DNA of 64,000 nt from Blastopirellula sediminis. Lineage in GTDB: Bacteria; Planctomycetota; Planctomycetia; Pirellulales; Pirellulaceae. Below the pieces are notes generated by a model. That model had not been told where the DNA came from, made no database searches, and worked only from the letters and a program-made list of their open reading frames with translations. Below, one piece after another: positions 1-64,000 of the stretch; within the stretch, counting starts at the first letter, position 1; each line of letters begins with the position of its first letter. The DNA lies in the NCBI RefSeq assembly GCF_020966755.1, contig NZ_JAJKFT010000010.1:1178001-1242000 (forward strand), written 5' to 3'. A program made the translations under genes and the position numbers.

Positions 1-1
1 G

Positions 2-577
2 TTCGGCCTGGCGCCGCTAGGCGTCGGCTGGGTGATTTGGCGTGAGGAAAAAGACCTGCCGGAAGATTTGATCTTCTGGGTCAATTACCTGGGGGGCAAC
101 ATGCGCGATCTGGCGCTGAACTTTTCTCGTCCCGGCGGCCAGGTCGTTTGCCAGTACTACAACTTCTTGCGGCTTGGCCGCGACGGCTATCGGAAGATTC
201 ATTCGGCCTGTTACGACACGGCGTCTTACTTGGCCGAAGAGATCGACAAGCTTGGACTGTTCGACGTCATCTACGACGGCGATCGCCGCAGCGGCATTCC
301 GGCCCTTTGCTGGAAGTTGAAGCCCGGCGTCGATCCTGGCTTCTCGCTTTACGATCTGGCCGATCGATTGTGCACCCGCGGTTGGCAAGTTCCGGCCTAC
401 TCGCTCCCTGCCGATCAAAGCGACCAGGTGATCCAGCGGATCCTGGTTCGTCATGGGGTGAGCCGCGATCTGGGAACGCTGCTGCTCGAAGATATGAAGC
501 GGTCGATCGAGTACTTTGAAGGGCACCCGGTCAGCTCGCCGCTAAGCGAAGAAGAAGCGGGCGGGTTTCATCACTAG
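2..577 (+). CDS. gad: Glutamate decarboxylase, C-terminal part (5' truncated by window edge)
   Basis: This is the C-terminal ~190 residues of a PLP-dependent glutamate decarboxylase, which converts glutamate to GABA and CO2 and consumes a proton. The reading frame is open from base 2, so the start and the PLP-lysine region lie outside the window. Recognisable family segments are [13 protein letters not shown] at the edge, [21 protein letters not shown], and the [10 protein letters not shown] and [11 protein letters not shown] segments typical of the small C-terminal domain. It ends with the Ser/Glu-rich tail and a His-His terminus. A GTG at 32 is only an internal codon. It converges on the gene at 724-1275, with a large palindrome between them. 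The family assignment is strong; the physiological role (acid resistance or GABA metabolism) cannot be read from this fragment. Confidence 0.88.
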
Positions 578-594
578 TCTCGTGCGGATCGAAT

Positions 595-700
595 GGCGCC
601 ATGCTCTTGCGGCGTCTTCGCCGGATGAGCATGTCTTCAATACGTTAAGCCGGGGCAAAGACATGCTCTTTCCGCGAAGACGCGGTAAGAGCATGGCGCC
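595..700. repeat. Nested long palindrome between convergent genes
   Basis: The outer arms 595-621 and 674-700 are inverted repeats (GGCGCCATGCTCTT against AAGAGCATGGCGCC, continuing inward with few mismatches). A second inverted pair sits inside (GAGCATGTCTT at 627-637, AAGACATGCTC at 658-668). The octamer ATGCTCTT recurs in several arms. It lies in the 146-bp gap between two convergent genes, so it may act as a bidirectional terminator. Its length and nested structure also fit a dispersed palindromic repeat. There is no clear T-tract on either strand. Confidence 0.7.
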
Positions 701-723
701 AAGGCTAGGGATTCGGAGACCGT

Positions 724-1275
724 TCACACCGCTTTGAATTGAACCGGCCCCCGCTTTTTCAGCAGACGCTGAAAGATGCGGCGAATCGCGGGAAGCTCGC
801 TTTCTTCGATCGAGCGACGAAACTGCGGCTGATGGACGAGCCAGAGCCACATCAAAAAATCGGGATGCTCCGGTGGCAACGGCTGGGCGCCGCTCCAGTG
901 GACCGGGCTCCCATTCTCGTCGGACCAACCGCCGCAGCGGATCATCAACTGACGACCTTCCCACCAATAAAACATCGGTCGGTACCAACACGAAGAGCTC
1001 TTCGATTCGCTTCGTTGGTCGTCAAGCGGCGGATCGCCATACAGTTCGTTGATCCGGGCGTCGATCCACGCATCGGTTCGCCGGACGAAGCGTAATACCG
1101 TCCTGCGAAAGAACAGCATCTGGGAAATCGCTTGTTCGTCGGGGGGCGAATCGGCGCCGACCAGCAGTTGCTCGTTCTGGAATCGCATCGGCGCGATGTG
1201 GAATCTGCGCGCGGTCGACTCCGGCAGAACTTCGACAAGATCCCGATAGGGAGATGCAAGAGTGGAAGATAACAT
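724..1275 (-). CDS. Hypothetical protein with GspE_N/MshEN-like N-terminal half
   Basis: 183 residues, no signal peptide or membrane segment. Residues ~20-75 resemble the N-terminal domain of type II secretion/type IV pilus ATPases (GspE_N, MshEN). They show the pattern of an early Arg-Phe turn, QLLVGADSPPDEQAISQM, a strand of LRFVRRTD, and a closing IDARINELYG, matching the family's 'adP.d..a...l.f..g..v.p.v.....I...I...yg' layout. No ATPase domain follows. The C-terminal half is Trp-rich (YRPMFYWWEGRQ, FLMWLWLVHQ) and was not recognised. It is a stand-alone gene convergent with the decarboxylase and divergent from the secreted protein at 1564. The domain call is by eye and moderate; the function is unknown. 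Confidence 0.6.
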   Translation of the reverse strand: MLSSTLASPYRDLVEVLPESTARRFHIAPMRFQNEQLLVGADSPPDEQAISQMLFFRRTVLRFVRRTDAWIDARINELYGDPPLDDQRSESKSSSCWYRPMFYWWEGRQLMIRCGGWSDENGSPVHWSGAQPLPPEHPDFLMWLWLVHQPQFRRSIEESELPAIRRIFQRLLKKRGPVQFKAV

Positions 1276-1478
1276 CGATCCCCTTTCGCGTTGGAACTGA
1301 GAACCTCTATTACCCGTCTCCCCGATTCTAACAATAAGATAGGGAGGGAAGGCAAGCGTTTGGTCGACGAAAGTTCGCAGGAAACGGGCTCACGTCATCG
1401 TACGCTTGTCGTATGAAGATCGATGTTGCTATCACCTCTACTTTCGATATTCACAGCGAAGATCGAATCTCATTTTTG

Positions 1479-1507
1479 CTGACATCCAATCTGCCGGCGG
1501 CTATGAT
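1479..1507 (+). promoter_or_regulatory. Candidate sigma70-type promoter for 1564-2664
   Basis: CTGACA at 1479-1484 and TATGAT at 1502-1507 are separated by 17 bp; each matches five of six consensus positions. It lies in the 288-bp divergent gap, ~55 bp upstream of the 1564 start, and is followed by an AGGAGA ribosome-binding site at 1550-1555. Nothing else was recognised in 1276-1478. Confidence 0.45.
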
Positions 1508-1563
1508 ACCGGTACCTCTCCCATTTCCCTCGATGGACTCTCCCAGGCCAGGAGACATACGTG

Positions 1564-2664
1564 ATGCTGCGGAGAATTCTTGGCGCCTTCGTCGTTTGCT
1601 GTTGGGCGGCGATCTGCGCCCATGCGGAAGAAGCGGGGCCGACGCTCGATCAACTGGCCGAGAAGACCGCGGCGAACGTCGCGGCGTTTGACAATCTGTA
1701 CTGCGAATTCGACGTCAAGATTGGGCATGCGACTTCCGACAAAGATTTCAGAAACGTCAGTTTTCAAAAGCTAAACGGCGTTGGTCATGGAGTCTGGGCG
1801 AAGAAGGGGCCGATCGAGCTCTACGACTTTCGCCAGGAGGGGGAATCAAATTGGGAGCAAGGGACCCACTTCGCCTATGGACCGGTGATCTATACCGAAG
1901 CGCTGATTCGCTACCCCGGCTATGAAATGCGGATCCAAAAAAATGCGGTGATCACTTCGGCGCCGAACGACGGCTGTCATCCTCGCATGGATCCCCTGTC
2001 GTTGTTTCATATCGTCGAAGGGGAACTGAATACGCGGCTGCCGGAATTGCTGTCGCAACTCGTTCTGGAACGGGATTCGGAAGTGGGCGCTAACATGCCG
2101 AAGCCGCAAGTCTCCCTCGAACGCTCGCAGGACGAACGGCTGAAGCTGGAACAGTTTCGCATCATCACCCCCGATCGAAACGTGACGATCGAATTTGAGA
2201 TGCGGAACTATGGTTGTCCCACATACGTCGACTATTCGTACCGAAAATCCGAGGGAACGGCATGGCGCAAGTGGCGTATGTACGTCTTGGACGTTGCCAG
2301 GATCGACGGCGTCGGCATGTTTCCCAAAAAAATTCTCATTGTCCATCCGGAGTTTGACCTCGAATCCGCAAGGCGTCTGGCGAACCGAGGCGCGCCGAAT
2401 TTTCCCTACGTTCTGCTCTGGGAACTAAAGACGGTCGAATGCCGCGAGCCGACTGCCGACGAGTTGACCTTCAAGGCCGATCGCGACCTGCCGGTGATGC
2501 GAGCCGGATTCGCCCGGGTGACCTACGTCAACGAAGATGAGACGATCACCCCGGATCAATTGCCGGGACTGTTCAAAGAACTGCAAAACAAACCGCCGAA
2601 GAAACCGGGGGCCGAGGAGGAGGAAAAGAGCGACGAAGAGGAAAAACGGGAGGCGACCGACTAG
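1564..2664 (+). CDS. Secreted hypothetical protein with acidic C-terminal tail
   Basis: The product is 366 residues. It begins with a Sec signal peptide (MLRRILGAFVVCCWAAICAHA), giving a mature protein starting near AEEAGPTLDQL. GTG at 1561 and ATG at 1564 are adjacent; the ATG was chosen because it sits 8 nt after AGGAGA. The body resembles planctomycete secreted proteins with a LolA/LppX-like fold: repeated beta strands, 'FDNLYCEFDVKIG' near the start and 'GHGVWAKKGPIELYDFR'. That resemblance is weak and no catalytic motif is visible. The last ~25 residues are almost purely Glu/Asp/Lys (GAEEEEKSDEEEKREATD). The oxidoreductase gene follows after 91 bp on the same strand. Export is well supported; function is unknown. 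Confidence 0.72.
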   Translation: MLRRILGAFVVCCWAAICAHAEEAGPTLDQLAEKTAANVAAFDNLYCEFDVKIGHATSDKDFRNVSFQKLNGVGHGVWAKKGPIELYDFRQEGESNWEQGTHFAYGPVIYTEALIRYPGYEMRIQKNAVITSAPNDGCHPRMDPLSLFHIVEGELNTRLPELLSQLVLERDSEVGANMPKPQVSLERSQDERLKLEQFRIITPDRNVTIEFEMRNYGCPTYVDYSYRKSEGTAWRKWRMYVLDVARIDGVGMFPKKILIVHPEFDLESARRLANRGAPNFPYVLLWELKTVECREPTADELTFKADRDLPVMRAGFARVTYVNEDETITPDQLPGLFKELQNKPPKKPGAEEEEKSDEEEKREATD

Positions 2665-2755
2665 ATCGCCTCCAGGAGAGAGGCGACAACCCCTTTGCGG
2701 TCGAATACCATAGAAGGCGTTCACCTTGTCTGCCCCGTCTTTTGGAGAACGCCCC

Positions 2756-4129
2756 GTGGAGAAGTCCCGCTCGTCTCTTTCCCTGCCTCGTCGTCAGTTT
2801 CTTACGTCCAGCGCCGCCGCGCTGACCCTTGCTTCGCTCCATAGCCGTGCCTACGCCGCAGCGGCCGATAAGCCGAAACGGGTCGGTCTGATCGGGGCCG
2901 GTTGGTATGGCAAAAGCGACTTGTGGCGGTTGATTCAGGTCGCTCCGGTCGACGTCGTCTCGATCTGCGACGTCGATCAAAACATGTTGGCCGGCGCGGT
3001 GGAGATCGCGGCGCAGCGGCAAACCTCAAAGAAGAAGCCGCGGACCTATGGCGACTATCGCGAGATGCTGAAGGAGCAGGATCTCGACATCGTCCTGGTC
3101 GGTTCGCCGGACCATTGGCACGCGCTGCATGCGATCGCCGCGATGGAATCTGGCGCCGACGTCTATTGCCAGAAGCCGATCAGCCGCGACGTCCGCGAAG
3201 GCGAAGCGATGGTCGACGCCGCGCGAAAGCTTGGCCGCGTCGTGCAGATCGGAACGCAGCGGAAGAGCACGCCGCACTTGATCGACGCCAAACGCGAAGT
3301 GATTGAAGCGGGACTCCTCGGCAAGATCGGCCATGTCGAGATGTGCTGCTACTATCACATGCGGGCGAACGGCAATCCGCCGCTGGAGCCGGTTCCTGAT
3401 TTTCTCGACTACGAGATGTGGACCGGTCCCGCGCCGCTGCGCCCTTACGATGGAATTCCGCATCGCCGCTGGTGGCGGACTTTCATGGAGTATGGCAACG
3501 GGATCATGGGAGACATGTGCGTGCACATGCTCGACACGGCCCGCTGGATGCTGGGACTTGGCTGGCCGAATCAGATCACTTCCAACGGCGGCATCTACGT
3601 GCAGAAGGAAGGGAAGTCGAACATCGCCGATACGCAGACGGCGACCTTTGCGTTCGATGACTTTGATGCGGTTTGGACCCATCGCAGCTGGGGAACGCCG
3701 CCTGACCCCGATTATCCGTGGGCCCTGTTCATTTACGGCGAAAAGGGAACGCTGAAGGCGAGCACGATGCGGGCCGACTTCATTCCGCATGGAGGAGGCA
3801 AACCGCTCCACTTCGATTGCTTCTTCGAGCGGGAAAAGTTCCCCGAAGATCTGACCGAGAAGGATATCGAAATGAACGCTGCTCCGGCGACCCGGTTGCA
3901 TATGCAGAACTTCCTGGAAGCGATCGAAAACCGCGGTCGCCCGATCGCCGACATCGAACAGGGGCATATCTCGACCGCAAGCTGTCTGCTGGCGAATCTC
4001 AGCATGGGACTCGACGGGCGCCCGCTGCGATATGATCCGCAGCAGCGCGTGATCACCGGCGACGACGAAGCGACCGCACTGTTGCGAAAGCCGTATCGCG
4101 AGATGTGGCGCCATCCGGCCGACGTCTAA
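2756..4129 (+). CDS. Tat-exported Gfo/Idh/MocA-family oxidoreductase
   Basis: NAD(P)-dependent sugar/inositol-type oxidoreductase. A twin-arginine leader (LPRRQFLTSSAAALTLASL) precedes a Rossmann fold with VGLIGAGWYGKSD and the dinucleotide-site VSICDVD. The family's catalytic segment is CQKPISRDVREGEAMV (the EKP/QKP lysine), followed by the GFO/IDH C-terminal alpha/beta domain. The start at GTG 2756 was chosen for its GGAGAA site 6 nt upstream; an in-frame TTG at 2726 adds ten residues and is the alternative. Length (~457 aa) is normal for the planctomycete secreted members. A strong hairpin terminator follows. The substrate cannot be inferred; these proteins are heavily expanded in planctomycetes. 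Confidence 0.88.
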   Translation: MEKSRSSLSLPRRQFLTSSAAALTLASLHSRAYAAAADKPKRVGLIGAGWYGKSDLWRLIQVAPVDVVSICDVDQNMLAGAVEIAAQRQTSKKKPRTYGDYREMLKEQDLDIVLVGSPDHWHALHAIAAMESGADVYCQKPISRDVREGEAMVDAARKLGRVVQIGTQRKSTPHLIDAKREVIEAGLLGKIGHVEMCCYYHMRANGNPPLEPVPDFLDYEMWTGPAPLRPYDGIPHRRWWRTFMEYGNGIMGDMCVHMLDTARWMLGLGWPNQITSNGGIYVQKEGKSNIADTQTATFAFDDFDAVWTHRSWGTPPDPDYPWALFIYGEKGTLKASTMRADFIPHGGGKPLHFDCFFEREKFPEDLTEKDIEMNAAPATRLHMQNFLEAIENRGRPIADIEQGHISTASCLLANLSMGLDGRPLRYDPQQRVITGDDEATALLRKPYREMWRHPADV

Positions 4130-4143
4130 AGCCCGAGCAATTG

Positions 4144-4179
4144 GAGAGCCGCGTATGCCGTACGCGGCTCTCTCCTTTT
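4144..4179 (+). terminator. Rho-independent terminator
   Basis: A perfect 12-bp stem (GAGAGCCGCGTA at 4144-4155, TACGCGGCTCTC at 4161-4172) with a 5-nt loop, then TCCTTTT. It closes the transcript of the oxidoreductase gene. Confidence 0.8.
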
Positions 4180-4192
4180 CTGCGAGAGAAAC

Positions 4193-4654
4193 ATGAACGA
4201 CCCAGGCTTCGACAAATCGCTCGCTCATCGTCACTTTGCCGCCCACTGCTTCAACAGCACATGGGACCTGATCGACAAGACGGAGCGGACCAAGGAAGAA
4301 GAAGTGCAGATGCTGCTTCGAGCGGCCGCTTCGGTCTGGCACTGGACCGAGCGGGAAGACTGCACTCCCAAGAATCTCTCGATTGGCTATTGGCAACTGT
4401 CGCGAGTTTTCGCGCTCATCGGAGAAGGAAGCCTGGCGACGCGATTCGGCCAGATGTGTTTGGAGGCGAGTCCGGCGGACGATCCGTTTCTGGTCGGCTA
4501 CGCCTACGAATGTTTGGCGCGAGCCGCCACCGTTCTCGGCGACAAAGGCGAAATGCAGCACTGTCTGGCCGAAGCGAATTTGAGAGCGTCGCATGTCGGC
4601 GACGATGACAATCGGGCCGCACTGTTGGCCGATCTGGCGACGATCAGGTCGTAG
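4193..4654 (+). CDS. Hypothetical helical (TPR-like) protein
   Basis: 153 residues, cytosolic and all-helical in appearance. It has two TPR-like helix pairs in the C-terminal two thirds (YWQLSRVFALIGEGSLATRF and YAYECLARAATVLGDKGEM), with the small/large residue spacing of tetratricopeptide units. The N-terminus contains HFAAHCFNSTWDLIDK, a pattern common in small uncharacterised proteins with 'FN..W.l.D'. Its 3' end overlaps the convergent GNAT gene by 11 bp. No enzyme motif is seen; a protein-binding role would be a guess. Confidence 0.65.
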   Translation: MNDPGFDKSLAHRHFAAHCFNSTWDLIDKTERTKEEEVQMLLRAAASVWHWTEREDCTPKNLSIGYWQLSRVFALIGEGSLATRFGQMCLEASPADDPFLVGYAYECLARAATVLGDKGEMQHCLAEANLRASHVGDDDNRAALLADLATIRS

Positions 4655-5108
4655 CCTCTGCGGAGGCGCTGTCGAGCATCATCAGCCAATAGGGACCTTC
4701 GGGGCTGGTCGACTGCTCCTCGCAGCGCCACCCGAGCCGCTCGTAAAACTGCAGCGCATTCGCGTTGGCGGTCGAACACTTCAGCCGGGCCGGCCGACCG
4801 ATCTGGGCCAGACAGGCGTCGAGCAGCGCCCGGCCAACTCCCATCCGCTGATACTCCGGCGCCACGAACAGGTTGTGGATGAAGTTCTCCGGCGGCCACC
4901 ACGAGACGAACCCCACGATTCGCCGATTCCGCTCGGCGACCCAGATCGGTTCGCCGTCGGTCGCCTGATCAAAATCGTCAAACCGGATCTTATCGTTCGG
5001 CATCCAGAAAAACGCCGACCGCCGCGAAGCGTAGAAGATCTTCGCGCAGGCGGGTCGATCCGGACGTCCGGCGACTCGGGTTTTCCAGGGGGAAGCGTCG
5101 TTGTTCAT
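4644..5108 (-). CDS. GNAT-family N-acetyltransferase
   Basis: 154 residues. The acetyl-CoA binding motif A is clear: FIHNLFVAPEYQRMGVGRAL, containing the Q-R-x-G-x-G/A signature. It is followed by motif B with N-ANALQFYERLGWR, the usual 'N..a..fYek.GF' element. The upstream WVAERNRRIVGFVSW is the beta-strand pair of the fold. Length is normal for a single GNAT domain. The acceptor substrate cannot be predicted. The gene converges on 4193-4654 with an 11-bp overlap of coding ends. Confidence 0.85.
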   Translation of the reverse strand: MNNDASPWKTRVAGRPDRPACAKIFYASRRSAFFWMPNDKIRFDDFDQATDGEPIWVAERNRRIVGFVSWWPPENFIHNLFVAPEYQRMGVGRALLDACLAQIGRPARLKCSTANANALQFYERLGWRCEEQSTSPEGPYWLMMLDSASAEATT

Positions 5109-5169
5109 CTCTTCATTTTAGCGTGGTCTGCGACATCGACGAGGCGCCACAAAAGTCGCCAAGTGCGCA

Positions 5170-5207
5170 CAAAAAACGCCGCGGTCAGCAATCGCTTCCC
5201 ACGGCGT
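5170..5207 (-). terminator. Rho-independent terminator of the DUF11 gene
   Basis: Read on the minus strand, ACGCCGTGG and CCGCGGCGT form a 9-bp stem (one G-U pair) followed by TTTTTTG. It begins 28 bp after the stop of the gene at 5235-7661. Confidence 0.75.
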
Positions 5208-5234
5208 GGTGATGGTTTTGATGTTGGTGGAAAG

Positions 5235-7661
5235 TTACCGGTCGGAATAGACGCGGGTGCTTTCTTCCTTGGTGATCGGCTGCGGGATTTCGTCGCTGGA
5301 GACCTGCACTTTGATGCGTTGGTCGCCGGCTGCGATCCCTTTCACTTTGATGCGGAAGGTTTCTTCTCCCTTCGGCAGCAAGCGAGCGAGCGGTTCAAAG
5401 ACGACTTCGCTGCCGCTGACCAGGCCCTTGGCGGCGCCGCTGGCGTCGACTCCTTGCATCCCCGGCGGCAAGATCGCGGCGACGCGGACGTTGGTGGCGG
5501 TCTTCGAGCCTTGGTTGACGACGCGGACGTCGTAGGTGGTGTCTTTGCCGAGTTCGATCGGGTCGGCCTGGTCGACCACTTCAAAGAAGAGGGCGACGAT
5601 GCCTTCGACCTGAACCAGCGTTTCGTTCTGCGCGGCCAGTCCCATGCGAGCCGAACCTTCGACCCGGATCTTTTGGTCGCCCGCTTCGATCGGCAACGCG
5701 GTCAATTCGACCGTGCCGCTTTGCGCCGGGGGCAACTCTTCCAGGTTCCAGAAGATTGCATGTTGGTTGGCGTCATACTGGCCGGCGTTGTTGGCGTCGA
5801 CGAATTTCATTCCCTTCGGCAAGTAGGTGATCAGGTCGATGTTCTGCGCCGGAGCGGTCCCCGGGTTGCTGATCGAAACCTGGTACTTGGCGGGGCGATC
5901 AAGATAGCGAAGCTTCGGACCGACCATCGAAACTTGCAGTTCCGGCGCGATCACTTCGACGTTCAGTTCGGTTTGCGTTTGCAGATTGCCGTCGCCGCGA
6001 ATGCCGAGGACGTTCTGCGTCTGGCCAGCCTTGGAGGCTTTCAGGACCAGCTCAAGGCTACGGGTCTCGCCCGGCTTGAGGGTGCCGATTTCAAATTCGA
6101 GTTCGCTGCCGGCCGGGTGAGTGAAGTTGGCCGGAACGACTTCTTCCAGCACGACGCCGGTCGCAGGACCGGTGCCGGGGTTGCTGACGGTGATCGCGAG
6201 CAGGAGGTTGTCGCCGATCAAGACGGTCGGCGCCGCGGTTTGTTCGATGGTCAGTTCCGGTTTGGTGACGCGGGAGCGGACGGTCGCATGAGCGGCGAAC
6301 GAAACGGTCGCGACGCTACCGACGTCCCCTTCGGTCTGCGGCATCAGTTCCATCGACAGACGTTTTTCTTCGCCGGGAGCGATCTGGCCGATCTTCCAGA
6401 GAAGTTCGCCGCCGACGCCCGATTCCGCGACCGGGGTCGTGTTGACCAGCGCGGTACCGGCCGGAACCGAATCGCGAATCACTACGTCATGGGCGGTCGC
6501 TGCACCGACGTTCTTGACGATCAGCGAGAAGGTGGCCGCTTTGCCGACTTGGATTTCGGCCGGGGCTCGCTTCTCCAGCGTGATCGACGGTTGTTGGAGG
6601 CCTTCGAGTTTGACGTCGCCCGGCTTGCCGCTACCGCTGGCCGCGGGAGCGCCGCCGAGTTGGTTGTCGCTCATCGCGCCGTAGCTAGGAGTCGAGCGCG
6701 GCGCCGGATAGCTTTCCGGCGTCACTGGAACGACGCCGCCGATCGAAGCCGGGGCAGGGTAACGGTCGGTCGCGGCCGGAGTCGTACTCGGCATGCTGCT
6801 GACCGGCGCGGGAGTCGAGCTGATCGGCGGAGCGCTTTCGCCGCCGGAGCTGCTGAACTGGAAGCGACTGCTCGGCGCCGGCGCGGTCGGCTCGGCGCTG
6901 CCGCCGCCAATGGGCGGAGCTGAGAAACGGGGATTCGAAGCGACGGTCGGTACCGGGGTCGGCGTGGTCGCCTCGGCCGCAGCGGCAGCTTCCGGTTCGG
7001 CCGACATCGCCGAAGGCATCGGAGCCGCAGCCGGAGTTTCGGCGGCCGGAGTGGTCGCAAATCGCGAAGGCGCCGGGGTCGGAACAGCGGCGGGCGTTGC
7101 CGGAGCTGCCGACGGAGTCGGGGTCGAATCGCCGAGCTGGAACCGCGAACCGGTCGACGGCGCGGGAGTCGAAGTTGCAGGCGTAGCGGCAGCCGGAGTC
7201 GGCGTGCTGTCGCCGAGGCTGAAGCGGCTGACCGGCGGTTTCGGCGTATCGCCGATCGTCACCGGGGCCGGCGTGGGAGCGGCGCTACTGCCCGAATCGC
7301 CCAGGAATCGGCTGGAACCGGTGGTCGGAGCCGGAGTCGCGGCGGCTGGAGTCGGCGTGCTATCGCCCAGCGAGAAGCGATGCGAAGCGGGCGGCGGCGG
7401 AGTGGTCGCCGGTTTGGTTTCGGGTTCGTCGTTTTCGTTGTTCGCCCGGACGATCGACGGAACGTAGCGTCCGATTTCTTCCGTGGCGGCGGATGTCGAA
7501 GATTCGACCAGGGCCGCTACATTCTCTTGGGCGGCGTCGACCAAGGGCTCTGCGGCAGTGTGAGCCGTCGACAAAACCGATTGCACGATCGCGGCGACGC
7601 CCAACGAGGCGACGCTGCCAATAGCGGTAAAGCGGAGGTAGAGATTCTTCATGGCATCCAT
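5235..7661 (-). CDS. DUF11 repeat envelope protein with Pro/Ala-rich N-terminal region
   Basis: 808 residues. An N-terminal hydrophobic leader (residues ~8-30) looks like a signal peptide or anchor. Residues ~85-350 are low-complexity Pro/Ala/Thr/Ser with a recurring RF-x-LGDS-TPTP unit (four clear copies, then degenerate RF repeats). Residues ~360-800 hold four consecutive DUF11/CARDB-type immunoglobulin-like domains, each with the pattern 'A..G....y.l.v.N.G...A.nv.v.d.lP.g'. Such proteins act as extended wall or envelope stalks in planctomycetes. ATG codons at 7661 and 7652 (MKNLYLRF) are both possible. A strong terminator follows. The opposite strand is open over much of the gene but shows no protein features. 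Confidence 0.85.
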   Translation of the reverse strand: MDAMKNLYLRFTAIGSVASLGVAAIVQSVLSTAHTAAEPLVDAAQENVAALVESSTSAATEEIGRYVPSIVRANNENDEPETKPATTPPPPASHRFSLGDSTPTPAAATPAPTTGSSRFLGDSGSSAAPTPAPVTIGDTPKPPVSRFSLGDSTPTPAAATPATSTPAPSTGSRFQLGDSTPTPSAAPATPAAVPTPAPSRFATTPAAETPAAAPMPSAMSAEPEAAAAAEATTPTPVPTVASNPRFSAPPIGGGSAEPTAPAPSSRFQFSSSGGESAPPISSTPAPVSSMPSTTPAATDRYPAPASIGGVVPVTPESYPAPRSTPSYGAMSDNQLGGAPAASGSGKPGDVKLEGLQQPSITLEKRAPAEIQVGKAATFSLIVKNVGAATAHDVVIRDSVPAGTALVNTTPVAESGVGGELLWKIGQIAPGEEKRLSMELMPQTEGDVGSVATVSFAAHATVRSRVTKPELTIEQTAAPTVLIGDNLLLAITVSNPGTGPATGVVLEEVVPANFTHPAGSELEFEIGTLKPGETRSLELVLKASKAGQTQNVLGIRGDGNLQTQTELNVEVIAPELQVSMVGPKLRYLDRPAKYQVSISNPGTAPAQNIDLITYLPKGMKFVDANNAGQYDANQHAIFWNLEELPPAQSGTVELTALPIEAGDQKIRVEGSARMGLAAQNETLVQVEGIVALFFEVVDQADPIELGKDTTYDVRVVNQGSKTATNVRVAAILPPGMQGVDASGAAKGLVSGSEVVFEPLARLLPKGEETFRIKVKGIAAGDQRIKVQVSSDEIPQPITKEESTRVYSDR

Positions 7662-7789
7662 GCCGGCAAGGGGATTTCTCGATTTGGTGGGTCCGCACTC
7701 CTGGCGGGAATTGCTTACCTAACAAAATCGCGATAGCGGGCAAAGATCAATTCAAGAATTGGCCACGCTTTGCCGACATCGTGCGACTG

Positions 7790-8656
7790 CTAGCGTCGAT
7801 TGAGGTCGAACAGGGCGTCGAGCATCGCCTCTTGCGTCTTGGCGACGGCGATTAGCGACTTGTAGGCGGTAAGCGAGCTTTGGGCCAGGATGGCGCTGCG
7901 GGTAAGCTCGGCAGTCTCGCTGACGTAGTCGGTATCCATCAGTTCGCTGTAGATCGACTGCAATTGAATCTGCTGGTTGGCGAGCAACTCGTAGATGGAG
8001 TCTTGCGAGTATTTGTCGAACGCGGCGTATTCGGCTCGGTTGTAGATGATCCGCGACTGGACGCCGTCGAGCGCCTTCAGGGCCGACGCGAGGTCGCCGC
8101 TTTCGAGGTCATACTGGCCGCCGGACCGCAGATCGGCCAGCACCCCATCTTCGCCGCCGAGCGTTTCGGCGTCGATCTTGGGGAGATATAGCTGGGACCA
8201 AGTGGTCAGGTCCGCGCCGTAGTTGACGTTCAGCGTCTCGCCGCTGAAGACCGGCTTGTTGTTGTAGGTGAGTTGTCCCACCTGATCGATCGCGTCGATG
8301 GCGCCGTCGATCTCCAATTGCAACGCGGCCCGCTCGGCGTCGGTCGTCGTGCTGTTGGCGGCGGTGATCAGATTGCCGCGGATCTCGTTGGTGAGGCGCG
8401 AGACCTCGGCCAGTCCGCCATCGGCGACGTCGATCAGCGCGCTGGTGCGCAGGCTCGCACGCTGCAGCGCGTCACGCGTCGTGATCTGCGCCTTCACGGC
8501 CGCCGCAGCAAGCAGTGCGGCCGGGTCATCACTGGCGCGGTTGATCCGCTGTCCGGTGGAGAGGCGCGCAATCGCATTGAGCATCGAATTGAAGTTTCGA
8601 TTGACGGCGCTACCGACAGTCAGATAAGCGCTGGAATAGCTGGAGACGGGGTTCAT
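7790..8656 (-). CDS. Flagellin/FlgL-family protein, orphan
   Basis: 288 residues from ATG 8656 (an in-frame GTG at 8671 adds five). The N-terminal D0/D1 helices carry the flagellin signature LSTGQRINRASDDPAALLAA, and the C-terminal helix ends in TDYVSETAELTRSAILAQSS, typical of flagellin. The central region is short, with little room for outer D2/D3 domains. Flagellins polymerise through these paired helices into the filament. No hook, basal-body, FliD or FliS gene is near, so it is a detached copy. It could be filament protein or a hook-filament junction (FlgL-like) protein; the length favours a minimal flagellin. Confidence 0.85.
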   Translation of the reverse strand: MNPVSSYSSAYLTVGSAVNRNFNSMLNAIARLSTGQRINRASDDPAALLAAAAVKAQITTRDALQRASLRTSALIDVADGGLAEVSRLTNEIRGNLITAANSTTTDAERAALQLEIDGAIDAIDQVGQLTYNNKPVFSGETLNVNYGADLTTWSQLYLPKIDAETLGGEDGVLADLRSGGQYDLESGDLASALKALDGVQSRIIYNRAEYAAFDKYSQDSIYELLANQQIQLQSIYSELMDTDYVSETAELTRSAILAQSSLTAYKSLIAVAKTQEAMLDALFDLNRR

Positions 8657-8771
8657 CGGCAAGTCGCCCACCGTGAATGCGCCAAGAAGAGAGAAGAGAA
8701 CGCTTCACCAGGAAACGTAGCATTCTTGGCGGCATGGTTTTGCCGAAAGTGCCGATTGCGCCGGCGGCGTC

Positions 8772-9119
8772 TTAAGAAGCGAGGCCGCGGAGAAACTCGG
8801 CGAAGTCGACGAACTGGCCGTCTTGAACCCGTTCGACGCGCAAGTTCGCCTCGGGCCAACCTAGCGTGCGCACCAGCTGCTCTAGTGGCGCTGCAGAGTA
8901 GACGCCGGTCAGATCGACCCGGAGGACATGGTCGTCTCGATCGTAGACGACGCCGTCGAGTTGCCAACTTTCGTCGTCGGCGACCCAGACGAACGATCCG
9001 TCCGGTTCAAAGAACATCCGCGGCCACTCGGACCAGATCGCTTCGACTTGTTCGAAGCTGACCGGGAACAATCCGGATGTCGGATCCGGATGAAGCGAGA
9101 TCGGAAAACTGTCAATCAA
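8772..9119 (-). CDS. Hypothetical protein translationally coupled to cutA
   Basis: 115 residues, no membrane segment. The start is TTG at 9119, whose bases overlap the cutA stop (TTGA, 4-bp overlap), the arrangement expected for translational coupling. Visible features are an acidic aromatic stretch (WPRMFFEPDGSFVWVADDES) and a central VYDRDDHVLRVDL; no known domain was recognised. The tight overlap suggests co-expression with CutA. The product may be a small antiparallel-beta protein, but that is only an impression. Confidence 0.6.
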   Translation of the reverse strand: MIDSFPISLHPDPTSGLFPVSFEQVEAIWSEWPRMFFEPDGSFVWVADDESWQLDGVVYDRDDHVLRVDLTGVYSAAPLEQLVRTLGWPEANLRVERVQDGQFVDFAEFLRGLAS

Positions 9120-9439
9120 GATTCGGTTCCGACCTGATCGTTGAGCCAGCTGAGGTAGTCGATCGAGCCATGGACGATCGGCACGGCGATTAGCTCGGGG
9201 ACTTCGTAGGAGTGGATCTGTTCAATCGCGAGGGCGATCTCTTTGAAACGTTTCGCTTCGGTCTTGATGATGCAAAGAACTTCGTCCGATTGGGCGATCT
9301 TCCCTTGCCAGTTGTAGACGCTGCGAACGCCGGGCATGATCTGCACGCTGGCCGCAAGTTGTTGGCCGACGAGCGCGTCAGCGATGTGCTGCGCTTCTTC
9401 CATGCTCGCAGCCGTGGTGTAAATGATGATGGCTTCCAT
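9116..9439 (-). CDS. cutA: CutA1 family divalent-cation tolerance protein
   Basis: 107 residues, normal length for the family. It is a ferredoxin-like fold that forms a very stable trimer. Characteristic segments are EAQHIADALVGQQLAASVQI, RSVYNWQGKIAQSDEVLCII (the 'Y.W.g.i....E' core) and the C-terminal SYEVPELIAVPIVHGSIDYL. CutA was named for copper tolerance in E. coli, but its molecular role is not settled. It overlaps the downstream hypothetical by 4 bp. Confidence 0.93.
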   Translation of the reverse strand: MEAIIIYTTAASMEEAQHIADALVGQQLAASVQIMPGVRSVYNWQGKIAQSDEVLCIIKTEAKRFKEIALAIEQIHSYEVPELIAVPIVHGSIDYLSWLNDQVGTES

Positions 9440-9581
9440 GATTGGAAACTCGCCGTTGGAGGGGACGAACGAGGAAGGTGGGTTACTTCTAATAATCTAC
9501 TCTTCTAATAGGCGATCCCCCAGCGATTCCTGGCTGCGGATTGCCGAACCCCTTGGGGCGGTTTCTTAACGAGGGAGCGAT

Positions 9582-11018
9582 CTAGTGCGCGAATCGAGAA
9601 GCGCCGCTTCCCGACTGAAAGAAGTGGGGGCGATCCATTTTCGGCGATTTCGACGAGGAAATCGACCCTATTGGCGAAGCCGTTTCGGCTCCATCGATCC
9701 GCACCTGGCGGATTGTCGAAGAAGCGGACCCGAGCATGGTCGACCAGGTCTCGTACGGACGACCATGACGTTCGTCCCCCTGGTAGAAGGCCAACAGATT
9801 AATCGAATCGCTGGCGACCAGTTGTCCCCCAGGTTGGGCCAACGTCGCCGCATCGTAGGTGCGGCGCCACGATCCGCTGTTGAAATAAATCTGATTCAGC
9901 ACGAATCCGTCGGCGTAGCTCGCTTCCATCGGGGTCGCCACCGTGCGGTGCGTGTGACCATACACGACGTACTTGGCGCGACGATTGCGAAATTCCGATT
10001 CGGTGAGCGCGTTAGCGAGCAGCGAATCTTCGTGACGCAGTTCCGCGTTGCGATGGAGCAGGAACTGGCCCGCCAACTGATCGATGTTGATCGAATCGCT
10101 CCAACGTTGCGAGCGAAACCAGGAGGCGTCCAGCATCTGTTCGATCTGCTCATCCCAGAGGGTCCGCAGTTCGTACTGCAGCGATCGCTTGGCGCCGCAG
10201 CTGCGCTGAATCGCGTTAACCAGCATCGTAGGCATGATCGTCAGCGGGCGAACGTCCGTCAGCTCTTCGAGCGCCAGGATCAGATCCAGCGGCAGCTCTT
10301 TGCCGAACTTCTCCGCCGCCGATTGGACGAACCGCATCGCTCCTTCGATCACGATCGCATCGGCCAGGCTGCTCTCATCCCGTCGCCCGCGAAAGCTGAG
10401 CGGATCAAAGATGTCGCCATGGCGAGCGTAGACGCGATGTTTCGAAAGGGTGCGGGCCAACTGCGGGCACTCGCTCGGATCATGTGGAAACGGAGCGTCG
10501 GGTGCGTTGGTCAGTCCCATCGCCTGGCAGATCTTGCGACGAATCGCGGTTATCGCGTCGCCGCTGCGATAGAGAAGCCAATCGGCGTCGCCGACCATGT
10601 AGTAGAGACGTACCGGAACTGGTTGCAGCGGAACGTCGAACGCCGGCTTGCCGTCGTTGGTCGCCATCGGAATGCGAATCGCGCCTCGATTGGCGAGCGA
10701 CTCGAGCATTTCGATCGATTCGTGGTTGTGCTGGAGTACGTCGTCGACGATCGTCGCCGTTTGTTCGGCGGTTGCGACGGCGCTTGACCAGGGACGGACC
10801 AGGCCTGACAGCCAGGCGGCGCTGTTCACCAGATCCAGCACGTCGCCCAGCAGAACGATGTCGATTCCGTCCAAGGGGCGATAGCGATCGTCGGACCGCC
10901 ATGAGGCGCGGACCGCCATATCCTGCATTCGTTCGACGAACATCCGAAACGCATCCGCATCAAGCGTGCGCGCCGTCGTTCCATCGGTCAAATGAAGATC
11001 ACTGACGATGACGAGCAT
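9582..11018 (-). CDS. Calcineurin-like metallophosphoesterase with altered central motif
   Basis: 478 residues. Metal-binding motifs in order: DLH at residues 7-9, LLGDVLD near 57-62, then VGDADW near 142-147 in the place of the usual GNHD, HGDIFD near 200-205, and YGHTHR near 353-358. The fold and outer motifs support a dinuclear metallophosphoesterase; the Asn-His of GNHD is replaced by Asp-Ala. The C-terminal ~70 residues are Ser-rich and variable. No signal peptide is present. The substrate is unknown. It is divergent from the cytochrome gene. The altered motif may lower or change catalysis. Confidence 0.8.
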   Translation of the reverse strand: MLVIVSDLHLTDGTTARTLDADAFRMFVERMQDMAVRASWRSDDRYRPLDGIDIVLLGDVLDLVNSAAWLSGLVRPWSSAVATAEQTATIVDDVLQHNHESIEMLESLANRGAIRIPMATNDGKPAFDVPLQPVPVRLYYMVGDADWLLYRSGDAITAIRRKICQAMGLTNAPDAPFPHDPSECPQLARTLSKHRVYARHGDIFDPLSFRGRRDESSLADAIVIEGAMRFVQSAAEKFGKELPLDLILALEELTDVRPLTIMPTMLVNAIQRSCGAKRSLQYELRTLWDEQIEQMLDASWFRSQRWSDSINIDQLAGQFLLHRNAELRHEDSLLANALTESEFRNRRAKYVVYGHTHRTVATPMEASYADGFVLNQIYFNSGSWRRTYDAATLAQPGGQLVASDSINLLAFYQGDERHGRPYETWSTMLGSASSTIRQVRIDGAETASPIGSISSSKSPKMDRPHFFQSGSGASRFAH

Positions 11019-11185
11019 TTCTTACCCCCTTTCTGGAATTCGCGAGCTCCCCGCGCATAACCCGTCGTCATTTTTCGGAATCCGGTCGTATCGAACGTGA
11101 AGCATATTCCGAGAAATCGGCCGACAATCAGCGCCAGAGCGACTTACAATAAGGAAACAGCCCGTTTTTGCTAGCAAAGCCTGTG

Positions 11186-13006
11186 ATGCACGCTTCGTCC
11201 CCAGCGCAATTTCGATCTGCTCTGCTGATCTTCGCCCTGTTTCTGGGTGCGATCTTGCTAGCATGCGCCTGGACCGCGGCTGATGGTCCGAAAGTGACTC
11301 GCGTCTCTCCACCGGTCGACTTGCCGCAGCTAGTCGCCGCCGACGGATATGTGGGGTCGAAGTCGTGCCTGGAATGTCACGCGGCGCAGTGCAAATCTTG
11401 GGACGCGTCGCATCATCGCCGCATGACGCAGTTGGCCGATAGCGAGTCGATCCTGGCGCCGTTCGATGGACGGACGATGACCCTTTACGATCAAGACTAT
11501 CGCGTCTTTGAGCGTGACGGTCAGCACTGGATCGAGATGCCGAACGTCTATGGCGACGCCGCAGCGACGCCGCGAATCGAACGTCCGATCGTGATGGCGA
11601 CCGGTTCGCACAACGAACAAGTTTATTGGTTCCCGAGCGATGACGGTTCGCTCCGGATGTTTCCGTGGGCGTATCAAGTGCGGGCGTCGAAATGGATGCC
11701 GGTCGATGCGATCTTCGTGACGCCGCCGCGAGATTCGGTGGCGCGACGACCGACGTGGAGTCATCGCTGCGTTCAATGTCATACGACCCATCCCCGCTCG
11801 CACCAGTTTGATTTGCAGCGTCCCGCGGAAGTTGCGGAGCTGGGGATCTCATGCGAAGCGTGTCACGGCCCTGGCGAAGCGCATGTCGTCGCCGCACGAG
11901 CCGGCAAAGGGGAAGAGGGGATCGTCAATCCGGCGAAACTGACGCACCAGCGCTCGTCCGAAGTGTGCGGGCAATGCCATAGCGTCCACACCACCTTCGA
12001 CGACGATCAAGCGCATCGCATGGCGCAGGAAGGTTGCAGCTTTCGCCCCGGCGACGATCTGGCGCAAGCGAAGAAGTTGATGGTCGAAGGATCGATCGAA
12101 CAGTTCTGGGCCGATGGAATGGTGCGCGTTTCGGGACGCGAATACACAGGTCTGCGTGCTTCGCAGTGTTTTCAGCAGGGGGAAATCTCTTGCGTCACTT
12201 GCCATCAATTGCATCAAGCGACCGATGATCCTCGCCCGGCCAAAGAATGGGCCAATGATCAGCTTCGCTCCGACGCGCTGACCAATCAGGCCTGTACGCA
12301 GTGCCATACAAAGATCGCCGACGACGTCCCTGCGCATACGCATCATGGGATCAACTCCAGCGGCAGCCAGTGCGTGAACTGTCACATGCCGCACACGGCG
12401 TTTGGGCTGCTGAAAGCGTCGCGAAGCCATTGGATCGATAGCCCGCGGGTAACGCCGATGAGTCAGTCGATCGACTGGAACTCGACGCGGCCGAATGCCT
12501 GTAATCTGTGCCATTTGGACAAAAGCCTCGGCTGGTCGGCGGAACATCTGCACGCGTGGTTTGGTCAAGAGCCGCCGCAATTGCCGGAAGACGAGCAGCA
12601 AGTCGCCGCTTCGATCCTCTGGATTGTTCGCGGCGATGCCGGGCAGCGGGCGCTATTGGCGTGGCATTACAGCTGGCCGGCGGCGCAAGAGGCGAGCGGA
12701 ACCGCTTGGATGGCGCCGTTCGTGGCGCAGCTGTTGGATGATCCGTACGCGGCAGTCCGGTTTGTGGCGGGAGAGACGGTTGGGCAGCTGCCGGGCTACG
12801 CCGATTTTGCGTATGACTCGCTGGCCAATGAAGCGGCGCTGCGAGAGCGAGCGGCCGCGCTCCTAGCGCAGTGGAACGCTGCGGCGAAGCCAGAAGCGAT
12901 TCGCCGCCAGGAACTGCTGATCAACTCCGAGGGGAAGCTCGACGAGGATCGGATCGAGCTGCTCCATTTGCTGCGGGATGAGCGGCCGGTCAATCTGGGC
13001 GAATAA
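11186..13006 (+). CDS. Octaheme c-type cytochrome with C-terminal HEAT-like region
   Basis: 606 residues from ATG 11186 (the TTG at 11168 would add six). An N-terminal signal/anchor (ALLIFALFLGAILLACAWT) exports it. Eight CXXCH haem sites lie near residues 61, 195, 223, 261, 336, 370, 396 and 439. They include CEACHGPGEAH and CVNCHMPH, patterns common to cytochrome c554/NrfA-like multihaem proteins. The C-terminal ~130 residues are haem-free and helical (LDDPYAAVRFVAGETVGQLP), resembling HEAT repeats. The role is periplasmic electron transfer or reduction; the substrate is unknown. No quinol-oxidising partner is adjacent. The 3' end abuts nagB (3 bp gap, convergent). Confidence 0.88.
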   Translation: MHASSPAQFRSALLIFALFLGAILLACAWTAADGPKVTRVSPPVDLPQLVAADGYVGSKSCLECHAAQCKSWDASHHRRMTQLADSESILAPFDGRTMTLYDQDYRVFERDGQHWIEMPNVYGDAAATPRIERPIVMATGSHNEQVYWFPSDDGSLRMFPWAYQVRASKWMPVDAIFVTPPRDSVARRPTWSHRCVQCHTTHPRSHQFDLQRPAEVAELGISCEACHGPGEAHVVAARAGKGEEGIVNPAKLTHQRSSEVCGQCHSVHTTFDDDQAHRMAQEGCSFRPGDDLAQAKKLMVEGSIEQFWADGMVRVSGREYTGLRASQCFQQGEISCVTCHQLHQATDDPRPAKEWANDQLRSDALTNQACTQCHTKIADDVPAHTHHGINSSGSQCVNCHMPHTAFGLLKASRSHWIDSPRVTPMSQSIDWNSTRPNACNLCHLDKSLGWSAEHLHAWFGQEPPQLPEDEQQVAASILWIVRGDAGQRALLAWHYSWPAAQEASGTAWMAPFVAQLLDDPYAAVRFVAGETVGQLPGYADFAYDSLANEAALRERAAALLAQWNAAAKPEAIRRQELLINSEGKLDEDRIELLHLLRDERPVNLGE

Positions 13007-13009
13007 CCG

Positions 13010-13816
13010 TTACGCTTCTTCGATCCAGGGGAGCTTCCCCGTTTCGAGCATCCGGTGGGCGTTCTCCACTTCCTCGTAGTATTCACGCCGGGCCAGTTTC
13101 GACGCGGCCGCTTCGTCGAGGACGATCACCACTTCGCGATGCAGCTGCAATGCGCTGGCGGTGACCTGAGCGGTGACCGGCCCTTCGACCGTCGCCGCGA
13201 TCGCATCCGCCTTGTTTTCCCCAAAGGCGAGCAGCAGACAGCGACGCGATTCGAGAATCGTACCGACCCCCATCGTGATCGCCAGCTTGGGAACCGCCTT
13301 TTCGCTGCCGAAGAAGCGGGCGTTGTCGCGAACCGTCTCCGGCGCCAGCGTCTTCAAGCGAGTGCGGCTGCCGAGCGACGAGCCAGGTTCGTTGAACGCG
13401 ATATGGCCGTCGGTGCCGATTCCCAGGACTTGCAGTTCGATCCCGCCGGCGTCGGCGATCAGCTGCTCGTAACGTTCGCCAGACTTTTCAAAGTCGAGGG
13501 CGCGTCCGTCGGGGACGTTGGTGTTGCGAACGTCGACGTTGATGTGGTCGAACAGGTTCTTCTGCATGAAGTAGCGATAGCTTTGTTCATGCGAGGGGGG
13601 TAAGCCGACGTACTCGTCCAGGTTGAACGTCGTCACGCGGGAGAAGTCGAGCCCTTCCTCCTGATGCATCCGGATCAGTTCGCCGTAAAGCTTCAGCGGG
13701 GTCCCCCCGGTTGCTAGCCCCAGGGTGCAAACCGGCTTTTGGCGGACCAAACGTGCGACCATTTGGGCGGCACGGCGGCTAGCGGCTTCGGGGGTCGATT
13801 CGATGATGACGCGCAC
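13010..13816 (-). CDS. nagB: Glucosamine-6-phosphate deaminase
   Basis: 268 residues, the family's normal length. It isomerises and deaminates glucosamine-6-phosphate to fructose-6-phosphate and ammonia. Visible signatures are LGLATGGTPLKLY (phosphate loop), TTFNLDEYVGL with the catalytic Asp region, and GIGTDGHIAFNEPGSSL (the NagB/RpiA family signature with the catalytic His). The gene stands alone, so it probably serves amino-sugar recycling rather than a dedicated chitobiose operon. The stop is 3 bp from the end of the convergent cytochrome gene. Confidence 0.94.
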   Translation of the reverse strand: MRVIIESTPEAASRRAAQMVARLVRQKPVCTLGLATGGTPLKLYGELIRMHQEEGLDFSRVTTFNLDEYVGLPPSHEQSYRYFMQKNLFDHINVDVRNTNVPDGRALDFEKSGERYEQLIADAGGIELQVLGIGTDGHIAFNEPGSSLGSRTRLKTLAPETVRDNARFFGSEKAVPKLAITMGVGTILESRRCLLLAFGENKADAIAATVEGPVTAQVTASALQLHREVVIVLDEAAASKLARREYYEEVENAHRMLETGKLPWIEEA

Positions 13817-13985
13817 GGGGAATACTCCTAGCGTGTGGGGCGAACGAGGCTCGCATGAAAGGGAAGCGGCGGACCTCGCCCTGATCCAGATCGGCGGACA
13901 AAGCGAGAACTTTGATAATACGCGCTCGATGGGGCAAACAAAAGAGACTGCAAAAACCCGACAAAATTAGGCGCAGAATTCATCT

Positions 13986-14014
13986 GGCGAGCAAACCCCG
14001 AGGCTGGCTATAAT
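13986..14014 (+). promoter_or_regulatory. Candidate promoter for the parA gene
   Basis: A perfect -10 hexamer TATAAT lies at 14009-14014, 46 bp before the ATG, with a 7-bp Shine-Dalgarno AAGGAGG at 14046-14052. No good -35 is visible (GGCGAG at 13986-13991 has the right spacing but poor sequence). The rest of 13817-13985 shows nothing recognisable. Confidence 0.4.
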
Positions 14015-14059
14015 CGCCCGCCCAAGTAGTGCGCAGGCCAAAACAAGGAGGTTTCGACC

Positions 14060-14887
14060 ATGCGATCGATCGCTGTACTGAATCAAAAGGGTGGCGTCGG
14101 AAAAACGACGACCGCCGTCAATCTAGCCGCTGGTTTGGCTCGCGCCGGAATGCGCGTCTGCGTGATCGATCTCGATCCTCAGGCCCACGCTTCGCTGCAC
14201 CTCGGTTTGGGCGTCGCCACCGGGCACGAATCGATCTATGAAGTTTTGGTTGGGGACGCGTCGTTGGCGGACGTCCGCAAGCAGGTTGCCGAAAACCTCT
14301 GGGTCGTCCCGGCCCATCTTGATCTGGCCGCCGCCGAAATGGAACTGGCCGGCGAAGTCGGTCGCGAAGTGATCCTGTACGACAAGCTGGAAGCGGACGA
14401 CATGGAGTTCGACTACCTGATTGTCGATTGCCCGCCGAGCCTGGGGGTGTTGACCCTCAACGCTTTGGCCGCGGTGACCGAAGTCTTTTTGCCGCTGCAG
14501 CCGCACTTCCTGGCGCTGCACGGTTTGAGCAAGCTGCTGCGAACGGTCGACATCGTCGCTCGCCGCATCAACAACAATCTCCGTCTGACCGGCGTTGTCC
14601 TTTGCTTGTTTGAATCGAGCACGCGTCTGGCTGGCGAAGTGGCCGGCGACGTTGATCAATTCTTTGGCGAAGGCGCCGGTGCGAATACGGCCTGGGCCGA
14701 CGCGAAGGTCTTCAAGACCCGCATTCGCCGCAACATCCGTCTGGCCGAGGCCCCGAGCTTTGGACAGTCGATCTTCGAGTACGACGCCGACTCGAACGGC
14801 TCCGAAGATTACGCGAACCTGGCTCGCGAGGTCCTCGGTATCCCGATGGCCAACGCCGATCAACCGAAATTGGCGGGCGCCGCGTAG
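14060..14887 (+). CDS. parA: ParA/Soj-family ATPase, orphan
   Basis: 275 residues. A deviant Walker A motif NQKGGVGKTTTAVNLA (residues 8-23), switch region VIDLDPQAHAS and Walker B DYLIVDCPPSLG identify a ParA-type dimerising ATPase. ParA proteins pattern DNA or protein cargo on the nucleoid. The start is fixed by a perfect AAGGAGG 7 nt upstream. No parB, and no smc or rsmG context, lies next to it; downstream is a VTT-domain membrane protein on the same strand. It may therefore position something other than the chromosome origin. The family is certain; the cargo is unknown. Confidence 0.9.
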   Translation: MRSIAVLNQKGGVGKTTTAVNLAAGLARAGMRVCVIDLDPQAHASLHLGLGVATGHESIYEVLVGDASLADVRKQVAENLWVVPAHLDLAAAEMELAGEVGREVILYDKLEADDMEFDYLIVDCPPSLGVLTLNALAAVTEVFLPLQPHFLALHGLSKLLRTVDIVARRINNNLRLTGVVLCLFESSTRLAGEVAGDVDQFFGEGAGANTAWADAKVFKTRIRRNIRLAEAPSFGQSIFEYDADSNGSEDYANLAREVLGIPMANADQPKLAGAA

Positions 14888-14967
14888 TACCAAGCGGCGG
14901 TCACGCTTGGCGTCGATCGAGTTAGAATAGATCGTTTCTTCCTCGACTAGCGCAAGCGACCGGCGAC

Positions 14968-15639
14968 GTGCGTACCTTTTTGAAATGGTTGTTTTTGATC
15001 GGCATCGTCCTGTTGGCGCCGATCGTCCCGCTATTGTTCTGGGAAACCGAAGCGGAAGCGGTGATCGCCCAGTGGAGCGAGCACCCGCCGACTCCGCTGG
15101 TGACGGCGCTGATCGTCTTCACCCTCTTGGCGACCGATATCTTTTTGCCGGTTCCGTCGAGCGTCGTTAGTACGCTGGCCGGATCGCAGCTCGGAATGCT
15201 CTTGGCGACCCTCGTCTGTTGGGCCGGGATGACTGCCGGCGCGGTGGTCGCATTCTGGCTGGCGCGGAAGTTCGGCGACCCGATCGTGCGGCGCTACTCG
15301 AAAGAAGAGGATGTCCTGGCGATGCGCAAGGTCGCCGATCGAATCGGGCCGTGGGGCATTGCGCTGACCCGAGCGCTGCCGATTTTGGCCGAAGCGATGG
15401 TCCTGCTCTTGGGAGCGAGTCGCTTGGAATGGCGGCGATTTCTGCCGCCGACGTTATTGGCCAATCTCGGAATTGCGCTGGCGTACGCCGCGTTTGGCGA
15501 ACTGGCGGCGCAGCACGAATGGATCTTGGTGGCGTCAGGAATCAGCGCCGCGGCGCCGCTGCTGTTGACCTGGTTTTTCCGGCGTCACTTGCGAGACGTT
15601 ACGGACGAACCGTCTGGCGACCAATCGAGTAGTACGTGA
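14968..15639 (+). CDS. VTT (DedA/TMEM64-like) membrane protein
   Basis: 223 residues with GTG start. There are about five hydrophobic segments (residues 5-25, 45-65, 78-98, 130-150, 175-200). The VTT-domain core is visible: [18 protein letters not shown] followed by [15 protein letters not shown] and an arginine-bearing reentrant segment [18 protein letters not shown]. Family members are envelope flippases/scramblases acting on undecaprenyl phosphate or phospholipid. The end overlaps the convergent ugd gene by 41 bp. It lies 80 bp after parA on the same strand and may be co-transcribed. Confidence 0.8.
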
Positions 15640-16912
15640 AGCCAAGTTCACGCATCACTGTGCAGTCGTACAGATTGCGACCATCGAAGACGACCGGCGC
15701 GTTCAGCCGTTTCTTCACTTCGTTCATGTCAGGCTGACGGAACTCGGCCCATTCGGTGTTAATCGCCAGGGCATCGGCGCCGTCAAGCGTATCGAGCGGC
15801 AGATCGAAGTAGGACAGCTTGTCCCCGTAGGCGGCACGAACGTTTTCGGTCGCTTCCGGATCATGCACACGGACCTTGGCGCCGGCCTTCAAAAGCTCGT
15901 CGATCAGCACGAGCGCCGGAGCTTCGCGGATATCGTCGGTTCGCGGTTTGAACGCCAAACCCCAGATGGCGAAGGTCTTGCCGGCCAGATCGCCGCCGTA
16001 GAAGTCGTTGATCTTGTCGAGCAACGTCCGCTTCTGAGCTTCGTTGATCACGTCGACCGCCTGCAACATCACCGGGTCGATGCCGGCGCGGCTGAACATC
16101 GCTTCCAGGGCGCGAACGTCTTTCGGGAAACAGCTGCCGCCGTAACCGACGCCGGGGAAGAGGAATGAGAAGCCGATGCGGCTGTCGTGGCCGATGCCGC
16201 GACGGACGTCGTTGATGTCGCCGCCGAGCTTTTCGGTCAGGTTGGCCATCGTATTGATGAAGCTGATCTTGGTGGCGAGCATCGCGTTGGCGACGTACTT
16301 GGTCAGCTCGGCGCTTTCGGGCGACATGACCAGGAACGGCTTTTCGGTACGCAGGAACGGCGCGTAAAGACGACGGAGCTTTTCGCCGACCTTCGGATCG
16401 CGGACGCCGACCACCACGCGATCCGGTTTCATGAAGTCGTCGATCGCGGCGCCTTCTTTCAGGAACTCCGGATTGCTGGCGACATGGCAATCGCGCCCGG
16501 TCAGCTCACGCAAGCGAGCGTAGGTCTGGGCGTTGGTACCAACCGGCACGGTGCTTTTGATCACGACCGCGGCGTCGGGCTTTAGATGCGGCGCCAGACC
16601 GTCGACCACCGCCCAGAGCGCGGAAAGATCGGCGGCGCCGTCATCGCCTTGCGGAGTACCGACGCCGAGATAGACCAATTCGGCGTCTTTGACGGCGGAG
16701 GCGAGATCGGTCGTGAACAGCAGTCGCCCCGCTTCGGCGTTACGCACGACCAGTTCTTCGAGGCCCGGCTCAAAGATCGGAATTTTGCCCTCGTTCAGAG
16801 CTGCGACTTTGGCCGCGTTGATATCAACGCAGGTCACGATGTTGCCGCTGTCGGCGAAACAGGTACCCGTCACCAGACCGACGTAGCCGGTCCCTACCAT
16901 GGCGATTTTCAT
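15599..16912 (-). CDS. ugd: UDP-glucose 6-dehydrogenase
   Basis: 437 residues. It oxidises UDP-glucose to UDP-glucuronate with two NAD+. The N-terminal Rossmann motif is [20 protein letters not shown] and the catalytic cysteine lies in [36 protein letters not shown] marks the C-terminal UDP-binding domain. Length is normal. It follows rmd, gmd and gyrA on the same strand, 115 bp after rmd, and provides nucleotide sugar for exopolysaccharide or envelope glycans. The 3' end overlaps the convergent VTT gene by 41 bp, within coding sequence of both. Confidence 0.95.
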
Positions 16913-17027
16913 GAGACGCCGAATCTACCTACGAGGAATTGGAAGTCATGTACGCAAGTGTCAATTCTACCACGCCTGGGGGCTTGGGTAAAATAGGAAT
17001 TTTGGCGAAGCCAAGGTGAAGCCTGGG

Positions 17028-21696
<4,669 letters not shown>

Positions 21697-21855
21697 GCGA
21701 CGATCCTTTCCGTGGAAACTTCAGGGCGGCGCCAAAGCGAGAAGGGCTTTAAAGGCGGCGCGAAGCGTAGCGGCCGAGTGTTGGCCGCCAAGATGGAATT
21801 TCTGCCGCCGATTTTACCAGAATTTCATGGGGGCAACTAGCAGGGCACGCGGGTT

Positions 21856-21895
21856 TTGCTCTGTCGCAACTTACTATGTTACAATGAGTTGCGAC
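21856..21895 (+). promoter_or_regulatory. Promoter with flanking perfect inverted repeat
   Basis: The -10-like TACAAT at 21880-21885 lies 18 bp after TTGCTC (21856-21861). A perfect 9-bp inverted repeat, GTCGCAACT (21863-21871) and AGTTGCGAC (21887-21895), brackets the -10. That is the geometry of a repressor operator. It lies in the divergent gap between gyrA and the membrane-protein pair at 21940. Confidence 0.5.
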
Positions 21896-21939
21896 GCGAC
21901 TTTTTCGCTCCCTGGATGGGCCTCGTTTCCGTGCAAAAT

Positions 21940-22485
21940 ATGACCGATTCTGAGCGCTCTGGGCAGTATCAAACGAGTTTGCGTCCCCCCCGCGAATTGG
22001 TCTTCTGGGCGGTTCTGGCGATCGTCGTTGCGATGGCGATGATCGGCCTGATCGTCGGCGTTGCGGTCCACGAGGCGCTCGCCTCGGAAGTGGTTGACGC
22101 CGCCAAGTGGGGCGAGACGGTCGTCGCCATCGTGGTCTTGTCGGCCCCGGTTCTGGCGCCGATAGCGATGTTTTACATGAGCGTCTTCTGCCGCGTGAAA
22201 ATGGCGGCCGTCGCCGTGTCGGTCGCTTTGGGGATGGTCGCGACGGTCTCCTTTTTCGGGATGCTCGCGGCGACCTTTTACTCCGAAATCGCAACCGCCG
22301 TGCTGTTGGTCAGCCTGGCCGTTTCGCTGCGGGTGGGGCATCTTAACACCAGTTGGTATAAGCTGTTATCGCAAGAAGATGCCCCGCCGCGGGCTCAGTT
22401 TTGGCTCGTCGACGCGGGGCTTGCATTCGTTTCCCTCGCGATCATCAGTTCCGTCGCTGCATGGACCTGGACATGGGATTGGTAG
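21940..22485 (+). CDS. Four-helix membrane protein, first of a paralogous pair
   Basis: 181 residues from ATG 21940 (in-frame alternatives at TTG 21856, ATG 21916 and GTG 21931 lack better ribosome sites; the TTG lies in the promoter). There are about four to five hydrophobic helices. The penultimate region reads SQEDAPPRAQFWLVDAGLAFVSLAI, which aligns with DVPPRSGFTLRELMMGFVGL in the next gene. So the two are diverged tandem duplicates sharing a 'D-x-PPR-x-x-F' entry into the last helix. No known family was recognised. The last codons overlap the next start. Confidence 0.62.
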   Translation: MTDSERSGQYQTSLRPPRELVFWAVLAIVVAMAMIGLIVGVAVHEALASEVVDAAKWGETVVAIVVLSAPVLAPIAMFYMSVFCRVKMAAVAVSVALGMVATVSFFGMLAATFYSEIATAVLLVSLAVSLRVGHLNTSWYKLLSQEDAPPRAQFWLVDAGLAFVSLAIISSVAAWTWTWDW

Positions 22486-22985
22486 AAGAACCGCCGGAAA
22501 CTCGGGCGCCGATCGAATTGGTCTATGCGGCGATCGTCGTACTGCTGATGATGACGGCCCTGTTCGGCTTGTTGCTTGGCCTCGTAATCGGTAAGCCGGG
22601 GGTCTGGAACGAAGTAACCTACTTCCTGGCCTTCGCCATGTTGATTCCACTGGGGATCATCACGGTCCTGTACCAGAGCGTTTTTCGCCGGGCTCGCTTG
22701 CCGATGTCGAGCGGTTCGATCTGGCTTATGCCGGTCGTCTACGGGCTGATAATGTTGTTGTTGTGCCTGGGCCTTCCGTTTTCGATCCCAGTCATGATCG
22801 CCGTCAGCCTTCTCTTCTGGCTGGTCTATTTGTTGGTCAAAAAGGATCTGGAGTGGCAGCGCTACCTGGTGGAGCATGACGTGCCGCCCCGCAGCGGATT
22901 CACCCTGCGCGAGCTGATGATGGGGTTTGTGGGGCTGTCGATCGCCCTGGCCATCGCTCGGATGGTGGTCGCGGGAATGTCGTAA
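22461..22985 (+). CDS. Four-helix membrane protein, second of the pair
   Basis: 174 residues from ATG 22461, overlapping the upstream gene by 25 bp (ATG 22473 is an alternative with 13 bp overlap). Either implies translational coupling. It has four or five transmembrane segments, and the cytosolic loop FRRARLPMSSGS sits between helices 2 and 3. The final helix follows EHDVPPRSGFTLRELMMGFV, which resembles the F-x-L-R-x-L-L opening of the small membrane proteins near 43-52 kb. Function unknown. Confidence 0.65.
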   Translation: MDLDMGLVEEPPETRAPIELVYAAIVVLLMMTALFGLLLGLVIGKPGVWNEVTYFLAFAMLIPLGIITVLYQSVFRRARLPMSSGSIWLMPVVYGLIMLLLCLGLPFSIPVMIAVSLLFWLVYLLVKKDLEWQRYLVEHDVPPRSGFTLRELMMGFVGLSIALAIARMVVAGMS

Positions 22986-23131
22986 AGCCTTCTCTGCTGG
23001 CGCCTTATTCTGAGATCCGCCGCTGTAAATCTGACAACAAATCCTTCTCCAGCACTGTCCGCTTTCTCGGATAACCGGCAATCTCCTCCTAGGTTGCCGT
23101 GAAAACCGGCTTTTTCCCGGTTCTCCGGCTC

Positions 23132-23147
23132 TGGCCCGGCAATTGCC
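23132..23147 (+). promoter_or_regulatory. Candidate sigma54 (-24/-12) promoter
   Basis: TGGCCCGGCAATTGCC has GG and GC exactly 10 bp apart and matches the TGGCAC-N5-TTGC consensus except at two positions. It stands ~95 bp upstream of the membrane protein at 23242. The rest of the 256-bp gap holds no gene. Confidence 0.35.
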
Positions 23148-23241
23148 TTAACCGGGAGAGCGAACAACCACGCGTGGAAACGACTTTCACCGCGCATCGC
23201 GGCAAGACGCCTTAGAACCTGGATAGGAATCGGAGGCGATC

Positions 23242-23769
23242 TTGTTGGTAAAACACCTGGCCGTTGTCGTAGGCCTGACTGCATTAGGGTTCGTCGTCCC
23301 AATCGCCGGAGACTTGCGTCAGTCGCCGTGGGGCGACGCGACCGCCGTTTACCAGGTTTCTCCGGCCGAAGGCCTGCAGGTCGCATTTGCCGAAACGCAA
23401 TCGCTGGTTCTGGGATCACGGGAGTTCGCGCTAGAGCTACGCGGAGAAACGATCGATCACTGGGACGACGTCGCCGCCCGACGTGTCGAATATCTCCATC
23501 ACTCCGAACATGGCACGCTGGGCCTGGCGATTCGCTGGAGCCTGTTGATGACGGCCGCTTACTTGGGGCTGCAAGTGCTGACGCTGACGTTTGGTCTGTT
23601 GTCGCGTACCAGCTATCTGGCCAACCTGGCGATCGTCGGCGGCGTGGCGATGTTTTTGACCGGCGCGATGCCGGCCGCAGGTCTGCTGGCCATTGCGATC
23701 GGGATGATCTTGAAGATGGGGCAGATCCTCGACTACTTCACGACGGTCAAACCGGCGGCGGAGTATTAG
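23242..23769 (+). CDS. Hypothetical membrane protein (TTG start)
   Basis: 175 residues. TTG start (two consecutive TTG codons) with GGAGG about 6 nt upstream. An N-terminal hydrophobic segment (residues 5-24) may be a signal anchor. A ~75-residue soluble section follows (SPWGDATAVYQVSPAEGLQV...), then three C-terminal helices (~95-170). No family was recognised. A sigma54-like site lies upstream. The 3' end is 6 bp from the convergent beta-propeller gene. Confidence 0.6.
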   Translation: MLVKHLAVVVGLTALGFVVPIAGDLRQSPWGDATAVYQVSPAEGLQVAFAETQSLVLGSREFALELRGETIDHWDDVAARRVEYLHHSEHGTLGLAIRWSLLMTAAYLGLQVLTLTFGLLSRTSYLANLAIVGGVAMFLTGAMPAAGLLAIAIGMILKMGQILDYFTTVKPAAEY

Positions 23770-23775
23770 TCGCGT

Positions 23776-24597
23776 TTAGACGACGTCGCGCAGCCCCGTC
23801 TTTTCATCAGGAACGGCCGGGACCACAAATCCTTCGTGCCCCGCTTTGTCGCGCGTGTTCCGTCCGATCAGGAACTTTCCAGGCGCGATGCCGACAACGC
23901 CGAGCGAGCAATCGTACGGCCAACGGCCGAGCATTTTGAAATCGACGTCGGTCTTGATCAGTTCGGCCGGTTTGCCGTAGCAGCCGAACCACCAATAGCC
24001 GTCATGGAAGTTGGCCGATTGGATTCCCATCAGCGAGTACTTGCTGTCGATCACGTGCCGCTTGACGAAGTGGAGATCGGCGTCGTACTCGTAGACGTAG
24101 TTCTCTTCGATCCCCGGCGGTAGTCCCCCGATCACGTAGAAGTGGCCGTCGCGCACCGACATTCCGCCGGCGCCGTGGACCACTTCCTGCGTTTCGACCC
24201 GATCGAGCTCTTTGAGGGTTTCAGCGTCGTAGACGTAGACCCACGAGTCGGCTTTGCCGGCAGGCTGATTGAATTGCCCTAGGTTCACCGCGACGTAGAT
24301 CTTGCCGTCCGCATAGCAGAGGTCGCCGTGGTGGCTGACGACCGGGATTTGCTTGACGATCTTGCCGGTCGAGTCGGTCTTCACCAACTGGTCGGTGAAG
24401 GGCCAATAGAGGTAGCCTGCGTCGTCGATGCAGATCCCTTGCAAGTGGCCGGGATAACGACCTGCGCAGACGATCTTTTCAAACGGCGGCGTGACGCGGC
24501 TTTCGGCAAACGCCGAGTTGCCGGCATAGGCGGCGCCGGCCAGGATCGCGGAGGTTTGCAAGAAACGACGGCGGGAAACCGAGGAAGGGGAGGACAT
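23776..24597 (-). CDS. Tat-exported beta-propeller-like protein
   Basis: 273 residues. The twin-arginine leader is SRRRFLQTSAILAGAAYA. The body has repeated strand blocks typical of YVTN/NHL or six-bladed propellers (GICIDDAGYLYWPFTDQLVK, LCYADGKIYVAVNLG, MSVRDGHFYVIGGL). It probably binds or senses an extracytoplasmic ligand; no catalytic residue can be assigned. It is last in a same-strand cluster with a SUMF1-like protein, a small lipoprotein and a DUF1559 protein (gaps 53, 65 and 31 bp). Confidence 0.75.
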   Translation of the reverse strand: MSSPSSVSRRRFLQTSAILAGAAYAGNSAFAESRVTPPFEKIVCAGRYPGHLQGICIDDAGYLYWPFTDQLVKTDSTGKIVKQIPVVSHHGDLCYADGKIYVAVNLGQFNQPAGKADSWVYVYDAETLKELDRVETQEVVHGAGGMSVRDGHFYVIGGLPPGIEENYVYEYDADLHFVKRHVIDSKYSLMGIQSANFHDGYWWFGCYGKPAELIKTDVDFKMLGRWPYDCSLGVVGIAPGKFLIGRNTRDKAGHEGFVVPAVPDEKTGLRDVV

Positions 24598-24650
24598 GAG
24601 ATTTCTATCCAGGCGGGAGGAAAAGGAGGGGAAGGGGAGAGGCGATTCTT

Positions 24651-25352
24651 TTACTTCGTCACGTTCGTCAGGACGCAGCGAAAGCCGATGGCGTCGTCCT
24701 TGGTGGCGACCGGAATTTGCTGTTTGGAACTAGAGAGGCACTCGTCGGCGGTTGATTTCCAGCTTCCACCACGGACGTGAGCTTGTTCTTTCTCTTTGTC
24801 GTCGCGCGACGTCCATTCGGCGATGTAGCCATGCATGTCGTACAGGCCCCACTGGTTCGGCTGTTTGACGCCGACCGGCGGATCATTCCCTGCGGCGTTG
24901 CCGGTATACCAGGCGTAGTCGGTTAGGGCTTTCGGGTCGTCGCCAAAGTGGTACTTGGTCGACGTACCGGCGCGGCAGCAATACTCCCACTCGACGTCGG
25001 TCGGCAGACGAACTTCTTGATCGGCGGCGATCAGTTTCGCGTCACGGAGCAGAGCGGTGACCTTTTGGCAAAACGCTGCGGCGTCGGCCAACGAGGTCAT
25101 TTCGACCGAGTTGCGCGGCCCTTTCCAGCGCGAGGGATTGGCGCCCATCACCGCTTCGTACAACTCTTGCGTCGTTTCGTATTTGCAAATCGCAAAGGGA
25201 CGAGCGGAGTCGTTGGCGGGAGCGATGGGGACGAATTCTCCGCGGAATTGCGTCAGCAGCTTCAGGGAAGCGTCATCGGTCGGCGCAGCGACCAGGGCGA
25301 GCAGCAAGCAAAGCGAGGCGGGCATGGCGAACTCGGCGGGAAAACGGAACAA
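24651..25352 (-). CDS. SUMF1/FGE-like domain protein, secreted, lacking the catalytic Cys pair
   Basis: 233 residues with a signal peptide (MPASLCLLLALVAAPT near residues 10-25). The formylglycine-generating-enzyme fold is evident: ATQELYEAVMGANPSRWKG, VRLPTDVEWEYCCRAGTSTKY, NQWGLYDMHGYIAEWTS and HVRGGSWKSTADECLSS. In true FGE the RGGSF segment is followed by two cysteines that bind copper. Here the first is absent (Ser-Thr) and only one Cys remains, so sulfatase activation is unlikely. More probably a structural or ligand-binding relative, although a sulfatase gene is present at 60.8 kb. Confidence 0.82.
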   Translation of the reverse strand: MFRFPAEFAMPASLCLLLALVAAPTDDASLKLLTQFRGEFVPIAPANDSARPFAICKYETTQELYEAVMGANPSRWKGPRNSVEMTSLADAAAFCQKVTALLRDAKLIAADQEVRLPTDVEWEYCCRAGTSTKYHFGDDPKALTDYAWYTGNAAGNDPPVGVKQPNQWGLYDMHGYIAEWTSRDDKEKEQAHVRGGSWKSTADECLSSSKQQIPVATKDDAIGFRCVLTNVTK

Positions 25353-25417
25353 ACGACCAGAACTGGTTTTAACCCAACTCTGGCCGTTTGCAAAACTCGC
25401 CCTGCCCCAGGCGATCG

Positions 25418-25618
25418 CTATTTTTTCTTGCGGGCTTCTTTCTCGGCCTTCTGCATTTCGAGCATGTGGGCCATTTCCGATTCTTGGACCGCCTCGTCAT
25501 GAGCGCGCATCGCTTCTTCTTCCGAGGGCGTCGGCGCGTGATTGACATGTCCGCCGCAACCGATCGCGCCGATCAGGGCGATCGATAACAACGACAACAG
25601 AGCGAAGTGCTTCGACAT
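25418..25618 (-). CDS. Small lipoprotein
   Basis: 66 residues. A signal peptide ends in a lipobox-like IGAIGC, predicting a lipid-modified Cys21. The mature part is short and charged, with HVNHAPTPSEEE followed by a helical stretch rich in Glu, Met and Lys (AHMLEMQKAEKEARKKK), possibly a coiled coil. It sits 31 bp downstream of a DUF1559 gene, as lipoproteins do at the two other DUF1559 loci of this window, though it is unrelated in sequence to those. Confidence 0.7.
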   Translation of the reverse strand: MSKHFALLSLLSIALIGAIGCGGHVNHAPTPSEEEAMRAHDEAVQESEMAHMLEMQKAEKEARKKK

Positions 25619-25649
25619 CGATAGGACTCCTAGTTCGTAGGGCAGGGCG

Positions 25650-26549
25650 TTAGTTGAACGCTTCGGTGGGAAGGACCTGACCGTCGCGGACCAGGCAGAA
25701 GTTCAAGAAGACGGTCGCGTCGATCGTGTAGGGAATCATCACGACCGAGCCGTCGGCGCGAACGCCTTGCACGCCGGAGGGATGCGAGCTGCCGAACTTG
25801 TTCGACCAATAGGCCGGTTGCGAGCTATTGGGGTGCAGGCGATCGGGTTGCGGCAATTCGTTGCCGAAGCGGACGATGTCTTGATCCCAACCGGCGTTGT
25901 TCCAGCGTTCGTTGTCGCCGCCGGCCGTTCCCCAGGTGGTATCGTGCACTTGCTTCTCGGCGACCATCAACGTGTTGGAAGTTCCGTCGCGGAAGTCGCG
26001 CAAACCGCGGAAGTTGTTCGGCTTGGTTCCGGCGGCCAGCGGCAAGGCCGGCGAAGCGGAATATTGGCGAACCAACGCGCCGTCTTTGCCATAGTTGCCA
26101 AGCGTGTCGCCGCCGTTTCCGGCGTAGTCGGCGTGCATGTAGCCGTTGTACAGCTGCGGAGCGCGGCGAGTCGGGCAGAAGTAGGGCTCAATCACGGAAA
26201 CGGCGACTTGCGTGTCGCTGCTCAGGTCATAGACGTTTTGCTGCTCGATGTAGGGAGTGATGTGGAACAGCCAGCTCCAGGTGTCGCGAATCGTACCGCT
26301 GCAGCAAGTGTTGTTGGGACCGTCCGAACCGCCGTGCGGCAAGTAGCCGAGCGTGTCGTGGTGGTTGTGGAACGCCAATCCGATTTGCTTCAGATTGTTG
26401 CTGCATTGCATCCGGCGAGCCGCTTCGCGAGCCTGCTGGACGGCGGGTAACAACAACGCGATCAACACCCCGATGATCGCAATCACGACGAGCAGTTCCA
26501 CGAGCGTGAAACCGCGTCGTTCCGTACGATTGACGCTTGAATGAATCAT
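25650..26549 (-). CDS. DUF1559 family prepilin-type protein
   Basis: 299 residues from ATG 26549; the frame stays open further upstream but without a plausible start. The N-terminus has the type IV prepilin/pseudopilin signature [19 protein letters not shown] (G|F cleavage and N-methylation) and then [19 protein letters not shown], the hallmark of the planctomycete DUF1559 family. The C-terminus has the H-x9-DG motif ([13 protein letters not shown]). These are exported pseudopilin-like proteins of unknown role, present in tens to hundreds of copies per planctomycete genome. It heads a four-gene same-strand cluster. Confidence 0.93.
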
Positions 26550-27151
26550 GACCTCTCCACAGACGATGACGAATGACGCGCGCTTCGACGGCCTCGGGCG
26601 TCGCCCGATGAGTTCACGTCGTCGCTTGATTGGGTAGTCTGTCGAGGTTGACTGTGAGTGCACAATTGGTGCTTGCCGCGAAACAAGGAATTTCACGAAG
26701 TCTTCCACCGTTGTTAATATCACGCGGAATCGACGACGAAATTTGTCAAGCAAAAAAGGTGACCCCCGCTCAACTGTAAAAGGTGCGAATCCAACTCTCC
26801 TTTTCGCGCACAAAACCGCCGCGTTTGGGGTGATCAGCGATCAACGGCGCCGCTAGAGCGTCGTCGGGGAAGATTGCCGCCGCACGCCAGGTCGTCTGCG
26901 GGAGTGGGAAAACCGTCGAAATCGATCAAGTGAATTTGATGGCCGGCGGTAACATCCACTTTGTGGAGCGTCGTTCAAACAAAGAACAGATGAATTTCGA
27001 TTTCTTTCGGCTGCCGGCAAAACTTGAAAAAAGAGGGGCAAAGCGCCCAGTTTGAAGCGGCAGGTCCGCTATCGAGAAACGTCGCTGGCGGCCAAAATGA
27101 ACGATCGCCCCGGTTCTTTAAATGACTTACTTGCGCTTCAGGAGAGAGTCG
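26550..27151. other. 600-bp intergenic region between divergent genes
   Basis: It separates the DUF1559 gene (minus) from ald (plus). It is more AT-rich than its surroundings. I see no tRNA, conserved RNA or convincing ORF. A small hairpin TCCACTTTGTGGA lies near 26956, and AGGAGAG before GTG 27152 is the ald ribosome-binding site. Both promoters are presumably here but no pair of hexamers stood out. Confidence 0.4.
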
Positions 27152-28264
27152 GTGATAGTTGGAATTCCCCGCGAAGTTAAACGAGATGAATATCGCGTCG
27201 CCATTTTGCCGGTCGGCGTCGAAGAGCTGACTCGCGCCGGACATCGCGTGCTGGTGCAAGCCGGCGCCGGCGACGGTTCGGGAATTCCGGACGAAGACTA
27301 CGTCGCCAGCGGCGCCGTGATGGTCGACGACGCCGAGACGATCTTCGGCGAAGCCGACATGATCATGAAGGTCAAAGAGCCGCAGCCGGAAGAGTTCCCG
27401 CTGATCCGCGCCGGGCAGACGATCTTCACTTACTTCCACTTCGCCGCCAGCTTAGAGCTGACCGAAGCGATGCTCAAAAGCGGCGCGATCTGCGTCGCCT
27501 ATGAAACGCTCCGCGATAGCGCCGGCCGCTTGCCGCTGCTCACGCCGATGAGCGAAGTCGCCGGTCGTATGAGCGTGCAGGAAGGCGCCAAGTATCTGGA
27601 GCGGCCGCAGATGGGACGCGGCATTTTGCTCGGCGGCGTTCCCGGCGTGAAACCGGCTCACATCACGATCCTCGGCGGCGGCATCGTCGGCGCCAACGCC
27701 GCCAAGATCGCGGCGGGCTTCCAGGCGGACGTCAACATCCTCGACATCAATATGGAGCGGCTCCGTTACCTGGACGACGTGATGCCGGCCAACGTCAACT
27801 GTCTCTATAGCGATCGCCACACAATTCGCGAGCAGCTCCGTTTGGCCGACCTGGTGATCGGCGCCGTGCTGATTCCCGGAGCCAAAGCGCCGAATCTGGT
27901 GACCCGGGAAGATCTCAAGATCATGAAGCACGGCAGCGTGATCATCGACGTGGCGGTCGACCAAGGGGGCTGCGTCGAGACCTCGAAGCCGACCACCCAC
28001 AGCGACCCCACCTACATCATTGACGACGTCGTCCATTACTGCGTAGCGAACATGCCAGGGGCGGTGGGCCGAACTAGCACCTTCGCACTGTGTAATGTCA
28101 CGTTGCGGTGGGCCCTGGAGATCGCCAATTTGGGCGCCGAAAAGGCCGCTTCGCTTTCGGCCCCGCTCGGCACGGCGATGAACATCTGTCGGGGGGAAGT
28201 GACGCATGAGCCGGTTGCGAAAACGTTCGGCATGTCTTACAGTCCAAAGTTTGACCATAACTAA
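27152..28264 (+). CDS. ald: Alanine dehydrogenase
   Basis: 370 residues from GTG 27152, chosen because AGGAGAG precedes it and the product begins with the family's IVGIPREVKRDEYRVA; ATG 27122 would add ten unrelated residues. It interconverts alanine and pyruvate plus ammonia with NAD. Substrate residues lie in REVKRDEYRVA, MKVKEPQPEEF and FTYFHFAAS. The NAD Rossmann motif is ILGGGIVGANAAK and the C-terminal domain includes HSDPTYIIDDVVHYCVANMP. Likely first gene of ald-purE-mtnA (24-bp gap to purE). Confidence 0.95.
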   Translation: MIVGIPREVKRDEYRVAILPVGVEELTRAGHRVLVQAGAGDGSGIPDEDYVASGAVMVDDAETIFGEADMIMKVKEPQPEEFPLIRAGQTIFTYFHFAASLELTEAMLKSGAICVAYETLRDSAGRLPLLTPMSEVAGRMSVQEGAKYLERPQMGRGILLGGVPGVKPAHITILGGGIVGANAAKIAAGFQADVNILDINMERLRYLDDVMPANVNCLYSDRHTIREQLRLADLVIGAVLIPGAKAPNLVTREDLKIMKHGSVIIDVAVDQGGCVETSKPTTHSDPTYIIDDVVHYCVANMPGAVGRTSTFALCNVTLRWALEIANLGAEKAASLSAPLGTAMNICRGEVTHEPVAKTFGMSYSPKFDHN

Positions 28265-28288
28265 CACTCCCCGATAAGAAAGAATGCG

Positions 28289-28804
28289 ATGAGCGAGAAA
28301 CCAGCCGTGAAGGTGGGCATCCTCATGGGAAGCGATAGCGACTGGCCGAAAATCAACGGCGTCGCCAAGGCGCTCGAAGAATTTGGCGTTGGATACGAAG
28401 CTCACGTGATGAGCGCTCATCGCACCCCGCACATCGTCGGCGAATTCGCCACGACGGCGGTTGAACGCGGTTTGAAGGTGATCATCGCCGCTGCCGGCGG
28501 CGCCGCTCACCTGGCCGGCGTCGTCGCCGCCCATACCACGTTGCCGGTCATCGGCTTGCCGGTTCCGACGCCGGAACTGGGCGGACTCGACTCGCTCCTC
28601 TCGACCGTGCAGATGCCGGGTGACGTTCCGGTCGCCAGCATGGCGGTCGGCATGGGCGGTCCGCGTAACGCCGGTCTGTTCGCCGTGCAAATCTTGTCGC
28701 TGTCCGATCCGGAACTGGCGGCCAAGTTTGCCGAGTTCAAGACCAAGCTGGTCGACAAGATCACCGCGAAGGACGCGAAGTTCCAAGAGTCGCTCGCGAA
28801 GTAA
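28289..28804 (+). CDS. purE: N5-carboxyaminoimidazole ribonucleotide mutase
   Basis: 171 residues. Class I PurE converts N5-CAIR to CAIR in purine synthesis, normally after PurK. Diagnostic motifs are LMGSDSDWPKING, HVMSAHRTPHIV (catalytic His) and AAAGGAAHLAGVVAAHT. Length and motifs fit the bacterial mutase. No purK is adjacent; instead it lies between ald and mtnA with gaps of 24 and 11 bp, so it is probably co-transcribed with them. Confidence 0.95.
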   Translation: MSEKPAVKVGILMGSDSDWPKINGVAKALEEFGVGYEAHVMSAHRTPHIVGEFATTAVERGLKVIIAAAGGAAHLAGVVAAHTTLPVIGLPVPTPELGGLDSLLSTVQMPGDVPVASMAVGMGGPRNAGLFAVQILSLSDPELAAKFAEFKTKLVDKITAKDAKFQESLAK

Positions 28805-28815
28805 CCCCCGAGAAA

Positions 28816-29895
28816 ATGATGCAGTCCGAACTCACGGCCGACGTAGAACCGATTCGCTTCGTCGGCCAGACCGACGGCACGCTAGAGCTGCTTGATCAAA
28901 CGCTGTTGCCGGTCGAACTGACCGTGATCAACTGCTCTGACGTCGAAACGGTCTGGGAAGCGATCAAAAAGCTCCGCGTTCGTGGAGCTCCGGCGATCGG
29001 CATTGCGGCCGCCTACGGCGTCGTGATCGGACTGCAGACGGTGGGGGATGAGGACGCCGCGGCGTTCTGGAAACGTCTGGACGAAGTAACCGACTACCTG
29101 GCCGGCAGTCGTCCGACGGCGGTCAACTTGTTCTGGGCGCTCGATCGAATGAAGCGGGTCGCGCACGAACTGCGTGACGCCGGGAAGTCGATCGCCGAAA
29201 TCCGAGTCGCCTTGCTCGAAGAAGCGAAGGCGATTCATGCCGAAGATCGCGAGACCTGTCGCGCGATCGGTCGTCATGGCGCCGCCGAATTGAAAGACGC
29301 CGCCAACTTTCTGACGCATTGCAACGCCGGCGGTTTGGCGACGGCCGAGTACGGCACGGCGCTCGCCGTCTTCTTTACGCTGCAAGACGACGGGAAAGAC
29401 CTGCACGTCTTTGTTGATGAGACGCGTCCGTTGCTGCAAGGCGCGCGGTTAACCGCGTGGGAACTGTCGCAGCGGAAGATTCGCGCCACGCTCATTTGCG
29501 ATTCGATGGCGGCTCAGGTGATGCGGGAAGGTCGCGTCGATGCGATCGTGACCGGCGCCGATCGGATTGCGGCCAACGGCGACTCGGCCAACAAGATCGG
29601 CACTTATTCGCTCGCCGTCTTGGCGAAGGCGCATGGCATTCCGTTCTACATCGCGGCGCCGATCAGCACCTTCGACATGGCGATCGATTCGGGAGACGAA
29701 ATCCCGATTGAAGAGCGGGCCTCGGAAGAGATCACGCATGGTTTCGGCAAGCAAACCGCGCCGGCCGGGATCAGCGTTTACAATCCGGCGTTCGATGTGA
29801 CTCCGGCCGAGTTGATCCAAGGGATCATTACGGAGCGAGGGGTGATCTCGCCGGTGACGAAAGAGATGGTCGCACAGATGTTTGCGGCCGAATAG
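28816..29895 (+). CDS. mtnA: Methylthioribose-1-phosphate isomerase
   Basis: 359 residues (ATG 28816 directly followed by ATG 28819). It isomerises 5-methylthioribose-1-phosphate to the ribulose form in methionine salvage. Motifs are LRVRGAPAIGIAAAYGVVIG, LTHCNAGGLATAEYGTAL with the catalytic Cys, and VTGADRIAANGDSANKIGT with the catalytic Asp. The family also includes eIF2B-like ribose-1,5-bisphosphate isomerases, but the RGAPAIG and HCNAGGLAT segments support MtnA. It is last in the ald-purE-mtnA run; other salvage genes are not in the window. Confidence 0.94.
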   Translation: MMQSELTADVEPIRFVGQTDGTLELLDQTLLPVELTVINCSDVETVWEAIKKLRVRGAPAIGIAAAYGVVIGLQTVGDEDAAAFWKRLDEVTDYLAGSRPTAVNLFWALDRMKRVAHELRDAGKSIAEIRVALLEEAKAIHAEDRETCRAIGRHGAAELKDAANFLTHCNAGGLATAEYGTALAVFFTLQDDGKDLHVFVDETRPLLQGARLTAWELSQRKIRATLICDSMAAQVMREGRVDAIVTGADRIAANGDSANKIGTYSLAVLAKAHGIPFYIAAPISTFDMAIDSGDEIPIEERASEEITHGFGKQTAPAGISVYNPAFDVTPAELIQGIITERGVISPVTKEMVAQMFAAE

Positions 29896-30125
29896 CGCTT
29901 ACCGATACGCTTTCTACGCGCTGCGACGCCGGGTGCGTCATCGCATCGCGCGGCGTCATCCACAGAATCCAAGTCGTTACAAACGCTACGACCTGGACCC
30001 AGCGACGCCAGTCTACGTCGGGCTCGATCACCGCAATCACCAGGGGAGGGGAGAGTTGGGGAGTTCCCTTCCAGGGTAATTGCCCGCGGTGATTTGCAAA
30101 GAGGGAAAAACCAGCCGGTTAGCCG

Positions 30126-30294
30126 CGATAGCTCCGCTATCGGGGCCGACGAAGTCGGCTGGAGGCATTAATCCCCGACGAATCGCAAACGGGCGATTGG
30201 CCCAAATCAAACGGCATGCTCACTTCCGCTTTCCATTGAATCGCGGCATGATGCTTCCCGCGGCTGCGCCGCCCCGATAGCGGAGCTATCGGGG
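30126..30294. repeat. Pair of GATAGC palindromes in a 411-bp gap
   Basis: A 23-bp perfect palindrome (CCCCGATAGC-GGA-GCTATCGGGG) occupies 30272-30294, and an imperfect copy with core CGATAGC-TCC-GCTATCG is at 30126-30145. The first is also framed by CAGCC (30111) and GGCTG (30156). Together they form a larger inverted structure between mtnA and the convergent carboxypeptidase gene. Nothing else is recognised in 29896-30306; no T-run follows the hairpins. Confidence 0.7.
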
Positions 30295-30306
30295 CTACCA
30301 GAGCTC

Positions 30307-31824
30307 TTAGTGCCCGATTCCATACAGCGGGGCGTACTTCGTTCGCAGGTACTTCAGCAGCGGGCGATGGTCGATCGACTCGCCGCAGATGTTTTGCATC
30401 AGTTGCGGAGCGGTGTAGCGACTTCCCGGTTGGTGAACCTTTTCGCGGAGCCAGCTAAGCAGCGGCATGAACTCGCCGCGGCCGAACATCTCGGCCAGGT
30501 CTCCCAGGTCGATCGTCGCCTGATCGAAGAGCTGCGCAGCGTACATGTTCCCGAGCGAGTAGGTCGGAAAGTAGCCGATCAAGCCGGCGCTCCAGTGAAC
30601 GTCTTGCAGACAGCCGTCGGCGTCATCGTCCGACGTGATGCCGAGCAACTGTTGGTACTTTTCGTTCCACGCCCCCGGCAAGTCGGCGACCGGCAGATCG
30701 CCCGAGAGGAGCGCCTGTTCTAGTTCGAAGCGAATGATGATGTGCAGGTTGTAAGTCGCTTCGTCCGCTTCCACACGAATCAACGAAGGCTGCACGTCGT
30801 TCACCGCGAAGTGGAAGTCGCCCATCGGCGTATCGCCGAGCGACGGGAAGAGCTTCTTCAGTTCCGGGTAATAGTGTCGCCAGAACGGATAGCTGCGGCC
30901 GACCATGTTCTCCCACATTCGCGACTGCGATTCGTGCACGCCAAGCGAAACGTAGTTGCCCGGCGGCAGCCCGAATTGATCGGAGCGGAGTCCCTGATCG
31001 TAGAGACCATGTCCCGCTTCATGCAGCGTGCTGTAAAACGCTGAGGGAAAGAAGTTTTGATCGTAACGGGTCGTAATGCGGCAGTCGTGCGGACCCATGC
31101 CGCAGCAAAAGGGATGATGCGTGACGTCGAGTCGGCCTGCTTCGAAGTCGAAGCCGATATCCTTGGCGACGCGCTTGCCGAACTCTTCCTGCGCGGCGAT
31201 CGGATAGTCGCGCTTCAGGATGTCCATCTTCGGATGGCGGCCGCTTTGGGCGATCTCGGCGACCAGCGGCGCCAGATCGTCTTTCAGCGCCGAGAGAGCC
31301 GCGGCGACTTCGGACGTTTTCGCTTCCGGCTCAAAGTAGTCGAGCAGCGCGTCGTACCGCGACTCGGCGTAACCGATCGCATCGGCCATCTCGCGCATCA
31401 GTCGCAGGATATTGTCGAGCTGCGGGCGAAACAGCGGAAAGTTGTTGCCGCTGCGAGCTTGCACCCAAGTTTGTTGAGCGAGGACCTTCGCTTTGCTCAA
31501 TTCGACGACCAGCGCTTGCGGCAGCTTGGAGTCGCGACGATAGTCTCGCGACAAGACGCGAATCGTTGCGCCGGCGTCGCTATGCGGATCTGCGGCGAGC
31601 GGACTGTCGGCGAGCGATTCGAGCAACTCTCCGACCAGCGGCGAAGTGCGGCGCTCGTGGATCAGTCCGGCGAGCAGCGAAACTTGCTCGGCGCGATAGG
31701 CGCCGGCCTTGGGAGGCATGATCGTGCGCTCGTCCCATTCCAGCAATTGCTGGATGCTGTCGAGCTTGGCCGCTTCGCCGATTTCATGACAAAGCGAGTC
31801 GTATTGTTGTTGGTAATCGGTCAT
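30307..31824 (-). CDS. M32 family metallocarboxypeptidase (Taq type)
   Basis: 505 residues from ATG 31824; the frame is open upstream but that part overlaps the preceding gene and has no family similarity. It is a zinc carboxypeptidase with HEAGH at 268-272 (zinc His residues and catalytic Glu) and the third ligand in HESQSR at 298-303. Supporting family segments are DCRITTRYDQNFF, SQSRMWENMVGRS and LHIIIRFELEQAL. Length matches the ~500-residue family. It is cytosolic (no signal) and removes C-terminal residues from peptides with broad specificity. The FMN reductase gene precedes it by 65 bp on the same strand. Confidence 0.94.
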   Translation of the reverse strand: MTDYQQQYDSLCHEIGEAAKLDSIQQLLEWDERTIMPPKAGAYRAEQVSLLAGLIHERRTSPLVGELLESLADSPLAADPHSDAGATIRVLSRDYRRDSKLPQALVVELSKAKVLAQQTWVQARSGNNFPLFRPQLDNILRLMREMADAIGYAESRYDALLDYFEPEAKTSEVAAALSALKDDLAPLVAEIAQSGRHPKMDILKRDYPIAAQEEFGKRVAKDIGFDFEAGRLDVTHHPFCCGMGPHDCRITTRYDQNFFPSAFYSTLHEAGHGLYDQGLRSDQFGLPPGNYVSLGVHESQSRMWENMVGRSYPFWRHYYPELKKLFPSLGDTPMGDFHFAVNDVQPSLIRVEADEATYNLHIIIRFELEQALLSGDLPVADLPGAWNEKYQQLLGITSDDDADGCLQDVHWSAGLIGYFPTYSLGNMYAAQLFDQATIDLGDLAEMFGRGEFMPLLSWLREKVHQPGSRYTAPQLMQNICGESIDHRPLLKYLRTKYAPLYGIGH

Positions 31825-31889
31825 GGCGATGGAATTTTCTGTTGGGAGAGGGAGTTGTCGGGCGAGTAGGCGAGCGGCTGGCGCGCTTG

Positions 31890-32465
31890 CTAACTCTTTA
31901 GCTTCGACGCCAAGTGAACCAGCGTTTCGCCGAGCGCATGAATCGCCGCGTGACGTTCCAAGTCTTTCAGGGAACCGTCGGCGGAAAAAGCGTTGGCCGC
32001 ATTGGGAACCGCAACCTGATCGGGGAGCACGACGACGCCGATGTTGCTCAAAATCGAGCGGACGTGGACCAGGCCGCGAAGTCCCCCCAGGGCGCCAGGC
32101 GAGGCGCTCATCAGCGCGGCCACCTTGCCGCGATAGGCGGCCAGACGCGGTTCGCCGGGATCGGGACGCGAGACCCAGTCGATCGTATTCTTGAGCAGCG
32201 GCGTGATCGAACTGTTGTATTCCGGACAAGAGAGGAGCAGCGCGTCGTTTTCCAGGAAGAGCCGCTTCAGCTTTTTTACATTCTCCGGGCGCCCTTCCGC
32301 TTCTAGGTCTTCGTTGAAGAGCGGCAACGGATAGTCGGCCAGATCGATCAGCGTCAGGTCGGCGCCGGCGGCAATCGCTCCCGCGGCGGCGATCGAGATC
32401 ACCTGCTTGTTGTAGGAATCGCGTCGCGCACTTCCGGCGAACGCAAGCACTTTGATTTTTGACAT
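31890..32465 (-). CDS. NADPH-dependent FMN reductase family protein
   Basis: 191 residues from ATG 32465. It has a flavodoxin-like fold with the FMN phosphate loop AGSARRDSYNKQ and the family motif LLSCPEYNSSITPLLKNTID. PGALGGLRGLVHVRSIL is typical of the ArsH/ChrR/azoreductase-like NADPH:FMN reductases. It reduces FMN or quinones/xenobiotics with NAD(P)H. Likely co-transcribed with the downstream M32 carboxypeptidase (65-bp gap). Confidence 0.92.
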   Translation of the reverse strand: MSKIKVLAFAGSARRDSYNKQVISIAAAGAIAAGADLTLIDLADYPLPLFNEDLEAEGRPENVKKLKRLFLENDALLLSCPEYNSSITPLLKNTIDWVSRPDPGEPRLAAYRGKVAALMSASPGALGGLRGLVHVRSILSNIGVVVLPDQVAVPNAANAFSADGSLKDLERHAAIHALGETLVHLASKLKS

Positions 32466-32888
32466 ACATGCTGCCTTGTTAGAGCGGTCGTCAAAATCGG
32501 CGAAGTTCGCCAGGCTGAAATTGTAACGCGATTGCCGGAAAGTGGCGATTGGGGCCAGGATCGTCGGGGAAAACCTGACGGATCTTCCCAAGTTTTCGTT
32601 TGACTCTTCGCGAGGAAAACTGCGGCGGGCCGCTGGCCGATTGGCAGACTTTGACGAAGGCGCCGGTTTGTTGATGTGATGTACCCATTGGCGTCGTTCC
32701 GAACGTCGCGGTGCGGTAAGGGGTAACGTTCCTGTCGCAAATTGCGAAGCGTCGGTTGATGCGACGTCGATGTTGGACACGGAATCTCGAATCTATTTCT
32801 GTGAGCTGTTGGTCAATTGGTCGTCGCACCGCCCATTTCCTGCAAGCTGACGTTTTCCTTCCGAATTACGTGAGTTGGGAGCCTCTTT
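32466..32888. other. 423-bp intergenic region upstream of a Cys-rich barrel gene
   Basis: No ORF of substance. A 13-bp palindrome TCGCAA-A-TTGCGA lies at 32735-32747 and shares the half-site GTCGCAA with the operator-like repeat at 21863. Divergent promoters for 32465 (minus) and 32889 (plus) must lie here, but no clear hexamer pair was seen. Confidence 0.4.
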
Positions 32889-33983
32889 ATGAGACTGTTG
32901 CTTTGCGCCGCCGGGTTGCTGGGCGCTGCCTGGATGATGGCCGGAGATCTTCGCGCGGCGGAGTACGTGCTGATCAGCGACCAGTCGCCGGCGGCGGACG
33001 CCTCGTTGGTCTCGTATCAATACGCTTCGCTGGCCAGCTGCACCGATTGCGGCGACCTGGTCGGATGCGATTGCGGCAGCGCCATCGACGACAGTTGCTG
33101 CGGCGATGTGGCCGGCTGCGGTTCGTCGTGCGGTCAAATGTGCGGTTGCAATTCGTGCTGCGGGCACGACTGCTGGCTTACCAAGTTCCTGGTCCCCAGC
33201 GATCACTGCTACGACGACTTCATCAGCCCGATGACCAATCCGGTTTACTTTGAAGATCCGCGGACGCTGACCGAAGCCCGCTTCATCTACCTGCATCACC
33301 AGATTCCGACCGCCGCGCTCGGCGGACACGTCAACCTGCTCGCGGTGCAGCTGCGAGCGGCGCTGACCGAAAACTTGTCGATCATCGCGACCAAAGACGG
33401 TTTCGCCACGTCGACCAGCCCGTTGATTGACGACGGCTGGGCCGACGTCGCCGCCGGTTTGAAATACAACCTCTATAAAGATCCGTTCAATCAACGCTTG
33501 CTGAGCGCCGGCTTCACCTACGAAATGCCGGTTGGCAGCACCCGCACGCTGCAAGGAAACGGGGACGGCGTCTTCGACATCTTCCTGACCGGCGGCGCCC
33601 AGTTCGGCTACAACAACCACTTCCTTTCGACCACCGGCTTTTTGCTCCCGTGCGACAAGTCGGCCGAAAGCTCGATCTGGTTCTGGTCGAACCACATCGA
33701 CCATCGCATCGCCGGCACGAAATGGTATGTGCTGGGCGAAATGAACTGGTACCACTACATGAGCTCGGGCAAAGCGTTCTCCGCCGCTCCGATCGAAGGC
33801 GGCGACCTGTTCAACCTCGGTACGGTCGGCGTCGCCGGTAACGACATCGTGACCGGCGCCCTCGGCGTGAAGTACAAGCCGTCGTCGCACATGGAACTCG
33901 GCTTCGCGTGGGAAACGCCGCTGACCGAACGTCGCGACGTGCTGCAGAACCGCATCACGGTCGACGCGATCTTCCGCTACTAA
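32889..33983 (+). CDS. Outer-membrane beta-barrel-like protein with Cys-rich N-terminal segment
   Basis: 364 residues. The signal peptide MRLLLCAAGLLGAAWMMAGDLRAA is followed by a striking cysteine cluster: 13 Cys between residues 51 and 95, several as CC pairs or C-x-C. The rest (from ~115) consists of alternating amphipathic strands (ARFIYLHHQIPTAALGGHV, DVAAGLKYNLYKD, GAQFGYNNHFL, VTGALGVKYKPSSHMELGFA) ending in Phe-Arg-Tyr, as expected for an outer-membrane barrel with an aromatic C-terminus. Planctomycetes encode many such transporter-like barrels. The Cys cluster may form disulfides or bind metal. A clear terminator follows. Confidence 0.72.
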   Translation: MRLLLCAAGLLGAAWMMAGDLRAAEYVLISDQSPAADASLVSYQYASLASCTDCGDLVGCDCGSAIDDSCCGDVAGCGSSCGQMCGCNSCCGHDCWLTKFLVPSDHCYDDFISPMTNPVYFEDPRTLTEARFIYLHHQIPTAALGGHVNLLAVQLRAALTENLSIIATKDGFATSTSPLIDDGWADVAAGLKYNLYKDPFNQRLLSAGFTYEMPVGSTRTLQGNGDGVFDIFLTGGAQFGYNNHFLSTTGFLLPCDKSAESSIWFWSNHIDHRIAGTKWYVLGEMNWYHYMSSGKAFSAAPIEGGDLFNLGTVGVAGNDIVTGALGVKYKPSSHMELGFAWETPLTERRDVLQNRITVDAIFRY

Positions 33984-34019
33984 GCCAAACGCAACTCACT
34001 TCTCCTGATGACTAGGTTA

Positions 34020-34056
34020 GGCTGGGTAACCCGCAAGGCGTTACCCAGCCTCTTTT
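34020..34056 (+). terminator. Rho-independent terminator
   Basis: A perfect 11-bp stem GGCTGGGTAAC (34020-34030) and GTTACCCAGCC (34040-34050) with a 9-nt loop, followed by TCTTTTG. It ends the 32889-33983 transcript. Confidence 0.85.
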
Positions 34057-34066
34057 GTTGCGCGAA

Positions 34067-34228
34067 ATAATAGCCCGAAGCGCAAGCGAGGGAAAAGCGT
34101 TTGGCGAAATGACGAATATAGAAACCAGAATGACGAACAAGATGCGTTACGTCGTTCGTCATTCGAGCTTCGACATTCGTCATTGAACTTGCAGCCGCTT
34201 TTCCCTCGCTTGCGCATCGGGCTACTAT
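34067..34228. repeat. Long palindromic interspersed repeat, copy A
   Basis: An ~160-bp element with outer inverted arms (TAGCCCGAAGCGCAAGCGAG at 34071 and its complement ending at 34224) and an inner inverted pair made of TGACGAAT/ATTCGTCA units. A second copy in similar form lies at 63520-63680. The short ORFs it generates begin MTNVEARMTN in both copies; that is the translation of the repeat, not a gene. It stands between the terminator at 34020 and the stop of 34235-35335. Confidence 0.88.
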
Positions 34229-34234
34229 TGGCGG

Positions 34235-35335
34235 TTAGAACCACCAGCCGCTGCGGATCAGGACGGTGTCGTTCATGTCGAGAGTGAAGGGTTGGTTCCG
34301 ATATTCGAATTGGCGCCCGAAGACGTAGCCGAATTCGATGAACGACTTTCCCCCGCCGTCGCGGCGTCGTTCGAAGCCGACGATCGCGCGATAGTCCGAG
34401 ATCGTCAGCAGGTCGTTGGTTTCGTCGGCTCGCTGCACGCTCCACGTGCCGCCGCCAAGTTCGCCGGTGATGTACCACCAATCTTCATAGCCGGGGCCGT
34501 AGTCCCACAGTTGGCTATAACGGGGACGGGGAAAGGTCAGCTCCAGCTTGCGACGTTCGCCGGTCCAGACGACGCCGGCGATCGGCAGGATGTTAAAGTC
34601 GTCGCGGTTGAGCCAGACGACGCCGCCGAGAAACTGCCAATTCTTGTTCCAGTTGTAGGTGGCGATCGCCATCGCACTGGGACGAAACGCGTCGCTATTC
34701 TGTTGCTGGAAGTCGCTGTAGTAGCCCGCGGTGCCGGAAAGGATCACTCCCCACCGGTCATTGATTGGGCGAATGTAACGGGTCGTCAAAAAGGCGTCGT
34801 ACAAAGTTGGCGGCGCATCGACCGACGCGGGGCCGACCAGAAAGTGCATGCCGAAGCCCGGCGTCACAATCAGCGGCGAGTCGATCGTCGGCGCCGGAAA
34901 GCCGAGCGTGATCGTTCCCAGCACGTCGGTCATTCCGATGTTGTCGCCGCTGCCCGCGATCCAGGTGCTGTCCGTTGTGACGGCCTGCAGGATTCCCGGC
35001 TTGCTGGTCGCCAGGACGGGACGCGAGCTGAAGATCTCGTCTTCATTGAGCGTCAGCCCCTCTTCCATCTGCATGTCGTACGGCATTTCGTCCAGCTCAG
35101 GCGGAATGACCGCAGCGGTGCGCGTCACAGCGGCCGTCGGATCGACCGGCTCGTAGAGGGGATACTTCGGCGGAAAGACGTCGGTCGGCGGTAGAGGCTG
35201 AACCGGTTCGTATGGATTGTTGCTTTCGGTCGCGGTTTGACCGTCGCCCCACGCGGCGTACTGCGCACAGACCGTCTCGGTCGCCAGACAGAGCGGAAAG
35301 ATCGCCAGCCAAAATCTCAGCGAGAACAAATGCAC
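34235..35335 (-). CDS. Secreted beta-barrel-like protein (second of tandem pair)
   Basis: 366 residues. The signal peptide ends near ETVCAQ. A Pro-rich linker (residues ~40-80, EPVQPLPPTDVFPPKYP) is followed by alternating strands with aromatic girdles, ending in VLIRSGWWF. Strands align with the upstream neighbour 35360-36571: LPIAGVVWTGERRKLELTFP against LLPVIGLTWQPDARSRFDLVFPYPR, EDWWYITGELGGGTWSVQR against EVWWYVGGEYGGGSWTIQR, and IEFGYVFGRQFEYR against IELGFVWERQLVYR. It is a planctomycete outer-membrane barrel family (DUF6268-like); function unknown. The gap from the upstream paralogue is 24 bp, so an operon is likely. Confidence 0.78.
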   Translation of the reverse strand: MHLFSLRFWLAIFPLCLATETVCAQYAAWGDGQTATESNNPYEPVQPLPPTDVFPPKYPLYEPVDPTAAVTRTAAVIPPELDEMPYDMQMEEGLTLNEDEIFSSRPVLATSKPGILQAVTTDSTWIAGSGDNIGMTDVLGTITLGFPAPTIDSPLIVTPGFGMHFLVGPASVDAPPTLYDAFLTTRYIRPINDRWGVILSGTAGYYSDFQQQNSDAFRPSAMAIATYNWNKNWQFLGGVVWLNRDDFNILPIAGVVWTGERRKLELTFPRPRYSQLWDYGPGYEDWWYITGELGGGTWSVQRADETNDLLTISDYRAIVGFERRRDGGGKSFIEFGYVFGRQFEYRNQPFTLDMNDTVLIRSGWWF

Positions 35336-35359
35336 AAGGGTATTTCTGACGGAGAACGC

Positions 35360-36571
35360 TTAGAAGTTGAAACCGGTCCGCAGCATCAGCGTGTTGTCGA
35401 CGTTCAGCGTTGGAATCGCGCTGCGATAAACCAGTTGGCGTTCCCAGACGAAGCCGAGTTCGATAAACGCCTTCAAGCGATTCGGGTGAGTCGCTTCGAG
35501 ACCGCCGAAAACTCGGTAATCGTTGATGTCGACCTGATCGTCGACGAAACCCATGCCGGTGTCGCGTTGAATGGTCCAACTGCCGCCGCCATACTCGCCG
35601 CCGACATACCACCAGACCTCTTTGTCGCCGAACGTCGTCCAGTACTTTGAGATGCGAGGGTAGGGAAAGACCAGGTCAAACCGCGAACGAGCGTCAGGCT
35701 GCCACGTTAAACCGATGACCGGCAGCAGTTTGACGTCCAAGCGGTTGATGTAAACGACGCCCGCCTTGAGCGTAGTAGTCGGAGTCAACCGCACGGCGCC
35801 GACCCCCAAGCCTTGCAGGCGAAGACTGTTGCTGTTGAACGTTTTGAAGTCGGTGTAGACGCCGGCGCGGAAACCAAGTTCGGCGTATAAACGGGGCGTC
35901 AGCTCCGGATTCCAGGCGAAGTCGAGATAGGTGCTGTAAGCGTTCCCCGGCAAGTTCTGCACAACATTCTGCGGACCATCCCACAGATGCAGCACGAAGG
36001 CCGGAGTCACCAACAGCGGCGCATTGCAGCCGAGGAAGTTCGGAAACTGCGCGGTCGCCGAGACGTCGAAGTCCTGCATCTGCAGCGCCGTATCGTCGTT
36101 GCTCAGCTTCGGCAGCCAGGTGTAACGGAAGCCGACGTTCTCGAGAAAACGCTCGTACGGAATCGAAGGAAATTCCGTCGTCGGTTGATAGATCGGTTGT
36201 TGATAGCCGTAGGCCGGGGCCGTTTGATTCGGAAAGTAAGACGGTGGTCCCGCGGTAAATCCGGCCGGCGGAGTCGTCGGCGGCGGCGGATAGCTGACCG
36301 GCGGCGCATAGGTCGGAGCGCCGTACGTTGGCGCCGCATACGTGGTCGCCGGATACGAACTAAACTGCGTCCCGGTTGCGTAGGGATCAAACGGCTGAAT
36401 GCCGCCGGTCAATGTCGCCGGAGGCTGAACTCCATACGGCGACGGCGCAACCGTATTGATCGGCGTCGGGGCCTGGATGCGCTGTGCTAGCAGGGCCGCC
36501 GGCGCTGTCAGGAGGAGAGCGCCGACGAAGATCGTGTTTTTGAAAATTTCGCGCACGATTTTCTCAAGCAA
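35360..36571 (-). CDS. Secreted beta-barrel-like protein (first of tandem pair)
   Basis: 403 residues. The N-terminal signal (FVGALLLTAPAALLAQ) is followed by ~120 residues of Pro/Tyr/Thr-rich low complexity with repeated TYAAPTYGAPTYAPP-type units. Then comes the barrel domain with paired strands and the C-terminal aromatic NTLMLRTGFNF. The barrel aligns along its length with 34235-35335, showing a tandem duplication with a replaced or expanded N-terminal linker. It is probably embedded in the outer membrane. No enzyme motif was seen. Confidence 0.78.
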   Translation of the reverse strand: MLEKIVREIFKNTIFVGALLLTAPAALLAQRIQAPTPINTVAPSPYGVQPPATLTGGIQPFDPYATGTQFSSYPATTYAAPTYGAPTYAPPVSYPPPPTTPPAGFTAGPPSYFPNQTAPAYGYQQPIYQPTTEFPSIPYERFLENVGFRYTWLPKLSNDDTALQMQDFDVSATAQFPNFLGCNAPLLVTPAFVLHLWDGPQNVVQNLPGNAYSTYLDFAWNPELTPRLYAELGFRAGVYTDFKTFNSNSLRLQGLGVGAVRLTPTTTLKAGVVYINRLDVKLLPVIGLTWQPDARSRFDLVFPYPRISKYWTTFGDKEVWWYVGGEYGGGSWTIQRDTGMGFVDDQVDINDYRVFGGLEATHPNRLKAFIELGFVWERQLVYRSAIPTLNVDNTLMLRTGFNF

Positions 36572-36679
36572 ACGGTCGCCAAGGGACGATAAACAATTAA
36601 TTGCGGAAGTCGTGCGCTGTAATTACCAACCGCCGCCAATCGGGTCAAGGCGAACTTGCGCCGCTTGAGCGCTCGCGAG

Positions 36680-37201
36680 CTAAGTCGGCTTTCCTTCTTC
36701 CGCCGTCTGCGGAGTCCAGTAGAACTGGTACTCGTCTTCGCGCATCTGTCGCGTCAGACAGATGATCTCCTGCGTATGACCATAGAAATGAGAGACGCTA
36801 TGGATCGCCGCTTGCCAACCGCTGACTTGTTGCCCCTGCACGCGGCGGGGCTGCAGCATCGCGTCGGCGTCGGCGTTCTGCAGGGCGGCGATCGCTTCGT
36901 CCAGCGTCGCTTGGAGATCGGCTAGCAGTTTGCCAGCCGGCAGCGGATCACGCACGGCGAACTCGGCCGGGCGGTCACGAACGTCGGCCGCTCCGCCGAC
37001 GCCAGAGATAATGTGCTGCCGGACGTTGCCCCCCAGGTGAATCAGAATCGTCCCGATCGAGTTCATGCCGGGACCCGGTTGTCGCCAGAGCTGGGCGTCA
37101 GAAAGCTGGCCGACGCAATGTTTGACCCGCTCCAGACAACCTTCCAGACAGCGAATTAATTCGGCGGAAACAGCGGAAGTTACGTCAACGGCGGTCGTCA
37201 T
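36680..37201 (-). CDS. DinB superfamily protein (DUF1572-like)
   Basis: 173 residues, four-helix bundle. DinB-type metal ligands are plausible at NSIGTILIHLGGNVRQHI (helix 2) and SVSHFYGHTQEIICLTRQ (helix 4), the 'H.....H..H..qi' pattern of the family. Family members include thiol-dependent transferases (bacillithiol or mycothiol S-transferases) and many uncharacterised proteins. No signal peptide. The C-terminus ends in FYWTPQTAEEGKPT. A second, more distant DinB-like gene is at 44776. Confidence 0.82.
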   Translation of the reverse strand: MTTAVDVTSAVSAELIRCLEGCLERVKHCVGQLSDAQLWRQPGPGMNSIGTILIHLGGNVRQHIISGVGGAADVRDRPAEFAVRDPLPAGKLLADLQATLDEAIAALQNADADAMLQPRRVQGQQVSGWQAAIHSVSHFYGHTQEIICLTRQMREDEYQFYWTPQTAEEGKPT

Positions 37202-37349
37202 GGGTTTCTCCTGAGGATGCGATAGGGGCGCAGATTTTCAGGTAGACGCGGGAGAGGAAATTGGGTTCACCGCGACCAGAGAGGCGTGCGGCCGATTTGC
37301 CTAAGCGATTATCAGGCAAGCTTTTAGAGAATCCGTTAAGACGAAAAAG

Positions 37350-37424
37350 GGTGGGTAGAGGGACTCGAACCCACGACCCCTGGAATCACAATCCAGTGCT
37401 CTAACCAACTGAGCTATACCCACC
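37350..37424 (-). tRNA. tRNA-His (anticodon GTG)
   Basis: The minus-strand sequence folds into a complete cloverleaf: acceptor GTGGGTA/TACCCAC, D-arm with AGCTCAGTTGGTTAGAGC, anticodon stem CTGGA/TCCAG around loop TTGTGAT (anticodon GTG), and T-arm GTGGGTTCGAGTCCC. An extra encoded G-1 at 37424 pairs with discriminator C73 at 37350, the histidine identity feature. No CCA is encoded. CTTTTTC follows and may terminate transcription. Confidence 0.97.
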
Positions 37425-37632
37425 GTAGTCGTCGAAACGTCCCAGTTTAAAGTCGCGCCACCCGGTCGTCAACGGCCGGGAGGCCGCCGGTTTTAAAATA
37501 GAGCCAGCGGCGGAAATGGCTGAAACGATCGACTAAATTCCGTCATAAGGGGGAGAAGTCCTGTTCTAGCTAGAGCCTGATCCCCAGCCGCAGGTTCACT
37601 TCGTTCCCAACCTTCTCTGCGCGAGCTTTCCG

Positions 37633-39579
37633 ATGCTGAACACGATAGCCCGTCCGACGATGTTTCTGGTTGTTGCGCTCGCCGCGTCGTTGACCATTGC
37701 GGCGCCGCCGATCGTTCTTCGTCCCGACATGCTGAACGATCTTTCGGGACGAAGCGGACAGGCCGAATTGGTCGACGAGCAAAATAAGCTTGCCGACCCG
37801 GCCTACAAGCCAACCAGCAAGCCGAAAGCCAACTGGCAAGGCGCCGCGCTTTACTACCCGCGGCCGGTCGTGATCGACTTGGGGCAGATGCATCAGTTAT
37901 CGGCGATTCGCTTTTATGATGTCGAAGGGAACGGCCTGATCACGATTGCAGCGCGTGTGGGGGACAAGTGGCAAGAACTCGGTCGCGATGAACTGAAGAA
38001 GTACAACGCGTGGTCGGAACATCCGCTTGATGTGGAGTGCCGCTATCTACGACTGACGTTCGCAACTCCTGCTGCGGCGATTGCGGAAGTGGCGCTCGAG
38101 GGGAAGCCGGTCGGCGCAGCGCCCGAGGTTGCGAAGAAGATCGAACCGCCGCAGCCGCCGCCGATGGACAAGTTCATCGGCGTGAACGGTTTCATTGATG
38201 ATCCGGTCGAACGTCTCGCGGCGTTCGGCATGGTGCGCGAATATCACAACGCGCAGTGGGACGACGGCGCGAGCGGCGAGGGAACCGGCGCCTTTCCGCA
38301 GCATGCGTTCGCCTACAGCCCCAGCGCCGTGCGCGGCGCCGGTTGGGGATGGGACTTCGATCGCTTCTACACGCAACTGAAAGAAGCAGGCGTCGAGGTT
38401 TACCCCTGCGTTCAAGGCGCCGACAAGTACGGAGCGAGCCAACCGTTCAAGCCGCAAGACAAGCCGATCGCCGCGGACGCCGATCCGACCGATCCCGCGT
38501 CTTACGCAGCGCATGGGGCGCACTTGTTTCAGACGGCGGCTCGCTATGGAACAGCGAAAGTCGATGAAAGCCTGTTGACGCTCGAAAAGGGACAAGAGCC
38601 GAAGAGCGGGCTCGGATTGATCACCGCGATTGAGAACTGGAACGAACCCGATAAGTGGTGGGAAGGGCGCAGCGCCTACTTCAATCCGCTGGAACTCGCG
38701 GCGATGTGCAGCGCCGACTACGACGGACATCAAGGGAAGCTAGGACCCGGCGTTGGCGCCAAGAATGCGAATCCGAAGCTGCCGTTCGTGTTGTCGGGTC
38801 TGGCCACGACCGAGTTGAGCTATCTGCGGGCGATGGAGTTCTGGGCGGAGCTGCATCGTGGCGGCAGCTTTCCGGCCGACGTGATTAATCTACATCACTA
38901 CAGCAACGACGCCGGCGGACAAGATGGGCAACCGACGACGGGGATTTCGCCCGAAGAAGACCGGATGAAAGAACGATTCGCCCGGATCGTCGCGTTCCGC
39001 AACGAGCATCTGCCGCAGTGCGAGCTGTGGGTGTCGGAGTTTGGCTACGACATTCATCCGAAGTCGGTCCAACGGGCGCCGGCGATCGGCGAGACGAGCG
39101 CCGAGGAGACGCAAGCCCGTTGGTTGGTTCGATCGTATCTCGCGCTGGCGGCGGCCGGGGTGGATCGAGCCCAGATGTACATGCTGCGCGACGTGAACGG
39201 AGCCGATTCGACCAAGTTCTCCAGCAGCGGAGTGACTAGCAGTAAAGATACGGGTCACCAGCCGCGACGTTCGTGGTATTACATTGCGACGATGAAGAAC
39301 GTTCTCCATGGGCTGCGATTCGAGAAAGAGATCGAGCAAGAGGAGGACGTTCTGCAATATCGCTTCTCGAGCGAGGACGGCCGCCAGGTCGATCTGATTT
39401 GGCTGGGAAGTTCTCGCGATCAGAAGCTGGCCGACTATCAGCTAAACGGCATCGACGGCCAGGTCGAAGTGATTCAGCTGACCGGCGATTCGACTTCGGG
39501 GAAGGTAATTGCGAAGGGAGACGCGCAAGGACTGCGGCTCGAGGTGAGCGAATCGCCGCTGTTGGTGCGCAAAAAATAG
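37633..39579 (+). CDS. Secreted clan GH-A-like glycoside hydrolase
   Basis: 648 residues. The signal peptide ends near LTIAAPP. Residues ~70-160 form a discoidin/F5-8C-like beta domain (VVIDLGQMHQLSAIRFYDVEG). Residues ~180-560 are a TIM barrel with a clan GH-A catalytic pair: acid/base Glu338 in AIENWNEPDKWW and candidate nucleophile Glu469 in LWVSEFGYD. The C-terminal ~90 residues are a beta domain. The exact GH family is unclear; the arrangement resembles planctomycete 'cellulase family' glycosidases. Exported polysaccharide degradation is the probable role. It stands alone after tRNA-His. Confidence 0.8.
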   Translation: MLNTIARPTMFLVVALAASLTIAAPPIVLRPDMLNDLSGRSGQAELVDEQNKLADPAYKPTSKPKANWQGAALYYPRPVVIDLGQMHQLSAIRFYDVEGNGLITIAARVGDKWQELGRDELKKYNAWSEHPLDVECRYLRLTFATPAAAIAEVALEGKPVGAAPEVAKKIEPPQPPPMDKFIGVNGFIDDPVERLAAFGMVREYHNAQWDDGASGEGTGAFPQHAFAYSPSAVRGAGWGWDFDRFYTQLKEAGVEVYPCVQGADKYGASQPFKPQDKPIAADADPTDPASYAAHGAHLFQTAARYGTAKVDESLLTLEKGQEPKSGLGLITAIENWNEPDKWWEGRSAYFNPLELAAMCSADYDGHQGKLGPGVGAKNANPKLPFVLSGLATTELSYLRAMEFWAELHRGGSFPADVINLHHYSNDAGGQDGQPTTGISPEEDRMKERFARIVAFRNEHLPQCELWVSEFGYDIHPKSVQRAPAIGETSAEETQARWLVRSYLALAAAGVDRAQMYMLRDVNGADSTKFSSSGVTSSKDTGHQPRRSWYYIATMKNVLHGLRFEKEIEQEEDVLQYRFSSEDGRQVDLIWLGSSRDQKLADYQLNGIDGQVEVIQLTGDSTSGKVIAKGDAQGLRLEVSESPLLVRKK

Positions 39580-39630
39580 CCGCGGAGAAGTTTGGTTCTC
39601 GCGTGGCTTTCTGGTTATGCATCTCGCCGA

Positions 39631-40359
39631 TTAGAAAATCTTCGGAATAAACATCCGCACGCGACGACGGTACTCTTCGTAGTCGGAACCGTGAACGGCG
39701 ACCAGGTCTCGTTCTTCCATCGGGATTGCCGCCAGGATGTAGACGGTCGTACCGATCGCGAAGAGCAAGTGACCCACCGACATCGTCGGCGTCATCCAAA
39801 AGACCAGGAACCAGCCGACGTACAGCGGATGGCGAATGTACCGATATAACACCGGCATCTGGAACTTCAGCGGAGTATATTCGACGCCGCGGAAGTAGAG
39901 CCACGACTGACGCATGCCGAACAGGTCGAAGTGATTGATCAAGCAGGAGGAGAAGAAGATCAACCCCCAACCGCAACCGTACAACGTGTAGAGGATCACT
40001 TGCGCCGGCAGCGAAGTCGCATGCCAGACTACCTGCGGCATCGGTTGCCAGACCAGGAACAGGGCGATCATCAAAATGTTGGTCGTCATCACGTATAAGC
40101 TACGTTCGGCCGCTTTCGGGATGTACTGCGTCAGCCAACGTTTGAACGCGGGACGGGCCATGCCGGAATGCTGAATGCCGAAGGCGACGATCAGCAGCAA
40201 GTTCACCGCGATCGCGCTGGCGGTTCCCAGTTGGACGGGCGCGTCGATCGTGCGGGGGACCCACAAGTTGCCGATAAAACCGATGGAGTAGAGGAATACT
40301 CCTAAAAAAGTGACGTAGGCGAGCGCGCCAAACAACAGGACTGCAATTCGTTTTGCCAT
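39631..40359 (-). CDS. mddA: Methanethiol S-methyltransferase-like (NnrU/isoprenylcysteine methyltransferase superfamily)
   Basis: 242 residues, five or so transmembrane helices. Family segments are FGIQHSGMARPAFKRWL, ERSLYVMTTNILMI, FLVWQPMPQVVW, LINHFDLFGMRQSW, YRYIRHPLYVGWFLVFW and ERDLVAVHGSDYEEYRRRV. The RHPxY and E-R-D elements form the SAM site of the ICMT-like fold, and the pattern as a whole matches MddA. MddA methylates methanethiol to dimethyl sulfide. It is 98 bp downstream of an OsmC gene, opposite a TetR regulator, suggesting a thiol-stress module. The precise substrate is inferred from sequence pattern. Confidence 0.85.
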   Translation of the reverse strand: MAKRIAVLLFGALAYVTFLGVFLYSIGFIGNLWVPRTIDAPVQLGTASAIAVNLLLIVAFGIQHSGMARPAFKRWLTQYIPKAAERSLYVMTTNILMIALFLVWQPMPQVVWHATSLPAQVILYTLYGCGWGLIFFSSCLINHFDLFGMRQSWLYFRGVEYTPLKFQMPVLYRYIRHPLYVGWFLVFWMTPTMSVGHLLFAIGTTVYILAAIPMEERDLVAVHGSDYEEYRRRVRMFIPKIF

Positions 40360-40457
40360 GACTGGTTCTTTCTATCTCTTGGGGCTGGTTCTTAGTCGGT
40401 AACCATGCGAAGCGGAAAGGGGAGCGATTTGTTACGAAAAAAATCGCCCCAGTCCTC

Positions 40458-41045
40458 CTATTCGACGACCAATTCGCTTTGGACGGCGATCGCATGGGTG
40501 ATATTGAAAAAATTCGGACTCGTACGGAGGACGGCGGCGTGCAGTTCGGCCAGTTGCTCGGGGGTCGCGTCAGCGCTGATTCGCACCGTCTGGCGAAGCG
40601 AGTCGTAACCGTTCGAAACCTTGTCGGCCAATTCAAACATCCCGCGGAGATCGATCTCGCCGCTTGTTTCGATTTCGAGCGAGTCGATCCGAATCCCCAT
40701 CAGCGCCGCGGTCATCGCATAGCCGACCAGCATGCAGGCGTTCAAGCCTGAGAGGAGCAGCTCTTGCGGATTGGCGTGCAGATTCGTGCCGCCGAGCTCA
40801 AGCGGTTCGTCCGTTTTCCAGGCGAAAGATCGTGCGACTGACGTGCCGCCGATTTCGTAACCGTCGACCTGATGCTCGGCGACTGCGCCTCCTTGCCAAC
40901 GGCTGGAGACCTTCCAGCTAGTCCCGCCGAGCGAACGATCTTGGGCGACGCCGTTGATCGCGGCGCGAATCGCGGTGACGTCGAGTCCATTTACATGCGA
41001 ATCTCTGGAGGTCGTTGATGTGGTGGCGTTCATATTGGTTTGCAT
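40458..41045 (-). CDS. OsmC family peroxiredoxin-like protein
   Basis: 195 residues (ATG 41045; ATG 41033 is an alternative). It has the OsmC/Ohr fold with the redox cysteine in ELLLSGLNACMLVGYAM. The second, C-terminal cysteine of classical Ohr/OsmC is replaced here: SPNFFNITHAIAVQSELVV has no Cys. OsmC proteins reduce organic hydroperoxides with a Cys pair, so a single-Cys member may act differently. It lies upstream of mddA and divergent from the TetR gene across three palindromes, which suggests control by that regulator. Confidence 0.88.
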   Translation of the reverse strand: MQTNMNATTSTTSRDSHVNGLDVTAIRAAINGVAQDRSLGGTSWKVSSRWQGGAVAEHQVDGYEIGGTSVARSFAWKTDEPLELGGTNLHANPQELLLSGLNACMLVGYAMTAALMGIRIDSLEIETSGEIDLRGMFELADKVSNGYDSLRQTVRISADATPEQLAELHAAVLRTSPNFFNITHAIAVQSELVVE

Positions 41046-41123
41046 CCTAAGAGCATGATGGTGTTTGCAACGGCAAGTTGTGCCCGCCTGTAAGAAGAAT
41101 ACGGGCGGAAAGGCCTAGTGGAA

Positions 41124-41166
41124 GCGCACTCTCGGTGCGCACTGCGAGTGCGCACTTGAAGTGCGC
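41124..41166. promoter_or_regulatory. Three phased palindromes, candidate TetR operator array
   Basis: Three perfect palindromes of form GCGCAC-N5-GTGCGC start at 41124, 41137 and 41150, each 17 bp, with an exact 13-bp period so that neighbours share four bases. They fill the gap between the OsmC and TetR starts, 25-67 bp upstream of the TetR ATG. Autoregulation of the TetR gene and control of osmC-mddA is the likely reading; a dispersed repeat is the alternative. Confidence 0.6.
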
Positions 41167-41190
41167 CCAATTGGCGTTCAAAATGCGAGC

Positions 41191-41820
41191 ATGACGCAAA
41201 CGCCATCGTATAAACCAGTTGCCGAATTGCTCGGAGCGCCGCCAGCGCCGCGCGGAGCCAAAGATCGCCTGATTTCGACGGCGATTGATCTTTTTTATCG
41301 CAATGGTTTTAACGCGATCGGCGTGGATCGAATCCTAAATGACTCGGGCGTCGGGAAGACGACCTTCTACAAATACTTTGAAGGGAAGGATGATTTGATC
41401 GTCGCGGCGGTCGAGCGTTTCGACCAATGGGCGACCGCGGCTTGGAGCACCGCCGTCCGGCGTCATGCCGGCGACGATCCCCGCGCGAAGATCATCGGTT
41501 ACTTCGAAGTGCTCGATCAGTGGTTTCATGCGCCGGACTTTCAGGGCTGTCTCTTTTTGAACGTCGCTGCCGAGTATCCCAATCCCCGCGATCCGATTCA
41601 TATTGCTGGCGCCGCTCATAAGCTGCGGTGTCGCGAAACGTTTCGCGATCTCGCCGAGGATGCTGGCGCCGAAAAGCCCGAGGAATTGGCCGATCAATTG
41701 GCGATCCTGCTGGAAGGGGCGATCGTCTTGCGGCAGGTCTGCGGCTGCGACGCCGCCGCCAAAACCGCGGCCGAGACGGTTGCGATGCTGCTGGAAATCA
41801 ATCTGCCCGCCGCGACATAA
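41191..41820 (+). CDS. TetR/AcrR family transcriptional regulator
   Basis: 209 residues from ATG 41191. The N-terminal helix-turn-helix is typical: DRLISTAIDLFYRNGFNAIG, VDRILNDSGVGKTTFYKYFE, GKDDLIVAAVE (residues ~24-72). The C-terminal ligand domain contains FQGCLFLNVAAEYP and a C-x-C in RQVCGCDAAAK, resembling the YdeS/NemR-type group with cysteines that could sense electrophiles or oxidants. It is divergent from osmC-mddA, with three overlapping palindromes in between. Confidence 0.9.
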   Translation: MTQTPSYKPVAELLGAPPAPRGAKDRLISTAIDLFYRNGFNAIGVDRILNDSGVGKTTFYKYFEGKDDLIVAAVERFDQWATAAWSTAVRRHAGDDPRAKIIGYFEVLDQWFHAPDFQGCLFLNVAAEYPNPRDPIHIAGAAHKLRCRETFRDLAEDAGAEKPEELADQLAILLEGAIVLRQVCGCDAAAKTAAETVAMLLEINLPAAT

Positions 41821-41957
41821 GTGGGGGCGCCCTCTTTTTTCTGACGGATCGGTGGTGATTCGATCGCCGCTTGCGCGTTAGGATGCCAGACGCGGCGTCG
41901 CTCGTCTGCCTGTAGCGACGTCGGTCCGTTTTTCACTTCAGCAGAAAGAGCAGAGCC

Positions 41958-42299
41958 ATGTCGCGTTACGAAGGGAAACCGTTCGTACGACTGATCGAAT
42001 GTTACATCTTGTCGGCGATTGACGAATTGCCGGCGGTCTACGAGCAGAAGCTGGTCGAAATGGTCCCCGCCTTGAAGGAGACCTACAACATCGAAGGCAC
42101 ATGGCGCGAAGTCGTGGCGGAAGTAATGCAGTTTCCTGATTCGATTGACGAAGAGCTGCGCGGCATGTGGAATCACAACCAGGCGATCGCCGCTCAAAAG
42201 AATCAGATCCTCTCGGCCGAGGCGTTCGCCCAAGCGGTCGTCGACCAAAACTTTCCGTCCGAGCCGGAAGGGGAAGAAGACGAGGGCGAAGAAGAATAG
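41958..42299 (+). CDS. Hypothetical protein with acidic tail
   Basis: 113 residues, soluble and helical. The N-terminus MSRYEGKPFVRLIECYILSA and WREVVAEVMQFPDSIDEELRGMW give a compact helical fold. The C-terminal ~15 residues are nearly all Glu/Asp (EPEGEEDEGEEE). No domain recognised. It lies 33 bp upstream of the protease gene on the same strand and could be co-transcribed. Confidence 0.7.
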   Translation: MSRYEGKPFVRLIECYILSAIDELPAVYEQKLVEMVPALKETYNIEGTWREVVAEVMQFPDSIDEELRGMWNHNQAIAAQKNQILSAEAFAQAVVDQNFPSEPEGEEDEGEEE

Positions 42300-42332
42300 T
42301 TCCCACGAATAATTCCAAGGAAGGATGCTTTG

Positions 42333-43088
42333 ATGTTCGTTCGTCTAACGGCGGTTGGGTTGTTGGCGATGGCGGGGATCTTCGGAAGCGGCGAATCGCT
42401 TTCCGCCGAAGAACGACCTGCACGTTGGGAGAGCGTGGTCGTCATCAAGTCGACCGTCGAGAAAGAGGGGAAGACTTCGGTCCGTTCGTCGACCGGCTTT
42501 TTCGTGAAGCAGGGAGAGCAGGTCTACCTGGCGACGGCGCGGCACTCGGCCGATGAAAGCAATCCCTCGTCAGAGATCCTATTCTCGCTCGGCGACAACA
42601 GCGTCAGCCTGAAGTTGGAGGAGCTGGGTCAATCTGTCGAGAACTCGTGGCTGACGAAGCCAAGTTACGACATCGCCATCTTACCGGTGTCGCACAAGTT
42701 GTTGGCCAAGGCGGCCTGCCTTGAACTGGACGATTGCCGGCGTCAACTGCCTCCGCCGAAAACGCAACTGGAGGTGGTCGGCTTTCCGTTGGCGCTCGGC
42801 CTGTTTGGCCCGGACCTGTCGCCGGTCGTGATGGAAGCGAAACTGGCGAGCGGCGAGATCAGCGATCCGTTTAAGAGTGACGGCCAGCGGATCGCCATCG
42901 CCATTCCCGCGATCGCGGAAGGAACCAGCGGAGCGCCGGTTTTCGCCCTCGAAGGAGAGAACGACTGGCGCGTGATTGGCGTCTTCATCGGCATTCTGGC
43001 TGACTCGACAGGCGGAAAGCTCTCGAAGTTAGCGCCTGCTCACGCTTTGATCGACTTGATCGAAATCGACGCCGCGGCGTCTAAGTAA
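42333..43088 (+). CDS. Secreted trypsin-like serine protease
   Basis: 251 residues from ATG 42333, with AAGGAAGGA upstream (a TTG at 42330 precedes it). Signal peptide to about residue 25 (GESLSA|EE). The catalytic triad of the chymotrypsin/Deg fold is visible: His71 in ATARHS, Asp113 in SYDIAILP, Ser199 in AEGTSGAPV. There is no PDZ domain, so it is shorter than DegP/HtrA. It is a probable periplasmic protease of unknown target. An unusual point is the low-complexity-free compact length. Confidence 0.8.
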   Translation: MFVRLTAVGLLAMAGIFGSGESLSAEERPARWESVVVIKSTVEKEGKTSVRSSTGFFVKQGEQVYLATARHSADESNPSSEILFSLGDNSVSLKLEELGQSVENSWLTKPSYDIAILPVSHKLLAKAACLELDDCRRQLPPPKTQLEVVGFPLALGLFGPDLSPVVMEAKLASGEISDPFKSDGQRIAIAIPAIAEGTSGAPVFALEGENDWRVIGVFIGILADSTGGKLSKLAPAHALIDLIEIDAAASK

Positions 43089-43185
43089 TGGCCGATTTTG
43101 CTCGCATCGCGGTCACCGCTTGGATAGTATAACGCCTGCGTTTTCTGTTAAGAAACCTGTCTACAGCATTCCGCCGGCGGTCAGT

Positions 43186-43395
43186 ATGAGCGAAAAAAAA
43201 GAGATTAGTTCGACTGGCAAGATGATTCAGATGGTCGTGACGATTCTGGGAGTGGTCATTTCGCTCAGCGTGATGTTTGGAATGGGGATCGGCGGCGCCA
43301 TTCCGGGCGCAGCGTTCGGCGCGGTTGGTGGAGTCGTCGGTTCGCTGCTAGGGGCGCTTGTCGCGTCGAACTTTCCGGCTGAGCCGCGGTCGTAG
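43186..43395 (+). CDS. Small glycine-zipper membrane protein
   Basis: 69 residues from ATG 43186 (the frame is open back to 43120). One hydrophobic hairpin follows a lysine-rich start MSEKKEISSTGK. The membrane part has repeated small residues, MFGMGIGGAIPGAAFGAVGG and VVGSLLGALVAS, a glycine-zipper pattern. Such peptides insert as tight helical hairpins. 6 bp upstream of the next membrane protein. Confidence 0.6.
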   Translation: MSEKKEISSTGKMIQMVVTILGVVISLSVMFGMGIGGAIPGAAFGAVGGVVGSLLGALVASNFPAEPRS

Positions 43396-43401
43396 GCCGT
43401 A

Positions 43402-43752
43402 ATGCAATTCCGGCTAAGTACGCTGTTACTGATGATCTTCGCGATCGCCGTTGCAATGCAGATCGGGGTAATCTATTTGTTGGTGGCGATATACTTCGCC
43501 AGCTCCTTGGGGCCGCTCGTCTTTCGCAAGACTTGGCTGCGCGCGGTCGTTTCCTTCGCGCTGGCGACGCTCGCTTGCCTGGCGATATTCATTGCGGTTC
43601 GAATGACGGGCGGTAATGATCCTTACCCTACGCCCGAGTCGGGGCCCTATTGGGGCACGTCGCTGATAGCGAGTCTGGTCGCGGGAACCTTTGCGGCGAT
43701 CGTTTGCGTTGGGATCGGGCAAGAGGATCGGCCGAAGAACAGGGGAGAATAG
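43402..43752 (+). CDS. Small membrane protein with FRLSTLLL N-terminal motif
   Basis: 116 residues. MQFRLSTLLLMIFAIAVAMQ opens the protein, an arginine-containing lead into the first helix that recurs in at least five other genes of this window. About four short transmembrane segments (5-22, 24-38, 46-65, 86-105) and a charged tail. No known domain. Start 6 bp after the preceding small gene. Confidence 0.6.
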   Translation: MQFRLSTLLLMIFAIAVAMQIGVIYLLVAIYFASSLGPLVFRKTWLRAVVSFALATLACLAIFIAVRMTGGNDPYPTPESGPYWGTSLIASLVAGTFAAIVCVGIGQEDRPKNRGE

Positions 43753-43810
43753 TCGCCGCGACGGTCAGTTTAGGAATGAGCAGGCTGGAAATCGCCAGCC
43801 ATTCGTCAAA

Positions 43811-44014
43811 TTAGATGACCTCGCGGCGGCGGAGGGCATAATAGAGCGTGCTGCCGATCGCGAAACCGATCAGCAGCAAGATTGGTCCGTAGCCGCCGTA
43901 ATCGTCGAGATTCGGGAGCAGCCCAGCGCCCCAGGTTGTGACGAACAGTCGAAACGCTAAGGTCTCGACCATCAACGTCCCTAGTACGATCATCGCGTAG
44001 ATTTCAGTTCGCAT
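43811..44014 (-). CDS. Small two-helix membrane protein
   Basis: 67 residues. Two hydrophobic helices (MIVLGTLMVETLAFRLFV and YGPILLLIGFAIGSTLYYAL) separated by a Gly/Asp-rich loop, with a basic C-terminus RRREVI. Its ATG overlaps the ATG of the next, plus-strand gene within the tetranucleotide CATG at 44012-44015, so promoters would have to lie inside the neighbour. It is short, and a chance ORF cannot be excluded, but the two-helix layout is coherent. Confidence 0.45.
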   Translation of the reverse strand: MRTEIYAMIVLGTLMVETLAFRLFVTTWGAGLLPNLDDYGGYGPILLLIGFAIGSTLYYALRRREVI

Positions 44015-44366
44015 GCAATTTCACCTACGAACGTTGCTGATTGTGATCGCACTGATCGCCGTCGCCTTGGCGATCGGAAGGTTTATCGGTTTGAAGGGTT
44101 CGCTGGCGTTCATTTGCGTGAGTGGATTTGTCGTGCCGGCGCTCGTCGGGAATCTATGGATTCGGGCGGCTCTGGCGTTTGGCCTGACGGGCATCGCGAT
44201 TTTTGCACTTCACGCTCTGCTGGCGGAGGACGGCGCTCGGTCATTGTCACAGATGCTCTACTCGCCGATACGGCTGACGTTGTTCGTTGGCGTCGGGGCG
44301 CTCTTATTTAGTTCGCGTTTGCGCTGGGGATATTGTCATCCCACTGGATTTTCGCGACCAAAATAG
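44013..44366 (+). CDS. Small membrane protein, tandem paralogue 1 (FHLRTLL motif)
   Basis: 117 residues. MQFHLRTLLIVIALIAVALA is the recurrent N-terminal motif. Then VSGFVVPALVGNLWIRAALAFGLTG and a final helix ending SSRLRWG. The next gene repeats the same blocks, so they are a tandem duplication. Four transmembrane helices. No Shine-Dalgarno is obvious at its ATG. Function unknown. Confidence 0.6.
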   Translation: MQFHLRTLLIVIALIAVALAIGRFIGLKGSLAFICVSGFVVPALVGNLWIRAALAFGLTGIAIFALHALLAEDGARSLSQMLYSPIRLTLFVGVGALLFSSRLRWGYCHPTGFSRPK

Positions 44367-44405
44367 GGGAGATTCGTCATCCGATTTCGCCTACAAACGC
44401 TCTGT

Positions 44406-44774
44406 ATGGTAATTGCTGGTCTTGCCGTCCTGCTTGGGATTGGCAAAGAGATCGGGTGGCTTCCGGTGATATTTGTCATCTGCTTGAGCGGATTTGTCGT
44501 TCCGGCATTCGTAGCGAACGTCTGGCTTCGAGTTGGGCTCGCCTTTGGGATGACCGGGTTGCTTCTGGGGATTGTGAATGGAATCTTGGTCCTGGAGCAG
44601 TCGTCCCCAGGGGATCCGATTCTGTACCTGACGCTGATCGCGCCATTGCGTCTTCTGTCGGAAGTTAGCGCTGCCGCAATTGTCGTCAGTTCGTTGTTGC
44701 GGTGGGGTTGTCGACAGTACCTCGAATATCGATCGGTACTGGAACTTTCCGAGTCTGATCCGCCGGAGGAGTAA
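44406..44774 (+). CDS. Small membrane protein, tandem paralogue 2 with missing canonical start
   Basis: 122 residues from ATG 44406. Alignment with the preceding paralogue (CLSGFVVPAFVANVWLRVGL against CVSGFVVPALVGNLWIRAAL) shows that the homologous N-terminus actually begins at 44379, reading I-R-F-R-L-Q-T-L-C before this Met. There the paralogue's ATG is ATC, yet AGGGGAG (44365-44371) is well placed for it. Either ATC is used, ATG 44406 is used and the motif is lost, or the gene is decaying. Four helices; ends SESDPPEE, 1 bp before the next start. Confidence 0.58.
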   Translation: MVIAGLAVLLGIGKEIGWLPVIFVICLSGFVVPAFVANVWLRVGLAFGMTGLLLGIVNGILVLEQSSPGDPILYLTLIAPLRLLSEVSAAAIVVSSLLRWGCRQYLEYRSVLELSESDPPEE

Positions 44775-44775
44775 G

Positions 44776-45300
44776 ATGCCGATGCTGAAAACGATGAAGT
44801 CGCTCTTGATCGGCCAATACGAGGCTTCGCTCTGGATGCTGCACCGCTGTATCGAGCAATGTCCGGACGAAGGCTGGAACCAGCCGGTAGCGAATCTCCA
44901 GTTTTGTCAGGCGGCGTTTCATGCACTGTTCTTTACCGATTACTACCTTTGCGCGGCGCCAGCAGAGCTGCGCGAGCAGTTGTTTCACCAGCAGCATGCA
45001 GACGACTTTCGCGATTACGAGGAGCTGGAGCCGCGTATACAGCGACTGACTTATGAGCGCGCATTTTTGCGCCGCTATCTCGACCATTGTCGCGCGAAGG
45101 CGAATGGCGTAATCAATCAAGAATCGGCGGAGATTCTTTTCGCGCCATGTGCGTTTCCGCCGAAGACATTCTCACGTGCGGAACTACATGTCTACAACAT
45201 TCGACATATTCAGCATCATGCGGCACAATTAAGCTTGCGTCTAAGGTTATCTTTCGACGATGATATAGCTTGGTTAGGAACAGGCTGGAAAGAGGCGTGA
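44776..45300 (+). CDS. DinB-like protein
   Basis: 174 residues from ATG 44776, preceded by GGAGGAG; the upstream open frame overlaps the preceding gene. It is a helical bundle with His residues in AAFHALFFTDYYL and YNIRHIQHHAAQLSLRL, the metal-ligand pattern of DinB/YfiT proteins. FAPCAFPPKTFSRAEL is between. One base separates it from the paralogue gene upstream, so co-transcription is likely. It may be a thiol transferase or a metal-dependent hydrolase. Confidence 0.75.
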   Translation: MPMLKTMKSLLIGQYEASLWMLHRCIEQCPDEGWNQPVANLQFCQAAFHALFFTDYYLCAAPAELREQLFHQQHADDFRDYEELEPRIQRLTYERAFLRRYLDHCRAKANGVINQESAEILFAPCAFPPKTFSRAELHVYNIRHIQHHAAQLSLRLRLSFDDDIAWLGTGWKEA

Positions 45301-45331
45301 TCGTGAAAGCTTCCCTTTAACGGAGGTGCCC

Positions 45332-45850
45332 ATGAGATTCCGCTTCACGAGTAGTGATCTGTTTCGTGCGATTGCTATTATTTCTATTCTAATTACCGTT
45401 TGCTTTCTCTCTAATTCTAATCGCGAAGAAGAAGTTCCTGCCAACGACGTCGCTCGCCTATTTCAAGGGGACGGCGCGATTGATCTCTCGCACATCGAAG
45501 CGTTTGGTCAACACCGCCATCTTGAATGCCATGATCCTCTGGTAATTCAATATCTTGAACGTTGCCTTGCGGCGTCGACCCCTGGCGGCTATTCGTTGCC
45601 GACGACGGAAGAAGAGATTCGTACTCATAGCGGTTACTATTCGTACTACGTCACGTTTGGTCTGAGTAACGGACGAGAATGCACGATGTTTTGCAAAGTT
45701 TCCAACCGCGATCTCTGCTTGTTGGTGCCCGAGCACGCGCCAGCCGGAGAAGTCGGTTCGCCGAATCATCGCGCCCCGTTTCCGCAGCCGATGCCGGAGA
45801 AGTTGACCGAGTTATTGGCGGTGCTGACGACGGAAGGGTTTCCTGAATAA
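45332..45850 (+). CDS. Membrane-anchored hypothetical protein
   Basis: 172 residues from ATG 45332 with GGAGG 5 nt upstream. One N-terminal anchor (FRAIAIISILITVCFLSNSN) starts with MRFRFTSSDLF, a variant of the local F-R-F/L motif. The remainder is a soluble extracytoplasmic domain with HLECHDPLVIQYLERCLAA and a beta-rich SYYVTFGLSNGRECTMFCKV. The start of the gene is unusually AT-rich compared with its neighbours, a hint of different origin. No domain recognised. Confidence 0.62.
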   Translation: MRFRFTSSDLFRAIAIISILITVCFLSNSNREEEVPANDVARLFQGDGAIDLSHIEAFGQHRHLECHDPLVIQYLERCLAASTPGGYSLPTTEEEIRTHSGYYSYYVTFGLSNGRECTMFCKVSNRDLCLLVPEHAPAGEVGSPNHRAPFPQPMPEKLTELLAVLTTEGFPE

Positions 45851-45946
45851 CCCGATAACACCAGGGTAAACTGGACCATGTAAGGTTCGGGCACGTCGGC
45901 GCTACGGCGCGATTTTGCAAAACTCGCGCCGTAGCGGAAGGAAGCG

Positions 45947-46537
45947 ATGTTCGAAGCTGACGAGGAATCCTCGCCCAAATCAACGCCAATCGCGCGCGGC
46001 CTGGCGCCGATCGCGATTGGAGTTTTTCTTGGCGCCTCGGGTTATTTAACGATGGGGCGCGGACTGTCGTCGATCGTTACGGTTGGCGATCCGTTAGCGG
46101 CCGATGCGACGTTTCGAACTTCGGGCACGACCTACGTCATTATTCTAGGAGTCGCCGTCGCGATCATCGCCGCCGGTCTGCTGATGGCGCTCGAAGAGTT
46201 CTGGGCGCGGATGGTAATCGGCTTTGGCGCCGGGCTGCTTGTCGCCGGCGTATGGTGGAGCGCTTCGCAGCAGATCGTCTTGCGTCCAGATGGATTCTCG
46301 GTACGCGGCGCTCTACTAGTAACCGGCGCGGACTATCATTTCGAGCGTGGCGAGGAGATTCTATTGGAGGTAGAACCTCGTCCTGGTTCGCGACATGGCG
46401 ATCGTCATTCGGTACATCTACATCGAGCGGATGGTACCGAGATGGAACTATGTCATGATACGCAATTCGAACCCGTCTGGTATTTTGCGGCGCCACATCT
46501 CATTCGAACAAGTCGCCGCGGGATGCTTGCGCCGTAA
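45947..46537 (+). CDS. Hypothetical membrane protein
   Basis: 196 residues. Three hydrophobic segments (residues ~17-38, 63-84, 88-105) follow an acidic start MFEADEESSPKS. The C-terminal ~90 residues are soluble with WWSASQQIVLRPDGFSVRGA, likely a small PH-like beta domain (strands LRPDGFSVRG, YHFERGEEILLEVEP). That fold suggestion is tentative. Convergent with the lipoprotein gene at 46544 (6-bp gap). Confidence 0.62.
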   Translation: MFEADEESSPKSTPIARGLAPIAIGVFLGASGYLTMGRGLSSIVTVGDPLAADATFRTSGTTYVIILGVAVAIIAAGLLMALEEFWARMVIGFGAGLLVAGVWWSASQQIVLRPDGFSVRGALLVTGADYHFERGEEILLEVEPRPGSRHGDRHSVHLHRADGTEMELCHDTQFEPVWYFAAPHLIRTSRRGMLAP

Positions 46538-46543
46538 CGCCGA

Positions 46544-46942
46544 CTATTTTGTTTTCTTCGGCACGTCGAAATCGACGACGGTCGACTTGGTCGGCAACTC
46601 GGTCGTCGTTTCGTACGTGGGGAAGAGGGGACGGCCGTCGGAGTTGTCGCCATGGGCGACGCCGTCATAACCTTCGATCCGTACGATGTGAGGACCGCCG
46701 ACGACGCCGAGCGCTTCGCTGGTGTCGTACTTGCCGCCGCGAATAATCGCCATACTGCCGGGACCGCTGTTGCCGGCCGACGTGTCAGGCTCAAAGTAAA
46801 TGGAACCGTTCGGTACCGGTTGCCCGGCGTAGGTCACGGCGCCATGAATGTGAATCGTCGACGTCGATGGGCCGCAACCAAGCGATAACGGAGCGGCCAT
46901 CAGCGCCGCGACGACGCTGAGTCGCGTGATGGAGGCGTTCAC
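46544..46942 (-). CDS. Lipoprotein of the DUF1559-associated beta-sandwich family
   Basis: 132 residues. Signal peptide with lipobox PLSLGC (lipid-modified Cys23). The mature part is a transthyretin/carboxypeptidase-regulatory-like beta sandwich: IHIHGAVTYAGQPVPNGSIYF is the classic 'G.V.y.G.Pv..g.i.f.p' start, and GVVGGPHIVRIEGYDG follows. It is a clear paralogue of 59168-59614. Both lie directly downstream of a DUF1559 gene (here 45 bp). Probably an envelope accessory protein to the pseudopilin-like partner. Confidence 0.85.
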   Translation of the reverse strand: MNASITRLSVVAALMAAPLSLGCGPSTSTIHIHGAVTYAGQPVPNGSIYFEPDTSAGNSGPGSMAIIRGGKYDTSEALGVVGGPHIVRIEGYDGVAHGDNSDGRPLFPTYETTTELPTKSTVVDFDVPKKTK

Positions 46943-46987
46943 AGGATGGCTCTTGAAACGAAGGTAGAGGACAGGAAGAGAAGGGGC

Positions 46988-47941
46988 TTAGAGGTTGAAA
47001 CCTCCGGTCGGCAAACCGTCGTCGACCTTGCCCAGCGCACGATAGGTCGCCAGGTCGATCGTCTCCGGTACGAAGTGAACCGAGCCGTCTCCCAGCAGGA
47101 AGAAGCAGCCGCCGGGATGATAACTGCCGAACAGTTTCGTCATGATGTTCAACGTGTCGTACTTCAGGCCGACGTTGGGGTTCGAGTTAATCTGATCGCG
47201 TGCCGCGGCCAGGATGTAGGGTGAACCGTACGCGTCGGTCTTCGAGCCGGTCGCCCAGCTGATGTAAATCCCGTCCGAGCGGCCGGTCGGCGTCAGGCAA
47301 TACTTGGTTTCGCCCACCATGAAGGTGTTCGATGAACCGTCGAGCATGTCGCGGAAGTTGGTCTTTGAGTTGAAGTACAAGATGCCGTTGCGATAGAAGA
47401 CGCGGTTGCCTGATTGCGTCGAGCAGCTTTCATCCGCTTGGGGACCGCCCCCTTGGACGCCGTAGTAGCTGGTGTTCGGCCAGTCGTCGCGGCTGCCGGG
47501 ATCGGACGGGCATTGATAGGCCGGGTTGGCCAGCTTGAACTGGTTGTTGTTGGCGGTCACGCCGGGGACGTTGGATGACGCGGTGAAAGCGCCATTCAGG
47601 TCGAACAGCTCGTAGCGGTTGGTCTGCTCCAAAAATGGCAGGATCGCGACGGTCCATGGTTCGCGGGCATCGGAGTTGGCGCCGGTGGAGCTGCACCAGT
47701 TCGAGTTGGCGTAGTTTGGCGTGTTTCTGTTCTTCACGCCGGCCGGGAAGTGGCCGTAGGTGTCATGGTGATTGTGGAGCGCCAGACCGATTTGCTTCAG
47801 ATGGTTGGAGCAATCCATCCGTCGAGCCGCTTCCCGCGCTTGTTGCACGGCCGGCAGGAGGAGGGCAATTAGCACTCCGATGATGGCGATTACCACCAAC
47901 AACTCGACGAGCGTGAACGCTCTCCGATTTCGAAAAGACAT
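46988..47941 (-). CDS. DUF1559 family prepilin-type protein
   Basis: 317 residues from ATG 47941; the frame remains open upstream without a better start. [19 protein letters not shown] here has Ala where Gly normally precedes the cleavage site (A|FTLVEL). [19 protein letters not shown] follows, and C-terminal [13 protein letters not shown] is the H-x9-DG motif. The middle contains Cys pairs and [20 protein letters not shown], a family segment. The lipoprotein gene follows. Confidence 0.93.
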
Positions 47942-48284
47942 GAGCCGTCCCCAGGAAGAAGAAAAGTGATTCGATGAGTTAGGGATTACTTGCGAATTTT
48001 CAGGGAAAAAATGCGACAAAGCAAGCACAAAACGGAAAGAAATCATCGTAAAGGCGCGAACTGCAACTTCAAACAAATGTCAAAAGGCGTTACTTCTCCC
48101 TACTACGGCTTGCCGTACTCCCGCCCGCCGCAATGCCAAGTGAAAAATAAGGTCCCTTATGCTGGAATTCGTCCGATGCCCCCCAGATCGGACTGCGCTT
48201 CGACTTGCCTAAGCGAATGGCGCGGCGTAGACTTTCCGCGCATTTGGCTAACTATTGACACTGCTAGCAGTTAGAATCACCAGA
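47942..48284. other. 343-bp divergent intergenic region
   Basis: It lies between the DUF1559 gene and the dNTPase gene. A perfect 12-bp palindrome ACTGCTAGCAGT at 48260-48271 lies just before the chosen dNTPase start and partly overlaps a TTGACA (48255-48260) that has no correctly spaced -10. No gene or RNA was recognised. Confidence 0.4.
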
Positions 48285-49466
48285 GTGATCCACAAAACCA
48301 CCGACCCGTCACCGGCGGGTACCGCTTCGATTCAGGATGACCCTTTGTCGATTTACGGCGGACCAAACTATCACGAGCGCGAAGCGATCTTGCTCGCACC
48401 CTATGCGATGTTCAGCGCGAACACGCGCGGACGGGACGTCTTTGAGGCGGATCAGCCTTATCGCAGCCCGTTTCAGCGCGATCGGGATCGGGTAGTGCAT
48501 AGCAGCGCCTATCGCCGTTTGAGCGACAAGACGCAAGTTTTTTCCGGCGTCAGCGACTATCACCGGACGCGGCTCACCCACACGATCGAAGTCGCGTCGG
48601 TAGCGCGCACGATGGGGCGGGTCTTCCGCTTGAACGAAGACCTGGTCGAAGCGCTGGCGCACCTGCACGACATTGGCCATCCGCCCTATGGACATTCCGG
48701 CGAAGATGTTCTGGCCGAGTGCATGTCGGCGGTCGGAGGCTTCTCGCACAATCAGTTCGGCCTGGTTCTGGTCGATCAGCTGGAGACGCGATCTCCCGCT
48801 TATGACGGATTGAACCTGACGCAAGAGGTGCTGGATAGCCAGCGCACGCGGATCGATAAAAGTGGCGGCGCGCCGAAATCTCCTCTCTTGGAGGCCCAAA
48901 TCGTCGACGCGGCCGACAGCGTCACGTACGATGCGCATGACGTTGACGACGCCGTCAAAGTGGGGCTGGTGCGGATGGAGCAGGTCCTCGAGCTGCCGCT
49001 GGTCCGCCGCTGTTACGAGAAGGCCTGTCAGCGCTACGGGCGAGTCGAGGGGAGCGTGCTGCGAAAGATGGTCGTGCACGAACTGATCGATTTGCAGGTC
49101 CGTAACGTCATTGAGAACATCGGCGCGCAACTAGCGGCCAGCCAGCCGCAGAGTTCGGCCGAGGTTCAATCGCGGCCTCCCCTGGTCACGATGAGCGAAG
49201 AGCTGTTGGCCGAGAAACGGGAGTTGGAAAAATTCCTCTATTACGAAGTCTATCGGCATCCCGCAATCGTCCAGTTTCGTGAGCGAGTGCAGCACCAGCT
49301 GACGACCATGTACCGCGGCTATCTACGGCATCCCGAGTGGCTGCCGGCGAAGATCGCCGGACGCATCGATCAGTGGGGCCGAGAGCGCGCGGCCGGGTAC
49401 TACCTCGCGACGATGACGGATACTTACTGTACAAACGAATTTAAGAAACGATTCGGTGAGAGCTGA
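48285..49466 (+). CDS. dgt: dGTPase-like deoxynucleotide triphosphohydrolase (HD domain)
   Basis: ~393 residues from GTG 48285; the frame is open to TTG 48255 and an ATG lies ~40 residues in, so the start is uncertain. It hydrolyses dNTPs to nucleoside and triphosphate. The HD-domain metal ligands are in DYHRTRLTHTIEVASVAR and ALAHLHDIGHPPYGHSGE, with the distal Asp in AQIVDAADSVTYDAHDVDDA. PYRSPFQRDRDRVVHSSAYR and RLSDKTQVF are diagnostic of dGTPase-like proteins. Length matches the type that is activated allosterically by dNTPs. Confidence 0.92.
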   Translation: MIHKTTDPSPAGTASIQDDPLSIYGGPNYHEREAILLAPYAMFSANTRGRDVFEADQPYRSPFQRDRDRVVHSSAYRRLSDKTQVFSGVSDYHRTRLTHTIEVASVARTMGRVFRLNEDLVEALAHLHDIGHPPYGHSGEDVLAECMSAVGGFSHNQFGLVLVDQLETRSPAYDGLNLTQEVLDSQRTRIDKSGGAPKSPLLEAQIVDAADSVTYDAHDVDDAVKVGLVRMEQVLELPLVRRCYEKACQRYGRVEGSVLRKMVVHELIDLQVRNVIENIGAQLAASQPQSSAEVQSRPPLVTMSEELLAEKRELEKFLYYEVYRHPAIVQFRERVQHQLTTMYRGYLRHPEWLPAKIAGRIDQWGRERAAGYYLATMTDTYCTNEFKKRFGES

Positions 49467-49478
49467 CGCCCGTGGGGG

Positions 49479-49508
49479 GTGACTAAGAGGCAGTTTTTCA
49501 GCTAAAAT
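49479..49508 (+). promoter_or_regulatory. Candidate sigma70-type promoter for the PIN-TRAM gene
   Basis: GTGACT (49479-49484) and TAAAAT (49503-49508) are 18 bp apart, in the 133-bp gap before 49600. Match is 4/6 and 5/6. Confidence 0.35.
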
Positions 49509-49599
49509 ACTGAGTTGGAACGGAACAGACACACCTCTTACATTTTGATGACCGCACGGTTCATGCGCTTCTGCTGCGCGGTTATAGGCGACGGGCATT

Positions 49600-50685
49600 A
49601 TGGCTCTCCTGATTCTTCGTTGTATTTTCCTGTTGGTGGCGGCTGGCGTCGGCATCTCGATCATTACGGTCAATGACTTCGCCAGCACGGCGCGCAACCA
49701 GCCCTTCTTCACCTTCACCGGGGTGATGTTGTTGGCGATTTTCGTCATCGGGTTGGACGTTGCGTTCAAACGGAAACGGTACGACACGATCAGCGGCGTT
49801 TACTTCGGTTTGCTCGTCGGTCTGTTCTTGACCTACATCCTTGGTCTCGCGATCCAACCGTTTTTCCCCGCGGATGAACTGGGCGCGACCGGCGGTCCGC
49901 AGCGTGCCGTGCAGCTGGTGATCGGGATGGTCCTTTGCTACGCGTGCATCAGCCTGGTGCTGCAGACGAAGGACGACTTCCGCTTCATCATTCCGTATGT
50001 CGAATTCTCGAAAGACGTGAAAGGTCTGAAGCCGTACATCCTGGATACTAGCGTCGTGATCGACGGGCGCATCGCCGACGTCGTCGAGACGCAGCTCTTC
50101 GACAACCAATTGATCATGCCGCGATTCGTGTTGGCTGAACTGCAAGCGATCGCCGACAGCAGCGACAAGCTGAAACGGAGCCGCGGTCGTCGTGGGCTCG
50201 ACATCTTGAATCGTCTCCGCAATCACGCAGCGGTCGATCTGAAGATTCATGATCGCGAAACGCCGGAGATGGATGGCCAGCCGGTCGATATGAAGCTGGT
50301 GCTGTTGGCCAAGAACATGGAAGGGAAGATCGTCACCGGCGACTACAACCTGAACAAAGTGGCTCGGTTGCACAACGTCGAAGTGATCAACCTGAACGAC
50401 GTCGCCAACGCGCTGAAGCCGGTCTTCCTGCCGGGCGAGCAGTTGGTGGTCCGGATCGTCAAACGGGGCGAGGAAGAAAGCCAAGGGGTCGGTTACCTGG
50501 ACGACGGCACGATGATCGTCGTCGAAGGTGGTCGCGACCACATCGGCCAGAACGTCCAGATCCTGGTGACCAGCGTGCTGCAAACCAGCGCCGGCCGCAT
50601 GATCTTTGGTCGTTACGAAACGGTCGCCGGCGGCAGCCCAGCCGAAATCCCCAATCGTCAGCGTCCCGCCGAATCGAAGGCGTAA
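49600..50685 (+). CDS. Membrane PIN-TRAM domain protein (YacL-like)
   Basis: 361 residues. Four transmembrane helices (residues ~4-22, 40-55, 66-86, 103-121) are followed by a PIN nuclease domain with acidic residues Asp149 (YILDTSVVIDGRI), Glu180 (FVLAELQ), Asp230 and Asp248 (VTGDYNLNKVA). A C-terminal TRAM domain (~278-340) begins at LPGEQLVVRIVKRGEE. This architecture is that of YacL/Rv3587-type proteins in bacteria and is predicted to be a membrane-tethered RNase. The motif set appears complete. A terminator follows, lying inside the next convergent gene. Confidence 0.92.
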   Translation: MALLILRCIFLLVAAGVGISIITVNDFASTARNQPFFTFTGVMLLAIFVIGLDVAFKRKRYDTISGVYFGLLVGLFLTYILGLAIQPFFPADELGATGGPQRAVQLVIGMVLCYACISLVLQTKDDFRFIIPYVEFSKDVKGLKPYILDTSVVIDGRIADVVETQLFDNQLIMPRFVLAELQAIADSSDKLKRSRGRRGLDILNRLRNHAAVDLKIHDRETPEMDGQPVDMKLVLLAKNMEGKIVTGDYNLNKVARLHNVEVINLNDVANALKPVFLPGEQLVVRIVKRGEEESQGVGYLDDGTMIVVEGGRDHIGQNVQILVTSVLQTSAGRMIFGRYETVAGGSPAEIPNRQRPAESKA

Positions 50686-50707
50686 CGCGGAGAATCGCTA
50701 ACCAAAA

Positions 50708-51346
50708 TCAATCAAGACCCGTCTCTTCCGGCGGGTCTTTTTCTTTGCGCGGAGGCTTCTTCCCCCGTCTTTGGCTCGCTTTGTCGGCGTAGTAGGCGAT
50801 CGCCGCGCCGGTTAGTCCGATCCAGACGATCATCAGCAGTTTGAAGACTTCGAAATAGCTCTCTCGATCAGGTCTCACCGGCAAAACGGTCTTGCTGATC
50901 CCGAAGCCTTGCACGCGCCATAGAGGCAGAAAGCCTTCGTCGACGACGTTTCCCTCTTTGTCCTTCTTGATAAAGTGGACTCGCTGGGCGTCGTTTGACT
51001 CAAGCGAGAACGTCGTCAGCCCGTCATAGGCGGGGACATAGCCGTTGAGCAGGTAACGCTCCAGGTTTTCGGCGAGCGCCCGAGAGAAGGTGGGGATCGT
51101 TCTCACCGACGCTCGGTCCGGATTGTCCCAATAGTAGGCGCCAACGGTTGCGATCAGAAACCCGAGAAAGAGGGAACGGAACGCTCCGCGGCAGCCGATC
51201 GCCAGGCAAGCGGCGATGATCAACAGAGCTGGCCAAGCGAGTTCCAGCGCTCGGATGGCGCCAGGCGTCGGAAAGCGAACCGCCGCCAAACTGCCGCACA
51301 GCACGGCGGTAAAGATGGCGAGCGTTCGCAGCGAAAATTGCGGCAT
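50708..51346 (-). CDS. Membrane protein with FSLRTLAIF N-terminal motif
   Basis: 212 residues. MPQFSLRTLAIFTAVLCGSL is the recurrent motif. Two more helices follow (LAWPALLIIAACLAIGC; FLGFLIATVGAYYW), then a ~90-residue soluble domain (NPDRASVRTIPTF...VLPVRPDRES), a fourth helix (LLMIVWIGLTGAAIAYY) and a basic/acidic tail. It shares its layout with the next gene (51362-51913) and is its tandem paralogue, 15 bp apart. Its last codons contain the terminator of the convergent gene. Confidence 0.65.
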   Translation of the reverse strand: MPQFSLRTLAIFTAVLCGSLAAVRFPTPGAIRALELAWPALLIIAACLAIGCRGAFRSLFLGFLIATVGAYYWDNPDRASVRTIPTFSRALAENLERYLLNGYVPAYDGLTTFSLESNDAQRVHFIKKDKEGNVVDEGFLPLWRVQGFGISKTVLPVRPDRESYFEVFKLLMIVWIGLTGAAIAYYADKASQRRGKKPPRKEKDPPEETGLD

Positions 51347-51361
51347 CGTTTTCCCTTTCGC

Positions 51362-51913
51362 TTATTCAGCTTCGTTCGTTCCTCGCCAAGCGACGAAGTT
51401 GCAAATCCATCCCCCGAGTAATCCAAACCAGAACAGGCATATTAGACGGATCGAATTGGCCAACGGCGTTAACTTCGTGGGAAGTTTGCGTGCGCTGGGG
51501 ATTTTGATCAGGCGGCCACGTCGCCAGACGACAATCTCCGACTGACCGGTCGCCGAACTATATCCGTCCGGAAAGAAACGAGCCGGGTCATTGGCGCCGC
51601 GCGCGTTGACGTAAAGTTCGTTCGACGCAAAAACTTGTTCGGCGGCGGCCAGGATTGGCGCCGTATACGTCCGGGAACTGGCCGATCCCATTTCCCAGTA
51701 GGCGATGACAATCGAGGAGACGAGAAAGCCGAGGTATTTGTTTCTTGCTGGTCCTGGCGTTCCAATCGCCGCGCAACCGACCCCCAGCATTACGCACGCC
51801 CAAGCGATCGCCAGCAAATAGGTAATCCCCTTGCTGGGAAACGTGAGCGCGATCACCGAGATGGCGATCAGCAGCGATACGAGGGCGAAGTTGCGGAAGG
51901 GGAATCGTGGCAT
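51362..51913 (-). CDS. Membrane protein, tandem paralogue of 50708-51346
   Basis: 183 residues from ATG 51913. MPRFPFRNFALVSLLIAISV is a degraded version of the F-x-L-R-x-L motif. GFLVSSIVIAYWEMGSASSR parallels FLGFLIATVGAYYWDNPDRA in its neighbour; both have a soluble insert and a closing helix (ICLFWFGLLGGWICNFVAW). The frame upstream of 51913 is open but overlaps the promoter region of the autotransporter gene. Function unknown. Confidence 0.62.
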   Translation of the reverse strand: MPRFPFRNFALVSLLIAISVIALTFPSKGITYLLAIAWACVMLGVGCAAIGTPGPARNKYLGFLVSSIVIAYWEMGSASSRTYTAPILAAAEQVFASNELYVNARGANDPARFFPDGYSSATGQSEIVVWRRGRLIKIPSARKLPTKLTPLANSIRLICLFWFGLLGGWICNFVAWRGTNEAE

Positions 51914-52114
51914 GTCGACTCTCGATTTGGCCCGGGGCGGTTTCGTATTGTCGCCGATGAAGCCGTGAGATGCGAGAATTTTGGAGCACGCGATCATGGC
52001 CCATCATTCGATTCCTAATGCCAGTTACGCATGTAGCCAGCACCGAGTTCGCTAGCGGCAACACCTGACAAAGTGGGTTAAATACGCCAAGACGGGAGGG
52101 GGAGCAGTTTTGAA

Positions 52115-52151
52115 TCGATCGATACGGTGGAGCGCACGATAAATCATTAGT
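52115..52151 (+). promoter_or_regulatory. Duplicated upstream element, copy 1
   Basis: GATCGATACGG and GCGCACGATAAAT-x2-TTAGT stand ~65 bp before the first autotransporter start. An aligned copy with a few changes precedes the second gene at 54691-54727. It probably contains the promoter (GATAAA as a weak -10). The remainder of 51914-52216 shows nothing else. Confidence 0.5.
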
Positions 52152-52216
52152 CTCGAAAGTATTGCCAGCCTTGGTTCGCCTCACTGAGACAATTAACAGT
52201 CAGGATCGATCTGCTA

Positions 52217-54598
52217 ATGCTGTCATTATTGTCTCATGCACTCCTTCGCAGGGTGATCTGCGGGGGCTTGCTCTGGTCTGCATTCTTGTCCGCCGCAGTC
52301 GCTCAGCAGCAGAACGACGACATCACGCCGGGGATGATCTCCGGCACTTCGACCTTCGCGAGTCCTTATTCCAACGGCCTCTGGGGCGAGTACTTTCCCC
52401 GCGTCTCGGTACAACATCGAACCGAAGGCGCCGGGTATGACTATTCGTTCACCGACTTTCGAACGTGGGTTCCGCTCTACGAATCGTACGACGCACGTGC
52501 GCTCACCTTCATGGATGCGGCGTTTCTGCTCGCCAATGATCGTAACGTCGGCATGAACGCGGTGGTCGGACAGCGTTTCTATTCCGATGACTACGGCCGT
52601 ACGTTCGGCGGCTACGTTGGCTACGACAATCGGGATACCGGCGTACAAACCGTCGGCCAGGTCGTAACCGGCTTTGAGTCGCTCGGCCGAATCGACTTTC
52701 GGGCGAACGGCTACTTCCCGACCGATACCAGCCCGGTTTCCACCGGACTTAGTTTCAGCGACCCAACCTATGTCGGTTACAACATTCAGCTGACGCAGCT
52801 CAGCCAGTACCAGGTGGCGATGAAGGGGTTCGACGCCGAGTTCGGCGGGGCGCTGCCGCATGTCGGCGATTACGTTCGCGCTTACTTGGGCCTCTATAAC
52901 TTCCAAGGGGATGGTTCGCCGCAGGCCTGGGGTTGGAAGACGCGGTTTGAAAGCCACGTCACCGATCGAATGCGGCTCTATTTGACTGTCAGCGACGATC
53001 AGGTATTCGATACGAACGTCGTTTTCGGCGCCGCGTTCTTTTTTCCTGGCAGCTCGGCTCGTCGGGTTCCGCGGTATGACAGCTTCGTCAACAAGATGGA
53101 CGAGCCGATCATTCGCAACGAAGCGGTCGTCGTCAACAACGTTAGCCGTAGGGGGATCGTCAATGCGACCAATCCGGTGAGCGGTACCGATCAGCACGTG
53201 ATCCACGTCGATCCCGATGCGGTGGCGATGGGGGACGGTACGGTTGATAATCCGTACAACGCGCTGCAACTGGCGCAGGCCGGCTCGCAGCCGAACGACA
53301 TCATCTTCGTTCACCCGCGGGCTGACGATACGGCGACCAACCTGACGCAGGACTTCGTCTTGCAGGACAATCAGCGGCTGTTGGCCTCAACGACGCAGCA
53401 TATGTTTACGGCGACGCAGGGGACGTTCGACCTGCCGGGTTACGAAGCGGGCAACCGCCCCACGCTTGACTCGCCGGGCGATGCGATCACGCTGGCCAAC
53501 AACAACGAAGTCTCCGGTTTCCGGTTTGACGACACCGGCGGCGATTCGGTCGTCGGTAACGGCATCACCAGCTTCAATATCAACAACAACCAGTTCGTCG
53601 GGCTGGGGGCGATGGGCGAAGCAGCCATCTACATCCAGAACGCCGGCGGCACCGGCATCATCCGCGACAACGTCGTCTCCAACATTGCGTCGTTGGGCGA
53701 TACCGGCTTCTTCGTCGAGCTTGGCGATACGTCGAACTTGCTGATCACCGGCAATACGCTCACGCGACAGCTGAGCGCCGGCGGCGACAACGGCATCGAA
53801 GTAAGCGTCTTGTCAGGCGTCGATGCGACGGTCGACATTACCAACAATACGTTGACCAACTTTCTGGCCGCAGCCGGTACTGGGATTCGGCTGGAATCGT
53901 TCGGAAATCTGACCAGCAACATCTCGCATAATGAGATCTATCAAGGTTTGACGGTCAGCCAGGCCGACTATGGCATTCGCGTTCGGCTGATGGACGGCAC
54001 TGCCGCGCTAACGATTGACGACAATACGATCGGAACCATCGCAACGGCGCAGGCCCTGAATTACGGCATCCGCGTCGAGGATTCGACGTCCGGCGGATCT
54101 TATGTGCGTATTACCAATAATACGCTGGACGATTTCCTGACCGGCAGCGTCTTTCTCACCGGTATCGGATACCAGACGACCACCCTTGGGACGCATGATC
54201 TTGTTCTCAGCGGCAACTACGTGAATCACTCAGGCGTCGACATCGTGGATGAAGGGATTGTCGCCACCAATAACGGCGGCGGCCTCCTCAACATCAATGC
54301 GTTTGACAATGTGGTCACTGCAGATACCATCAGCCAAAACTACATCTTCGCGGCGAATAGCGGCGGCGACGTCAATCTGCGAATGGTTAACAACACAGCC
54401 GCTGATCGCGTTCGTATCGCCACCAGCCTTTCGGGAGACCTGCGATTTGAGGTCTTCGGCGGTCAAATGGTTCCCAGTGCGCTTACTGCGGCGGACGTCA
54501 AAGGTCAGAATACGATCACCGGCGCCGTTCAAATCTTCAACGGCGGCACTGGGTCGACAACGGCGGTCGCCCCCAATAGTTTGCCGATTCCAGACTAA
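52217..54598 (+). CDS. Inverse autotransporter with beta-helix passenger, copy 1
   Basis: 793 residues. Signal peptide to AAVA|QQQND. Residues ~30-300 form an intimin/invasin-type (type Ve) beta-barrel: VVGQRFYSDDYGRTFGGYVG, GRIDFRANGYFPTDT, MKGFDAEFGGALPHVGDYV and FDTNVVFGAAFFFPGSSARR. A linker with HVDPDAVAMGDGTVDNPYNA follows, and the passenger (~370-780) is a right-handed parallel beta-helix with many 'l.i.nN.i' rungs (ITSFNINNNQFVG, NLLITGNTLTRQ, LTIDDNTIGTI). The barrel exports the helix to the cell surface. A tandem paralogue follows with a nearly identical barrel. Confidence 0.86.
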   Translation: MLSLLSHALLRRVICGGLLWSAFLSAAVAQQQNDDITPGMISGTSTFASPYSNGLWGEYFPRVSVQHRTEGAGYDYSFTDFRTWVPLYESYDARALTFMDAAFLLANDRNVGMNAVVGQRFYSDDYGRTFGGYVGYDNRDTGVQTVGQVVTGFESLGRIDFRANGYFPTDTSPVSTGLSFSDPTYVGYNIQLTQLSQYQVAMKGFDAEFGGALPHVGDYVRAYLGLYNFQGDGSPQAWGWKTRFESHVTDRMRLYLTVSDDQVFDTNVVFGAAFFFPGSSARRVPRYDSFVNKMDEPIIRNEAVVVNNVSRRGIVNATNPVSGTDQHVIHVDPDAVAMGDGTVDNPYNALQLAQAGSQPNDIIFVHPRADDTATNLTQDFVLQDNQRLLASTTQHMFTATQGTFDLPGYEAGNRPTLDSPGDAITLANNNEVSGFRFDDTGGDSVVGNGITSFNINNNQFVGLGAMGEAAIYIQNAGGTGIIRDNVVSNIASLGDTGFFVELGDTSNLLITGNTLTRQLSAGGDNGIEVSVLSGVDATVDITNNTLTNFLAAAGTGIRLESFGNLTSNISHNEIYQGLTVSQADYGIRVRLMDGTAALTIDDNTIGTIATAQALNYGIRVEDSTSGGSYVRITNNTLDDFLTGSVFLTGIGYQTTTLGTHDLVLSGNYVNHSGVDIVDEGIVATNNGGGLLNINAFDNVVTADTISQNYIFAANSGGDVNLRMVNNTAADRVRIATSLSGDLRFEVFGGQMVPSALTAADVKGQNTITGAVQIFNGGTGSTTAVAPNSLPIPD

Positions 54599-54690
54599 CC
54601 TCGCGGTTTAATCACGCCTGATGTTGGGATGCCGCCAACATCGGGCAATTTAGCCCGTTTAGGGGAAGTCGAAAGCGACGTTGATTTTCA

Positions 54691-54727
54691 TTCGATCGAT
54701 GCGGCGAGGCGCACGATAAATAGTTAG
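54691..54727 (+). promoter_or_regulatory. Duplicated upstream element, copy 2
   Basis: It repeats the 52115-52151 element (GATCGAT, GCGCACGATAAAT, TTAGT) ~55 bp before the second autotransporter gene. So each copy carries its own leader rather than depending on read-through. Confidence 0.5.
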
Positions 54728-54777
54728 TTCCCAAAAGTTTGGCCAGCGACAATTTCTTCATCTTGAGACAGCCCTGC

Positions 54778-57174
54778 ATGGAGCAATTGCGCATGTGGTC
54801 CCAACTATCGTCGAATTCCTTGCGCACGTTGCTGTGTGGGTTTCTTTGCTACTTCGCCTGCTCTGCGGCATTATTCGCGCAGCAGCAGAATGACGACATC
54901 ACGCCTGGGATGATCTCCGGCACATCGTCCTTTGCGAGCCCTTACTCGAACGGCCTGTGGGGAGAGTATTTTCCCCGCGTCTCGGTGCAGCATCGAACGG
55001 AAGGGGCTGGGTACAACTATTCGTTCACCGATTTTCGAACGTGGGTTCCGTTGTACGAATCGTACGACGCCCATGCGCTCACTTACTTCGATGGCGCGTT
55101 TTTACTCGCCAACGATCGGAACGTGGGGATGAACGCGGTCGTCGGTCAGCGGTTCTATTCTGATGACTACGGACGGACCTTCGGCGGTTTTGTCGGCTAC
55201 GACAACCGAGACACCGGCATTCAAACGGTCGGCCAGGTGGTAGCGGGTTTTGAGTCGCTGGGAAAAATCGACTTCCGCGCCAACGGCTACTTCCCAACCG
55301 ATACCGATCCGGTTTCGACCGGGCTGACTTATAGCGATCCGACCTATGTCGGCTACAACATTCAGCTATTACAGACGACCGACTTCCAGACGGCCATGAA
55401 GGGCTTTGACGCCGAATTTGGCGGAGCGCTGCCTTACGTTGGCGATTACGTGCGGGCCTATCTCGGGATGTACAACTTCCAGGGCGAAGATTCGCCGCAG
55501 GCCTGGGGTTGGAAGACGCGCTTTGAAAGCCATGTCACCGATCGGATGCGGCTTTACCTGACGGTCAGCGACGATCAGGTCTTCGACACCAACGTCGTCT
55601 TCGGCGCCGCATTTTTCTTCCCCGGCAGTTCGGCCCGGCGAGTTCCGCGGTACGACAGCTTCGTCAACAAGATGGACGAACCGCTGGTCCGCAACGAAGC
55701 GGTCGTCGTCAACAATACCAGCAAGTACGCCACGGTGAACGCGACCAATCCGGTGACCGGGACCGATCAACGTGTGATTCACGTTGACCCCAACGCGGTG
55801 GCGGCGGGGGATGGTACGGTCGAAAGTCCACTTAATCGACTGGCCGAGGCGCAAGCGGCGTCGCAAGCGAATGACGTCATCTTCGTTCACCCGCGGGCCG
55901 ACGACACTCAGACCAATCTGAAGGTGATTACGTTTTCTCTGAAAGAGAACCAGCGAATATTAGGGTCGACCACTCCGCATCTGTTTACGGCGACCCAAGG
56001 GACGTTTGATCTGCCGGGCTACGAAGTGGGCAATCGGCCGAAGATCGATGCGGCAATTGACATGTTCTACCTCGCCGACAACAACGAGATTTCCGGTTTC
56101 TATTTTGATAACATCGATGACACTCCGATCCGCAGTCTCGGCAGCGTTACTAACTTCAACATCAACAACAACTACTTTTCGCAAGGTACCGGAACCCTAA
56201 CTGCCCAAGTCAACATTGCCAACTTTAGCGGGGTAGGGGTTATCCGCGACAATACGTTCTCGAACGTCGGAACGTCGAGCGTGATCCCGATCTCGGTCAC
56301 CTCGGTCGGAACGGCTCAGCTGACGATTGACGGAAATACGATCAACCGCACAGCACTCGGCGGCAACTCCCCGATCACAGTTATTAACAACGGATCGCTG
56401 TTGACCCTCGACATTACCAACAATTACATCTCCAACTTTGTCTCAGCGACCGGCAGCGCCATCAACGTCACCTCGAACGGCGATTTGATCGCCAATATTT
56501 CGCAGAACGAAATCTATCAAGGTGTGACGGCCGCCGTCGTTGACTACGGCATTTTCGCGGAACTCAACGGCGCTTCCTCGAACTTGACGATCGACGGCAA
56601 TACGATCGGCACGATCGCCACCGCCCAAGCTGTCGATGGTGGGATTTGGATTGAGGACAATACGACCGGCACGTCGAACGTCGCCATCACCAACAACACC
56701 GTCAGCGACTTCCTGACGGCAAGCGTCTACGACGTCGGGATTCGATACGAAGCCGACGGCGGAGGGACATACAACTTGGTCATGACCGGCAACGACGTGA
56801 ACCATTCGCTATCTGGGGTCGTTTCCCAAGGTTACGTGGTCATCGCGAGCGGCCTTTCGACTCTCAATTTGAACTTTCAAGAGAACGTCTCTGGCGGAAC
56901 GTTTAGTAGTCGGTCGGCCGCCTTTTTCGCAGAAGATTCGACGCTCAATATGCGAATGTTGAACAATACGCTCAGCTCCGTCGTTCGCTTCGACGCCGAG
57001 AATCCGGGTGGCCAGATCAATTTCGAGGTGTTTGGCGGCCAGACTGTGCCGAACCCCTTGCTTGCCGGCGATGTCTTTGGCCAGAACACGATCAGCGGCG
57101 CGATCGAATTCCGACGCGCCTTTGGCGGGACCATCAACCGCGCGTCGCCAAACAGCTTGCCGATTCCGGAATAA
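54778..57174 (+). CDS. Inverse autotransporter with beta-helix passenger, copy 2
   Basis: 798 residues from ATG 54778 (ATG 54793 also possible; TTG 54739 is upstream of the likely leader). Signal peptide ends CSAALFA|QQQND. The barrel (~35-315) is almost identical in protein to copy 1, with mostly silent DNA differences, and retains FDTNVVFGAAFFFPGSSARR and YDSFVNKMDEP. The passenger is a parallel beta-helix with the same rung pattern but much lower similarity (e.g. LTIDGNTINRTALGGN, VAITNNTVSDFLTASV). Likely a paralogous surface adhesin or enzyme scaffold. The C-terminus (NSLPIPE) matches copy 1 (NSLPIPD). Confidence 0.86.
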   Translation: MEQLRMWSQLSSNSLRTLLCGFLCYFACSAALFAQQQNDDITPGMISGTSSFASPYSNGLWGEYFPRVSVQHRTEGAGYNYSFTDFRTWVPLYESYDAHALTYFDGAFLLANDRNVGMNAVVGQRFYSDDYGRTFGGFVGYDNRDTGIQTVGQVVAGFESLGKIDFRANGYFPTDTDPVSTGLTYSDPTYVGYNIQLLQTTDFQTAMKGFDAEFGGALPYVGDYVRAYLGMYNFQGEDSPQAWGWKTRFESHVTDRMRLYLTVSDDQVFDTNVVFGAAFFFPGSSARRVPRYDSFVNKMDEPLVRNEAVVVNNTSKYATVNATNPVTGTDQRVIHVDPNAVAAGDGTVESPLNRLAEAQAASQANDVIFVHPRADDTQTNLKVITFSLKENQRILGSTTPHLFTATQGTFDLPGYEVGNRPKIDAAIDMFYLADNNEISGFYFDNIDDTPIRSLGSVTNFNINNNYFSQGTGTLTAQVNIANFSGVGVIRDNTFSNVGTSSVIPISVTSVGTAQLTIDGNTINRTALGGNSPITVINNGSLLTLDITNNYISNFVSATGSAINVTSNGDLIANISQNEIYQGVTAAVVDYGIFAELNGASSNLTIDGNTIGTIATAQAVDGGIWIEDNTTGTSNVAITNNTVSDFLTASVYDVGIRYEADGGGTYNLVMTGNDVNHSLSGVVSQGYVVIASGLSTLNLNFQENVSGGTFSSRSAAFFAEDSTLNMRMLNNTLSSVVRFDAENPGGQINFEVFGGQTVPNPLLAGDVFGQNTISGAIEFRRAFGGTINRASPNSLPIPE

Positions 57175-57236
57175 GCTATCCTAGTTGAAGGGCAGGACGT
57201 GTCTGCCGAAATGGGCTTCAAGCGAAACCGGACGCC

Positions 57237-58016
57237 ATGTTCACGACGAGCGAATTCTCCCGCATCAGCGGGCTGTCGATCGAAATGCTCCGTCTCCTCA
57301 AACAGGAGCAGGTGCTGTCGCCGACTGCGCCCAGCGATGACGAAGAGCTGGCTGCTTATGACGACGCCCAGTTGCCGATCGCCCGGGCGATTTATCATCT
57401 GGGGAAGATCGAGATCCCGCTGGAGCGAATTCGGGCGCTGCTCGATCAAACCAGCGGCAAGGTCGACATCGCCAAACTGCTTTCGCAGCAGGAAGGAGCG
57501 CTTCCTGAGAAGCGAATCAAAACGATCGTCGCCCAGGAAGCGGCGATCGAAGCGATTTGCGCCCGGGACGACGACGATATCCGCGAAACCAAAGTCGACC
57601 GGCTGCTGGTCGCTGGGATTCGGATGCGGGGCAAGTACAGCGATTGCGGCAAGGCTTACGGCAAGATCGGCTGGCAGTATGGTCGCCAGTTGAGCGGCCC
57701 GGCGATGATGCTCCACTACGACAAAGAGTACAAAGAAAACGACGCCGATTTTGAAGCCTGTTTCCCGATTCGGCAGGGCGCCTCGAAGAAGGGAATCGAA
57801 GTCCATGAGCTGGAAGGAGGACGGCTCGTCTCGCTCACCCATCGCGGCCCGTATGAAACGTTGACCGGTTCGTACGCCAGGCTTCTCCGCTACGTCCGAG
57901 CTCGCCACCCCGGCTACTTGCTGCCGACGCGGGAAAGCTTCGTCAAAGGCCCCGGCTGGCTCTTCAAAGGGGACCCCGAAAAATATCTCACCGAGCTGCA
58001 AATCCTGGTGGCGTAG
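57237..58016 (+). CDS. MerR family regulator with GyrI-like effector domain
   Basis: 259 residues. The N-terminal MerR winged helix starts FTTSEFSRISGLSIEMLRLL and continues through QEQVLSPTAPSDDEELAAYD and ARAIYHLGKIEIPLERIRALL. It is followed by a dimerisation coiled coil (~75-115). The C-terminal ~145 residues are GyrI-like/AraC effector-binding: FEACFPIRQGASKKGIEVHE, RLVSLTHRGPYETLTGSYAR and YLTELQILVA are the family pattern. It is a one-component sensor of a small, probably hydrophobic, ligand (BmrR-like architecture). Its target is not obvious; the adjacent genes are autotransporters and ferredoxin. Confidence 0.9.
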   Translation: MFTTSEFSRISGLSIEMLRLLKQEQVLSPTAPSDDEELAAYDDAQLPIARAIYHLGKIEIPLERIRALLDQTSGKVDIAKLLSQQEGALPEKRIKTIVAQEAAIEAICARDDDDIRETKVDRLLVAGIRMRGKYSDCGKAYGKIGWQYGRQLSGPAMMLHYDKEYKENDADFEACFPIRQGASKKGIEVHELEGGRLVSLTHRGPYETLTGSYARLLRYVRARHPGYLLPTRESFVKGPGWLFKGDPEKYLTELQILVA

Positions 58017-58026
58017 CGCCGGAATA

Positions 58027-58205
58027 GAACACGGAGACCACGGTCGGAAAGACGGAGGAACACGGCAAGATTCTTCCGCCTCGTCAAACGAGGGGATCCG
58101 ACAGTTTGCACAATTTTTCTGATTGGGATTGGGGCGAGCGACTTTCCAAAATTCCTCCTTCTGACCGCGTCTTTCCGTGCTCCCAGCCGTGGCTTCCGTG
58201 TTCCA
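58027..58205. repeat. ACACGGAGACCACGG palindromic repeat
   Basis: Arm 58027-58065 (GAACACGGAGACCACGGTCG...) is imperfectly complementary to 58167-58205 (...CAGCCGTGGCTTCCGTGTTC). The 100-bp centre has no ORF. Together with flanks it explains the 323-bp gap between the MerR gene and ferredoxin; the remainder up to 58339 shows nothing else. Confidence 0.72.
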
Positions 58206-58339
58206 TTCTTTCTTCTTTGGAAAGAACGGAGCGGGGAAAAAATCGCCGGAAACTTCCACTTAACGCTTTGGGCGGCCGATGTTATCTTGAGAGGCTCTGG
58301 TAGCGGCTTTCTGCTCACCTTCTATCCGTCACGGTTGAC

Positions 58340-58747
58340 ATGCCCATCGTTAAATTCGTCAAAGAGCAGAAAGAGGTGGAAGTTCCGGCCGGCGCCTATC
58401 TCCGTCAGGCAGCGATTTCGGCCGGGATCAACGTCCACCAAGGGGTGAACGGGATCGGCGCCGGGGTGAACAAGGTTCTCAATTGCTATGGCTTGGGGCA
58501 ATGCGGCACTTGTCGCGTTCTGATCACCAAGGGGATTGAAAACGCCAGCCCCATGCGCATGATGGAGAAAGTGAAATTTACGGTTCCGGTGGGACCATTG
58601 TTGCCGATTCCCGATCCAATCGCATGTCTCGCCTATGTAGGCAATGAGGAGACGATGCGGCTGTCGTGTCGAACCAAAGTGTTGGGAGACATGGAAGTGG
58701 AGACGGGACCCGAGTTGAGTCTCTTCGGCGAAACCTTCTTTTGCTAA
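58340..58747 (+). CDS. 2Fe-2S ferredoxin
   Basis: 135 residues. Plant-type [2Fe-2S] ferredoxin fold with Cys49-x5-Cys55-x2-Cys58 (LNCYGLGQCGTCRV) and the distal Cys110 (MRLSCRTKV). An extra Cys96 lies in IPDPIACLAYV. ATG 58340 has the N-terminal strand MPIVKFVKEQKEVEVPAGAY. The C-terminus ends in GETFFC. A segment between the third and fourth ligands (residues 62-105) is longer than in plant-type ferredoxins and includes two methionines near PMRMMEK. The P-II gene follows 18 bp later, suggesting an operon. Confidence 0.92.
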   Translation: MPIVKFVKEQKEVEVPAGAYLRQAAISAGINVHQGVNGIGAGVNKVLNCYGLGQCGTCRVLITKGIENASPMRMMEKVKFTVPVGPLLPIPDPIACLAYVGNEETMRLSCRTKVLGDMEVETGPELSLFGETFFC

Positions 58748-58765
58748 ACGTCGCCGAGCCTAAGC

Positions 58766-59119
58766 GTGAAACAAGTCATCGCCATCGTGAAGCCCTATCT
58801 GGCCGAAAAGGTCTTGGAAGAGCTGAGCCGCGCCCCGATCGAAGCGCTCAACGTTCGCGAGGTGAAAGGTTTCGGCCGGCAAAAGAGCTATCTCGACGAA
58901 TATAGCGACAGCGAATACGGCCAAACCTTCTTGCCCAAGGTCGAGATCACGATCTGGCTCGACGACTACCGCGCCGAAGAAACGATCCGCCGCATCGTCC
59001 AGGTCGCGCGGAGCGGTCGTATGGGAGACGGCAAAATCTTCGTCCTCCCGGCGATGAACGTCGGCGAAGCGATTGATATCGCATCAGCCCCGGCTAGCGG
59101 TAATAAGAAACGGAAGTAA
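58766..59119 (+). CDS. glnB: P-II family protein with altered nucleotide-binding tail
   Basis: 117 residues, GTG start. E. coli-like numbering holds: GFGRQK at 35-40, T-loop 41-58 with Tyr51 (SEYGQTFLPK), Lys58 and the GRMGDGKIFV site with Lys90. The GlnB tail Arg101/Arg103, which contact ATP phosphate, are Glu and Ile here (NVGEAIDIAS). The T-loop is otherwise unusual (SYLDEYSDSEYGQ). P-II trimers sense ATP/ADP and 2-oxoglutarate. Its pairing with a ferredoxin rather than with amtB is unusual. Good family call; ligand behaviour is uncertain. Confidence 0.9.
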   Translation: MKQVIAIVKPYLAEKVLEELSRAPIEALNVREVKGFGRQKSYLDEYSDSEYGQTFLPKVEITIWLDDYRAEETIRRIVQVARSGRMGDGKIFVLPAMNVGEAIDIASAPASGNKKRK

Positions 59120-59152
59120 CGGGGTTCCGACGAACGGAAGCCCCGTTCTCCT
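59119..59152 (+). terminator. Terminator-like hairpin after the P-II gene
   Basis: ACGGGGTTCCG (59119-59129) pairs with CGGAAGCCCCGT (59135-59146) with one bulge, followed by a mixed T/C tail (TCTCCTTC). Its location between convergent genes allows use from both sides. Confidence 0.6.
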
Positions 59153-59167
59153 TCGTCAAACGGGTCT

Positions 59168-59614
59168 TTAACGTTTCTTTTTCGTCTGGAGCGGCACATC
59201 GATATCGAACTGTCCCGATTTCATCGGCAGTTCAACGCTCATCTCGTAAGTACGGAAGATAGGGGCGCCGTCCGAGTTTTCGCCGGCGGCGATTCCGTCG
59301 AGTCCTTGAACGCGGATGACGTAAGCGCCCCCCAAAACTCCCAGGCTGTCGCGGGTCGTAAATTGACCGTTGCGGATCATCGCGACGCAGCCGAAGCCGG
59401 GGTTGCCTTTCGCTTCGTCGGGGCTGAACTGGATCATCCCCGCGGGAACCGGTTGTCCGTCGTAGGTGACGGCGCCGGTTAAATGAATCGTCGTATCGGA
59501 CGCTCCGCAACCAGCAGCCAAGCCGGCCGCCAGAAACAGGGCTGAGAATAGCCAAACGGCGCCGCTACGGCCTGAACGACCGAGCGGCACAGCGACTTCC
59601 AAACATGCGGACAT
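59168..59614 (-). CDS. Lipoprotein of the DUF1559-associated beta-sandwich family
   Basis: 148 residues from ATG 59614. A signal peptide with GLAAGC lipobox leads into IHLTGAVTYDGQPVPAGMIQ and GVLGGAYVIRVQGLDGI, aligned throughout with 46544-46942, including the GENSDGAPIF and YEMSVELPMKSGQFDIDVP end. A basic tail (QTKKKR) closes it. It follows the DUF1559 gene at 59669 by 54 bp. Function unknown, envelope located. Confidence 0.85.
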   Translation of the reverse strand: MSACLEVAVPLGRSGRSGAVWLFSALFLAAGLAAGCGASDTTIHLTGAVTYDGQPVPAGMIQFSPDEAKGNPGFGCVAMIRNGQFTTRDSLGVLGGAYVIRVQGLDGIAAGENSDGAPIFRTYEMSVELPMKSGQFDIDVPLQTKKKR

Positions 59615-59668
59615 GGGAGAAATCCTAAATCTGAGGTGATGTGGAAGAATACCGCAGTTCACGGTCCG

Positions 59669-60673
<1,005 letters not shown>

Positions 60674-60717
60674 AAAATCGCCCTTAATTTGACTAAATGT
60701 TCGTGGGGCTGGGGATC

Positions 60718-60746
60718 ATTATCCTTGGGGCAGAAGGCGATTCTAA
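60718..60746 (-). promoter_or_regulatory. Candidate promoter of the DUF1559 gene
   Basis: On the minus strand, TTAGAA (60746-60741) and GATAAT (60723-60718) are 17 bp apart, ~45 bp before the ATG. Just upstream, TTTGCAC (60753-60759) and GTGCAAA (60776-60782) form a 7-bp inverted repeat that could be an operator. Confidence 0.4.
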
Positions 60747-60845
60747 TGATCTTTTGCACTATGTGCATGGTTTATGTGCAAATTCAGTGTGGCACGCACG
60801 AATGACGCAAAAAAGAGGAGGTGGAGATCGTCGCAAGAATGCGTT

Positions 60846-62153
60846 TTAGGGAGCTGAACGCTTGCCGAAGGTTTCTGCCGCATTCATGGCCTCTTGCAGC
60901 TGCGCGTGCGATTCTTTCGCTTCCGCGCTCGAATCGGGCGAGACCGGTTTCGGCTCTTTCAAGCCATATTCGACGATCGGTCGCAGCTTCCCCTGGTTGT
61001 TCAGGATGAACTGCTCGTTGCGGACATGACGCTGGTTTTCTTTCTGCACGTGGATCCATGTTCGGGGCGTACCTGTTTCGCCCCGGAGCTGCGCTGCGAA
61101 ACTGACGCCGTTGATCGGTTGCGGCGAGGCCTTGGCGTTCGCCAACTCGATCAGCGTCGGCAGCAGATCCGAAAGATCGACCAGGTCATTATTGACGCTG
61201 CCCGCTTTCACTTTGCCGGGCCAACTGACGATCAAAGGGACGCGGGTTCCGGTGTCGGTCATGTGCGATTTGCCGCCGGGGATGCGGCGCTCGATCGAGC
61301 CGTCGGTCCAGTTGGTGACCAGACGCTGATCGGTTCCGTTGTCGGCGACGAAGATCAGGATCGTGTTGTCGCGCAGTCCAAGTCGGTCGAGGGTCGCCGC
61401 TACTTGTCCGACTTGTTTGTCCAAATAGCTGACCATGTCGGCCATATATTTCGGATCGCCATCTCCCTTGCCGGCTGTCAGCGGATCTTTACTGTCAGGC
61501 GTCGGCTCCCAAGGCCAATGCGGCAGCAGACAGGCGTAGTAAACGAAGAAGGGTTGATCCTGATGACGCTCGATGAAGTCGGTGACGAAGGCGAGGTTCT
61601 CGTCGGGACCGTATCCGCCAGGGGTCGAAACGACTTCGCCGTTTTGCCGCATCGTGGGGTTGGCGTAGCGTGAGGTCTTGGCGCCCTTGTTGAAGATTTG
61701 CCAGGCCTGGTACTCGTCAAAGCCGTGGGCCGCGATCGTGTCGCGCTCTTCCAAAAACGAGAGTTGCCATTTGCCGGCCATTGCGGTGGCGTAGCCTGCC
61801 TCTTTCAGCAGCTTGGCGACCGACGTTTCTTTGGCCGGATCGAGAAACTCGCGATGCTGGTCGGGCAGGAAGATAACGCGGGGAATGCCGTTATGGAGCG
61901 GATAACGTCCGGTCAGCAGTTGGGCGCGAGAAGGGGAGCAGTAGGGATCGGCGAAGCAATGCGTGAATCGCATCCCGCTTTTCGCCAGGCGATCGATGTT
62001 GGGCGTTTTATACGAGAGCCCGCCGTACGACTCGACGCATTCAATCCCGAGGTCATCGGCCAGAAAGAGCACGATGTTGGGACGATCGGCCGCCGAGGCA
62101 AGCGTCGGGAGGAGTAGCGAGATCGACAAAGCAAACAGCAAAGCGCGAATCAT
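60846..62153 (-). CDS. Secreted type I sulfatase (formylglycine-dependent)
   Basis: 435 residues. Signal peptide to LASAA|DRPN. The first Ca site is LADDLG (Asp33-Asp34). The sulfatase signature YCSPSRAQLLTGRYP contains Cys72, to be converted to formylglycine. Further family segments are GYATAMAGKWQLSF (second signature), a VADNGTD metal site and GKSHMTDTGTRVPLI. It hydrolyses a sulfate ester of unknown polysaccharide or small molecule. It is somewhat shorter than arylsulfatase A types. No true FGE is in this window: the SUMF1-like gene at 24651 lacks the Cys pair. Confidence 0.93.
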   Translation of the reverse strand: MIRALLFALSISLLLPTLASAADRPNIVLFLADDLGIECVESYGGLSYKTPNIDRLAKSGMRFTHCFADPYCSPSRAQLLTGRYPLHNGIPRVIFLPDQHREFLDPAKETSVAKLLKEAGYATAMAGKWQLSFLEERDTIAAHGFDEYQAWQIFNKGAKTSRYANPTMRQNGEVVSTPGGYGPDENLAFVTDFIERHQDQPFFVYYACLLPHWPWEPTPDSKDPLTAGKGDGDPKYMADMVSYLDKQVGQVAATLDRLGLRDNTILIFVADNGTDQRLVTNWTDGSIERRIPGGKSHMTDTGTRVPLIVSWPGKVKAGSVNNDLVDLSDLLPTLIELANAKASPQPINGVSFAAQLRGETGTPRTWIHVQKENQRHVRNEQFILNNQGKLRPIVEYGLKEPKPVSPDSSAEAKESHAQLQEAMNAAETFGKRSAP

Positions 62154-62354
62154 GATTGGTGGGGCTCCATCAAGATCTGGCAGGCAAGGGGGATAGGACT
62201 CATGGTAATTGATTCCTACTCAGATTTCGCTCAACAATTCCCTGAAAACGACGTTTCCTTGCGCCGTCGCCCGAGGAAACGTTCGCAATCGGTTTTCGCG
62301 GCTGGTAAGATTGGCCGCGATTTGGAACACCCCCGTCACACCCCGGATCGAAAC

Positions 62355-62900
62355 ATGGCCAGCCAACCCGAACTCGTTGATCTTTTTTATGATGCCGCCG
62401 AAAAAGCGTTCGCCGCCTGGCGAGCGGAGAATCCAACCGAAACGGTCTTCGCCTTCGTCCTGAGTACGATCGACGACGCGATCTATGTGAGCGGCAGCGT
62501 CAACAGTTTGGAGAGCCACGAGCGGCGTCTTGCGGAACGAGGCTACGATGCGTCGCACGAGTACGCGGCTGATACGAAATGGGGGCCGTGGGAATGGGAG
62601 AACGAGTATATCGGTAGCGAGTACTTTCAAGTCGCCGACCAGCGTCTGGGCGAATTGTCGGAGGAAATGGGGGAAAAGAAGCATGCCAAATTCAAGAAGA
62701 CCGTGACCGACTCGATGGTCGAAGCGCTGGTCCGTTTGCGGAACAGCGGCGCCATTTCCAATCCTGGCGATCCGATCGAGATCGCGCTGTTTGCGACCAT
62801 CTATGATTCTTGCGATGCGGAAGGTCTGCAGCGTCGCTCGGGGAAGCTATTGAATTCGCCGGAACTCTGCGCGGAGTTCCTGGAGGTGATCAACGGGTAG
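62355..62900 (+). CDS. DUF4303-like hypothetical protein
   Basis: 181 residues from ATG 62355; the upstream open frame is AT-poor but unlikely to be coding. It starts ASQPELVDLFYDAAEKAFAA, with FAFVLSTIDDAIYVSGSVNS and ADTKWGPWEWENEYI, matching the DUF4303/SMI1-neighbour type proteins in pattern. Such proteins are often found near polymorphic toxin immunity genes, but no toxin is visible here. Its stop is 3 bp from the convergent NADAR gene. Confidence 0.68.
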   Translation: MASQPELVDLFYDAAEKAFAAWRAENPTETVFAFVLSTIDDAIYVSGSVNSLESHERRLAERGYDASHEYAADTKWGPWEWENEYIGSEYFQVADQRLGELSEEMGEKKHAKFKKTVTDSMVEALVRLRNSGAISNPGDPIEIALFATIYDSCDAEGLQRRSGKLLNSPELCAEFLEVING

Positions 62901-62903
62901 ACG

Positions 62904-63449
62904 TTATCGCTTCAGTGCGTCGCGGACATCCATCAATGCAAACCCCAGCAGGTTTTGCCCTTGCCAGGTGCTCGGGTGGGCGGCTTTCGGGTCCGACCCT
63001 TTCAGGCCAATTCCCCAGATTCGATCGAACGGGCTCGCTTCGACTAGAACCTGATCGCCAGTGTCGAGCAGGAATTCTTTCAGCGGCGCGTTCTGGCTGA
63101 ACTTCGCCAGGTTTCCTTCCGTCACCAAGCGGCGCGATTCTGACTTCCAGATTTTGTCGTCAAAGTTGCGGACCTTGCGTCCCAAGGCCTTTGCTTGTCT
63201 GGGCGTATCGGCGTAGATGATCTTGGTGAGCGACTCGGCGTCGTCAAACAGCCGCGCTTTGGCCGCCATCATCCAATGTTCGGCGGTCGGGTAAAGCTGG
63301 CCGTCGATCGTAAAGGGGACTTCGAACCATTGGCTGAAACAGCTCTTGTAGATTGAGCCGTCTTTGGAGGGCTGGTGTCCCCAAAACATCAGGTAATCGA
63401 ACGTCTCACCGGCGGCGCAGCGCTCGCGGAGCGAATTCAAATCGAGCAT
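62904..63449 (-). CDS. NADAR family N-glycosidase-like protein (YbiA-like)
   Basis: 181 residues from ATG 63449 (GTG 63464 is in frame). GGAGAG precedes the ATG. The NADAR domain features are LMFWGHQPS, CFSQWFEVPFTIDGQLYPTAEHWMMAAKARLF, LGRKVRNFD and WGIGLKGSDPKAAHPSTWQG followed by NLLGFALMDVRD. The conserved core is the 'F.. W...F......y...E...M..K' and 'WG.G' pattern. NADAR proteins remove ADP-ribose/N-glycosidic adducts (riboflavin-pathway intermediates, or ADP-ribosyl guanine in phage defence). Which applies is not visible. Confidence 0.88.
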   Translation of the reverse strand: MLDLNSLRERCAAGETFDYLMFWGHQPSKDGSIYKSCFSQWFEVPFTIDGQLYPTAEHWMMAAKARLFDDAESLTKIIYADTPRQAKALGRKVRNFDDKIWKSESRRLVTEGNLAKFSQNAPLKEFLLDTGDQVLVEASPFDRIWGIGLKGSDPKAAHPSTWQGQNLLGFALMDVRDALKR

Positions 63450-63519
63450 GGTGAACTCTCCCACGAGAAACGAACGCGTTCGGAATGAGACGACGCAAAC
63501 GGGGAATAGGTTCGCAAGC

Positions 63520-63680
63520 GACCGCCAAATAGTAGCCCGAGGCGCAAGCCGAGGGAAAGTGGTGGGACAAATGACGAATGTCGAAACCAGAATGACGAAA
63601 GGAAGGACAACTCGTCATTCGAGCTTCGACATTCGTCATTGCCTTGAGATCGCATTCCCTCGGCTTGCGCCTCGGGCTAG
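63520..63680. repeat. Long palindromic interspersed repeat, copy B
   Basis: Same family as 34067-34228: outer arms start CCGCCAAATAGTAGCCCGA and end with the complement of TAGCCCGAGGCGCAAG at 63679, with TGACGAATGTC and its complement inside. It sits between the NADAR gene and the small acidic gene. Copies A and B differ by small indels (the centre is shorter here) and point changes. Confidence 0.88.
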
Positions 63681-63710
63681 TGATCCAGTTGGCGGAGAAG
63701 GGGGCGAGGG

Positions 63711-63908
63711 TTATTTCTCGCCCAGGGCCGCTTTGATGATTTCTTCGATATCGAAATCGCCCAGATCGATGGAGTCCATGACCGAGTCGATCATCACCCC
63801 TTCATCTTTCTTGTGGAGTTCGGCCAGAATCAGGACGATTTCCTCGTCGCTATGGCCGCGGCCGCGGAGATAGTCAGTCAGTTCCGGATAACGATCCAGT
63901 TCGCTCAT
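63711..63908 (-). CDS. Small acidic protein
   Basis: 65 residues from ATG 63908. It begins MSELDRYPELTDYLRGRGHS and ends IDLGDFDIEEIIKAALGEK. The fold looks like two to three amphipathic helices, reminiscent of a UBA-like or TPR-edge module (the 'RGHSDEEIVLILAELHK' helix-turn). pI is acidic. An alternative start at 63941 adds eleven residues. It precedes the palindromic repeat and NADAR gene on the same strand. No function can be assigned. Confidence 0.62.
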   Translation of the reverse strand: MSELDRYPELTDYLRGRGHSDEEIVLILAELHKKDEGVMIDSVMDSIDLGDFDIEEIIKAALGEK

Positions 63909-64000
63909 TATGCTTGTCGTCGGTTGGCGGTTCGGTTCCACTTTCCGACACGGCGTTTGAACGCCCGGCCGGACCTTTTACAAGCATAGAACACCCATTG

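Follow-up and report, generated by a model that had tools for sequence, protein, structure and literature searches.

A tandem array of three overlapping palindromes in the 64,000-nucleotide stretch of Blastopirellula sediminis DNA analysed here (the window) is probably the operator of the adjacent TetR-family regulator, binding of which would repress both osmC and tetR until a thiol-reactive compound modified Cys120 and released the protein. The array, at 41124-41166, is real, and the operator reading is built on its sequence, its synteny and a site conserved in relatives of the regulator. The features concerned are, from left to right:

39631..40359, minus strand: mddA, methanethiol S-methyltransferase gene, beginning 98 bp past the osmC stop
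40458..41045, minus strand: osmC-like gene, 195 aa, one Cys, divergent from tetR
41124..41140, unstranded: palindromic site 1, GCGCACTCTCGGTGCGC, GCGCAC-TCTCG-GTGCGC
41137..41153, unstranded: palindromic site 2, GCGCACTGCGAGTGCGC, GCGCAC-TGCGA-GTGCGC, with 4 bases in common with each neighbour
41150..41166, unstranded: palindromic site 3, GCGCACTTGAAGTGCGC, GCGCAC-TTGAA-GTGCGC
41191..41820, plus strand: tetR, 209 aa, TetR_N and TetR_C_13 domains, with ATG 41191 picked from the ortholog alignment
41548..41550, plus strand: Cys120 codon of tetR, aligned to E. coli NemR Cys106, candidate thiol sensor

The sequence confirms the three perfect 17-bp GCGCAC-N5-GTGCGC palindromes with a 13-bp period that the sequence-only reading had described, together with the 4-base overlap between neighbours. 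Lone 6-N5-6 palindromes are nothing special in the window, where 30 perfect examples of any sequence occur vs 24.7 +/- 5.2 in 30 first-order Markov simulations of it; the array pattern with up to two mismatches is likewise not enriched (11 found vs 10.45 expected in the window). The array is the window's only cluster of three palindromes within 40 bp, a configuration that the simulations never produced, and neighbouring pairs at exactly 13 bp were also absent from all 30. The possibility that the array is a dispersed repeat, raised along with the original description, was checked against the 7,051,236-base genome and is ruled out there, since the exact pattern occurs at three places, all within 41124-41166 (vs two places for the control, the pattern read backward). 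TetR-family operators are typically palindromes of about 15 to 20 bp near the regulator's own start, and the 17-bp palindromes of the array end 24 bp before the tetR ATG. In DNA composition the osmC-tetR segment is unremarkable, and no sigma-70-like promoter was found.

All six half-site arms are identical across the array and the inner ACT...RGT frame is present in all three sites, whereas of the 15 pairwise positions in the spacers (TCTCG, TGCGA and TTGAA) only 4 agree, the common first T accounting for three of them. Invariant arms around spacers that are nearly random to one another suggest that the arms are under constraint and do not simply reflect a fresh duplication. A neutral or selfish 13-bp-unit tandem repeat that landed here by chance is accordingly quite improbable, given also that, among 396 genomes of the order, just 2 have the two-unit pattern, with one array each, and that the place of the array in the window is that of the orthologs' operator described below. 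Such repeats can nevertheless arise without this regulator, as indicated by a longer array of GCGCAC-N5-GTGCGC units, with the same 13-bp period, inside a 362-aa ORF of another genome (L065, G028:C215:81516-81571) that has no TetR relative at E 1e-20. The array could also act at the RNA level, as a tetR leader hairpin through which translation or transcript stability is adjusted, and its folding energy as RNA (-35.6 kcal/mol) is indeed lower than that of dinucleotide shuffles (-25.8 +/- 3.0 kcal/mol, z -3.25), 1 in 200 of which folds as well. Good folding is, however, expected of any tandem palindrome, and the imperfect sites of relatives, at other spacings, conserve their half-sites before several kinds of gene and once without an adjoining tetR, leaving the hairpin explanation with very little credibility.

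The gene names given in the sequence-only reading hold. MddA clears the NCBIfam equivalog NF045656 (304.6 vs a cut-off of 270 bits), OsmC matches PF02566 (49.9 bits), and the regulator carries both TetR-family repressor domains (PF00440, 43.9 bits, cut-off 24; PF16925, 29.1 bits, cut-off 27). The NCBIfam comparison of the TetR, in which the 16 models listed include none for NemR, placed it below the equivalog cut-offs for DicD (53.1 vs 240 bits) and AcuR (40.2 vs 247 bits). OsmC/Ohr peroxidases have two catalytic Cys. The translated OsmC has a single Cys, as had been proposed, which sits in the motif LNACM, and the position that we take to be that of the second Cys is Ser-Pro in the window and in 13 of 13 aligned neighbours. 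Two sister genomes (G002 and G003) have mddA and, to its right, the same gene that lies at 41958 in the window, with osmC-tetR absent between them. Because these genomes keep mddA without the pair, mddA probably has a long history in the genus, and the osmC-array-tetR segment would have been either gained in the window's lineage or lost in the sister genomes. The third sister genome (G001) has no DNA match to mddA or osmC-tetR at the corresponding place, and none of the three has a TetR match at E 1e-20. Repeat-like DNA matches of the window across genomes are explained by a tRNA gene at 37350-37423 (minus strand, 69.3 bits).

A search at E 1e-30 detected relatives of the TetR in 28 of 396 genomes from the order and 27 of 384 from the phylum, with the own genome in both counts; the genome contigs added one weak relative locus only (L011), which was not useful. 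Of the resulting loci, L005-L038 number 34, and in 24 of these a divergent mddA (22) or osmC (2) lies within 700 bp of tetR. A de novo search of these 24 intergenic gaps, from which the window was excluded since the earlier pattern had been devised after seeing it, recovered one strong 17-bp motif, GGTTGACTtGtGGTACACC, in all 24, with an objective of 557 (200 starts) vs 63 for shuffled regions (60 starts). This relatives' operator has 6-N5-6 build and the core GTnnACTnnnRGTnnAC, and lies upstream of tetR where the latter is divergent from osmC or mddA. When the motif was applied as a profile to the roughly 350 bp upstream of tetR, at a threshold of 10 bits, 45 of 59 tetR loci had a match vs 1 of 59 for the downstream control; L014 counts as a miss because the tetR tested lacks an upstream site, although a second tetR of that locus has one. 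Loci outside the training set matched in 11 of 11 osmC-linked cases (three of them, L117-L119, barely above the threshold), the single mddA-linked case (1/1) and 10 of 23 others. The operator is commonly double: 32 distinct pairs occur in the fetched loci, with centres 22 (14 pairs), 23 (17) or 24 bp (1) apart, a count that covers spacings of 20-25 bp in loci taken around tetR or mddA, some of them overlapping, and is not a genome-wide test of specificity. Comparison thus supports the operator reading of the window array, in that orthologous tetR-osmC pairs have a conserved 6-N5-6 operator at the same place.

The genes associated with this operator extend beyond osmC and mddA. An operator-bearing TetR is divergent from an AhpD-domain protein (PF02627, TIGR00778) in L108, from a homocysteine S-methyltransferase in L111 and from class I methyltransferases with an Rv2258c-like winged helix in L110, L112, L116 and L120; in L018, L123 and L125 the operator is present beside neighbour genes that have no evident link. 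Some genomes (for example G120, G092, G700 and G763) encode more than one such TetR, one by osmC or free and one by mddA. Six relatives that form a separate clade (L007-L010, L036 and L122) lack the motif. The upstream DNA was read for five of these loci (L007-L010 and L122) and shows a different palindrome just before tetR, CAGAC..GTCTG, around ACAGACAGGTCTGT; their neighbour genes are other ones too. Some 22-bp pairs (in L026, L029, L030, L032, L034 and L035) include a readable middle site in 11-bp phase, and the tetR-mddA gaps of L030, L032 and L034 contain four half-sites in strict 11-bp phase, which can be read as three overlapping sites and represent a further form of stacked operator.

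Phylogenetic reconstruction places the window TetR within the clade of this operator family, as first branch of a clade of 15 (support 87/97) and sister to the remaining 14 (98/89). Ten of these 14 are divergent from osmC, two from mddA and one from an AhpD-like gene, and 13 have the operator upstream, the exception being the first tetR of L014. The array has the 6-N5-6 arms, the inner ACT...RGT and the location between tetR and osmC/mddA that are typical of the family, and is probably a lineage-specific operator variant in which GCGCAC replaces the half-site GTnnAC and three sites 13 bp apart replace two sites 22-24 bp apart. The second half-site position is T in 39, G in 6, A in 5 and C in none of 50 ortholog half-sites, and C in the array; the ortholog half-sites that are one base from GCGCAC are GTGCAC (4/50) and GAGCAC (2/50). 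No 13-bp pairs occur among the listed sites of relatives, and no sequence forms between the GTnnAC and GCGCAC types were found. On the relatives' profile, sites 1, 2 and 3 rank 12, 161 and 23 on the plus strand of the window, with site 3 fourth on the minus strand. A profile of orthologs only ranks them 157, 274 and 13 of 63,982 positions, making site 3 the nearest of the three to the relatives' operator. Scored as an evenly spaced triple (periods 10-25), the array is the best in the window, narrowly (-4.3 vs -5.9). A loosened operator pattern, GYKNACTNNNRGTNMRC, is not enriched in the own genome, where it has 14 matches read forward against 27 for its backward control. Elsewhere in the window, a strong match to the relatives' operator lies at 26646-26664 (GTTGACTGTGAGTGCAC, 16.6 bits; 13.7 on the ortholog-only profile), and an ORF that we take to be prepilin-like probably starts about 95 bp downstream of it; we estimate that a match of this strength is near chance expectation for 64 kb.

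The low scores of the array on the relatives' profiles and the long terminal branch of the window TetR (0.62 vs a median of 0.29) could mean that this protein has drifted and binds elsewhere, and that the array serves a different regulator, or the TetR together with a second protein. We regard this as unlikely, since the top profile matches listed include no better site in the osmC-tetR gap and the array sits at the place of the orthologs' operator with the ACT...RGT frame kept. Instead, the array appears to belong to the same regulator line as a divergent form of its operator, an identification made mainly from place, build and frame. As to the protein side of such a change, the recognition-helix substitution H62Y is weakened as the cause of the GCGCAC half-site, because L125 and L111 also have KYF and yet have GTTGAC- or GTTTAC-like sites. 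Gly55 of the window TetR is still a candidate; the 34 relatives counted, which do not include L011, have S, A or T at that position.

Under the operator reading, a TetR dimer would bind the 17-bp palindromes in the gap from which tetR and osmC diverge and switch both genes off. The sequence-only reading had envisaged cooperative dimers stacked along all three sites, but full occupancy is unlikely given the 4-bp overlap of adjacent sites. Since neighbours have the GCGC of their arms in common, sites 1 and 3 at most, or site 2 alone, would be filled at one time. Neighbours 13 bp apart would lie about 86 degrees apart round the helix with their inner half-sites offset by 2 bp, so that recognition helices would compete for the groove; at the 22-bp spacing of relatives, dimers would be on about the same face of the DNA. 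Modification of Cys120 by an oxidant, an electrophile or a reactive sulfur species would take the repressor off the DNA, inducing osmC and tetR and possibly mddA through read-through from osmC.

Control of mddA by the array in the window is uncertain, because two of the three sister genomes have mddA without osmC-tetR. The 500 bp upstream of the window mddA contain no relatives-type operator (best score -12.4 bits), and mddA would consequently need read-through from osmC. An mddA-based search of the phylum gave matches in 166 of 392 genomes, 42 of them above the cut-off, and of the 30 mddA loci scanned, the window's included, two have an operator of at least 15 bits upstream and none downstream. 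One of the two (L098) has an adjoining tetR. In the other (L088, genome G596), mddA is preceded by a pair of sites (20.4 and 21.3 bits) at 23-bp spacing, and the 3.7-kb locus contains no TetR relative; a tetR-osmC pair with sites of its own (7.8 and 16.9 bits) is located on another contig of the same genome (L106). This genome looks like a case of a trans regulon, in which mddA bears the double operator and the tetR-osmC pair is elsewhere.

Cys120 of the window TetR occupies the position of the redox Cys of NemR/AltR-type regulators (NemR Cys106) and is kept in 35 of 35 relatives in L005-L038, the loci that the Cys counts cover (L101-L125 were left out). Cys147, Cys184 and Cys186 are found in 0 of the 35, and the C-x-C segment formed by Cys184 and Cys186, to which the sequence-only reading had pointed, is rejected as sensor on this count. 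A thiol/peroxide stress module, akin to the thiol/electrophile-responsive module proposed there, is suggested by the genes linked to the operator in relatives (osmC, mddA, AhpD-like and homocysteine S-methyltransferase). The conserved Cys itself says little about the signal, because its equivalent is also present in L007-L010, relatives with other palindromes. Nevertheless, by analogy, a thiol-reactive signal is likely for the window TetR because of the conservation at the Cys120/NemR Cys106 position and the parallels with AltR and DitR. A lesser but serious possibility is that the array is the operator as proposed and that the TetR pocket senses a small ligand (such as methanethiol, sulfide or an acrylate-like compound) independently of Cys120. 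The linked MddA, homocysteine S-methyltransferase and class I methyltransferases would fit a small ligand, as would the response to acrylate of AcuR (PMC3017554), a distant family member (40.2 bits vs a cut-off of 247); the presence of Cys120 in all 35 relatives argues against it.

The conserved double operator of osmC- and mddA-linked TetRs is a wider and more useful finding than the window array itself. MddA converts methanethiol to dimethylsulfide, and among the matches listed in our literature search none describes a regulator of mddA by title or abstract. The paper on the MddA and MddM methyltransferases (PMC12904073), the former being the enzyme linked to the window locus, names no regulator in the text available, and 'TetR' occurs 0 times in its main text. 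Searches on TetR-OsmC operators, TetR operators of the phylum and overlapping TetR palindromes likewise listed no match whose title or abstract describes this regulon. For the MddA step the conserved operator predicts both a regulator and its binding site, with G596 as a test case in trans, and it links mddA to OsmC/AhpD-type defence. As a natural experiment, the window variant bears on the joint change of specificity and spacing that a repressor and its operator may undergo. More tentatively, and with less than even probability, there may be a phylum-wide sulfur/thiol detoxification regulon in which NemR/AltR-like TetRs switch osmC, mddA and S-methyltransferases via the double operator, and in which the window's regulator and operator were jointly rewired into a GC-rich overlapping triple with two alternative bound states, the outer pair or the middle site, in place of a single one.

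Several characterized TetR-family repressors resemble the window system in part. E. coli NemR, a redox and electrophile sensor whose Cys106 a review ties to sensing of reactive chlorine (PMC7464077), represses its own promoter (PMC13178969) and has its Cys106 aligned with Cys120, but its targets are nemA/gloA and its sequence is only distantly similar (34.8 bits against PDB chain 4yze). AcuR is likewise a TetR-family protein with an inverted-repeat operator and is linked to the metabolism of an organosulfur compound (DMSP), but its operator is TAATAGAC-N6-GTCTATTA and its inducer is acrylate (PMC3017554). The diamide-responsive TetR-type repressor DitR of Stenotrophomonas probably has three sites at one promoter, one of them CATAC-N5-GTATG, which recalls the array, although the protected boxes described do not overlap, the operon controlled encodes a transporter and two Cys are implicated (PMC9342713). 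AltR, from the allicin tolerance cluster of Pantoea ananatis, is a NemR relative released by thiosulfinates through one Cys; its box is CAATCTAC-N6-GTAGATTG, with a second, unproven repeat TTACCAAC-N6-GTTGGTAA, and neither a tandem 13-bp array nor mddA is described in the available part of that report (PMC13178969). A Pseudomonas allicin cluster related to that of AltR includes osmC, tetR and ahpD (PMC7119367), and AltR itself resembles the window TetR in being a TetR repressor with a single key Cys and an inverted repeat as operator at the promoter of its own gene (PMC13178969).
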